Assembly: GCA_027324805.1 (NCBI GenBank)
Contig: DAHVRZ010000006.1
Span: 1 to 42,631 of the forward strand
Direction: 5' to 3'
Source of the DNA: Candidatus Parcubacteria bacterium
GTDB lineage: Bacteria; Patescibacteriota; Minisyncoccia; UBA6257; 2-01-FULL-56-20
DNA: 42,631 nucleotides
Below the pieces are notes generated by a model. That model was given only the letters and a program-made list of their open reading frames with translations. It was not told the origin of the DNA and made no database searches. Both the position numbers and the translations under genes were made by a program. The first letter of the stretch is position 1, and the number at the start of each line of letters is the position of its first letter. Below are positions 1 to 42,631 of the stretch, piece after piece.

Positions 1-116
1 TTGCTGTCGGCCACGATGATCTCGTAGGGGAGATCGGTCAGATGGTCCTTGATCTGCTTGAGGGTCGTGCCGATGGCCTTTTCCTCGTTGAGGGTGGGGA
101 TGACGATGGATATCAT
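1..116 (-). CDS. Glycosyltransferase family 2, N-terminal fragment (runs off the window start)
   Basis: Reverse complement from ATG at 116 reads MISIVIPTLNEEKAIGTTLKQIKDHLTDLPYEIIVADS, a typical GT-A N-terminus; too short for the ORF track. Confidence 0.85.
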   Translation of the reverse strand, partial: MISIVIPTLNEEKAIGTTLKQIKDHLTDLPYEIIVADS

Positions 117-119
117 GCT

Positions 120-716
120 TCACTCCATTCTACCACCGAACCGCCCCCTCATGAACCTCCCGAAGCCGTAGGCTGCCGCGAGCCCTATCGCAATGACCGC
201 AAGGATGAACATCCACCGCAGGCCTTTGTCTATGGTCACGTAAAGATTCCCGAGGAAATAACCGATACCGATGAGGAATCCCGTCCAGACGAAGCCGCCG
301 AGAAAGTTGATGAACATGTATTTCCTGAAGTTGACGCGCGCCGCCCCGGCCGCCATGAGCGTCGCGACCGCGAAGCCGAACCCCATCGTGATTTTGGAGA
401 TGAAGAGGATGCTCGTGTGGTGGTTCTGGAAGAACGTTTCCACCTTCTCGATGCGCTCATTGGTCACGCTCACGAATTTCCCGTACTTTTCAATGAAACT
501 CCGCCCGCCTCGTCGGCCGACCCAATACCACGTAGCATCACCAATAAGGTCGCCGGCCATCAGGAGGAGATAGATGGGCCAGAAATCGAAGAAGCCCGCA
601 CGGATGAGGATTCCGGAGAGAAGCATCACGATGGGCCCTTCGACAAAGGCCAGCGGGAGGGCTATGGGATACCGATAAGCGAGGAACCACGCAACGATCG
701 GCGACGAGGGCAGCAT
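120..716 (-). CDS. DedA/SNARE-associated (VTT domain) family membrane protein
   Basis: MLPSSPIVAWFLAYRYPIALPLAFVEGPIVMLLSG...GDLIGDATWYWVGRRGG...GGFVWTGFLIGIGYFLG is DedA-like; start placed at the internal Met (716) directly downstream of a TATACT box. Confidence 0.85.
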   Translation of the reverse strand: MLPSSPIVAWFLAYRYPIALPLAFVEGPIVMLLSGILIRAGFFDFWPIYLLLMAGDLIGDATWYWVGRRGGRSFIEKYGKFVSVTNERIEKVETFFQNHHTSILFISKITMGFGFAVATLMAAGAARVNFRKYMFINFLGGFVWTGFLIGIGYFLGNLYVTIDKGLRWMFILAVIAIGLAAAYGFGRFMRGRFGGRME

Positions 717-753
717 AGTGTTAAGTATACACAAGTCTGATATAATTGAGCTC

Positions 754-1602
754 ATGGAACAAGAAAGCATGGAGGAGGAAGTGGTGATTGCGGAAACGGA
801 GGCCGCCGGGGGTCCGCAAAAATCCAAGCGCGATATGATCCTCCCGCTCAGCATCCTTATGGCCGCTATGATGATCGCGGGCGCCCTCGTGTTCGCGACG
901 CTCTACAAAGGAGGCGGAGGTAACGGCAATGCCGGTGGGGCGGGGAATGCGTCCGCGGCGGCGGGTACGCAAGCCGCAGCAGGTGCGCAGGCCGGGACGG
1001 CGTCCGCCACGACGACCGCCGCGATCCTTGCGCTCGGCCCGCGCGACGCGATCCTCGGCGACCCGAACGCGCCCGTTACTGTCATAGAATACGGTGATTA
1101 CCAGTGCCCCTTCTGTGCCGACTATTTCCAGAAGCTCGAGCCGGTGATCAAACAGCAATACATAAATACGGGTAAGGTGAAGATGGTGTTCCGCGACCTT
1201 CCATTCCTTGGTGCCGAATCGGTGGTGGCCGCCAATGCGGCGCAATGTGCCGAGGATCAGAACGCGCTCTGGGCATATCACGATGCGCTCTATACCGCGA
1301 AGCTCGCCGATGACGCGAAGGGGGGAGGAGAGCAGGATGGTTTCTTCACTAAGGCATTATTCCTGAGTATTGCCTCCCAGCTCCATCTGAATACGACGAC
1401 ATTCGCGGCCTGCGTCAGTAACAATGCCGATGCCGGTTACGTTGCCCAGGAAAAGAGCGGCGCTGAGACATTGATCGGAGGCGATTCCACGCCAACCACG
1501 TTCGTGAATGGCGTGATGGTGACCGTGGACGGGCAAGGCGCGGGCGATGACCAGACGGCGGTTCTCCAGGCCATCGCGGCGGCCGTTTCGGCGGCGAAAT
1601 AG
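754..1602 (+). CDS. DsbA-family thiol:disulfide oxidoreductase, N-terminal membrane anchor
   Basis: N-terminal TM helix, Ala/Gly-rich linker, then VIEYGDYQCPFCADYFQKLEPVIKQQY...GKVKMVFRDLPFLG (CPFC active site) and the cis-Pro region STPTTFVNG. Confidence 0.9.
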   Translation: MEQESMEEEVVIAETEAAGGPQKSKRDMILPLSILMAAMMIAGALVFATLYKGGGGNGNAGGAGNASAAAGTQAAAGAQAGTASATTTAAILALGPRDAILGDPNAPVTVIEYGDYQCPFCADYFQKLEPVIKQQYINTGKVKMVFRDLPFLGAESVVAANAAQCAEDQNALWAYHDALYTAKLADDAKGGGEQDGFFTKALFLSIASQLHLNTTTFAACVSNNADAGYVAQEKSGAETLIGGDSTPTTFVNGVMVTVDGQGAGDDQTAVLQAIAAAVSAAK

Positions 1603-1621
1603 GCCTATAAAATAAAGGGTT

Positions 1622-1650
1622 TTGACTTCGGCCATCGCGGCTTTTAAAAT
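1622..1650 (+). promoter_or_regulatory. Sigma70-type promoter TTGACT-N17-TAAAAT
   Basis: TTGACT at 1622-1627, 17-bp spacer, TAAAAT at 1645-1650, ATG at 1660. Confidence 0.7.
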
Positions 1651-1659
1651 AAAGCGACA

Positions 1660-1995
1660 ATGACGGAAAATTGGACCGAATTCGGAGTGGGGGCTTTCAT
1701 CCTCATCGCGCCGTGGATATTCGGCTTCGCGGACATTCCGCTCGCGCGGTGGACGGATGTGCTTGCGGGTCTCGTGCTTGTGCTTATGAACCTTTGGGCG
1801 ATCTACGGAAAGGATGCTGCTTTCCCCGCGGGTACCGCGGCGGCAGATAAGGAAAAAGAAGGATTTTCCATGGCTTCCGTCTCTCAGATGATGGCCCAGA
1901 CGGTTGCGGTGAAATCCAGTATTGTAGTAAAGAAGGAGGAGAGGCCCAAACGCGGGCGTCGCGCAAAAGTCGAAAAGGTTTTAATAAATTCTTAA
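1660..1995 (+). CDS. SPW-repeat family small membrane protein
   Basis: WTEFGVGAFILIAPWIFGFADIPLARWTDVLAGLVLVLMNLWAIYG resembles the SPW repeat; 111 aa with a charged C-terminal tail. Confidence 0.65.
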   Translation: MTENWTEFGVGAFILIAPWIFGFADIPLARWTDVLAGLVLVLMNLWAIYGKDAAFPAGTAAADKEKEGFSMASVSQMMAQTVAVKSSIVVKKEERPKRGRRAKVEKVLINS

Positions 1996-2015
1996 AAATT
2001 ATTATCAATAATTCC

Positions 2016-2264
2016 ATGGCACAACCGCATGTTACCATCTACACGACCCCCGTCTGCGTTTACTGTAAGATGACCAAAGATTTCTTCGCCAAGAACGGTA
2101 TTCAGTATGAAGAAAAGAATGTCGCGACCGATCTTCAGGCGCGCAAGGAAATGGTGGACAAATCCCAGCAGCTCGGCGTTCCCGTCATCGACATCGGCGG
2201 CGATATCGTGGTCGGCTTCGATCAGAAGAATCTTGAGACACTCCTCCATATCGGAGAAAAATAA
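2016..2264 (+). CDS. Glutaredoxin-like protein
   Basis: 82 aa; VTIYTTPVCVYCKMTKDFFAKNGIQYEEKNV...LGVPVIDIGGDIVVGFDQKNL; CxxC plus cis-Pro motif. Confidence 0.88.
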   Translation: MAQPHVTIYTTPVCVYCKMTKDFFAKNGIQYEEKNVATDLQARKEMVDKSQQLGVPVIDIGGDIVVGFDQKNLETLLHIGEK

Positions 2265-2275
2265 AACAACGCTCC

Positions 2276-3196
2276 ATGTATGACCTCGTGATCATCGGCG
2301 GCGGACCCGGCGGTGTCTCTGCCGGCATCTACGCCGCCCGTAAAAAAATGAAGACCGCCCTCGTCACCGATTCGTTCGGTGGCCAGTCCTCCGTATCTGC
2401 CGGCATCGAGAACTGGATCGGTACGAAGGTGATCTCCGGCTTCGACCTCGCGAAATCCCTCGAGGAGCATTTGCGCGCGCAGAAAGGGATAGATATCATC
2501 GAGCCCGACACCGTACTCTCCGTCGTAAAGAAGGATGACGGGACGTTTATGATATCGACAAAGGATGGAAAGGCCCTTGAGACGAAATATGTGCTCCTTG
2601 CTTCCGGCAGCCGCCGCAGACGGCTCGGTATCCCCGGCGAGGACAAGTATGACGGCAAAGGCGTCGTGTTCTGCACGACCTGCGATGCGCCCCTCTTTGA
2701 AAAGCAGGATGTGGCGGTCGTGGGCGGCGCGAACAGCGCGCTCGAGTCCGTGCTTGATCTCATCCCATATGCTTCGAAGATATATCTTCTCGTCCGTGGT
2801 GATGCCTTGAAAGGCGATCCCATTACGCAGGACAAAGTGAAATCCCATCCCCAGGTGGAGGTTGTCTTCGGCGCGGTGCCGCAGGAGATAACGGGGGACG
2901 CGTTTGTGAACGGTGTAAAATATTTGGACAAAAAGAGCAACGAAGAGAAGATGCTTGCGGTAAAGGGCGTTTTCGTCGAAGTCGGCCTCCTCCCGAACTC
3001 GGACTTCGTGAAGGATCTCGTGAAGCTCGATCCGTATGGGCATGTCGTTGTTAACGCCGCGACGCAGGAAACGTCGTGCCCGGGCATCTGGGCCATCGGC
3101 GATGTGACGGATTCGCTCTACAAACAAAACAACATCTCCGTCGGCGAAGGCGTCACTGCGGCGCTCAATATATACGACAAAGTGAAGATGGCATAA
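2276..3196 (+). CDS. trxB: Thioredoxin reductase (NAD(P)H/FAD-dependent)
   Basis: GGGPGGVSAGIYAARKK N-terminal dinucleotide fold, redox CTTC (VVFCTTCDAPLF), C-terminal GIWAIGDVTD. Confidence 0.88.
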   Translation: MYDLVIIGGGPGGVSAGIYAARKKMKTALVTDSFGGQSSVSAGIENWIGTKVISGFDLAKSLEEHLRAQKGIDIIEPDTVLSVVKKDDGTFMISTKDGKALETKYVLLASGSRRRRLGIPGEDKYDGKGVVFCTTCDAPLFEKQDVAVVGGANSALESVLDLIPYASKIYLLVRGDALKGDPITQDKVKSHPQVEVVFGAVPQEITGDAFVNGVKYLDKKSNEEKMLAVKGVFVEVGLLPNSDFVKDLVKLDPYGHVVVNAATQETSCPGIWAIGDVTDSLYKQNNISVGEGVTAALNIYDKVKMA

Positions 3197-3221
3197 AACG
3201 GCCCGCAAGGGCCGTTTTCTT
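3195..3221 (+). terminator. Rho-independent terminator
   Basis: AAAACGGCCC-gcaa-GGGCCGTTTT perfect hairpin immediately after the trxB stop. Confidence 0.85.
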
Positions 3222-3288
3222 ATCCACATGCGGTTTTGGAGATAATGCGGCTATAATTGATATATAAGGTTGCGTTGGCACGATCCCC

Positions 3289-5127
3289 ATGCCGGACGAA
3301 AATCTCCTCAAATACATAAGGGACGGGCTGGCCATGGGCCGCACGGAGGATATTTTGCGTCCCTTGCTCCAGCGCTCCGGCTGGAAAGAGGAAGATGTGA
3401 ATGAAGCGTTTCGGGTCGTGCATGGAGGAGCTCCTGCTTCGGCGCCGGAGTCCGTATCGCCATCACTACAGCAACAGCCGCAGATACAGCCGCAGCCGCA
3501 GATACAATCACAAATCCAACCGCAGATAGAAAATATGCCGCAGCGACCGACGCGCTCCGGCAGCGGAGGGATGGGTAGGTGGATAGCAGGCGGCGCGATC
3601 GCGCTCGTCGCGGTCGCAGGCGGCGCCTGGGCGGCGTATGCATTCTTTGTACCGCCCTCACCCCAGCAGGTGCTCGATGCGATGTTCCAAAAAGGGTTTG
3701 CCGACATAAACTCCATGAATATGGATATGGCCGTAGCGACGGATGTCAGGATAACCCCTGCAACGTCATCGGCATCATCATCGCTTTCGCTCACGGGTGG
3801 GGCGGCGAATCCGCTTGGGGGATACGCGGCGATGTTTTTGGGGAACGGATCTTCCGAGGTGAAGTTGTCGCTCGACGCGAGCGGAACGCTGATCGTGAAT
3901 CCTGCGAATGTGAGGAGCAGTGATGAGAACGTAGCGGCCACCGTTACGATAAACAATGGAGGTCAGAGTGCTTCATTCTCGGGGAGCGGAGAGGTCCGCG
4001 CCCTCCCGGACGCCACCTATTTCAATATCGCAATGCTTCCGAATTTTGGATTCTTCAATGCATCGGCACTCGAAGGGAAATGGATAGAGTTTCCGACCAC
4101 CACATACGATACGGGCGCTTCTTCGCTTGCAGTTTCGTCGAGCACGCTTTCGCCTACGGATGCGGCGCGGCTTACGACGGCCGCCGAGAGTGCGATCAAG
4201 ATCACGAAGACCCTTCCCGACGGGACGATCGGCGGCGTTCCCTCGTATCATTACGCGTACACGATCGACCCCGCCGGAGTGGATGACCTTATTGATGCCG
4301 CCGTGCAGGCAGGGAACGACATGGCGAAGCAGGAATCCTCGACGGTCCAGACGATCGATGCGAGCACGACCGCGCAGATGAAGGATCAGGCGAACGCAGC
4401 GCTCTCCGCACTCGGTTCGCTGGGTGGCGAGATATGGATCGGCAAGTCCGATCATTATCCGCATCAGGTCACCTTTGCGGCATCGTTTTCCACGAGTACC
4501 CCGGCCTATGGATCCGCGACCGGGACGGTGAACGTAACGAGTACGATCACGGACATCAATGGCGGACAGACGGTGACGGCTCCGGCGAATGCAGAATCGT
4601 TCGCGGATATCTTCGCGTACATGCTGACGGGAGCGCCGACGAACTCGCCGGAATTGCTGGCGCAGGGGCGTGATGCGAACAGGATAAGTGACCTTGCAAC
4701 ACTGAAGTCGGCCATTTCCCTTTATTCCGTCGATATGCCGACTCCGGACTTCGCCTGCACCAACAAGAAGACGATCTACGCCTCCGCGCCGATCACGCCC
4801 CCTCCCGGGTGGACGGCGGGAGCGCATATGGGTTCCCGCGCGGTCAACGGCACGGGTTGGATTCCGATCGACTTCGCATCGGTAAGCTCAGGATCTCCGC
4901 TCGGGAAACTGCCCGTCGATCCCTCGAACAATCCAAAGAAGCATCTCGTCTATCTCTTCGCCTGCGACCCGTCGAACAATACATATGAATTGGATGCGGT
5001 TATGGAAAGTAAGAAGTATGGCAATGGAGGATCGAGCGATATCGTATCAACCGACGGTGGCAATGATCCGAACGTGTACGAGGTCGGCACCGATCTCTCC
5101 CTGATCCCGGATAATTTCTGGCGGTAA
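3289..5127 (+). CDS. Single-TM protein with lipoprotein-like ectodomain and a C-terminal pilin-like domain
   Basis: N-terminal ~45-aa helical module, Q/P-rich linker, one TM (WIAGGAIALVAVAGGAWAAYAFFV), beta-rich ectodomain, then RDANRISDLATLKSAISLY...PLGKLPVDPSNNPKKHLVYLFACDPSNNTYELDAVMESKKY as in CPR type IV pilins. Confidence 0.6.
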   Translation: MPDENLLKYIRDGLAMGRTEDILRPLLQRSGWKEEDVNEAFRVVHGGAPASAPESVSPSLQQQPQIQPQPQIQSQIQPQIENMPQRPTRSGSGGMGRWIAGGAIALVAVAGGAWAAYAFFVPPSPQQVLDAMFQKGFADINSMNMDMAVATDVRITPATSSASSSLSLTGGAANPLGGYAAMFLGNGSSEVKLSLDASGTLIVNPANVRSSDENVAATVTINNGGQSASFSGSGEVRALPDATYFNIAMLPNFGFFNASALEGKWIEFPTTTYDTGASSLAVSSSTLSPTDAARLTTAAESAIKITKTLPDGTIGGVPSYHYAYTIDPAGVDDLIDAAVQAGNDMAKQESSTVQTIDASTTAQMKDQANAALSALGSLGGEIWIGKSDHYPHQVTFAASFSTSTPAYGSATGTVNVTSTITDINGGQTVTAPANAESFADIFAYMLTGAPTNSPELLAQGRDANRISDLATLKSAISLYSVDMPTPDFACTNKKTIYASAPITPPPGWTAGAHMGSRAVNGTGWIPIDFASVSSGSPLGKLPVDPSNNPKKHLVYLFACDPSNNTYELDAVMESKKYGNGGSSDIVSTDGGNDPNVYEVGTDLSLIPDNFWR

Positions 5128-5975
5128 TGAACGAGCCGATCACCGACGTCAATGCCGGCACGGTGACGTATCTGAAGAAGCACCCGCTCTGGATCGTCAT
5201 TCCTTTCGGTGTCTTTATTGTTGCGGCGGTGTTCGTCCTTGCGTATCCGTCGATAGCCCCGGGCGACCGATGGGGGAGCATTGCGGTATCCCTCCTTCTC
5301 CTTGTGGTCGTTCCCATCGGCATCGTCCAACAGAAAGTGCAGGACGAGTTCATGCGCCAATTCGCTGCGGCGAACGGATATCAATTCTCGGTGTTCGGCG
5401 GCGATTACAGTACTCTCGATGGCGCGCTTTTCCGCCTCGGCAACGGCGTTCGAAACATCCGTGATGTGGTGAGCGGAGCGTACCTTAATCTCCCGATCGC
5501 GCTGTTCGATTATTCATATGAGACCGGATCGGGCAAGAACCGGCAGGTGCATCGCTACACGGTATTCCAGCTGGGGTTCGATACGGCGATGCCGGATCTT
5601 CTTCTTGAAAGGAAGTCGTTCCTTTCGAGCGATTCCCTGATGAGCAAGCTCCCGGAACACATCAAATTGGAAGGAGATTTCGATAAGGAGTTCAACCTCA
5701 CCATTAAGAAGGGATATGAGATCGAGGCGCTCGAGATATTCACTCCGGATGTGATGGCGGAACTCATGGATAGGTGCCGGAAGTTCAGCCTCGAGATCGT
5801 GAACAACCACCTGTTCGTCTATGACAATAAGGTAGTGGAGAACAAGGCCGATCTCGATGCTTTTTATGGCGTGGTGCGTTATTTTGCCGAGACGCTCGGA
5901 CCTGTGCTCGCGCGCATGAAGCCGGCGCTTGAGGCGCAGGCGGAGGTCGCGGCGGAGATGCAATCAGGAAATTAA
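5127..5975 (+). CDS. Conserved hypothetical membrane protein (two N-terminal TM helices, DUF3137-like)
   Basis: TAATG overlap with the upstream gene; TM helices then ...RNIRDVVSGAYLNLPIALFDYSYETGSGKNRQVHRYTVFQL. Confidence 0.6.
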   Translation: MNEPITDVNAGTVTYLKKHPLWIVIPFGVFIVAAVFVLAYPSIAPGDRWGSIAVSLLLLVVVPIGIVQQKVQDEFMRQFAAANGYQFSVFGGDYSTLDGALFRLGNGVRNIRDVVSGAYLNLPIALFDYSYETGSGKNRQVHRYTVFQLGFDTAMPDLLLERKSFLSSDSLMSKLPEHIKLEGDFDKEFNLTIKKGYEIEALEIFTPDVMAELMDRCRKFSLEIVNNHLFVYDNKVVENKADLDAFYGVVRYFAETLGPVLARMKPALEAQAEVAAEMQSGN

Positions 5976-6168
5976 AAACAGTAAAACCGGTTTGATAAAA
6001 ATATGATGAATTTTACTTTAATAGTAAAGGTGGCATTCGTATAAACGCGGACCGAAAACTTCACTGGTCATATAAAACGGCCACAATGCGGCTGCTTTAT
6101 ATCCGTCTTGAGGTTTTTTTGGGGAACGGCGTGATAGGCTTATGTTGCCCGCGGATCATGAGCCATGC

Positions 6169-6196
6169 TTGACTCGCCGTTTTTTTGCCCTATAAT
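6169..6196 (+). promoter_or_regulatory. Promoter of groESL
   Basis: TTGACT (6169-6174), 16-bp spacer, TATAAT (6191-6196), immediately followed by CIRCE. Confidence 0.8.
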
Positions 6197-6201
6197 TCCT
6201 A

Positions 6202-6228
6202 TTGGCACTCTAGGGTCGGAAGTGCCAA
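6202..6228 (+). promoter_or_regulatory. CIRCE operator (HrcA binding site)
   Basis: TTGGCACTC-N9-AAGTGCCAA inverted repeat, one mismatch, upstream of groES; canonical CIRCE is TTAGCACTC-N9-GAGTGCTAA. Confidence 0.92.
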
Positions 6229-6261
6229 TTAGTATAAATTATGTCGTAATAATCAAAAATC

Positions 6262-6552
6262 ATGAATTTTAAACCATTATCGAATCATCTGTTCCTTGAG
6301 CCGGTCGAAGAGGAGAAGACGACGAAGAGCGGTATTGTGCTCCCCGAAACCGCGGAGAAAGAGCGGCCGGTGAAGGCCAAAGTGGTCGCCGTGGGTCCGG
6401 GCAAGCGGAATGAAAAGGGCGAGGTGGTGCCGATGGCGGTGAAGGTCGGCGATGTCGTGCTCTTCAAAAAATACGGTCCGGACGAGTTCGAGCTCGACGG
6501 TAAAAAATATCTCGTCGGCGACGAGGATGACATCCTTGCAGTGATCGAATAA
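6262..6552 (+). CDS. groES: Co-chaperonin GroES
   Basis: 96 aa; PLSNHLFLEPVEEEKTTKSGIVLPETAEKERPVKAKVVAVGPGKR...GDVVLFKKYGPDEFELDGKKYLVGDEDDILAVIE. Confidence 0.97.
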   Translation: MNFKPLSNHLFLEPVEEEKTTKSGIVLPETAEKERPVKAKVVAVGPGKRNEKGEVVPMAVKVGDVVLFKKYGPDEFELDGKKYLVGDEDDILAVIE

Positions 6553-6569
6553 TTTTTAGAAATCTTTAA

Positions 6570-8237
<1,668 letters not shown>

Positions 8238-8278
8238 GGGAACAAAACCGGAACTTCAGAGGAAGGAAAGAGAGAATC

Positions 8279-8310
8279 AAGGCCCGCGCAATGCGGGTCT
8301 TGACTTTTTT
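8279..8310 (+). terminator. Rho-independent terminator after groEL
   Basis: AAGGCCCGC-gcaat-GCGGGTCTT then GACTTTTTT. Confidence 0.8.
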
Positions 8311-8363
8311 ATATTATATGATAATATATTTCCTATGCCTCAATTGGAGGTATGGAGGGTAAA

Positions 8364-8627
8364 ATGAGATTGGCAGTTCTTTTTCTGGGGGCGCTTACGA
8401 TATGCGCCCCGGCTGTTGCCGAAACGGCGGCCATGACGGTGAAGCCTGCAACGCCACGGTTCATCGCTCCGATGAACGGCAAAGCGACCATTCCACGGGT
8501 AAAACCCGCAGGAATAACCGTCATCCCGGCAACCAGAAAGGTAGTCGGGATCGTAAGGCCGGTCGGCTTGCCGACGCCGGTAACCGTGAAGTTTCCTCGA
8601 GCAGGAACGCCTAAACGGGCGTTCTGA
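8364..8627 (+). CDS. Small secreted hypothetical protein
   Basis: Signal peptide MRLAVLFLGALTICAPAVAETAA, then a Pro/basic-rich tail (KPATPRFIAPMNGKATIPRVKPAGITVIPATRKVVG...); GGAGGG 5 nt upstream of the ATG. Confidence 0.5.
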   Translation: MRLAVLFLGALTICAPAVAETAAMTVKPATPRFIAPMNGKATIPRVKPAGITVIPATRKVVGIVRPVGLPTPVTVKFPRAGTPKRAF

Positions 8628-8688
8628 TCGCCCTTATTGCCGCCGCCGCCGCAAAAGATTGTTCCATTGTTCTATTCTCCCAATCAGC

Positions 8689-8726
8689 GCCCATCCTCAG
8701 TACTATCGAGGATGGGCCATCTTTTT
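8689..8726 (+). terminator. Rho-independent terminator
   Basis: GCCCATCCTC-agtactatc-GAGGATGGGC then CATCTTTTTAT. Confidence 0.8.
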
Positions 8727-8757
8727 ATATGGCATATAAAATGCACCCAATACCGAC

Positions 8758-8786
8758 TTGAATTCGTATATAAAGTGACGTAAAAT
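8758..8786 (+). promoter_or_regulatory. Promoter TTGAAT-N17-TAAAAT for lemA-htpX
   Basis: -35 at 8758-8763, -10 at 8781-8786, only 6 nt before ATG 8793. Confidence 0.65.
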
Positions 8787-8792
8787 AAAGAT

Positions 8793-9350
8793 ATGATAGG
8801 ACTTTGGATATTGATCGTGGTCGTGGTGGTCGTTGTAATATGGCTCATCGCGGCTTATAACGGACTTGTCACCACGCGCCAGCGCGCGCAGGAGGCATAT
8901 TCCGATATCGACGTTCAACTGAAGCGCCGATATGACCTTATTCCGAACCTCGTCTCGACCGTGCAGGGATATGCCGCACACGAGAAGACCGTTTTTGAGG
9001 ATGTGACGAAGGCGCGCACCGCCGCCATGAGCGCGACGGGCAACGACGCGAAGGCCGCCGCCGAGAATCAGCTCTCGGGAACGCTGAAGTCGCTCTTTGC
9101 CGTTGCGGAAAATTATCCGGACCTCAAGGCGAATCAGAACTTCCTCCAGCTCCAGGCCGAACTCACCGATACGGAGGATAAGATCCAGGCCGCCCGCCGC
9201 TTCTATAACGGCATGGTGCGTGACCTGAACACCCGCATCCAGGTCTTCCCGACCAATATGTTCGCAAACATGTTCGGCTTCACCAAAATGGATTTCTTCG
9301 GCAACGACCTGACGGACGCGGAACGGCAGCCGGTGCAGGTCAAGTTCTAA
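8793..9350 (+). CDS. lemA: LemA family protein
   Basis: 185 aa; N-terminal TM, YNGLVTTRQRAQEAYSDIDVQLKRRYDLIPNLVSTVQGYAAHEKTVFEDVTKARTAA; next to an M48 peptidase. Confidence 0.95.
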   Translation: MIGLWILIVVVVVVVIWLIAAYNGLVTTRQRAQEAYSDIDVQLKRRYDLIPNLVSTVQGYAAHEKTVFEDVTKARTAAMSATGNDAKAAAENQLSGTLKSLFAVAENYPDLKANQNFLQLQAELTDTEDKIQAARRFYNGMVRDLNTRIQVFPTNMFANMFGFTKMDFFGNDLTDAERQPVQVKF

Positions 9351-10277
9351 ATGGCAAACATCTATCAGTATCAATCCGCCAATGTGCGCCGCACGTGGCT
9401 CATGTTCGTAGTGTTTTTCCTCGTACTCGGCGCGCTCGGGTACGCGATCTCCGCATATTACGGCGACCCGAGCTTCTTGGTCTTCGCGATCATCTTCAGT
9501 GTCGTCTATTCGTTCATCAGCTATTACGGATCCGCAAAGATCGCACTCTTGCTCTCCCGTGCGGTGCCGATCGAGAAGCAGGATAATCCGATGTTGTATA
9601 ACCTCGTGGAGAACCTGACGATCGCGGATGGTCTCCCGATGCCGAAGCTTTATGTGACGCCGGAAATGCAGATCAACGCATTTGCCACGGGGCGTGATGC
9701 GGAACATGCCGCCGTAGCCGTGACCGCGGGCGCGCTCCAGCGGCTCAATAAAGACGAACTCCAGGGCGTGATCGCGCACGAGCTTTCGCACGTGAAGAAC
9801 CGCGATATCCTCGTGTCGACCGTCGCCGCAATCCTCGCGGGCATCATCGCGCTCATTGCGGACATTTTCCTCCGGTCGCTTTTCTGGAGCGGCGGCTTCG
9901 GTGGCCGCGGCGGCGGACGCAACAATGAGGCGGGGGAGGTATTCTTCATTATCGCGATCGTCCTTTCGATCCTCGCGCCGATCGGTACGATGCTGATCCA
10001 GTTTGCGATCTCGCGCCGCCGCGAGGCGCTCGCCGATGCTTCGGGCGTTCTCCTTACGCGCTATCCGGAAGGTCTCATCTCCGCGCTCCAGAAGATCGCG
10101 GCGGACGACGTGCCGATGCGCGCGGCGAAGGATTCGACGGCGCACCTTTGGATTGACACGCCCTTCAAGGGGAAGGGGACGTCGTGGTGGCACAAGGCAT
10201 TCATGACCCATCCGCCGATCGAGGAGCGGATCAAGGCGCTCCGCGACATGGGCGGACTCCCGTCGCAGGAAGCGTAA
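9351..10277 (+). CDS. htpX: M48 family metalloprotease HtpX
   Basis: VIAHELSHVKNRDILVSTVAAILAG, RRREALADASG, C-terminal THPPIEERIKAL; directly abuts lemA. Confidence 0.95.
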   Translation: MANIYQYQSANVRRTWLMFVVFFLVLGALGYAISAYYGDPSFLVFAIIFSVVYSFISYYGSAKIALLLSRAVPIEKQDNPMLYNLVENLTIADGLPMPKLYVTPEMQINAFATGRDAEHAAVAVTAGALQRLNKDELQGVIAHELSHVKNRDILVSTVAAILAGIIALIADIFLRSLFWSGGFGGRGGGRNNEAGEVFFIIAIVLSILAPIGTMLIQFAISRRREALADASGVLLTRYPEGLISALQKIAADDVPMRAAKDSTAHLWIDTPFKGKGTSWWHKAFMTHPPIEERIKALRDMGGLPSQEA

Positions 10278-10306
10278 CATTGCCGGATCAAAAAGAGCAT
10301 CCGAAC

Positions 10307-10999
10307 ATGAAACACCAATGCAACAATACGGTGGTGATCGCTTTGGGCGGTTCCATCGTCCATCCGGATGGCATCGATGCCGCCTATCTTAAAAAATTCA
10401 AAGCCTTCCTCGCGCCTTTCATAAAAAAGGGGATGAGGTTCGTGATAGTGATCGGCGGCGGCACATTGAGCCGCCGTTTTCAGGAGGCGGCAGGCAGGGT
10501 ATCGCGCGTGACGGACGAGGATAAGGATTGGCTCGGGATCCACGCGACGCGCCTCAATGCGCACCTCCTCCGGACGATCTTTCGAGATGAGGCCGATCCG
10601 GTCGTGTGGGATGCGCGCGAAAAGATCGAGAGGCCTAAATATCCGATAACGATCGCATCCGGCTGGCGGCCGGGTTGGTCCACCGACTATGTCGCCATAC
10701 GGATCGCGGCGGACCTCGGTGCCGGGGAGGCAATTATCGCGGGCAAGCCGTCGCACGTCTACGAGGCCGACCCCGCGGCGCATCCGCGCGCAAAGCGTTT
10801 CGATGCGCTCGGCTGGCGCGATTACCGGCGCCTCGTTCCGCGCGCATGGAAGCCGGGTCTCCATGCTCCCGTAGACCCCGTCGGCGCGGCGCTGGGAGCG
10901 AAGGAAGGTATTAAAGCCATCATTATGGACGGCCGCGACCTCCGGAACTTCCGCGCGCTCTTGAATGGAAAGGAGTTTGAGGGTACCATCATCGGGTAG
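10307..10999 (+). CDS. pyrH: UMP kinase, archaeal-like amino-acid-kinase family
   Basis: VVIALGGSIVHPDGIDAAYLKKFKAFL...FVIVIGGGTLSRRF...DWLGIHATRLNAHLLRTIF...SGWRPGWSTDYVAIRIAADLGAGEAI. Confidence 0.75.
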   Translation: MKHQCNNTVVIALGGSIVHPDGIDAAYLKKFKAFLAPFIKKGMRFVIVIGGGTLSRRFQEAAGRVSRVTDEDKDWLGIHATRLNAHLLRTIFRDEADPVVWDAREKIERPKYPITIASGWRPGWSTDYVAIRIAADLGAGEAIIAGKPSHVYEADPAAHPRAKRFDALGWRDYRRLVPRAWKPGLHAPVDPVGAALGAKEGIKAIIMDGRDLRNFRALLNGKEFEGTIIG

Positions 11000-11031
11000 C
11001 GTTGCCGTATCGGCGGCACAGCGATGCATCT

Positions 11032-11121
<90 letters not shown>

Positions 11122-11122
11122 G

Positions 11123-11158
11123 TGCAAAAAAGGACAGCAGAAGCTGTCCTTTTTTGCA
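11123..11158 (+). terminator. Strong symmetric terminator after tRNA-Ser
   Basis: TGCAAAAAAGGACAGC-agaa-GCTGTCCTTTTTTGCA perfect inverted repeat. Confidence 0.92.
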
Positions 11159-11258
11159 TCTGTCTGATGGATGGGATTCGAACGCCGGAGGAAGATTTTT
11201 CAGCGGAAAAATATTCCGAGGCGGTGCCCAGAGTGCGCGAGCGCGGCGGCGCGAGTGC

Positions 11259-11285
11259 AACTCGCGGGCGAATCCCTCCCTCTCC
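11259..11285 (+). repeat. tRNA-Ser 3'-end-derived direct repeat, copy 1
   Basis: AACTCGCGGGCGAATCCCTCCCTCTCC, identical to 16083-16109; CGAATCCCTCCCTCTCC is identical to the tRNA-Ser 3' end at 11101-11117. Confidence 0.85.
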
Positions 11286-11377
11286 GCAAAGTCGAGCCAA
11301 CTCGAGATGCCCATAGGGTAAACACCAAATGCATGGTAGTATTTTTTTTATAGCGGGCTTAGATAGCTTTCTCCATC

Positions 11378-12178
11378 ATGACCGAAGATCAGTATCTCGA
11401 TATTTTAATTTCATGCGAGCCGATTTTTGAACAGGCTGCGAGGCTCGCGTGCGATTTGCGGAATAAAGTATCATCCTATAATAAATCACAGACAGGCGCT
11501 GAGGGCATCGACATTGTAACCGATGCTGATTTGCAGGTTCAGGAATTTATTCTTTCAAGATTGGCCGAGACACCACTTATCGAATGTGAATTGATTGCCG
11601 AAGAGTCAACCCCATCAGTTTCAAAATTCAAAGGAACAAATAGATTGGTGCTTTTGATCGATCCGATCGATGGTACGGCAATGTATGTTGACGGAGGAAA
11701 GTATTTTTCACTGATTGTCAGTATGCACAATAAGAAAGACTTGCTATATACCTACTATCATTACCCTTCACTGAACTGGACTAAAAAAATCGTAAAGGAT
11801 CGAGCAGAAGATATCGGCGATGTGCCTGAGATGCAAATAAAGCCAGGTATCGATCCGATGAAAATGATCGCATATCTCGCTCACGTTAAGCCAGAAGAAT
11901 TGCCGTCCGAAATCGAAGAGAAGCTGAAGTCTAAGGGGTTATCGGTGCACAATCGGAAGGATATTTCTGATGAAGCTACCATGACCGCGTTGCTTTATCG
12001 AGAAAAGATTGCCGGAGTGTGCGTGCAGAATCCCATGGCGTACGATTGTTTGGGTGCCCTGCATTATGCATACGCAACGGGCAAATTTGAAATATATTCA
12101 ACCGTAGATCTTTCGAAACCGACCAAGGGTCAATTCGGGGTATATTATCCCGGATTATATGTGGTGTGGAAAAAATGA
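11378..12178 (+). CDS. Inositol monophosphatase-family phosphatase
   Basis: DIVTDADLQVQEFILSRL...ECELIAEES...LIDPIDGTAMYVDGGKYFSLIVSM (Mg-binding DPIDGT), C-terminal MAYDCLGALHYAYATGKFEIY. Confidence 0.82.
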   Translation: MTEDQYLDILISCEPIFEQAARLACDLRNKVSSYNKSQTGAEGIDIVTDADLQVQEFILSRLAETPLIECELIAEESTPSVSKFKGTNRLVLLIDPIDGTAMYVDGGKYFSLIVSMHNKKDLLYTYYHYPSLNWTKKIVKDRAEDIGDVPEMQIKPGIDPMKMIAYLAHVKPEELPSEIEEKLKSKGLSVHNRKDISDEATMTALLYREKIAGVCVQNPMAYDCLGALHYAYATGKFEIYSTVDLSKPTKGQFGVYYPGLYVVWKK

Positions 12179-12196
12179 AAGCCCATCGTATTGTAA

Positions 12197-12222
12197 AAAA
12201 GGACCCCTTAGGGGGTCCTTTT
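12197..12222. terminator. Bidirectional terminator between convergent genes
   Basis: AAAAGGACCCC-ttag-GGGGTCCTTTT. Confidence 0.85.
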
Positions 12223-12232
12223 CGGACACTCT

Positions 12233-12643
12233 TTATTTTTGACTGGATTTGTATGCTTCCAATATCTTCTTTAGTGTCGTCGCGGATGACTGGTAAAACT
12301 CCTTCTCTTGCCAACTCATATTAACAGTGTGGTTCGGTCGATCGGCTGACCTTTCTTGTATATCGGCGAGCACGGGCAAATAACCCTCGTATCGTTGCTG
12401 TAATAGATTCAGTACTTTTGCCTCATCACCATCTTCGACGATCTTCGGAGGTATATATCCTTCTGCTTCGAAGAATACCCGAGCATCTTTGATGATATCG
12501 CCGGTAGGAGTGATCCCGTTGAGTTTTTCAATCCGTGTTTCGTCTGCCTCTTCCGGCGTATTCTCCTCGGGCGGCACGAAATGGGCTCGCTCTGCCTCTA
12601 TTTCTTCATTAGGTTCAGGGAACCCTTCTGATTTATTATCCAT
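12233..12643 (-). CDS. Hypothetical protein
   Basis: 136 aa acidic protein; terminator-bounded and preceded by a TATTAT box 6 nt from the ATG. Confidence 0.6.
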   Translation of the reverse strand: MDNKSEGFPEPNEEIEAERAHFVPPEENTPEEADETRIEKLNGITPTGDIIKDARVFFEAEGYIPPKIVEDGDEAKVLNLLQQRYEGYLPVLADIQERSADRPNHTVNMSWQEKEFYQSSATTLKKILEAYKSSQK

Positions 12644-12786
12644 AGCCTAATAATATTCCCGTGGAGCAACATAATCAATCTGCCTCGGAGGCGGTATCTG
12701 ATCGCAATGTTATTCGAACATGTCCCACGCCGCCCGCCAGATTTTAATGATTGGATTTAATAAAGAAACAGATATATCATAACCTT

Positions 12787-13362
12787 ATGGGAAAAGAGGA
12801 CTGGAAAGGAGATCTTGAGGCTCGCGCTCAGGAAGCGCAGAACAATAGTGAATCGTCGGGAGAATATCCTGAATTTTTAGAACGGGAGGATTCTCCGCAT
12901 CAAGAAAAAAGTGAAAATAAAGAAGCTATTTATCAAGAAATAGCACAACGGGCAGCTAAATTAAATGAATACATTTCTCATTTACCCAATGACTTCCCCG
13001 ATGTGGATTTATTGAAATCCCTTTCCACTATCCTGACTCGCACCGCACTTGATAGAAAACAGCAGACCTCTCAGAAAGCCAACAAAAAGCTGATCTCCTA
13101 TTTGGATGGTATATTGCATCGACTGGGATATGAAACGATCAGTAAGATAGAAAAATTTGAACTGGAGGACCGTGCCCAGCTAAGCGGTAATGAAACGTGG
13201 CTTAAAGATCGTGATGCTGCAAGAGAAGAACTTGAGCGTCTAAAACCATGGGCCGAAAACGGCATCGGCGATGAACGCGCAGGGGCACAAGCTTCTATGA
13301 ATATAATCTATTCGAAATTTCCGGAATTGAATCCAAATCGCGAAAGCGATCGAGAGGTATAG
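12787..13362 (+). CDS. Hypothetical protein (charged, helical)
   Basis: MGKEDWKGDLEARAQEAQNN... internal ATG preferred over TTG at 12751; AT-rich coding-like composition. Confidence 0.55.
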   Translation: MGKEDWKGDLEARAQEAQNNSESSGEYPEFLEREDSPHQEKSENKEAIYQEIAQRAAKLNEYISHLPNDFPDVDLLKSLSTILTRTALDRKQQTSQKANKKLISYLDGILHRLGYETISKIEKFELEDRAQLSGNETWLKDRDAAREELERLKPWAENGIGDERAGAQASMNIIYSKFPELNPNRESDREV

Positions 13363-13636
13363 ATGCCGGTTCGAATATCATCCCACACTACCCGCAGTCT
13401 AGGCGATAGTATCGTAGCGATCGTCTTATATGGGTTTTTTAGTGAGACCGACTTACCCGAGGGCGGAAGGACGGCCGAACTTTTTTTCGGGATGACGCCA
13501 GGGCGACCGAGACGGTTCGAATACTGGTACCCCGCCCGTTAATACGATAAAATAGCGCATAAAAAAGAAAGCGGCTACAATAGAGATTATCTCGCCGACA
13601 TTGCAGGTCGGCAGAACCGAAATCACAATCTCTGCC

Positions 13637-15976
13637 ATGGATCAATACGCAGGATTAAAGGATGCTGATATTGCTGGCTTGCGGGCGCAGTTCGGTTTCA
13701 ACGAAACCCCCGTTTTCCATGAGAGCATGGTCGTACTGTACTTCAAAAATTTTTGGGGACCGCTCGCATGGCTTATGGAAGCGATGGTCGTCATCACGTT
13801 TCTGTCCGGCGATACTTTTGAAGCTGTTGTTATCGCCTGCCTGCTCCTCATCAACAGCGGCATTAATATATATCAGCGCAGGTCCGCCGATGCCGCTCTC
13901 GCGCTTTTGGCGCAGGCGATCCAGACGACCGCCCGCGTGCAACGGAACGGAATCTGGAGCGTCGTACCATCGCGGGAACTCCTCCCTGGAGACAGTATCC
14001 GATTGCGCGCGGGCGACGTCATTCCCGCCGACGCACGGATTTTTGACGGGAGTCTGAGCGTGGATTTTTCCAGTCTGACCGGAGAGTCGCTGCCGCGCGA
14101 CATGAGCACGCAGGACACCGTCTATTCGGGCGGTATCGTACGGCGTGGAGAAGCGACCGCAAAAGTGACCGCGATCGGCGAAAAGACCCAGTATGGACGA
14201 ACGACCGAACTCCTTGAAACCGCGCATCCGCCGACCCATATGGAGAGGGTCGTGTTTGATATCATCAAATATTTTTTCGCGCTCAATGTGGTTGTGGCGA
14301 TCGCCGTGACCATTTTCGGATTTGCCGTCCATGCGCAGGCATTGCAGATCACGAATTTCGTTATTGTGCTCCTTATCATGTCCGTGCCGGTCGCTTTTCC
14401 GACGATGTTCGCCGTGGCGCAGACATACGGCGCGCTCCAGCTCAACAAAGGCGGCGGCAAAGAAAACGAAGGTTCAAAAGTCCTGGTCCGCCGATTGGCT
14501 GCGGTGCAGGAGGGCGCCATCATGGATGTTCTCTGCAGCGATAAAACGGGGACGCTGACTCAGGACCTCCTGAGCGTGTCGGAAGTCACTTATTATGGCG
14601 CGAGCGATGAATCCCGCGTACTGATGCTTGCCGCCGCGTGCAGTAATATTGCGGACAAAGATTCCGCCATTGATCAGGCTGTCTTTCGGAAAACCGCCGA
14701 GCTGAATATCGCCGTTCCGCAACAGGTCAGCTTCTTTCCTTTTGACTCATTAACCAAGCGAACGCGGGCAGAGATCATCGAACAAGGGAAGAAGATCAAT
14801 ATTGAAATGGGACTGGCAGACCTCCTGTTAAACCCCGCAGTGCTTTTTTCCCGGGAAGCGTTCGCGGATATCGCCCGCATGAGCAGTAAAGGATTGCGTA
14901 TTTTGGCGATAGTAACGGGCGCTCCCGAAGCGGCATGCGCCGGCCTCATCGGTCTCAGCGATCCTATCCGTCCCGACGCACCGGCACTCATTCAAGAGCT
15001 CAATAATCTCGGCGTGAGCGTTGTCATGATCACGGGCGACGGCCGCATTACGGCACAGGCGGTCGCGAATGAACTCGGATTACAGGGCGGCGTCTGCACG
15101 CCTGATGACCTCAAAAATAATCCGGAGATCGCTCTGCATTGCGTTGTTTTTGCGGAAGCCTATCCTGAAGATAAAGTGACGATCATCAAGGCGCTCCAGA
15201 AGGCCGGACATGTCGTTGGCATGACGGGCGACGGCGTGAACGATGCGCCGGCACTCCGCCAGGCGGAGATAGGCATCGCCGTCCAAAGTGCGACCGAGGT
15301 CGCCAAGCAGTCCGCAAGCTTTATCCTTACCACGCCCGGACTGGAGGGGGTGCGCCGCGTCGTCACGGCGAGTCGCCGCGTTTACATGAGGATCCGCACC
15401 TGGGCACTGAATAAGGTGGTAAAATCCATTGAAATTTTATTCATTGCCACGATCATATTCGTTATCACGCATTCATACATCCTCTCGCCGCTCATCGCCA
15501 TTCTTATCCTGCTGGCTAATGATTTTTTGACCATCACGATTGCGACCGATCATACGACGCCGCTCTTCCGTCCCGCACGCTGGAATATTCCGCGGATGAT
15601 CGCCGCGTCGTCAATGATCGCGGCCATACCATTCTTCTTTACGATTTCTCTCTATGCTATAGCCCAACGTTTTAATTATCCTTTTGATGCAGTGAGGACG
15701 ATCGTATACGGCTCGCTCATTTATCTCGGCGGAACGACCTTGCTTGCCGTACGCGCGTGGCCGTTCGGCTGGAGCGTCCGTCCAAGCAAGACATTACTCG
15801 GAGCGCTTCTGTTCTCTCTGATATTCACATCGCTCGTCGCCGGGTTCGGAATATTCATTACGGCAATGCCGACGATCTTCTTTGTGCCGATCGCCGTCGG
15901 CGCGATTGCCAGCTTTTTCCTCATTGAGGCCGTCAAGCAGTCGCGCACCGTACGCGCCTTATTGGATATTGCGTGA
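13637..15976 (+). CDS. P-type ATPase, plasma-membrane proton pump-like (P3A) family
   Basis: SSLTGESLP, CSDKTGTLTQDLLSV, MITGDGRITAQAVANELGL, GMTGDGVNDAPALRQAEIGIAVQSATEVAKQSA; LLANDFLTITIATDHT in the C-terminal TM region. Confidence 0.88.
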   Translation: MDQYAGLKDADIAGLRAQFGFNETPVFHESMVVLYFKNFWGPLAWLMEAMVVITFLSGDTFEAVVIACLLLINSGINIYQRRSADAALALLAQAIQTTARVQRNGIWSVVPSRELLPGDSIRLRAGDVIPADARIFDGSLSVDFSSLTGESLPRDMSTQDTVYSGGIVRRGEATAKVTAIGEKTQYGRTTELLETAHPPTHMERVVFDIIKYFFALNVVVAIAVTIFGFAVHAQALQITNFVIVLLIMSVPVAFPTMFAVAQTYGALQLNKGGGKENEGSKVLVRRLAAVQEGAIMDVLCSDKTGTLTQDLLSVSEVTYYGASDESRVLMLAAACSNIADKDSAIDQAVFRKTAELNIAVPQQVSFFPFDSLTKRTRAEIIEQGKKINIEMGLADLLLNPAVLFSREAFADIARMSSKGLRILAIVTGAPEAACAGLIGLSDPIRPDAPALIQELNNLGVSVVMITGDGRITAQAVANELGLQGGVCTPDDLKNNPEIALHCVVFAEAYPEDKVTIIKALQKAGHVVGMTGDGVNDAPALRQAEIGIAVQSATEVAKQSASFILTTPGLEGVRRVVTASRRVYMRIRTWALNKVVKSIEILFIATIIFVITHSYILSPLIAILILLANDFLTITIATDHTTPLFRPARWNIPRMIAASSMIAAIPFFFTISLYAIAQRFNYPFDAVRTIVYGSLIYLGGTTLLAVRAWPFGWSVRPSKTLLGALLFSLIFTSLVAGFGIFITAMPTIFFVPIAVGAIASFFLIEAVKQSRTVRALLDIA

Positions 15977-16082
15977 AGCTGTCCGGAAAAACAACGAGGC
16001 ATGATTGACCGCGAGCTATTTATAGGGGAGAAATTGGGGCGCGCCATATGAGGGGTATTTGAGGGGATGGATTGCTACGTTA

Positions 16083-16109
16083 AACTCGCGGGCGAATCCC
16101 TCCCTCTCC
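16083..16109 (+). repeat. tRNA-Ser 3'-end-derived direct repeat, copy 2
   Basis: AACTCGCGGGCGAATCCCTCCCTCTCC, 27/27 identity with 11259-11285. Confidence 0.85.
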
Positions 16110-16127
16110 CTATGGTAGCTTCATTTT

Positions 16128-16298
16128 ATGAAGCTCATTTCCCTCAATACATGGGGTGGCGAAGCAGGAGAGATTATCCTCGATTTTTTTAAGCATAATC
16201 GCGACGTCGATATTTTTCTTCTGCAGGAAGCGTACAATCATGCCACTGACAAAACCGATTGGAATGGCAAAAATATAACAGAGCTTTTTGATGCATGA
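16128..16298 (+). pseudogene. Truncated endonuclease/exonuclease/phosphatase (EEP) family protein
   Basis: MKLISLNTWGGEAGEIILDFFKHNRDVDIFLLQEAYNHATDKTDWNGKNITELFDA*: EEP motifs NTWGG and LLQEAY, then stop at 56 aa. Confidence 0.75.
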
Positions 16299-16627
16299 AA
16301 GCATTATATTCGTTGAGACATTTCCTTTGGATAGAGGGTGTTATGGTCCTGATTGCTCTTGGAAGTAATTTTCTCGCTTCCTATTTATCCAATTTCCCTC
16401 TGCTGCCGTATTGTACGCCGCCCGCGCCCGTCTGCACGGGTGGAATTTGTCCGCAATATCATATGGTTTTTCCTCCTAATTTTCTTTGCGCCAACATAAT
16501 GACATACGTTTTTACCGGCGCGCTTTGGCTTGTTTGGACCAATCTCGTCGGCTTTATATTCTTTTCAATCCACGATTTTATTAATCGGAAAAAGAGCGGC
16601 AAAACATCCTCGCCGGGAATGTCTTAG
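16295..16627 (+). CDS. Hypothetical membrane protein
   Basis: ATGA overlap with the EEP remnant; 110 aa with two hydrophobic segments and a Cys/Pro-rich loop (YCTPPAPVCTGGICPQYH). Confidence 0.5.
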   Translation: MKALYSLRHFLWIEGVMVLIALGSNFLASYLSNFPLLPYCTPPAPVCTGGICPQYHMVFPPNFLCANIMTYVFTGALWLVWTNLVGFIFFSIHDFINRKKSGKTSSPGMS

Positions 16628-16708
16628 GGCATGGTCGAGCGGACTGGGATGGCGAATTTTAATTCGACCATCCCTCCGTGCCGAAAAAGTTTGGGGTATA
16701 CTAAGGGT

Positions 16709-17152
16709 ATGCTACAAAAGAAGCTCCAAGAAGATGGCGCTCAGGATATTGCTGCAATCGCAGTAATGAAGCGCGATGGAAAAATTTTGACCGGCCTCCG
16801 TAATTACACCAAAGATAAATGGAAAGAAATCTCGGTCTGGACGATTCCAGGAGGAAGGTGCGATATTGGTGAAACGCTGGAGCAAACGCTCCGGCGCGAG
16901 GTTGCTGAAGAGGTGGGTATCACCGAATTCGAGATCACCGGTTTTATTGGTGAAGCCCCCGGGGCTAAAGAAGGGGATCGTGTCGTTATATTTTCCTGCA
17001 CGACAAATCAGGACGAAAAGCTTATGGAACCTGAAAAATTTTCAGAATGGCGGTGGGTTTCCAAAGATGATTATCTGAACGATGGGCAATATTCCGGATT
17101 TAATCCCGCAGCCCGTAAGCTGATTGTTGATTTTTTATGCTCAAATCCTTAG
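16709..17152 (+). CDS. NUDIX hydrolase
   Basis: Nudix box GGRCDIGETLEQTLRREVAEEVGI; TATACT box 6 nt before ATG. Confidence 0.92.
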   Translation: MLQKKLQEDGAQDIAAIAVMKRDGKILTGLRNYTKDKWKEISVWTIPGGRCDIGETLEQTLRREVAEEVGITEFEITGFIGEAPGAKEGDRVVIFSCTTNQDEKLMEPEKFSEWRWVSKDDYLNDGQYSGFNPAARKLIVDFLCSNP

Positions 17153-17158
17153 CCGTCA

Positions 17159-17611
17159 TTGTTTGAACATAATTCCTATATGTCTTCTTCTGGATTGATG
17201 TATGCGGTCGGGGCCGCTGTCGCCTGGGGTGCTGTTTATACGATCGATCAGCGAGTGCTGCGCGGCGCTTCTCCTTTCGCGCTCCTCTTTGTTAATTCTA
17301 TTCTGACCGCGCTGCTCCTTTTGCCCTTCATCTTTTTCGAGAAGAATTCCTTGTCTTCCATCACCGGCTCCTCGGTCCGTATATGGCTGCTGATCATCAC
17401 CGCTCTAGCCTTGGCCGCTCTCGCCAATTATTTTATTTTCTCAAGCATAAAGATCCTCGGCGCCTCTACTGCATCAATTTTCGAAATTGCTTATCCATTT
17501 TTTGTCGTCCTGTTCACTTCCATTGTTTTTCAAAAAGCTCCAAGCCTTTATTTCGCCCTTGGGGCCGTTCTCATCTTTGCCGGAGCTGTCGTGATCATCG
17601 CTTTTGCCTGA
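17159..17611 (+). CDS. Single-domain EamA/DMT-superfamily transporter
   Basis: 150 aa, about 5 TM helices; AVAWGAVYTIDQRVLRGASPFALLFVNS...IKILGASTASIFEIAYPFFVVLFT. Confidence 0.78.
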   Translation: MFEHNSYMSSSGLMYAVGAAVAWGAVYTIDQRVLRGASPFALLFVNSILTALLLLPFIFFEKNSLSSITGSSVRIWLLIITALALAALANYFIFSSIKILGASTASIFEIAYPFFVVLFTSIVFQKAPSLYFALGAVLIFAGAVVIIAFA

Positions 17612-17660
17612 GGGAGAGGAGGGACTTCTCTCTTGAGGAGTCGTCTTTTCGGGAGCATTT

Positions 17661-18227
17661 TCAAAACAATCGATCCCTCAGTTCCTGCACGCCGATTTTC
17701 TTCACGGAAGAATAGGGGATGACGGGCAGCCCGTGCGCGAGGTCGATGATGGTCTGTAGCCGCTCGTCGTGGTCGGCGGGCTTTATCTTGTCGATCTTGT
17801 TGGCAACAATGACGACATCTTTTTGGTATTCGCGAAGAAGTGCGAGCATCTCGATGTCGTTCTTTGAGGGACCGACGTTCGCGTCGAGTACGAGGACGGC
17901 TTTATGCTGTTCGTGGCCCGAATCGAAAAGGTACCACCAGTTCAGTTTCCGGAGCTTTTCGCGGACCTTCTCGGGAACTTTCGCGAACCCGTATCCCGGG
18001 AGGTCGAGCAGGTAGAATGCGGCATTGATGGAATACAAATTGATCTCCTGCGTAAGGCCCGGTGTGTCGCTCGTGCGCGCGAGCGCTTTCTCGCCGGTGA
18101 GCGAATTGATGATGCTCGATTTGCCGACATTCGATCGGCCGATGAGCGCGACCTGAGGCGTGCCATCCGAAAGAAGCTCGTCGGTGCCCTTTATTCCCCG
18201 CACGAACGCTGCGGAAGTGATCTGCAT
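17661..18227 (-). CDS. engB: Ribosome biogenesis GTPase YihA/YsxC/EngB
   Basis: ALIGRSNVGKSSIINSLTGEKALARTSDTPGLTQEINLY...LLDLPGYGFAKVPEKVREK...IVANKIDKIKP. Confidence 0.96.
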   Translation of the reverse strand: MQITSAAFVRGIKGTDELLSDGTPQVALIGRSNVGKSSIINSLTGEKALARTSDTPGLTQEINLYSINAAFYLLDLPGYGFAKVPEKVREKLRKLNWWYLFDSGHEQHKAVLVLDANVGPSKNDIEMLALLREYQKDVVIVANKIDKIKPADHDERLQTIIDLAHGLPVIPYSSVKKIGVQELRDRLF

Positions 18228-18230
18228 CCG

Positions 18231-18626
18231 CTATGCGCCCTCTTCCAAAATTTTCAGCATCGTGTCGATTTTTGCATTCATTGCGGCGATCTGGCGCGTA
18301 AGGTCGGCGATGCTCTTTTCTCCGCCGGCCGGCCGGGCGCGTTCCGGGCTTGCGGATGAATTCCGCTTGAGCGAGGGGTGTGCGCTCCGCGGCGCATCGA
18401 AACAATCTTTGCAGTAGACGGGCTTTTGGCCATCGGGGCGGAACGGGACCTGGCAGGGTTTGCCGCAATTGCTGCACACCGCGTCGAACATTCGAACCGC
18501 CTTCTGATAGCCGCCTTCCCGTGCGCCAGGACGGCCAGGACGCCCCGTGCGCCCGGATGTGTTTCTATTAAATTGAGGACGGCCTCCTTTTGTGCCGCCG
18601 GCATAAGGCTTTCTGAAATCGCTCAT
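18231..18626 (-). CDS. CxxC-x17-CxxC zinc-binding domain protein
   Basis: VRMFDAVCSNCGKPCQVPFRPDGQKPVYCKDCFDAPR, a domain common in CPR proteomes. Confidence 0.82.
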   Translation of the reverse strand: MSDFRKPYAGGTKGGRPQFNRNTSGRTGRPGRPGAREGGYQKAVRMFDAVCSNCGKPCQVPFRPDGQKPVYCKDCFDAPRSAHPSLKRNSSASPERARPAGGEKSIADLTRQIAAMNAKIDTMLKILEEGA

Positions 18627-18732
18627 TTTGATATGAATATATTGATTGGTATGCGACTACCGAAGAGTAGTCTTTATTGAAAGTAAAAGCAATAAGAAGG
18701 GACGATCGCAAAAGGAAAATCGCGGGCGGATC

Positions 18733-19038
18733 CTATTTGGATTTTTTGCCGTATATGAATTGTTGCGAAGGACTCATCGTCTTATCCGTGCGATGGATGC
18801 AGCCGGCCCAGCAGCAAGGCCGGCGCATGCCTTCTTTAAGTTCGGAGCATACCCTCCGAATGTGCTCCTTTCTGGTCTCCGGCTGTTTGACCGAGATGGT
18901 CCAGCATATCCATTCGTTGCGCGCAAGCGGCGTGATGTCGCTCCATTTTGCGAGCGCGGCTTTGTCGGAGGAGAGGGCCTTCCGCAGATCGGTGGGCATC
19001 GTGTGGGCGGTTCCGGAGGGGATCTTTGGATGTGCCAT
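18733..19038 (-). CDS. YdeI/OmpD-associated family protein
   Basis: MPTDLRKALSSDKAALAKWSDITPLARNEWICWTISVKQPETRKEHIRRVCSELKEGMRRPCCWAGCIHR matches the family core. Confidence 0.78.
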   Translation of the reverse strand: MAHPKIPSGTAHTMPTDLRKALSSDKAALAKWSDITPLARNEWICWTISVKQPETRKEHIRRVCSELKEGMRRPCCWAGCIHRTDKTMSPSQQFIYGKKSK

Positions 19039-19299
19039 ATGCCAATGGTACACCCGTTGGCTGTTTCGGGGAATTCGGATGTATACATTATGGCCATGAG
19101 AAAGGTATCTGAATGGCTTGGATGGCACAGTGTTGCTGTGTCGATGGCGCATATATACCGATCAGTTCCATATTCGCCCAAGGATCCGCGAACGAACATA
19201 TCGAGGGCATAGCGGTGAATCCGACTCTGTAATATTCGGTGAATGACTCCGTAATACTCAAGGAAAGGTCGGAGGGTAATGCAACTACCATTCACAAAC

Positions 19300-19698
19300 A
19301 TGAAAAAAGCAACTATTCTTGCGTTCGCGCTCTTTGCGGGAGCAGCGCTCGGAGGCGCACTCTTCATCGGCGACAGCATGAGCGTCGGCGCGCAAACGAC
19401 GTCGCTTTCCTGTTCGCCGGCATCGACGATGGTCGCGCCGGGACAGTCGGTCACGCTTTCCGCATCGGGAGGCAACGGCACGTACCAGTGGTCGAGTCCA
19501 GGCCTCACGATCACGAATCCGTTCGGGGCGAATTTCGCGGTGACCTTCAACCGGGACGGCACGTTCCCGGTGACGGTGACGAGCGCGGGTACGACCGCAA
19601 CGTGCAGCGTCCTAGTGACGGGCACGGCGGTGCCGAGCACATCGACGGCGCCCGTAACGACTCCGGGTCTTCCGAATACCGGTGCACTGCCGGAATAG
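19300..19698 (+). CDS. Secreted Ig-like protein with C-terminal LPNTG motif
   Basis: Signal peptide MKKATILAFALFAGAALGGALFIG; CSPASTMVAPGQSVTLSASGGNGTYQWSSPG Ig-like fold; ends ...GLPNTGALPE*. Confidence 0.7.
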   Translation: MKKATILAFALFAGAALGGALFIGDSMSVGAQTTSLSCSPASTMVAPGQSVTLSASGGNGTYQWSSPGLTITNPFGANFAVTFNRDGTFPVTVTSAGTTATCSVLVTGTAVPSTSTAPVTTPGLPNTGALPE

Positions 19699-19735
19699 GC
19701 AGGACGGTAAGGTCGGATAAAACCAAACTAATGTA

Positions 19736-20368
19736 ATGACGATGCCATCGCGTGCGAAATCACTATTGAAAAAAAGTGCACTTGCGGCGCTTGGCGTCGT
19801 GTGCGGAATGGGCGCGGTCATCGGATACCGTGCGGTCGTTGCGGAAATCCGCTCGAACGCAGGCGCCGCGCCCTCCGTACAGGCCGATGTAGTCCCGGTA
19901 GGGATGCCGGAGACGCTTGTCATCCCGGCCATAGGCGTTTCGGCCCCGGTCGTGGCGGTCGGCATCGCGAAGGACGGAAGCCTCGGCGTGCCTTCGGATG
20001 CGGTCCATGTTGCATGGTACAAATATGGACCGAAGCCCGGCGAGCCGGGCGCCGCAGTGATCGACGGCCACCTCGACACCATCCATTCCCCGGAAGCGGT
20101 TTTTTATAATCTGGACAAGCTGGCGCCGGGCGATGAGGTGGATATTGTGACGGCGGCAGGGGAGAGGCTTGTTTTCAGGGTGACGGGCACGGAGACGCTT
20201 CCATACGATGCGACGACGTCGGCCATCTTTACGACGACTTCGACAGTGCCGGAACTGAACCTCATAACGTGCGCCGGCGACTGGGTGAAGGCGATCAAGC
20301 TTTATAATGAGCGGTTCGTGGTCTTTTCGAAGCTCGTGTCATCTTCCTCCGCGGCGGCATCGTTGTAG
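19736..20368 (+). CDS. Sortase, class E/F-like
   Basis: LVIPAIGVSAPVVAVGIAKDGSLGVPSDAVHVAWYKYGPKPGEPGAAVIDGHLDT...GDEVDIVTAAGERLVFRVT...ELNLITCAGDW...NERFVVFSKL; His/Cys/Arg catalytic residues present. Confidence 0.9.
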   Translation: MTMPSRAKSLLKKSALAALGVVCGMGAVIGYRAVVAEIRSNAGAAPSVQADVVPVGMPETLVIPAIGVSAPVVAVGIAKDGSLGVPSDAVHVAWYKYGPKPGEPGAAVIDGHLDTIHSPEAVFYNLDKLAPGDEVDIVTAAGERLVFRVTGTETLPYDATTSAIFTTTSTVPELNLITCAGDWVKAIKLYNERFVVFSKLVSSSSAAASL

Positions 20369-21434
20369 TGGCAGCGGCCTTGCCGGGGGCACCGGCGGCG
20401 CGGTCCGCCCGTTCCATCATTTTAAGGAATGCATCCATATGTTCCCTTGCCGCGACGGAAACGCGGAGGATCGTCGGCGCGTAGAGTTTGGAGACGAGAG
20501 GGAAAGTGCGCGCCATCTCTTTTTCGATGAATGATTTTGCCCGAGGGGAGACTTTCACGGCGAAAAGGTTTGCGCGGGAGTCGAATGCTTTGAAGTGGGA
20601 GAGCTTGTTCACCGCGCCAATGGCGCGCTCACGTTCCAGGGCGATCTTCTTTGCGAGGTCGCGGTAATAGGTAGAAGAGGAAGGGTGGAGCGCGGCGACC
20701 GCAACCGCTTCGAGTACGCGGCTGCCGCCGAGATGGCGGCCCTGGTAGCCGATCATCTTCTTGATGTCCTTCCCGCAGAGCGCGTACCCGATGCGGAGGC
20801 CGGCGAGCGCATAGAGCTTGGAGAACGTGCGGATGAACATGAGATTGCCGTGCCGGCGAAGGAGGGAGAGGAATTCTTTTTCCTCATACCGGTCGTCGAA
20901 TCCGTAGTACGCTTCATCTATTGCTACGACGGAGGTCTTCGGGGCGGCGGCGAGGATGCGTTTGAGGTCGCCCACCGAGAGAATATTGCCCGTGGGATTG
21001 TTCGGTGACGTGACGAGTATAAGTTTCGGGCGGAACGAGCGGATTTTAGCGATACAGTCATCGATATCAAAACGAAATTCCCTCTCGTCTTCGACGAGGC
21101 GGAACTCGTGTATGCGCACGTCGCGGGCAGTGAGGCGGACGTTGTAATAGTCGAAATGAAGCTCGTTCACGAGAACGGCATCCTTTGCGGGATCGAGCCG
21201 GTCGAAGAGGGTATCGAGGATATTCTCCGCGCCGTATCCCACGATGATCCGATCCGCCGGAATGCGGAATTTTTTTGAAAGTTCTTTTGCGAGGGCGGAA
21301 CCGTAATAGCCGTCGTAATAAAAATTCGCCTCTTCCGCGGGGAAGTTGCGGAGCGCGGCAAGCGCGGCGGGGGACGGTCCCTGGACGATCTCGTTACGAT
21401 TCAGTAGTCTGCGGCGTTGCGTATTTTTTTGCAT
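20295..21434 (-). CDS. Histidinol-phosphate aminotransferase-like PLP-dependent enzyme
   Basis: LVTSPNNPTGNILSVGDLKRIL, VVAIDEAYYGFDD, FIRTFSKLYALAGLRIGYA (PLP Lys). Confidence 0.88.
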   Translation of the reverse strand: MQKNTQRRRLLNRNEIVQGPSPAALAALRNFPAEEANFYYDGYYGSALAKELSKKFRIPADRIIVGYGAENILDTLFDRLDPAKDAVLVNELHFDYYNVRLTARDVRIHEFRLVEDEREFRFDIDDCIAKIRSFRPKLILVTSPNNPTGNILSVGDLKRILAAAPKTSVVAIDEAYYGFDDRYEEKEFLSLLRRHGNLMFIRTFSKLYALAGLRIGYALCGKDIKKMIGYQGRHLGGSRVLEAVAVAALHPSSSTYYRDLAKKIALERERAIGAVNKLSHFKAFDSRANLFAVKVSPRAKSFIEKEMARTFPLVSKLYAPTILRVSVAAREHMDAFLKMMERADRAAGAPGKAAATTTMPPRRKMTRASKRPRTAHYKA

Positions 21435-21512
21435 GATAATGGGTCAATTATATCGTTTTTCCATAGGATGTGCTAGAATGAAGAACATGGCACGTGATAT
21501 TTTTCTTTTCCC

Positions 21513-22079
21513 ATGGACGCATCATCGGCTGATATAACGCCGGCACTTCCCGATTCCGTCCTTCCGTATCCCGATGGGACCTGGGACCGGCTCAAATACC
21601 GTTTTTGGAAGTGGGCGTATCCGTTCCACAATCACATACGCGATATTTTGCTCAAGGCGGGCGCATTGCATCCGCCGTACACCTATCGCCAGAACTATGT
21701 TCTCGGCCGTCTTCGCCGCGGCAGGAAAATGGCAGATTTTTTGAAGCATCTCGAAGAGGTGGGCTTCGGCAACCATTTCATTGCTTGGAATGACGATGGC
21801 CAGGTGGCAAGTTTGCGAAAGCTTATTGATTTCAAATGGCAATACCATCTTCGCATCTTTAAAGACGGCGAAGTGCGCGGGCATTATGAGCTTACGCCGG
21901 AATCGCATCCGTTCAAACACTATAACAAGCGCGGCCAGGAGGCGCGCCGCGACGATTTTCTATCTTTCCTGGGGGATTGGATCACTCCCATTGGTCCTGT
22001 CGCCGTCGCCGCTCACCGCGATGCCGCGGGAAGCATCGCTCCCGTCCGGAGGAAACGCAAGATCGAAAAGAAGCCCTGA
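21513..22079 (+). CDS. Hypothetical protein
   Basis: 188 aa, globular-looking; 3' end overlaps the convergent ATP-grasp gene by 120 bp. Confidence 0.6.
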   Translation: MDASSADITPALPDSVLPYPDGTWDRLKYRFWKWAYPFHNHIRDILLKAGALHPPYTYRQNYVLGRLRRGRKMADFLKHLEEVGFGNHFIAWNDDGQVASLRKLIDFKWQYHLRIFKDGEVRGHYELTPESHPFKHYNKRGQEARRDDFLSFLGDWITPIGPVAVAAHRDAAGSIAPVRRKRKIEKKP

Positions 22080-23252
22080 CGCATCGAAACCTTTGCCATA
22101 AAGCACTTCGTGGTGGAGGTCGGTGTTCGGAAGGCTGTTGCATTCGATGACGCCGCAAGGCATTTGTTCGCGCCATGATCGCGTCATGTCTTGGATGATG
22201 AAGTCAACGCCGACGAGCGGATCGCCGAGCACTTCTCCGATCTTCCGGAAGAGGACCATGTTGTCGGGATGAGCGGCGTCCGTCATGTTCGTCGTCGAAC
22301 CGCCGTAGAAACGCGACGCATGCGTGCTAAGTATCTGCATCGTGCCGTTCGGCGGGATCGAATCGAGTGCAAGTCCCTGATGGTCGAGTTCTTGTATCAC
22401 ATCGTCATCCATCGGGATCTCATGGAAAAGTTCCGTATGTCTGCGCGGATTCTTGTTTTCTTCGATGATGAGCTCGCGGATCGTGTGCGTGCCGTCGCCC
22501 ATCACGAACGGCGGTTCGCGGCGCACGACGCCGACGGGTTCGCCGTCCACAAGAAGGATGCGGAATACGAATCCCTGCAATTCCTGTTCGACGATCACCC
22601 AGGGGGAAAGCCTCTTTGCGGTCCTGAAGCCGCGGCGCAGTTCATCCTCGGTCATGATGTGCACCGTCGAATGCCGCGACCGCGAGCCGAGATTCGGTTT
22701 CGTGATGAGCGGGGCGCCGACGTCGCGCATGATGCGCTGCGCGGCGGCGAAGGTAAAGCACGAGTGGCCGCGCGCCATCGGTATGCCGGCGGGAACGAAC
22801 TTCTTTTTGAGCACCGCCTTGTTGTCCATCCAATTGATGGAACGCGAAGGCCCCATATCGCGGGGACGCGGCAGGCCTTCGAATGCGCGCACTACGCCGT
22901 TCTTTTCCGCAACGAAAAAGCTGATTCCGCTTGGGTCGTCGAGTGGCTGGAATTGCCACATTGTTATGCCTTTGCGCCTGGCCGCATCCCAAAGGAGGCG
23001 CGTGCGCTCCGCATTGCGCGGGTCGGCGTCGGTAAGAAGTTTTCCGATGTGGAGCGCGGCAAGCACGCGATAGATGGGGAGTGCCATGCGGTCGAAGGGA
23101 ATCTTTGAAAAGATGGGCGCGATCCCGCGCGCAGCGCGGTCCACGGGCCCGAAAACCGCGGCGGTGGCCGTGTCCATGATGGCGAGCGCCTTCTGGGCAG
23201 GATGATTCACCGGATACTCGCCGCAGTCGGGACAGGAAGATTTTTTCGGCAT
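21960..23252 (-). CDS. ATP-grasp ligase, cyanophycin-synthetase/RimK-like, with N-terminal CxxC
   Basis: KKKFVPAGIPMARGHSCFTFAAAQRIMRDVGAPLITKPNLGSRSRHS...WVIVEQELQGFVFRILLVDGEPVGVVRREPPFVMGDGTHTIRELI...VGVDFIIQD...GVIECNSLPNTD. Confidence 0.8.
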   Translation of the reverse strand: MPKKSSCPDCGEYPVNHPAQKALAIMDTATAAVFGPVDRAARGIAPIFSKIPFDRMALPIYRVLAALHIGKLLTDADPRNAERTRLLWDAARRKGITMWQFQPLDDPSGISFFVAEKNGVVRAFEGLPRPRDMGPSRSINWMDNKAVLKKKFVPAGIPMARGHSCFTFAAAQRIMRDVGAPLITKPNLGSRSRHSTVHIMTEDELRRGFRTAKRLSPWVIVEQELQGFVFRILLVDGEPVGVVRREPPFVMGDGTHTIRELIIEENKNPRRHTELFHEIPMDDDVIQELDHQGLALDSIPPNGTMQILSTHASRFYGGSTTNMTDAAHPDNMVLFRKIGEVLGDPLVGVDFIIQDMTRSWREQMPCGVIECNSLPNTDLHHEVLYGKGFDASGLLFDLAFPPDGSDASRGIAVSGDGDRTNGSDPIPQER

Positions 23253-23411
23253 GGATCGATGTGAAATTTCCCTCAATTATATATCATCGGGGAGGATTAT
23301 GAGAGGAAAGGATGGAATAGACAATTTATCTATTATTTGCTATAATATGCCCTAGTCCCTTGAGAAGCGATGCGTGACGTTTGCGCACCTATCTTGGGCA
23401 TGGAGGGTTGT

Positions 23412-25262
23412 ATGTACTATTCTGTGGTGGCGCTTGTGTGCGCCGTGATAGGGATCATTCCCCTGGCGATCTGCCGCAAGCCCATTGCGAGCGTTGTTCA
23501 AGGGACGACCTCTTTCTTTCTGCTTTGGTGGTTCTTCTATCTCGGGACGCCATCGACGATTTGGCCGGTTTTCGGAGCGCTTGGACTATGGGTGTTCATT
23601 CTCTGGATCATCGGCGGGATCGTTTTGGCGATATCCGACGAAAAAGAAACATGGATGTATTTCGTCGCCTGGATCCCGCCGATCTTGATTGCGGCGATCT
23701 ATGTTGTCGGTTTTTTCTTCTTGGGGTCCGAGTTGATAAACACATCGGATTACGAAGGGATGCTTGGCAATGTGGAATCGCGGGTTTGGACGGAGGATAT
23801 CCAGCCGAAGAACCCCGGGCATATGCGCATGGCAACCAAGGAAAACGCGGCATACCTTGCGCAGAAAGCGATCGGACAGGATGGCGCGATCGGTAGCCAG
23901 TTCGAGATCGAAAACGACGAGATCACGCTGCAACTGGTGAACGGCCAGCTGTGGTACGTGGCGCCGCTCGAGTTCCGTGGATATACCACATGGAGTTCGA
24001 ATGGCACCTCGCCGGGCTACGTGATGATCTCGGCCGAGAATCAGGACATGCAGCCGAAACTGGTGAAGTTTCCTGACGGGCAGGGGATGCGATATTCCCC
24101 CTCGGCATTTTTCGGCAACGATCTCGAGAGGCATCTCCGCGAAAACGGCTATCTCGATAAAGGGATCGGGGAGATGAATTTTGAGATTGACGAACATCAC
24201 AAGGCATGGTGGATCGTGACCATCTACAAACCAACCGTCTGGTGGAGCGCAAAAAAAGTTGAAGGTGTTGCGATCGTCGATCCGGCCACCGGCGACAGCA
24301 CGTTCCATCCTCTCGGATCCGTGCCGGATTGGGTGGATCGCGTGGTTCCGGACAGCTATGTCCAGGACTACATCAGGTGGTGGGGTGAATACCGCGACGG
24401 ATGGATGAACAGCTGGTGGGGGAAGAAAAACCTTGTCGCACCGGGCGATACGTCGCTTATCTACGGGAACGACAACCAACCCGAATGGGTGACGGACATC
24501 ACCTCGACCAACGGCAACGACAGTTCCCTCGTCGGCGTCGTGTACACCAACTCGCGTACCGGCAAGTCGGTGTATTATGCCGTCCCCGGCGGAGCGACCA
24601 ACTCGGCGGTGCTTGATGCGGTAAAGAACAATCCGCAGATCAACTACCGCAAGCTTCATGGGTCCGATCCGCAGCTGTACAACGTGGACGGAACCATGGC
24701 CTGTGTCGTGCCGCTCTTCAACGAAAGCTATGCTTTTCAGGGCGTGGCGATCGTGCCGATCGACAACGTTCAGGAGGTCGCGGTGGGTGCGACGCAATAC
24801 GACGCACTGGAACAGTATGAGAAGTTCCTGTCCGACAAAGGCGTGAAGACGGCTTTGGGCGCAGACCGATCCCTCAAAACGATCGAGGGGACGGTGGATC
24901 GCATCAACGCCGACACGACGAGCAGTGGGAACCTCTACTACATCCACATTGCCGGCGTACCCCATCTTTTTACGGGGGGCGTGGGCGATTCTCCGAAGCT
25001 GCCCGTGACGGAGAAGGGCGATAAGGTCAGGATCACCTACTACGATTCCAATCGGGACGTGGTACCGCTCCACGACTTTGACAACCTTTCGTTGCCCCTC
25101 ACGGAAAGCAAGGACCAGGTGAAGGTAAGGGCGGACGTCCAGGCCGCGCGCACCAGCCAGGAAACGTCGGACGATGCACGCACCGTTCGCTCGGAGATCG
25201 ACCATCTGAGCGATCAGCAGATTTTGGAACTGAAACAAAAGGTTCAAAAAAAGAACCAGTAA
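23412..25262 (+). CDS. Large hypothetical membrane protein with multi-TM N-terminus and long ectodomain
   Basis: About 4 TM helices, then ~480 aa soluble region (LVNGQLWYVAPLEFRGYTTWSSNGTSPGYVMISAENQD...); GGAGGG upstream of ATG 23412; TGCTATAAT promoter element at about 23338-23346. Confidence 0.65.
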   Translation: MYYSVVALVCAVIGIIPLAICRKPIASVVQGTTSFFLLWWFFYLGTPSTIWPVFGALGLWVFILWIIGGIVLAISDEKETWMYFVAWIPPILIAAIYVVGFFFLGSELINTSDYEGMLGNVESRVWTEDIQPKNPGHMRMATKENAAYLAQKAIGQDGAIGSQFEIENDEITLQLVNGQLWYVAPLEFRGYTTWSSNGTSPGYVMISAENQDMQPKLVKFPDGQGMRYSPSAFFGNDLERHLRENGYLDKGIGEMNFEIDEHHKAWWIVTIYKPTVWWSAKKVEGVAIVDPATGDSTFHPLGSVPDWVDRVVPDSYVQDYIRWWGEYRDGWMNSWWGKKNLVAPGDTSLIYGNDNQPEWVTDITSTNGNDSSLVGVVYTNSRTGKSVYYAVPGGATNSAVLDAVKNNPQINYRKLHGSDPQLYNVDGTMACVVPLFNESYAFQGVAIVPIDNVQEVAVGATQYDALEQYEKFLSDKGVKTALGADRSLKTIEGTVDRINADTTSSGNLYYIHIAGVPHLFTGGVGDSPKLPVTEKGDKVRITYYDSNRDVVPLHDFDNLSLPLTESKDQVKVRADVQAARTSQETSDDARTVRSEIDHLSDQQILELKQKVQKKNQ

Positions 25263-25275
25263 GAAAACATCAGGC

Positions 25276-25302
25276 AGGGAAGGAGCAATCCTTCCCTTTT
25301 TT
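25276..25302. terminator. Terminator between convergent genes
   Basis: AGGGAAGGA-gcaa-TCCTTCCCT-TTTTT. Confidence 0.85.
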
Positions 25303-25307
25303 ATTGT

Positions 25308-26909
25308 CTATACGAACCCGGGGAAGAAATCGATCTTGATCCGCGAACGGGGGATGCCCATGTGCAAGAGTATCTTTTCGATGGCGGTCGTCATCGCCCG
25401 CGTACCCGAAATATAGAAGGTGCGTTCGTGCCAGTCGGGAACTTCCTGTTTGATGAGGTCGGCAGTGATGCGGCCTTCGTGGAACACGCCGTATGCGGGC
25501 GCGCCTTTTTCGCCCGGATGGCGCATGAATTCCTTTATGGCCGCCCCGCCGCCTTTGCTTTTTCCCGCGCCGTTCCCAGTGATGGCATAGATCGTTTTCA
25601 TGCCGGTCTTTTCCGCCGCTTCATCGAAGACGTCGGCATAGGCGATCTCGTCCGTCGAACGGTTGGAATAGAACAGGACGGCATCGCGCCGTTCGTCGCC
25701 TTGTCTCGCGGTGTCCGTTATGTATTTCACCATGCTGCGGAATGGCGTGATGCCGATGCCGCCGGCGATGAAAACAAGCTTCTCCTGCGTGTCGCGCGGC
25801 AATATGAAATCGCCGGCAAGATGGCCTGCAATGATCGTTTCGCCCGGACGCATGTCACGGAGACGTTTTTTGAACGAGCTTGAAGGATCATAGAATTTCA
25901 CGCCGAGGCGCACCTGGGGCTCTGTCGGTGATGACGCAATCGTAAAGTAGCGCCGGTTGCCGCGTCCGTCGGACTTTTCATGCGCGAGCGTCCATTCGAG
26001 ATATTGGCCCGGTGCGAATTTTATCCGGCGCCCGCCGTCCGTCGCGAACGAGAAGTCATAGATCCCGTCGCCGACCTCTTTCTTTTTGGTGAGCGTAAGC
26101 ACCCGTTTGCCTTTGGGGCTCACCGCAAACGAAAAGATATTGCCGACAAGGAGCGCGAGTTCCGGCGTGGAATAGTATTGACCCAGATGGATGGCGGGGG
26201 AGAAGAGCAGGCCGACGAGCGCGCCGTATTCGATGCGCCACGGCCGCGTAGGCGGCGTGGTGAGCGGCTCCGTGATCATGATCGAGGCAAAAAAGAAGAG
26301 CGGCGTATGGAGCACGGCTTTTTGTACGGTGACAAGGGGGTTGTCCGTCGGATGGGTGAGGATGTCGGAAAGGAACGCGGCGGCAAGGAATGTGAGCGCG
26401 AGATCGAATCGCTGTATTTTACGAACGACAAGGAATCCGCCGGCGATCACAAAAGCCATCAGCGGCAGGTTGCCGCCGACCCACCAGCTTGCCGCCGGGC
26501 CGGAAAGGAGGGCGCTCGCCGCTACCGCGAATGCGGCAGGGTTGAAGATATGCTTTTTGTCGAGTGCGATGATGTATTTGACGCCCATGGCCGCGCCGGC
26601 GGCGGCAATGAGGAAGATGATGTAATTCTGGCTGAGGGGCGGCTGGGGCGAGATGATAAGCGTAAGGATGAGCGATGTGATATATGCCGATTCGCTGTTG
26701 GGATGGGCTCCAAAGAAGGCCGCGAGAATGCCATTTGCCGCCCAGCAGGCGATGAAAAGAAAAACCGCCTCGAAGAGGAGATTGAGCGGATTATAAGGGA
26801 GCCATCCGATTGCGCCGAATATCGCCGCGATCCCTACGAGGATCATGAGGTAATACATCACGAGGCGATACATCGTGATGCGGTTGAGGAAATTATCTAT
26901 ATAGTTCAT
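25308..26909 (-). CDS. RnfD/NqrB-like membrane domain fused to ferredoxin-NADP+ reductase-like FAD/NAD domain
   Basis: Multi-TM N-terminus (SIMITEPLTTPPTRPWRIEYGALVGLLFSP), then GQYLEWTL...RRYFTIASSPTEPQVRLGVKFY...GHLAGDFILP...LVFIAGGIGITPFRSMVKYI. Confidence 0.88.
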   Translation of the reverse strand: MNYIDNFLNRITMYRLVMYYLMILVGIAAIFGAIGWLPYNPLNLLFEAVFLFIACWAANGILAAFFGAHPNSESAYITSLILTLIISPQPPLSQNYIIFLIAAAGAAMGVKYIIALDKKHIFNPAAFAVAASALLSGPAASWWVGGNLPLMAFVIAGGFLVVRKIQRFDLALTFLAAAFLSDILTHPTDNPLVTVQKAVLHTPLFFFASIMITEPLTTPPTRPWRIEYGALVGLLFSPAIHLGQYYSTPELALLVGNIFSFAVSPKGKRVLTLTKKKEVGDGIYDFSFATDGGRRIKFAPGQYLEWTLAHEKSDGRGNRRYFTIASSPTEPQVRLGVKFYDPSSSFKKRLRDMRPGETIIAGHLAGDFILPRDTQEKLVFIAGGIGITPFRSMVKYITDTARQGDERRDAVLFYSNRSTDEIAYADVFDEAAEKTGMKTIYAITGNGAGKSKGGGAAIKEFMRHPGEKGAPAYGVFHEGRITADLIKQEVPDWHERTFYISGTRAMTTAIEKILLHMGIPRSRIKIDFFPGFV

Positions 26910-26918
26910 GGTGGCGGT

Positions 26919-27695
26919 TTAAATATTCGAGATTTGATAGTTGTCCCAACCCGTCGTTTTTGTGGCGATCCTGTTGTTATTGATCATATATCCTTCGAAT
27001 CCCGGCAGCGATTCAATGAATCGTATGCCGTCTTGGCCCATCGCAAATGCGGCGGTTGCGAAGCGGTCCGCCTCATAAACGTTGGGGCCGATCACGGTGA
27101 GCGAGATGATCGCATTCGCCGCTGCACCGGTATGAGGATCGTAAATATGGTCACCGCGGATATATGTGCCCGAGGTTGCAACACCTTCATTGTGGGCGGT
27201 GCTGATAATTTGCACGTTCTCCTGAACGTTCCACGGACTCCTGATGCCCACCGTCCACGGATCGCCGTCCGCATTCCTTCCGTAGGCCTGGATGTCGCCC
27301 CCGGCATCCACATAGAAATCCTCAAAGCCCTCTTTGATGAGGAGCTGGGCCGCATTCCAGATCGCCCAGCCTTTCACGAGGCCGGAGGGATCGTACATGC
27401 CATCGGCCTTTTTGATATCGAAATAGCCGTTGGTCGCGCGTTTCGTTTCTTCGGCGAGCGTGAAGATGAGCTCCATCTCCGGACTCCATTCCTCGCGCGC
27501 GAGGCGGCCGGAATTGATCGCGCTTATCTCGCTCGTTTCTTTATAGGTGCTGAATATCTCGTCGATGTGCGTGAAGTAATCAAACGCTTTCGCGATCGCC
27601 TCCGTGCGCCGCCGCTCGTCGGCACTGCCACCACCGGGCGCGTCGATGATCTCTATGGAGATCGGCATCCCCATCAGTATGCGCGTCTCTTTCAT
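26919..27695 (-). CDS. apbE: FAD:protein FMN transferase
   Basis: TRILMGMPISIEII...FDYFTHIDEIFSTYKETSEISAIN...DPSGLVKGWAIWNAAQLLIKEGFEDFYVDAGGDIQAYG...SGTYIRGDHIYDPHTG. Confidence 0.94.
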   Translation of the reverse strand: MKETRILMGMPISIEIIDAPGGGSADERRRTEAIAKAFDYFTHIDEIFSTYKETSEISAINSGRLAREEWSPEMELIFTLAEETKRATNGYFDIKKADGMYDPSGLVKGWAIWNAAQLLIKEGFEDFYVDAGGDIQAYGRNADGDPWTVGIRSPWNVQENVQIISTAHNEGVATSGTYIRGDHIYDPHTGAAANAIISLTVIGPNVYEADRFATAAFAMGQDGIRFIESLPGFEGYMINNNRIATKTTGWDNYQISNI

Positions 27696-27718
27696 GGCTT
27701 GATGGTCCGTAATGAAGG

Positions 27719-28201
27719 CTAGTGGGCTTGGGCAAGCGCGGAAGCGAGCGATTGCTGGAATGCCTGGCTCGTCTGCGTGGCGCCGGAAACGATGTTCACG
27801 TTCGCACTCTGCGCGGCGACCGCTTCCTGGGCGAGAACGGGAAGGGATGTCCGGCTCTCGTCGATCGTATGGCCAGGATTGCTCGGGTATTGCGGGAAGG
27901 TGATATTGGAGAGTTTCCCTCCCTGTATGACCGCTATCACCTGGAGCTGTCCGTAGAATGCATCGGCAAGCGAACCGGTATACGTGCCGTCCTTATACTG
28001 TCCCGTACCGGACGAAGAAGCGGAACCGGAGGCCGTACTTCCTCCCGAGGAGGAAGAGGAAGATGTGGACGGCAACGAAGGCAGCGGCGGGATGATGGCC
28101 AGCTGGCCGTTATTTTGGCTGTTGGAGCTGAAGATCGCATATGCGGCGATCACGGCAACCACGATGGCACCGATTATATATTTGGTAATGGATGATTTCA
28201 T
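27719..28201 (-). CDS. Membrane-anchored FMN-binding domain protein
   Basis: N-terminal TM, Ser/Gly linker, YKDGTYTGSLADAFYGQLQVIAVIQGGKLSNITFPQYPSN...NIVSGATQTSQAFQQSLASAL (SGAT flavinylation-type motif). Confidence 0.9.
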   Translation of the reverse strand: MKSSITKYIIGAIVVAVIAAYAIFSSNSQNNGQLAIIPPLPSLPSTSSSSSSGGSTASGSASSSGTGQYKDGTYTGSLADAFYGQLQVIAVIQGGKLSNITFPQYPSNPGHTIDESRTSLPVLAQEAVAAQSANVNIVSGATQTSQAFQQSLASALAQAH

Positions 28202-28278
28202 AAGGAGAATTATACCAGGCTGTTTTCTTTATACGAAAACGCTCGCATGTTTGGTGCACGTGCCGTATAATGAGCGCA

Positions 28279-30282
28279 ATGCCGTCACCTCACGCAATAG
28301 ATCCGGCGCTTTTCTCGGAAGACATCAATCCCGCCGACGATTTTTTCAGCTATGTGAATGCAAAGTGGATCGCGGCGAACCCGATCCCGCCGGAGGAATC
28401 CCGCTGGGGCTCTTTTTATGTGCTCCGCGTGGAGGCCGAGCATCATCTTAAAGATATCCTTGAGGAATTATCGAAAAAATCTGACGAAACGCTTGACCCG
28501 ACGGCGCGGAAGGTCAGGGATTTTTACCGAACCGGTATGGATGAGGAGAGGCTCGCGGCGGAAGGCGATGCCCCGCTCAAGCCGCTGCTCGATATGGTCG
28601 CCGGGATAGGCGACATCGGCGGCCTTTCGTCCGCGCTCGGCAAACTCCACCGCGCGGGCATCGGCGCATTCTGGGCGACGGGCGTGGACCAGGACGTGAA
28701 GGCCAGCGAGGTTATGGCGCTCTACCTTTCACAGGGCGGCCTCGGTCTTCCGGATCGTGATTATTATTTGAATGGCGACGAAAAGAGCAAAACGATCCGC
28801 GAAGGATATGCCCGGTTTGCGGAAGGGATCATCGCCGCCGCGCCGTCGGTGGGCGGTCCTTCGGTTCCCGGCGGCGCGCCGATCCCCGCAAAGTTCATCG
28901 ATCTCGAAACGAAGCTCGCTGCGGCGTCCATGACGCGCGTCGAATTGCGCGATATAGAGAAGCAGTACAACAAAATGGCGCCGGAGGAACTCGCCGCGCT
29001 TGCGCCGAAAGTGGATTGGGAGGGGTATTGGGCCGCAGCCGGCATCGCAAAGCCCGCGTACGTGATCGTCTGCCAGCCGAAGTTCATGGAGGAGGTGAAT
29101 CGTATGGTTGTCGAAATGCCGCTGGAGGAGATCAAACAATATCTCCGCTGGCGCATCCTCGATGATCTTGCGAATGTACTCGACGAGAATTTCAGCAAAC
29201 GAACCTTCGAGTTCTACGGCCGTGCGTTCGCCGGCGCGAAAGAAATGAAACCGCGCTGGCGACGCGTCCTCGGTGCGGTGAACGGTTTGCTTGACGAAGC
29301 GCTTGGCAGAATATACGTGGAGCGGCACTTCAGCGAGGATGCGAAGAAGAAGATCGCCGATCTTGTCGGGCATCTTACCGCCGCTTATCGCGCGCGTATC
29401 GAAAAGCTCGATTGGATGAGCGACGAAACAAAAAAGAAGGCGGTCGCCAAGCTCGGTACGGTGACGAAGAAGCTCGGCTATCCGGACAAATGGAAAGACT
29501 ACGGTCTGCTCGAGATCGGTACGGATTCCTACGCCGCGAACTACATGCGGGCGCACGCGTTCGAGTTCGACCGGCAGGTGAAGAAGATCGGCGGCCCGGT
29601 GGACCGCACGGAGTGGCATATGCCGCCGCAGATGGTGAATGCGTACTATAATCCGCCGATGAACGAGATCGTGTTTCCGGCGGCGATCCTTCAGCCCCCG
29701 TTCTTCGATCCGGACGCCGACCTCGGCGCGAACTACGGCGGCATCGGCACCGTGATCGGCCATGAGCTGACGCACGGATTCGACGATCAGGGTTCCTTGT
29801 TCGACCTCAACGGCAATCTTGCGAACTGGTGGACGCCGGAGGATAAGGCGCGCTTCGACGCGAAGACCGCGAAGCTCGCGGAGCAGTATGACCGGTACGA
29901 ACCCCTGCCGGGCCTCCGGCTGAACGGCAAACTCACGCTTGGCGAGAATATCGCCGATCTCGGTGGTCTGGTCATTGCGTACGACGCGCTTCGACTCGCG
30001 CTCGGGGAAGCGGCAAATGAAGCTGCCGCCGCGCAGACGGCAATCGGACCGATCGACGGACTGACGCCCTTCCAGAGATTTTTCATAAATTACGCGATCA
30101 CTGAGCGCGGCGAATATCGCGAGGAAGCGCTCCGTTTACAGGTACAGACCGATCCGCATTCTCCCTCGCGTTTCCGCGTGAACGGGCCGCTCTCGGATAT
30201 GGAGGAATTCTACGAAGCATTCAATGTGAAAGAAGGCAACGCACTTTGGCGTTCGGGGGGGGAGCGCGTGAATATCTGGTAG
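28279..30282 (+). CDS. M13 family zinc metallopeptidase (PepO/neprilysin-like)
   Basis: IGTVIGHELTHGFDDQGSLFDLNGNLANWWTPED...GENIADLGGLVIAYDAL; N-terminal DDFFSYVNAKWI. Confidence 0.96.
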   Translation: MPSPHAIDPALFSEDINPADDFFSYVNAKWIAANPIPPEESRWGSFYVLRVEAEHHLKDILEELSKKSDETLDPTARKVRDFYRTGMDEERLAAEGDAPLKPLLDMVAGIGDIGGLSSALGKLHRAGIGAFWATGVDQDVKASEVMALYLSQGGLGLPDRDYYLNGDEKSKTIREGYARFAEGIIAAAPSVGGPSVPGGAPIPAKFIDLETKLAAASMTRVELRDIEKQYNKMAPEELAALAPKVDWEGYWAAAGIAKPAYVIVCQPKFMEEVNRMVVEMPLEEIKQYLRWRILDDLANVLDENFSKRTFEFYGRAFAGAKEMKPRWRRVLGAVNGLLDEALGRIYVERHFSEDAKKKIADLVGHLTAAYRARIEKLDWMSDETKKKAVAKLGTVTKKLGYPDKWKDYGLLEIGTDSYAANYMRAHAFEFDRQVKKIGGPVDRTEWHMPPQMVNAYYNPPMNEIVFPAAILQPPFFDPDADLGANYGGIGTVIGHELTHGFDDQGSLFDLNGNLANWWTPEDKARFDAKTAKLAEQYDRYEPLPGLRLNGKLTLGENIADLGGLVIAYDALRLALGEAANEAAAAQTAIGPIDGLTPFQRFFINYAITERGEYREEALRLQVQTDPHSPSRFRVNGPLSDMEEFYEAFNVKEGNALWRSGGERVNIW

Positions 30283-30291
30283 AATGGAACG

Positions 30292-30906
30292 GTGAGGCTG
30301 ATCAGACCTGTTGGAAAGACCGAAGTGAAGAGGGCCTTTATCGTTGCCCAATATATCCGCAAGCGCAGAGACGGGCGATATTTGAAAACGCTTTCCGAGA
30401 AAGAGTTTGCCCGAAAACTTGCCGCGGCAAAAAAGTATGCGAAAGGGTTCGATGACGCGAAATTGGATCGCGCGATAGGGAAAGAGGACGCTACACGCCG
30501 CGACGATTATAATGCCGTTCGGTGGTATCTTGGAACGGTGAAGATGAGAGAGGTTGGAGTGTGGAATGGGGCCGGTGGCCTGCCGTTCTTATGGACAAAA
30601 GGTTCCCTGGAAGAGACCGGCAAGAAAGTCGCGCGCGCTCTCAATGCGGATCCGGGCGTTTTGAAGAGCAGGGCGAGGCGGGCGATCCTTGGTATTTTGA
30701 AAACATCGTTCCGTGCCGTGCAGGAAGAAAAATATCTCCTTCCGATCGTTTTGCCGGGAGGGTTCAGAAAGTCCTGCCGGAAGGGATCGAAGATATTCAG
30801 AGGCGATGTCGATGACGGTTGTATGCGGTCGATAGCGCTTGCGGTGGCCGGACAAAAGACGATGAGGGTCTATATGGGAATAAGGAAGAAAAAGAGCGGA
30901 AAATAA
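30292..30906 (+). CDS. Hypothetical basic protein (GTG start)
   Basis: 204 aa ORF; TGGTAGAAT box overlapping the M13 gene stop codon, 6 nt before GTG. Confidence 0.5.
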   Translation: MRLIRPVGKTEVKRAFIVAQYIRKRRDGRYLKTLSEKEFARKLAAAKKYAKGFDDAKLDRAIGKEDATRRDDYNAVRWYLGTVKMREVGVWNGAGGLPFLWTKGSLEETGKKVARALNADPGVLKSRARRAILGILKTSFRAVQEEKYLLPIVLPGGFRKSCRKGSKIFRGDVDDGCMRSIALAVAGQKTMRVYMGIRKKKSGK

Positions 30907-30969
30907 TTGGTTTTTGGCATAAAATATGCTAAAATTGGCATATTGGAGGCAAACGAAAAACCCACGAAT

Positions 30970-33099
30970 ATGGCTGAAAAAGACCCAAAAAAAGCTTCAA
31001 AAGCCGAGGACAAGCAGGTCAAAAAAAACGATACGTTAAGCAATACCAAAGGCAGCGCCACTTATAGCGCGAAGGACATCTTCGTCCTCGAGGGGCTCGA
31101 GCCGGTCCGTAAACGGCCGGGCATGTACATCGGCTCGACCGGAACCTCCGGCCTCCATCATCTTATTTGGGAGATCGTGGACAATGCGATCGACGAAGCG
31201 ATGGCGGGCTATGCCAAAAACATCACCGTCGAACTTTTGCCGGATGACGCGGTGGCGGTGAGGGACGATGGCCGCGGCATGCCGGTTGATATCCACCCGC
31301 AGACCAAAAAGTCCGCGCTCGAGACGATCATGACCACGCTCCACGCCGGCGGCAAATTCGGCGGCGCGGGCTATAAGGTGTCGGGCGGTCTCCATGGCGT
31401 GGGCGCATCCGTCGTGAACGCGCTCTCCCAATGGACCAAAGTGGAGGTGGAGCGTGACGGAGGCATGTTCGTCCAGGAATACAAGCGCGGTATCCCCGAA
31501 TACAAAGTGAAGAAGGTCGGCGCATCGAAGCGGCATGGCACGAAGGTGTCGTTTATTCCCGATGCGCAAATATTCTCCGAACTCGAATTCAGTGACAGGA
31601 CGATCCTCGAACGCCTTCGCCAGCAGGCTTATCTCACCAAGGGCATCCGCATCAACTTTTACGATCGCCGCAGGGCGGAAGCGCCGTTCTTTTACGGATT
31701 TTATTTCGAAGGCGGCGTGCTTTCGTTCGTGAAGTTCCTGGCGCAGGGCAAGAACAAGTTGAACGAAGATATCTTCTATGTGGAGAAGGAGATGGAGCAT
31801 ATGGACATCGAGTGCGCGTTCCTTTATGTGGATGACACGCGCGTGACCGAGATGAGCTTCGCGAACAACATCCACACGCCGGAAGGCGGTATGCACCTCA
31901 CCGGGTTCCGGTCGGCCTTGACGCGTTCGCTCAATAATTACGCGCGTGCGGAGGGATGGCTCAAGGAAAAAGAGGAGAACCTCACGAGCGACGATGTGCG
32001 CGAAGGCCTCGTTGTGGTGCTCTCGGTGAAGCTGCGGGATCCGCAGTTCGAGGGACAGACGAAGGCCAAGCTCGGCAATCCCGAGGCGCGCACCGCGACC
32101 GAAGCTGTCATCAATGAGGCATTCAAGGATTTTCTCGAGAAGCATCCGCAGGAAGCGAAAGCCGTCATCCAGAAAGTGATCCTGAGCGCAAAAGCGCGCC
32201 TCGCGGCGAAGGCCGCGCGTGAGACCGTGCTCCGCAAAGGAGCCTTCGAAGGCCTCACGCTCCCGGGCAAGCTCGCCGACTGCACGTCGAAAAGTGCCGC
32301 GGAATCCGAACTCTTCATTGTGGAAGGCGATTCCGCGGGCGGTTCGGCGAAACAGGGCCGCAACCGGCACACGCAGGCCATCCTTCCGCTCAAGGGAAAG
32401 ATACTCAACGTGGAACGTGCGCGACTCGACAAGATGCTTGCGAACAACGAAGTGCGCTCGCTTGTGGTCGCGATCGGCACCGCGATCGGCGAGGAGTTCA
32501 ATATGGAAAAGCTCCGCTACCACAAGATCGTCATCATGACCGATGCCGACGTGGATGGCGCGCACATCCGGACGCTCCTTCTCACGCTCTTCTACCGCTA
32601 TTTCAAGGAAGTGATCGAACAGGGATATGTCTATATTGCCCAACCGCCGCTCTACCGCATCCAGCTCGGCAAAACGATCCGATACGCATTCTCGGATGAG
32701 GAAAAAGAAAAGGTTTCAGCGGAGCTCGCGAATGCACAGCCGACGAAGGCAGCGAAAGCCGGAAAAGGAGCGAAGGCAAAGGACGCAGCCGAAGAGGAAG
32801 AGGCTGCCCAGGAGGGAGATGAGGATGGATCTGTCGGAGCAGGCGAAGGATCCGCGGAAGGAAAGAGCGACGGCAAGCGCCAGCCAAACATCCAGCGCTA
32901 CAAGGGCCTCGGTGAAATGAATCCGGAGCAGCTCTGGGAAACGACCATGAACCCGGAAAATCGCGTGTTGAAGCGCGTGATGATCCAGGATGCCGAGAAG
33001 GCGGACCATCTCTTCACGGTGCTCATGGGAGACTCCGTTGAGCCGCGCAAAAACTTCATCCAGGCCCATGCCGCGACGGTGCAGAACCTCGATGTATAA
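30970..33099 (+). CDS. gyrB: DNA gyrase subunit B (or topoisomerase IV B) with low-complexity insertion
   Basis: VLEGLEPVRKRPGMYIGSTGTSGLHHLIWEIVDNAIDEAMAG; ELFIVEGDSAGGSAKQGRNRHTQAILPLKGKILNVE; IMTDADVDGAHIRTLLLTLFYR; RYKGLGEMNPEQLWETTMNPENR. Confidence 0.95.
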   Translation: MAEKDPKKASKAEDKQVKKNDTLSNTKGSATYSAKDIFVLEGLEPVRKRPGMYIGSTGTSGLHHLIWEIVDNAIDEAMAGYAKNITVELLPDDAVAVRDDGRGMPVDIHPQTKKSALETIMTTLHAGGKFGGAGYKVSGGLHGVGASVVNALSQWTKVEVERDGGMFVQEYKRGIPEYKVKKVGASKRHGTKVSFIPDAQIFSELEFSDRTILERLRQQAYLTKGIRINFYDRRRAEAPFFYGFYFEGGVLSFVKFLAQGKNKLNEDIFYVEKEMEHMDIECAFLYVDDTRVTEMSFANNIHTPEGGMHLTGFRSALTRSLNNYARAEGWLKEKEENLTSDDVREGLVVVLSVKLRDPQFEGQTKAKLGNPEARTATEAVINEAFKDFLEKHPQEAKAVIQKVILSAKARLAAKAARETVLRKGAFEGLTLPGKLADCTSKSAAESELFIVEGDSAGGSAKQGRNRHTQAILPLKGKILNVERARLDKMLANNEVRSLVVAIGTAIGEEFNMEKLRYHKIVIMTDADVDGAHIRTLLLTLFYRYFKEVIEQGYVYIAQPPLYRIQLGKTIRYAFSDEEKEKVSAELANAQPTKAAKAGKGAKAKDAAEEEEAAQEGDEDGSVGAGEGSAEGKSDGKRQPNIQRYKGLGEMNPEQLWETTMNPENRVLKRVMIQDAEKADHLFTVLMGDSVEPRKNFIQAHAATVQNLDV

Positions 33100-33102
33100 C
33101 GG

Positions 33103-33132
33103 TTGACGGAAGGGGATTTTTCGTGCTATACT
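33103..33132 (+). promoter_or_regulatory. Promoter of secE: TTGACG-N18-TATACT with extended -10
   Basis: TTGACG 33103-33108, TGC-TATACT 33124-33132, ATG at 33142. Confidence 0.75.
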
Positions 33133-33141
33133 GCAAAAACT

Positions 33142-33330
33142 ATGGTTGCAGGTATCAAGAAATTCTTCGCGGAATCCCGCCAGGAGCTTCGGCACGTGAA
33201 CTGGCCGACGCGTCGGGAGGCGCTCCGCCTTACAATGATCGTGATCGGCATGGCGGTCGCGCTCGCGGCATTTCTCGGTGCATTCGATTATCTGTTTTCA
33301 GCGATAATGAAAAGCTTCATCATCCTTTAA
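33142..33330 (+). CDS. secE: Preprotein translocase subunit SecE
   Basis: 62 aa; FFAESRQELRHVNWPTRREALRLTMIVIGMAVALAAFLGAFDYLF; directly upstream of nusG. Confidence 0.95.
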   Translation: MVAGIKKFFAESRQELRHVNWPTRREALRLTMIVIGMAVALAAFLGAFDYLFSAIMKSFIIL

Positions 33331-33343
33331 TATAGTAACCATC

Positions 33344-33916
33344 ATGGCATTGCACTCACCCCAATCAAAAGGGCATATCGAGCGTTCCGCGACCCGTCAG
33401 TGGTATGCCGTACAGACATACTCGGGTTACGAGGAGGCTGTTGCGCGCTACCTCCGCCAGCGCGTGGAATCTCTCGCGATGGGCGACAAGATATTCCAGG
33501 TGCTTGTGCCGAAGGAGAAAAAGGTGAGGGTGAAGGGTGGTCGCCGTACGACCGTGGAGGAAAAGATCTATCCGGGGTATGTGCTCGTGGATATGATCCT
33601 TACCGAAGATTCGTGGTACGTGGTGCGCAATACGCCTCGGGTGACCGGCTTCGTCGGTCCCGATAATACGACGCCGACCCCGCTTTCGCGCGAAGAGGTG
33701 GAGAACCTTCTCTCGCGCAGCGACAAGGAAGAAGGAAGGGTGAGCCTTGACCTGCAGGTGGGTGATTTGGTAAAAATAACCGACGGTCCGTTCAAGGAAT
33801 ATGACGGCAAGGTTGCCGAAGTGAACGAAGAGAAAGGGAGCATAAAGGTGCTCGTGCCGATCTTCGGCAGGGATACCGCCGTCGAGCTCGATTCGCTCCA
33901 GGTAAGGAAGGTATAA
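33344..33916 (+). CDS. nusG: Transcription termination/antitermination factor NusG
   Basis: RQWYAVQTYSGYEEAVARYLRQRVES...VRNTPRVTGFVGPDNTTPTPLSREEVENLL...VGDLVKITDGPFKEYDGKVAEVNEEKGSIKVLVPIFGRDTAVELDSLQVRKV. Confidence 0.97.
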   Translation: MALHSPQSKGHIERSATRQWYAVQTYSGYEEAVARYLRQRVESLAMGDKIFQVLVPKEKKVRVKGGRRTTVEEKIYPGYVLVDMILTEDSWYVVRNTPRVTGFVGPDNTTPTPLSREEVENLLSRSDKEEGRVSLDLQVGDLVKITDGPFKEYDGKVAEVNEEKGSIKVLVPIFGRDTAVELDSLQVRKV

Positions 33917-33941
33917 CACCCGATAATATATTTTCAAAAAA

Positions 33942-34145
33942 ATGTCCCAACAGTGCTTTTTCTGCTCGCAGAACATCAAGAATATAGACTATAAGGAAGT
34001 GGATCTTCTTCGCAGGTTCGTTTCGAGCCAGGCGAAGATCATCGATCCGCGCCATACGAATGTCTGTGCGAAGCACCAGCGAAAGCTTGCGACGGCGATA
34101 AAGCACGCGCGCTTCATGACGCTCCTTCCATACGTCCGCAAATAA
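33942..34145 (+). CDS. rpsR: 30S ribosomal protein bS18
   Basis: IDYKEVDLLRRFVSSQAKIIDPRHTNVCAKHQRKLATAIKHARFMTLLPYV with a zinc-type CxxC N-terminus. Confidence 0.93.
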   Translation: MSQQCFFCSQNIKNIDYKEVDLLRRFVSSQAKIIDPRHTNVCAKHQRKLATAIKHARFMTLLPYVRK

Positions 34146-34164
34146 TCCATAACCTTCGCTATAA

Positions 34165-34198
34165 GAAACGGCGCCATCCTCGGGCGCCGTTTCTTTTT
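34165..34198 (+). terminator. Rho-independent terminator after rpsR
   Basis: GAAACGGCGCC-atcctcg-GGCGCCGTTTC-TTTTT. Confidence 0.9.
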
Positions 34199-34242
34199 GC
34201 ATTTCGCTGGGCCGCCGCATCCCGTGATATAATGGAATGACA

Positions 34243-34842
34243 ATGAACGCTTTCAATCAGGCAGGGTTCGCGGCGATCCATGGGCTTTCGGGAAGGAATT
34301 TCCTCGCCGACATCGCCGGTATCTTCTTTGCGGAATGGCTGCCGTATTTCCTCGTGCTCGGATTTTTTGTGGTGCTGTTCCTGCAGAAAGGCACGCGGCG
34401 GCGCATCTATATCTTTGCCGAGGGTGCGCTTGCGGTGATCCTCGCGCGCGGCATCGTGACGCCGGTCATCCAGTTCTTCTACCACGAGATACGGCCGTAC
34501 GAATTCTACGGCATCTCGCCGCTCGTCACGACGAGCGGATGGTCGTTCCCTTCGGCGCATATGACGCTCTTTTTCGCGCTCGCGACGGTGCTGTGGTTCT
34601 CGGCGAAAAACCGCGTGAAAGGTCTCTGGTATTTTCTTCTTCCGGCGCTCATCGGCGTGGCCCGGATCTATGCCGGCCTTCACTGGCCGCTCGATATCAT
34701 CAGCGGCGCCGTGATCGGCATCGCATCCGCGCTCCTCGTCCGTTGGCTCCTTGCGGGAAGCAGAAAGAGACTTTTTGTTTTCCGCGGCGGCGAAGGTTCG
34801 CCATTGTCGGCGGTCCCGAAGGACACCGGCGCTACTTCTTAG
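34243..34842 (+). CDS. PAP2-family phosphatase (undecaprenyl-diphosphatase-like)
   Basis: RPYEFYGISPLVTTSGWSFPSAHMTLFFALATVLW...GVARIYAGLHWPLDIISGAVIG. Confidence 0.9.
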   Translation: MNAFNQAGFAAIHGLSGRNFLADIAGIFFAEWLPYFLVLGFFVVLFLQKGTRRRIYIFAEGALAVILARGIVTPVIQFFYHEIRPYEFYGISPLVTTSGWSFPSAHMTLFFALATVLWFSAKNRVKGLWYFLLPALIGVARIYAGLHWPLDIISGAVIGIASALLVRWLLAGSRKRLFVFRGGEGSPLSAVPKDTGATS

Positions 34843-35263
34843 GAACGGATCCGTCCACGTTCGAGGTGCAATAGGCGCATCGTCGGGCTGCAATGGGGAT
34901 GTTGCTCAGGCATTCCGGACATTGCTTGGTGGTTGCTTCCGCCGGAGGCCCCTTTGGAGCCAATGTTTCGCTGAGCTTATTGATGGGAAGGACGACGAAG
35001 AAATAGACTGCGATCGCCGTGATGAGGAACGAGATGACGTTATTGAGGAAATCCCCGTACATGAACTGCGCGCCGTGGATCGTGAAGGAGAAGGTGGCGA
35101 ACTGGGGCTTCCCGAAAATCGCCGCAATGAGCGGCGTAAAGATGTCCTTTACGAGCGACGACACGACGGCGTTGAATGCCGCGCCGATCATGATGCCGAC
35201 CGCAAGGTCCACCACGCTGCCGCGAAGGATAAATTGCCTGAAACCGGCGAACATATTTTTCAT
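34832..35263 (-). CDS. mscL: Large-conductance mechanosensitive channel MscL with C-terminal zinc ribbon
   Basis: MKNMFAGFRQFILRGSVVDLAVGIMIGAAFNAVVSSLVKDIFTPLIAAIFG...GDFLNNVISFLITAIAVYFFVVLPINKL then CPECLSNIPIAARRCAYC. Confidence 0.95.
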   Translation of the reverse strand: MKNMFAGFRQFILRGSVVDLAVGIMIGAAFNAVVSSLVKDIFTPLIAAIFGKPQFATFSFTIHGAQFMYGDFLNNVISFLITAIAVYFFVVLPINKLSETLAPKGPPAEATTKQCPECLSNIPIAARRCAYCTSNVDGSVPKK

Positions 35264-35289
35264 GGCGTTGCATCCATTATAGCAGATCG

Positions 35290-36726
35290 TCATTTTGGTC
35301 GGCATTCGCTCTGTCGGGAGCGCATCGGGAATGAAACCGTGAAGACGGATCCTTCGCCTTCGGCTCCGCCGACGTTCACCGCACCGCGAAAATCCTCCTC
35401 GACCGTCTTTTTCACGGTCGCGAGGCCTATACCGATCCCTTCCGTTTTATCTTTCGTAGTGAAGAACGGCGTGAATATCTTTTCGCGGGAATCGTCCGGT
35501 ATGCCGCAGCCGAAATCCTTGACGGAGATGACAAAATTTTTTCCGCGTGTTTCGGCGCGCACAATAACCTCCCTGCGTCGCGTCCCGTCGTAGGGGATGG
35601 CACGGTAGGCGTCGATCGCATTCGTAAGGAGATTGATGACGATCTGATGGAATTTGAAAGGGATGCCTTCGTACAGGAACGGGTCACGATCCTGGCCCTC
35701 GATGAAAATGTCGACGTTCTCTTTGTTCGCCTTATACGATACGAGTCTGACGGCCTGTGCGATGCCTTCCCTGAGGGAAAATTCCTCGCATGAATTGTCC
35801 CTCCCCAGCTGTTCCTGGACGGCACGCATGAATTGCCGTATCTGGCGCGTGGTTTCGTATGCGGCGGCGAGGGACGGGTCATCTTCCATGTATCCTTCAG
35901 TGCGGAGGGAAAGGGCGGCGAGGAGGTTGAGAAGGTCATGGAACAGTCCCGATGAAAGCTGGCCGAATTCGGCGAACCGGTGGACTTGGGCGATCTCCTC
36001 GAATTGGGCGCGACGAAGCTCTTCCGTGCGCTCGGCGACGCGCATTTCGAGCAGATCCCGCTCCTTGGTAAGCGCCTGTTCGGATGCTCTTGCACGCACA
36101 AGAGATTTTTCCATGTCGCGGTTCGAGAGCCAGCTTACCGTCATAATGAGAAAATAAAACATGCCGAAGGTGGCGATATCGTCAGCGCTGGGATATTGCG
36201 GTTCGTGAGAAAGGAGGCCGTTGATATGAACGGTCCATATCCCGGATGCGATTGCCGCAATAAGTGTCGTCGCCACGAATCCTGCCGTGCTGCCGAGAAG
36301 GATACTGGCGGTGCAGATGATGAATGCATAGGCGAGAAGGGCGGTGGGTAGGTCAACCCCCCAATTGAGCGAAGCATAGACGTTGCCGAGGAAAAGCGTG
36401 GTTATGAGGAAATAGGATGCGACCATATAATGCCCGCGGCGCGAAAGAGCGAGGATGGCCGTAAAAAGCGCAGGAAAGACAGAGAACATCGGGAACGGTA
36501 TGCCCATGTAGGAAGGTTGGCCGATAAGGGCGTGATAGAGCGCCAGGCCATCGAACGCAATGAGCGCGGCGATGGAGGTGACGAGTATGACGTTCAGAAT
36601 ATATTCCTTCCTGCGCGCATCCTCGCCGGTACTTACGGGGCGGATGAGTGCGGAATGGAAAACCGCCCGCCATCGCGCAAGCGCGGGCAGGGGTTCATGT
36701 CCGGATGGTAGGGGCTTGATGGTCAT
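35290..36726 (-). CDS. Sensor histidine kinase (multi-TM)
   Basis: Several TM helices, coiled-coil, FAEFGQLSSGLFHDLLNLLAAL (H-box), NLLTNAIDAYRAI (N-box), DFGCGIPDDSREKIFTPFFTTKDKTEGIGIGLATVKKTVEED (G-boxes). Confidence 0.9.
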   Translation of the reverse strand: MTIKPLPSGHEPLPALARWRAVFHSALIRPVSTGEDARRKEYILNVILVTSIAALIAFDGLALYHALIGQPSYMGIPFPMFSVFPALFTAILALSRRGHYMVASYFLITTLFLGNVYASLNWGVDLPTALLAYAFIICTASILLGSTAGFVATTLIAAIASGIWTVHINGLLSHEPQYPSADDIATFGMFYFLIMTVSWLSNRDMEKSLVRARASEQALTKERDLLEMRVAERTEELRRAQFEEIAQVHRFAEFGQLSSGLFHDLLNLLAALSLRTEGYMEDDPSLAAAYETTRQIRQFMRAVQEQLGRDNSCEEFSLREGIAQAVRLVSYKANKENVDIFIEGQDRDPFLYEGIPFKFHQIVINLLTNAIDAYRAIPYDGTRRREVIVRAETRGKNFVISVKDFGCGIPDDSREKIFTPFFTTKDKTEGIGIGLATVKKTVEEDFRGAVNVGGAEGEGSVFTVSFPMRSRQSECRPK

Positions 36727-36773
36727 CGCTTCATGACTCGATTCCGGAATGAGGTCGGTATGATCGGGGCCCG

Positions 36774-37442
36774 TCAAAGTGCGAACATATAACCATGCCC
36801 CGGGACGGTACGGATCGTCGCCCGTTTTCCGCCACCGCCTATCTTCTTTCTCAGGTTGGCGATGTGGGTCTCGATGCTGTTCGAAAGGGGATCGGCGCTG
36901 TCGTTCCATACGTGGTCGAGGATCGCGCCACGCGTGAGCACCGTTCCGGGATGTTTCATGAAATATTCAAGGATCGCAAACTCCTTCGGGGTCAGACGGA
37001 TGGTGCGCGTGCCGCGGCGGACCGAGAATGATCCGCGGTCGAGCACGAGGTCTCCGATCGAAAGGAGGGGTGTTTCGACAGGCCGGGGTCGCCGCAAAAG
37101 CGCACCGACGCGCGCGGAAAGTTCGCGGTATGAGAAAGGCTTCGTGAGGTAATCATCCGCGCCGCAGTTCAGGAGTCCTATCTTTCGTTCGGTTTCGGTC
37201 TGGCCGGAGAGTACGAGAATCGGCGCGGTCATTTTGTATTCGCGGAGTTCTTTGCATATCTCGTCGCCGTTCTTTCCCGGCAGGACATTATCAAGGAGGA
37301 TGAGGTCGTAATCGTTCGTCCGGGCACGATAGGATGCGCGTCCGCCGTCGTGCTCGATATCGACCGCATAACATTCCGCCTCGAGCTTCTTTTTGAGCGA
37401 CGAGGCGGTTTCCTCATGATCTTCGACCACCAAAATTCTCAT
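36774..37442 (-). CDS. OmpR/PhoB-family response regulator
   Basis: MRILVVEDHEETASSLKKKL...YDLILLDNVLPGKNGDEIC...GADDYLTKPFSYREL; winged helix RLTPKEFAILEYFMKHPGTVLTRGAILDHVW. Confidence 0.96.
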   Translation of the reverse strand: MRILVVEDHEETASSLKKKLEAECYAVDIEHDGGRASYRARTNDYDLILLDNVLPGKNGDEICKELREYKMTAPILVLSGQTETERKIGLLNCGADDYLTKPFSYRELSARVGALLRRPRPVETPLLSIGDLVLDRGSFSVRRGTRTIRLTPKEFAILEYFMKHPGTVLTRGAILDHVWNDSADPLSNSIETHIANLRKKIGGGGKRATIRTVPGHGYMFAL

Positions 37443-37536
37443 GGGATTCCCTTAAGTATATTTCCATAGCACGCACGGCGCCACAGGGTCTTTATATTTT
37501 CTTTATCGGCCCTTCGTGGAAAATACGCTTCTTTCC

Positions 37537-38583
37537 CTAAAGCTTCCCGCCGGCGAACCGTTCCGTGATGGCGCGGACCTCGGCGGCATTTTTCGCATCC
37601 ATAAGCTCGATGCGGAGTTCCTTTGCGCCGTCAAAACCGGCCGCGTAGGCCTTGTAATGCTTCTTCATCACGTCGAAGTTTTTGATCTTGCCGTCCTTTT
37701 TGGAGAGGTCGCTTTTATATGTCTTTTCGAAAAGCTCCGTATGCTCAACCATGCGCTCGAGGCGTTCGCGGAGTTCGGGCTCGCGTCCGGTGAAGAACCA
37801 CGGCGCGCCGAACGCACCGCGCCCGATCATCACGCCGTCGAGGCAGTATTTTTTTGCTTTTTCCCGCGCGTCCGCGAACGATGAAACGTCGCCGTTGCCG
37901 AGGACGCGCGTCCCGCCCGGTTCACCGGACTTGCCACGTTCGATAGGGGAAAGCCGGTCGCGGAGCTCGACGAGTTTGGGAGCAATATCCCAGTGTGCGG
38001 GCACTTTGGACATTTCCTTGCGCGTGCGGAGATGGACCGTGAGCGATGCGGGATGTTCTTCCAGAAGCGCCGCGCCCCACTCGTCGAATTCATCCGTGGA
38101 CGACCAGCCGAGCCGCGTCTTTACGGACACCGGCAATCCGCCCGCGCCTTCGCGCGCCGCACGGATGATCTCCTGCGCGAGCTTCGGTGTTTTGATGAGT
38201 GCCGCGCCCGCACCCTGCTTTTCTACGGCGCGGTCGGGACATCCCATGTTGATATCGATGCCGTCGAAGCCGAGCTTGGCGATCATCTCCGCTACCCGCG
38301 CGAACTGCTCCGGCTTCGTGCCGAAGATCTGCGCCACGATCGGGTGTTCGTTCTCGCCGAACCAAAGGTCCGGCATGAGCCGTTCGGCGCCGCGCGAAAG
38401 GAGCCCCTCCACAGAGACGAATTCGGTATAAAAAACGTCCGGCTTGCCGGAAGCGCCCGGAAAACCCTCGCGGCCCGCAGGGCCGTAGGCGGCGAACATA
38501 TGGCGGAACGCCGCATCCGTGACGTTCGCCATCGGTGCGAGTGCGAGGATCGGCATCTTAAGGTCCATCCAGAAGTTGCGCAT
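37537..38583 (-). CDS. dus: tRNA-dihydrouridine synthase
   Basis: LALAPMANVTDAAFRHMF...IVAQIFGTKPEQFARVAEMIAKLGFDGIDINMGCPDRAVEKQGAGAALIKTPKLAQEIIRAAR...VSVKTRLGW; start reset to ATG 38583. Confidence 0.94.
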   Translation of the reverse strand: MRNFWMDLKMPILALAPMANVTDAAFRHMFAAYGPAGREGFPGASGKPDVFYTEFVSVEGLLSRGAERLMPDLWFGENEHPIVAQIFGTKPEQFARVAEMIAKLGFDGIDINMGCPDRAVEKQGAGAALIKTPKLAQEIIRAAREGAGGLPVSVKTRLGWSSTDEFDEWGAALLEEHPASLTVHLRTRKEMSKVPAHWDIAPKLVELRDRLSPIERGKSGEPGGTRVLGNGDVSSFADAREKAKKYCLDGVMIGRGAFGAPWFFTGREPELRERLERMVEHTELFEKTYKSDLSKKDGKIKNFDVMKKHYKAYAAGFDGAKELRIELMDAKNAAEVRAITERFAGGKL

Positions 38584-38661
38584 GGTCCAGATAGTATATA
38601 CTGCCCGCCGCGTTTTCGCACCCGCGGAGCGCACCCGTCGAAATATGCTAAAATAGGGGCA

Positions 38662-41600
38662 ATGGCAAAAGCTCCTGCTCCGAAAACCAAGGCGAAAGAC
38701 GGCGCTTCCGGGGATGCTTTTGAAGCCCGCTATAAGGCGCTGAATCCCGAACAGCGCGAGGCGGTGGACGCCATCACGGGGCCCGTGATGGTGATCGCGG
38801 GGCCGGGCACGGGGAAGACGACCGTGCTTACGCTTCGCATCGCGAACATTTTGCGTACGGCAGCGGGCGGGCAGCACGACGGCGCGAAAGACGCGCCTAT
38901 AAAGACCAAGCCCGAGCGTATTCTTGCGCTCACGTTTACCGAAAGCGGCGCCGTCGAAATGCGGCGGAAATTGGCGGAGCTCGTCGGTCAGGAGGCGTAC
39001 AAGGTGGAGATCTCGACGTTCCACGGCTTTGCGAACCGGATCATCCAGGACTACCCTGACCATTTCCCGGAGATCGTGGGCGCGTCGCCGATCACGGAGA
39101 TCGACCAGGTGGACATCGTGCGGCGCTTGCTCGATGCGCGCGGCTCATCGAAAGACGGCGGACTCAAGCTCGACAAACTGCGCCCATTCGGCGATCCATA
39201 CTTCTATTTGCGCGACATCATCCGCGCGGTGACGGAGCTCAAACAGCAGAGCGTCTCGCCCGCAATGTTCGCGAAGATCGCCGCGGACGACCGCGAACGG
39301 TTCTACGCGAATCCGGACCTCGTGCACACCTCCGGCAAGTACGAAGGCAAGATGAAAGGGAAGTACGATTCCGGCGCGAAGAAGATCGAGAAGAACCTCG
39401 AGCTCGTGCGCGTGTACGAGGCGTACCAAGCCGAACTTCGCAAGGCGAAGCAATATGACTACGCGGACATGATCATGTTCACCGCGCTTGCGCTCGAGAA
39501 CGACGGCGACCTCCGCCGCGCGCTCCAGTCCGCCTACGACTATTTCCTGGTGGACGAGCATCAGGACACGAACGACGCGCAGAACAAGATCGTCGAAATG
39601 ATCGCGGGCGGCGAAGGCGAAAGCGAACAGCCGAACCTCTTCGTGGTGGGCGACGAAAAGCAGGCGATCTTCCGGTTCCAGGGCGCCTCGCCCGAGAATT
39701 TCCATTATTTCCGCACGCGCTACAAGGGCGTGAAGCTCATCACGCTCCGCTCCAACTACCGCTCGACGCAGGCCATTTTGAATGCGGCGCAGGCCGTCTC
39801 GCCGCGGGAAACCGAGCTCGTCTCGGAAGCGGGCCACAAGGAATCAGACGCACACCTCGCCGTACTCTCAACCCCGGATGTCGAGATGTATTTTATAGCA
39901 CAAAGGGTTAAAGAATTACTGAAGGGAAACGGTGCGGCGAAGGACGCCGCAGGGGACGCAGTGCCGGCTGAAGAGATCGCGGTTTTGTATCGTGATAACA
40001 AAGACGCGGCGCCCCTGGCGCGGATGTTCGAGCGTCTGCATATACCGTTCAATATAGAATCGGACCAGGACGTGCTCGGCGATACGGAGATCCGCAAGCT
40101 CGTGCGCGTACTCCGCGCGGTCCAGCGCTTCGGCAACGATATCCGGCTCGCCGAGGCGCTCCACGCCGACTTCCTGGGCATCGCGCCGATGGACGCGTAC
40201 CGGATCATGGCCTTCGCGGGGCGGATGAGGCGCGCGGCGCGCATTGCGGCGGAGAATGGAGCCGCGCAAGACGCGACACAAAAAGAAACGCGAAGCGCAG
40301 AGCGGAAGAAGATGACCATCTACGACGTTCTCGCCTCCGCCGAGCTCCAGAAAGAGGCGGGCGTCGTGTCCCAAGAATCCGTGACGGCGGCAACGACCTT
40401 TGCGCGCAACCTGTCCGAGTGGAAGCGCGCCGCCGAAAACGATGGCGCCGTGGAAGCGTTCGAGAAGATTGTTCGTGATTCGGGGTGCCTGGCGGCCGTC
40501 CTGCGGCATCCGTCAGGCAGTGAGAAACTGGCGAAGCTCCACGCACTTTTCGACCTCCTCAAATCGTTCACCGAGCACAAGCGTAATTACACCCTCGACG
40601 ATTTCTTCGCCTATCTCGATTTGATGGAAGAGCACGGCGTGGCGGTGAAGGCCAAGGACACGGTGCGGATGCCGGGCCGCGTGCGCCTCATGACAGCGCA
40701 CAAGTCGAAGGGCCGCGAGTTCGATTATGTTTTCATCATGGGCGCGGTGGACCGCAAATGGGGCTCACGCTGGCATCGCGACTCGCTCACCTTGCCGAAA
40801 GGAATTTATCGGATCGTCCAGGAAGCCGAGGCGGAGGTGGCAAGCGACGGCGATGGCGGGGAAGATGTAAAAGATGATTCCGACGAGCGCAATGTGTTCT
40901 ACGTCGCGCTTACCCGCGCGCGCAAGGAACTCTTCGTGACGATGGCGAAAGCCGATCGTGAAGGGAAGGAGCTGCTGCCGACGCAGTTCGTGAGTGAGAT
41001 GAAGGCGGATATCCTCGCGCCGCTCGATACGGAGCCGTACGAAAAGGAGTTCGACGAGCACCGTGCGGAGATAGAGTTCGGGCAGACATCGAAAGACGGC
41101 GGCAAAAAAGGCGAGCTTGCGGAAACAAAGAAACCGGAGCTCATGGACAAGGAGTTTCTCAACGCGCTCTTCGACCAGCAGGGGATCTCGGTCACCGCAC
41201 TCAATAATTATCTCGAGTGCCCTTGGCATTATTTCTATGTGAATCTCCTCCGCATCCCCGAGGCGCCGAACAAGCACCTCGCGTTCGGCAATGCCGTCCA
41301 TGCGGCGCTCAAAGCGTATTTCGATGAGCTTGACGGCCGCGAAGGACGCGGCAACGAAGGGCGAGACATGGGCAAAGAATGGCTCGTGCGCCGCTTCGAG
41401 GAAGCGCTCGCGCGCGAACCGATCCCGGAGCATGAGTACGAAGAGACGCTTGCGAAGGGCCGCAAAGCCCTGCCCGCCTTCTATGACGAGTATCATACGC
41501 AGTGGCTCGCGTTCCGGAACGGCGGCGGCCGCGGCATGAACGAGGTCCGCGTGGATGGTGTGACGGCGGGAGACACTCCAATCAACGGCAAGCTCGACCG

Positions 41601-41973
41601 GATCGAGATACCGCACGATGGCAAGAGTGTGACCGTCATCGACTACAAGACCGGCCGTTCCAAATCGCGCAACGAGATCGAGGGAAATACGAAGACCTCG
41701 GACGGCAACTATAAGCGCCAGCTCACATTTTATAAACTGCTCCTCGCAAAAGAGGGGAACTACGACATGGCGGAAGGCGTGATCCAATTCGTGGAGCCCG
41801 ACGAACGAGGGAAGCCCCACCGGGAAGCGTTCGCCGTCACGGCTGGCGAGGTCGCCGTGCTCGAAAAGCTCGTCATTGATGTCGCCGGGGAAATACGGGA
41901 ATTGGCCTTTTGGAACAAGGGGTGTCATCAGTCGGATTGCGAATACTGCAGGCTGAGGGAGGGGATGGGATAG
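38662..41973 (+). CDS. UvrD/PcrA-type superfamily 1 helicase fused to C-terminal PD-(D/E)XK (RecB/AddB-like) nuclease
   Basis: LNPEQREAVDAITGPVMVIAGPGTGKTTVLTLRIANIL (Walker A), FLVDEHQDTNDAQ, VVGDEKQAIFRFQGA, MTAHKSKGREFDYVF; nuclease LNNYLECPWHYFYVNLL, KLDRIEI, VIDYKTG, C-terminal CHQSDCEYC. Confidence 0.94.
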   Translation: MAKAPAPKTKAKDGASGDAFEARYKALNPEQREAVDAITGPVMVIAGPGTGKTTVLTLRIANILRTAAGGQHDGAKDAPIKTKPERILALTFTESGAVEMRRKLAELVGQEAYKVEISTFHGFANRIIQDYPDHFPEIVGASPITEIDQVDIVRRLLDARGSSKDGGLKLDKLRPFGDPYFYLRDIIRAVTELKQQSVSPAMFAKIAADDRERFYANPDLVHTSGKYEGKMKGKYDSGAKKIEKNLELVRVYEAYQAELRKAKQYDYADMIMFTALALENDGDLRRALQSAYDYFLVDEHQDTNDAQNKIVEMIAGGEGESEQPNLFVVGDEKQAIFRFQGASPENFHYFRTRYKGVKLITLRSNYRSTQAILNAAQAVSPRETELVSEAGHKESDAHLAVLSTPDVEMYFIAQRVKELLKGNGAAKDAAGDAVPAEEIAVLYRDNKDAAPLARMFERLHIPFNIESDQDVLGDTEIRKLVRVLRAVQRFGNDIRLAEALHADFLGIAPMDAYRIMAFAGRMRRAARIAAENGAAQDATQKETRSAERKKMTIYDVLASAELQKEAGVVSQESVTAATTFARNLSEWKRAAENDGAVEAFEKIVRDSGCLAAVLRHPSGSEKLAKLHALFDLLKSFTEHKRNYTLDDFFAYLDLMEEHGVAVKAKDTVRMPGRVRLMTAHKSKGREFDYVFIMGAVDRKWGSRWHRDSLTLPKGIYRIVQEAEAEVASDGDGGEDVKDDSDERNVFYVALTRARKELFVTMAKADREGKELLPTQFVSEMKADILAPLDTEPYEKEFDEHRAEIEFGQTSKDGGKKGELAETKKPELMDKEFLNALFDQQGISVTALNNYLECPWHYFYVNLLRIPEAPNKHLAFGNAVHAALKAYFDELDGREGRGNEGRDMGKEWLVRRFEEALAREPIPEHEYEETLAKGRKALPAFYDEYHTQWLAFRNGGGRGMNEVRVDGVTAGDTPINGKLDRIEIPHDGKSVTVIDYKTGRSKSRNEIEGNTKTSDGNYKRQLTFYKLLLAKEGNYDMAEGVIQFVEPDERGKPHREAFAVTAGEVAVLEKLVIDVAGEIRELAFWNKGCHQSDCEYCRLREGMG

Positions 41974-41977
41974 GATT

Positions 41978-42331
41978 ATGAAAAGTATGAGGAACAAAAA
42001 ACAGGCTCGATATGGGACTAACTTTTGGACAACAGAGAATATTCCGGCCGCGGATCTTACTAAGTCTATTATGCAGTGCGCGCGCTATGTGACTGAAATG
42101 GAACGTAGGATGAATGATAAGAAAAAAACAGATGCCCTTGGTGCAGATATTCTAAAACCCAGAATTTCTTTGCTTTGTGGTAGGTCTAAGGAGTGGGCAA
42201 AAGAGCAGCGAGAACAATTCAAAATTTTAAATTCCAGTTTCCATGACATCGCAATTTTAACTTACGATCATGTACTAGAGCGAGCAAAAAGAATTTTAGG
42301 AGAGCCTGAAAAGAAAACTTCTGAACTATGA
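41978..42331 (+). pseudogene. C-terminal remnant of a Shedu/DUF4263-like nuclease (catalytic portion absent)
   Basis: YGTNFWTTENIPAADLTKSIMQCARYVTEME...LGADILKPRISLLCGRSKEWAKEQREQFKILNSSFHDIAILTYDHVLERAKRILGE resembles the post-ExK half of Shedu SduA; AT-rich. Confidence 0.6.
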
Positions 42332-42631
42332 AACCTCATGTTCGTCGAGCTGTTGCATATATTGCTGCGTGCGTCATTTCTAAAAGAAAATCGACGAATA
42401 TTTTCGATTATACTGCATCGCAACATTATTCCTTTTCAATTAACCTAAGGGAAAGCGGTATCGCTGTTTATGACTATGCGCAAGGATGTCATATTTCAGG
42501 TAGCTACTCTTCCTTATTTCACTATGGCGAGCATCATCACATCTCACTAAGAATAGAAGACGATAGATTTAGCGGCTTTGATTTTGGAGAGCATTATCAT
42601 TTTTCGGGACATGTTAGGGAGAGATCCATAT
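42328..42631 (+). CDS. Hypothetical His/Tyr/Ser-rich protein, truncated by the window end
   Basis: ATGA overlap with the preceding ORF; open for 101 codons: MKPHVRRAVAYIAACVISKRKSTNIFDYTASQHYSFSINLRESGIAVYDYAQGCHISGSYSSLFHYGEHHHISLRIEDDRFSGFDFGEHYHFSGHVRERSI; absent from the ORF track. Confidence 0.55.
   Translation, partial: MKPHVRRAVAYIAACVISKRKSTNIFDYTASQHYSFSINLRESGIAVYDYAQGCHISGSYSSLFHYGEHHHISLRIEDDRFSGFDFGEHYHFSGHVRERSI

Follow-up and report, generated by a model that had tools for sequence, protein, structure and literature searches.

The window analysed here is a stretch of 42,631 nucleotides from a Candidatus Parcubacteria bacterium. Its forward strand carries an intact tRNA-Ser(GGA) gene (11032-11121), identified by ARAGORN and by a match to the Rfam tRNA family. 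Directly 3' of this gene lies a perfect terminator-like hairpin (TERM, inverted repeat I3; 11123-11158, forward strand), whose 16-nt arms are 100% complementary. A 27-mer, AACTCGCGGGCGAATCCCTCCCTCTCC, which a first-pass annotation had reported as an identical pair, is indeed present exactly at 11259-11285 and 16083-16109 on the same strand. No third site was found in the window at up to three mismatches, and exact matches in the whole genome are confined to these two positions. Chance was ruled out as the origin of the pair, since shuffled sequence gave no such repeats. The reported kinship with the tRNA also holds: the 19 nt of CGAATCCCTCCCTCTCCGC are common to the tRNA-Ser gene (from 11101) and the first copy (from 11269), and the copy at 16093 differs from them by two mismatches.

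The first 27-mer is the 3' end of a longer element of about 120 nt (11166-11287), whose fold is a three-way junction and which has relatives on contigs C59 and C22 of the same genome. Its 5' arm, A' (GATGGATGGGATTCGAAC; 11166-11183, forward strand), is the reverse complement of the tRNA T-loop and T-stem, a complementarity that we tested family-wide. The arm is followed by a conserved core (11184-11268, forward strand) of two helices, P2, an AT-rich hairpin with the base CGCC/GGCG, and P3, with the base GCCC/GGGC. The core is supported by its fold (z -6.4 as RNA, z -3.2 as single-stranded DNA), by compensatory changes at 22 of its 36 pairs, and by a covariance-model match to the window element at 11173-11276 with 113.7 bits. 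The element closes (11269-11287, forward strand) by repeating the 3' end of tRNA-Ser without a mismatch over 19 nt; the template of this displaced direct copy, A, lies at 11101-11119. Copy 1 of the 27-mer thus combines the last 10 nt of the core with 17 nt of displaced tRNA end, and copy 2 is a truncated element with the same last 10 nt of the core followed by a displaced tRNA-Ser 3' end. The earlier suggestion of a distinct element, as opposed to a bare attB duplication, is borne out, because the 10 shared non-tRNA nucleotides are element core. So is the proposed footprint of integration at a tRNA 3' end, the far boundary being marked by a displaced 3' piece of the tRNA; that interpretation was incomplete in that copy 1 belongs to a full structured element, of which copy 2 is a truncated relative. 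The sequence directly before copy 2 (16083), GAGGGGATGGATTGC, resembles a decayed A' arm. Its folding is no better than chance (z -1.0), a point against the explanation favoured below. Rfam 15 gave no match over the window element at E up to 1, and at the gathering threshold eight further element loci gave tRNA matches only; a known structured RNA family was therefore ruled out.

The segment between the two element ends (11288-16082) contains no full element, tRNA or integrase, in agreement with the first-pass annotation, and none of the ORFs or Pfam matches of 11288-16109 is an integrase. It encodes an IMPase-family protein (11378-12178, forward; Pfam PF00459, E 1.9e-12), an orphan of 136 aa without a family match (12233-12643, reverse), an orphan of 191 aa (12787-13362, forward) for which no counterpart was found in other genomes among the 38 family genomes searched, and a P-type ATPase most similar to proton-efflux enzymes (13637-15976, forward; TIGR01647, E 9e-161, 537 bits and thus under the cut-off of 615). 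Relatives of the IMPase-like protein at 78-79% identity occur in only two genomes of the genus, at other loci. In relatives, too, the ATPase lies downstream of a tRNA-Ser gene, which is not the same one in all of them; in G018 and G006 it is tRNA-Ser(GCT). The segment had been described as an AT-richer island. It is AT-richer in part, but neither uniformly nor only between the repeats: GC is 43-50% over 11.0-13.5 kb and reaches 55-56% in the ATPase gene, and AT-richer sequence runs beyond the repeat to about 17.5 kb. The genes of the cargo are unlike one another in GC and in the relatives that have them, so the cargo may be composite, which also counts against the favoured explanation.

Sequence comparison establishes a family of such elements, with this structure, an association with tRNA genes and tRNA-specific arms. 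The covariance-model search identified 203 distinct elements, and all hosts with names are Patescibacteria. A tRNA gene lies on the same strand within 300 bp upstream of 172 of the 203, as compared to 7.3% of random positions; the median distance is 59 bp, and the neighbouring tRNAs represent 19 isotypes, with one tmRNA in addition. Typically, the reverse complement of the 3' end of the neighbouring tRNA comes first and the direct copy last. Direct copies reach 12 nt or more in 61% of cases with the own tRNA and in 0.15% with other tRNAs, and a gapped reverse-complement score of at least 10 is reached by 73% with the own tRNA versus 13% with others. T-loop position 59 is complementary in 103 of 106 cases and position 57 in 101 of 106, and the displaced copies reproduce the acceptor end, even CCA, exactly. 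In about 39% of the tRNA-linked elements no direct copy reaches 12 nt, an observation unfavourable to the explanation we prefer.

The terminator is continuous with A' in 25% of cases, versus 7% of tRNAs, and at L209 different arms stand on cores that are 99% identical within one genome, each arm fitting its neighbouring tRNA. Both observations would suit a fairly unlikely scenario in which template switching or gene conversion, acting locally where tRNA and terminator form a palindrome-prone site, creates the tRNA-matched arms, and the core spreads by an unrelated process. However, this leaves the conserved core and its exact placement between the arms unexplained, and such arm formation could be one step of the favoured explanation.

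Covariation within the family is strong, with 98% of pair cells paired, versus 79.5% in shuffles, and 93 double changes versus 29. The pairings of A' with the tRNA 3' end and with the displaced copy are mutually exclusive. Together with the nearly constant placement on the tRNA strand and the frequent continuity of terminator and A', these features are also what one would look for if the element were a structured RNA that regulates tRNA operons. In this reading A' would switch between the tRNA 3' end and the displaced copy and so affect how the tRNA is matured or terminated, both the spread and the cargo being secondary. Among 539 fixed pairs, G.T (16) exceeds A.C (5), which likewise fits an RNA role and is to be counted against the favoured explanation. 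In the unbiased P2/P3 pairs, by contrast, G.T makes up only 0.8%, versus 4.4-5% in the tRNA stems of the same loci, so that this test of an RNA or DNA role is suggestive, not decisive. Against a regulatory RNA, which we consider clearly unlikely, stand the location of the element after a terminator-like hairpin, the exact reproduction of the acceptor end, the interruption of tRNA-Arg T-loops by elements in G170 and G111, the tandem arrays, and the patchy presence within one genus.

The T-loop insertions and the tandem arrays bear on mobility as well. The orthologous tRNA-Ser gene carries the element in G007; in the sister genomes G005 and G006 the syntenic gene has neither element nor displaced copy, as expected for the empty site that the first-pass annotation had proposed to look for, and the downstream region differs in length. 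At the orthologous tRNA-Arg locus there are three units in G170 versus one in G111. Spread within genomes is evident from the 46 of 103 elements (2.6 expected) that have their nearest core relative in the same genome, 37 of these 46 at a different tRNA. Mobility at the DNA level is shown by the orthologous sites that stand empty, by the tandem arrays and by the insertions into tRNA-Arg T-loops.

In tRNA/tmRNA islands mobilised by tyrosine integrases, the 3' part of the gene is targeted, the tRNA is regenerated, and a displaced 3' fragment is left at the far end (Islander, PMC4383910). Our locus shares these endpoint marks, and the bracketed genes look foreign, as they would if the tRNA-Ser were attB, the integrase had been lost, and the 27-mers were attL and attR. 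In contrast to such islands, the unit is usually about 150-180 bp, non-coding and without an integrase, it has an inverted copy of the tRNA end in addition, and one family serves 19 isotypes without cargo. The 10 shared nucleotides are core and not tRNA, and most element-rich genomes have a single tyrosine recombinase. An ordinary attL/attR island is very unlikely, because the elements are dispersed, occur at nearly all isotypes, are normally cargo-free, and match the tRNA in both orientations; the cargo-free copies at other tRNAs largely refute it already, and on these and the lack of an integrase inside it was rejected.

Across genomes, the distribution of the elements is followed neither by a dedicated tyrosine recombinase nor by a Y1 transposase or reverse transcriptase, which weighs against the favoured explanation. 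The tyrosine recombinase sought elsewhere in this genome is there twice (PF00589; the second on C22 at 78 kb), but no recombinase dedicated to the element was found, and most other genomes have one, with or without elements. Y1 transposase is absent in the element hosts G000-G004, G007, G015 and G086, and reverse transcriptase in G000, G086 and G220; as mobilisers both were ruled out, being uncorrelated with the elements. A virus-borne origin was dismissed, as none of 11 IMG/VR pattern matches was confirmed by the covariance model, and a plasmid search gave no element match.

We consider it probable that each 27-mer is the right end of a small palindromic insertion element of tRNA 3' ends, inserted by recombination, the second element bearing cargo, and that these non-coding elements form a new family in Patescibacteria; no description was found in the open-access literature. 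They are best read as non-autonomous elements able to act like cassette recombination sites. A unit would begin with A, the tRNA 3' end starting at the T-loop; a terminator hairpin, the reverse-complementary A' and the conserved two-helix core would follow in this order, and a second A would close it. It would insert by recombination at the T-loop, restore the tRNA, leave a displaced 3' end, and be able to stack in tandem. Positions 11122-11287 would be a cargo-free unit; for 11288-16109 the best reading is another unit, this one with cargo, in which the element is reduced to 27 nt and has lost most of the core. By analogy with integron attC sites, the mobile form may be a folded single strand or a circle, with recombination at A/A' carried out probably by housekeeping Xer or another host enzyme, and template switching or selection for pairing might keep the arms identical to the tRNA. 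Tentatively, the system could be a circular dumbbell of single-stranded DNA with a copy of the tRNA 3' end as stem, which inserts at T-loops with both arms re-tailored to each receiving tRNA, carries cassettes including restriction-modification genes, uses housekeeping enzymes only, and is unlike any described system.

Integron attC sites are folded palindromes with conserved structure and variable sequence that form tandem arrays (PMC2727003, PMC6393395). The element resembles them in all these respects, and in its occasional adjoining cargo. It differs in its three-way junction with a conserved core, in arms that equal the tRNA 3' end, and in that most units are empty; no IntI was identified (in a general PF00589 search only). 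The integron core sites RYYYAAC/GTTRRRY are absent, the consensus arms being GGATTCGAACGCC and GCGGGCGAATCC. MITEs, and REP/BIME sequences with RAYT, are also short, structured, dispersed, non-autonomous palindromic repeats without coding capacity, but the element is strict in tRNA 3'-end location and strand, its arms are target-matched, and, unlike for REP/BIME, several element-rich genomes lack a Y1 transposase. Tycheposons and other tRNA-associated hitchers are likewise small and carry cargo at tRNA genes, whereas the element shows no recombinase module. From these hitchers, which have been named in the literature (PMC11389934), a structured core like this one is not known.

The elements would be an unrecognised mobile family across Patescibacteria, which have reduced genomes and poorly known routes of gene gain. 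With their help, hotspots and cargo linked to tRNA genes can be located, and they pose a testable puzzle, namely how one element, without a recombinase of its own, comes to have two ends that fit the tRNA gene receiving it.

In the window, a small set of mobile genes seems to lie between element ends, and would have entered as one unit. A somewhat improbable alternative is that the element is mobile but did not bring the 4.8-kb cargo as a cassette: two elements would have been in place first, and homologous recombination or successive insertions would have put the genes between them. This is consistent with the different GC of the IMPase/orphan and ATPase halves, with the different distribution of their genes, and with the rarity of cargo: a distant second element copy occurs at only 2 of about 33 distinct loci with long context, most elements being cargo-free, and this rarity speaks against the favoured explanation too. 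However, relatives also carry the ATPase downstream of tRNA-Ser genes, and the second case, L226, is independent and establishes a parallel at the sequence level, as two elements, 97% identical to each other, enclose a TdeIII restriction-modification cassette of 4.8 kb there. Both cases have the same layout of tRNA, element, about 4.8 kb, element and displaced tRNA end.

The 27-bp direct repeat reported in the first-pass annotation occurs exactly twice in the window, at 11259-11285 (copy 1) and 16083-16109 (copy 2), against a chance expectation of zero. As described there, copy 1 has 19 identical nucleotides (CGAATCCCTCCCTCTCCGC) with tRNA-Ser(GGA) at 11032-11121, of which copy 2 retains 17. 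Copy 1 lies within a ~120-nt structured element at 11166-11287. Compared with shuffled sequences, the region folds with z-scores of -6.4 as RNA (11122-11300) and -3.2 as single-stranded DNA (11166-11290). In the predicted fold, stem P1 (GGGATTCG paired with CGAATCCC) closes helices P2 (CGCC...AT hairpin...GGCG) and P3 (GCCC...GGGC). Further copies were found by searching the genome and its relatives with this element. An alignment of 15 copies has compensatory changes in 22 of 36 predicted pairs, 98% paired cells (79.5% in shuffles), and a covariation score of 0.52 (0.16 after shuffling). We built a covariance model of the element, which has no match in Rfam 15, and found no published description in the open-access literature searched.

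The elements are closely linked to tRNA genes. A same-strand tRNA gene is present within 300 bp upstream of 172 of the 203 distinct elements, compared with 7.3% of random positions, while eight further elements are too close to a contig end to judge; the median tRNA-to-element distance is 59 bp, and the targets comprise 19 isotypes and one tmRNA. The 3' side of the element carries a direct copy of the neighboring tRNA 3' end (A), starting from the T-loop (usually CGA, or TCC), and direct copies of at least 12 nt occur with the element's own tRNA in 61% of comparisons and with other tRNAs in 0.15%. This tRNA end recurs as its reverse complement (A') on the 5' side, where the gapped score is at least 10 in 73% with the own tRNA versus 13% with others; in many lineages an extra hairpin separates the acceptor and T-stem parts of this arm. 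Complementarity to the arm extends to the variable T-loop positions, being present at position 59 in 103 and at position 57 in 101 of 106 cases. The terminator-like hairpin after the tRNA (TERM) is continuous with the inverted arm in a quarter of cases. Given the direct copy, the inverted copy and this hairpin, the unit is therefore A - TERM - A' - core - A. At one locus (L111, ~6480-6600), ARAGORN missed a tRNA-like gene that lies directly upstream of an element and has an apparent group I intron (AGATATAGTCC motif).

The element was identified in 9 of 38 genomes of the family (1-8 copies per genome) and in 22 of 380 genomes sampled across the phylum. A strict DNA pattern matched at least 117 stretches in a species-level genome collection. 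Among the matches listed, every informatively named record belongs to Patescibacteria (including Kaiser-, Taylor-, Nomura-, Uhr-, Moran-, Woesebacteria and others), and the remainder are MAGs without such names. Viral hits of the pattern were dismissed as chance.

Comparison of genomes points to mobility. The tRNA-Ser(GGA) locus is syntenic across the genus, and it is empty in G005 and G006, which have neither the element nor the displaced copy; G007 has both exactly, and G002 has a diverged version. The spacing from this tRNA to a conserved block (window 20295) ranges from ~1.2 to 9.2 kb. For 46 of 103 cores the nearest relative is in the same genome, against 2.6 expected and at most 10 in any of 500 shuffles; in 37 cases it is at a different tRNA. 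At L209 the tRNA-Lys and tRNA-Leu cores are 99% identical, yet the arms match each tRNA. Tandem arrays are seen, as at L120, L225, L228 and L237. In G170 and G111, units are held within tRNA-Arg T-loops, in the order GCAGG, units, CGAATCCTGCC (L225, L236, L240); the interrupted genes contain 1-3 tandem 100-bp units and are each followed by an intact tRNA-Arg, and at the orthologous locus one genome has three units and the other has one.

A tyrosine recombinase, proposed earlier as a search target, is present in every genome examined. Most element-rich and most element-free genomes alike have exactly one, presumably the housekeeping Xer, and the presence of Y1 transposase and reverse transcriptase does not track with the elements. 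Measured without a pairing model, element stems are 90-96% Watson-Crick with 0.8% G.T, compared with 4.4-5% G.T for the tRNA stems at these loci, although the method trims stem ends that contain mismatches. Of 539 fixed pairs in A1, 16 are G.T and 5 are A.C. We lean towards folding of the tRNA strand at the DNA level, although RNA is also compatible. Recombination between the tRNA's own A and a folded strand or circle with an A/A' stem would be the simplest way to arrive at the A - TERM - A' - core - A order. The arms may become tRNA-specific via template-switch correction at palindromes or via selection for pairing. The footprint resembles that of tRNA-targeted islands, but these carry an integrase and the element does not, and thus it is not a member of this class. 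It shares a folded site and arrays with attC cassettes, and the proposed recombination logic is that of integron attC x attI; however, it lacks their RYYYAAC/GTTRRRY sites and falls outside this class by site sequence.

We surveyed cargo at ~33 distinct tRNA-linked loci, using as much as 20 kb of sequence downstream of each. Only two of them, those in the window (+4971) and G220 (+5127), showed a distant second copy of the tRNA end on the same strand. In the latter (L226), ~4.85 kb at tRNA-Ser(GCT) separates two elements that are 97% identical, with genes for the TdeIII restriction enzyme, its methyltransferase, a LexA-like repressor and a pPIWI-associated-type nuclease (4893-9353 of G220:C12:14001-34000). 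The window has the same layout, but all that is left of its distal element is the final 10 bases of the core and the tRNA end; folding of a putative A' remnant before this repeat was not significant. The proposed AT-rich island holds only in part: GC content is 43-50% at 11.0-13.5 kb, but the ATPase gene has 55-56%, and low GC resumes past the repeat to ~17.5 kb. An AT-richer variable stretch (16110-20295; NUDIX, EamA, EngB-like GTPase and sortase genes) continues past the second repeat up to the conserved block, and hence the hotspot reaches beyond the island bracketed by the repeats.

The P-type ATPase of the window cargo is missing from the tRNA-Ser(GCT)/infB locus of its own genome. Its relatives are located 245 bp downstream of tRNA-Ser(GCT) in G018, where the tRNA 3' end is identical to that of the window's tRNA-Ser(GGA), and 1.7 kb downstream of tRNA-Ser(GCT) in G006. 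A distant P-type ATPase (34% identity) lies ~3 kb downstream of tRNA-Ser(GCT)/infB at G001:C2:45905-48220. G001 and G005 also have the IMPase gene, at unrelated positions, and one of the orphan ORFs was found in no other family genome. A reverse transcriptase domain (G002:C12:26922-27341, within L214) lies ~5 kb downstream of the tRNA-Ser that bears the element, in the variable region to which the window cargo also belongs, and possibly represents a diversity-generating retroelement.
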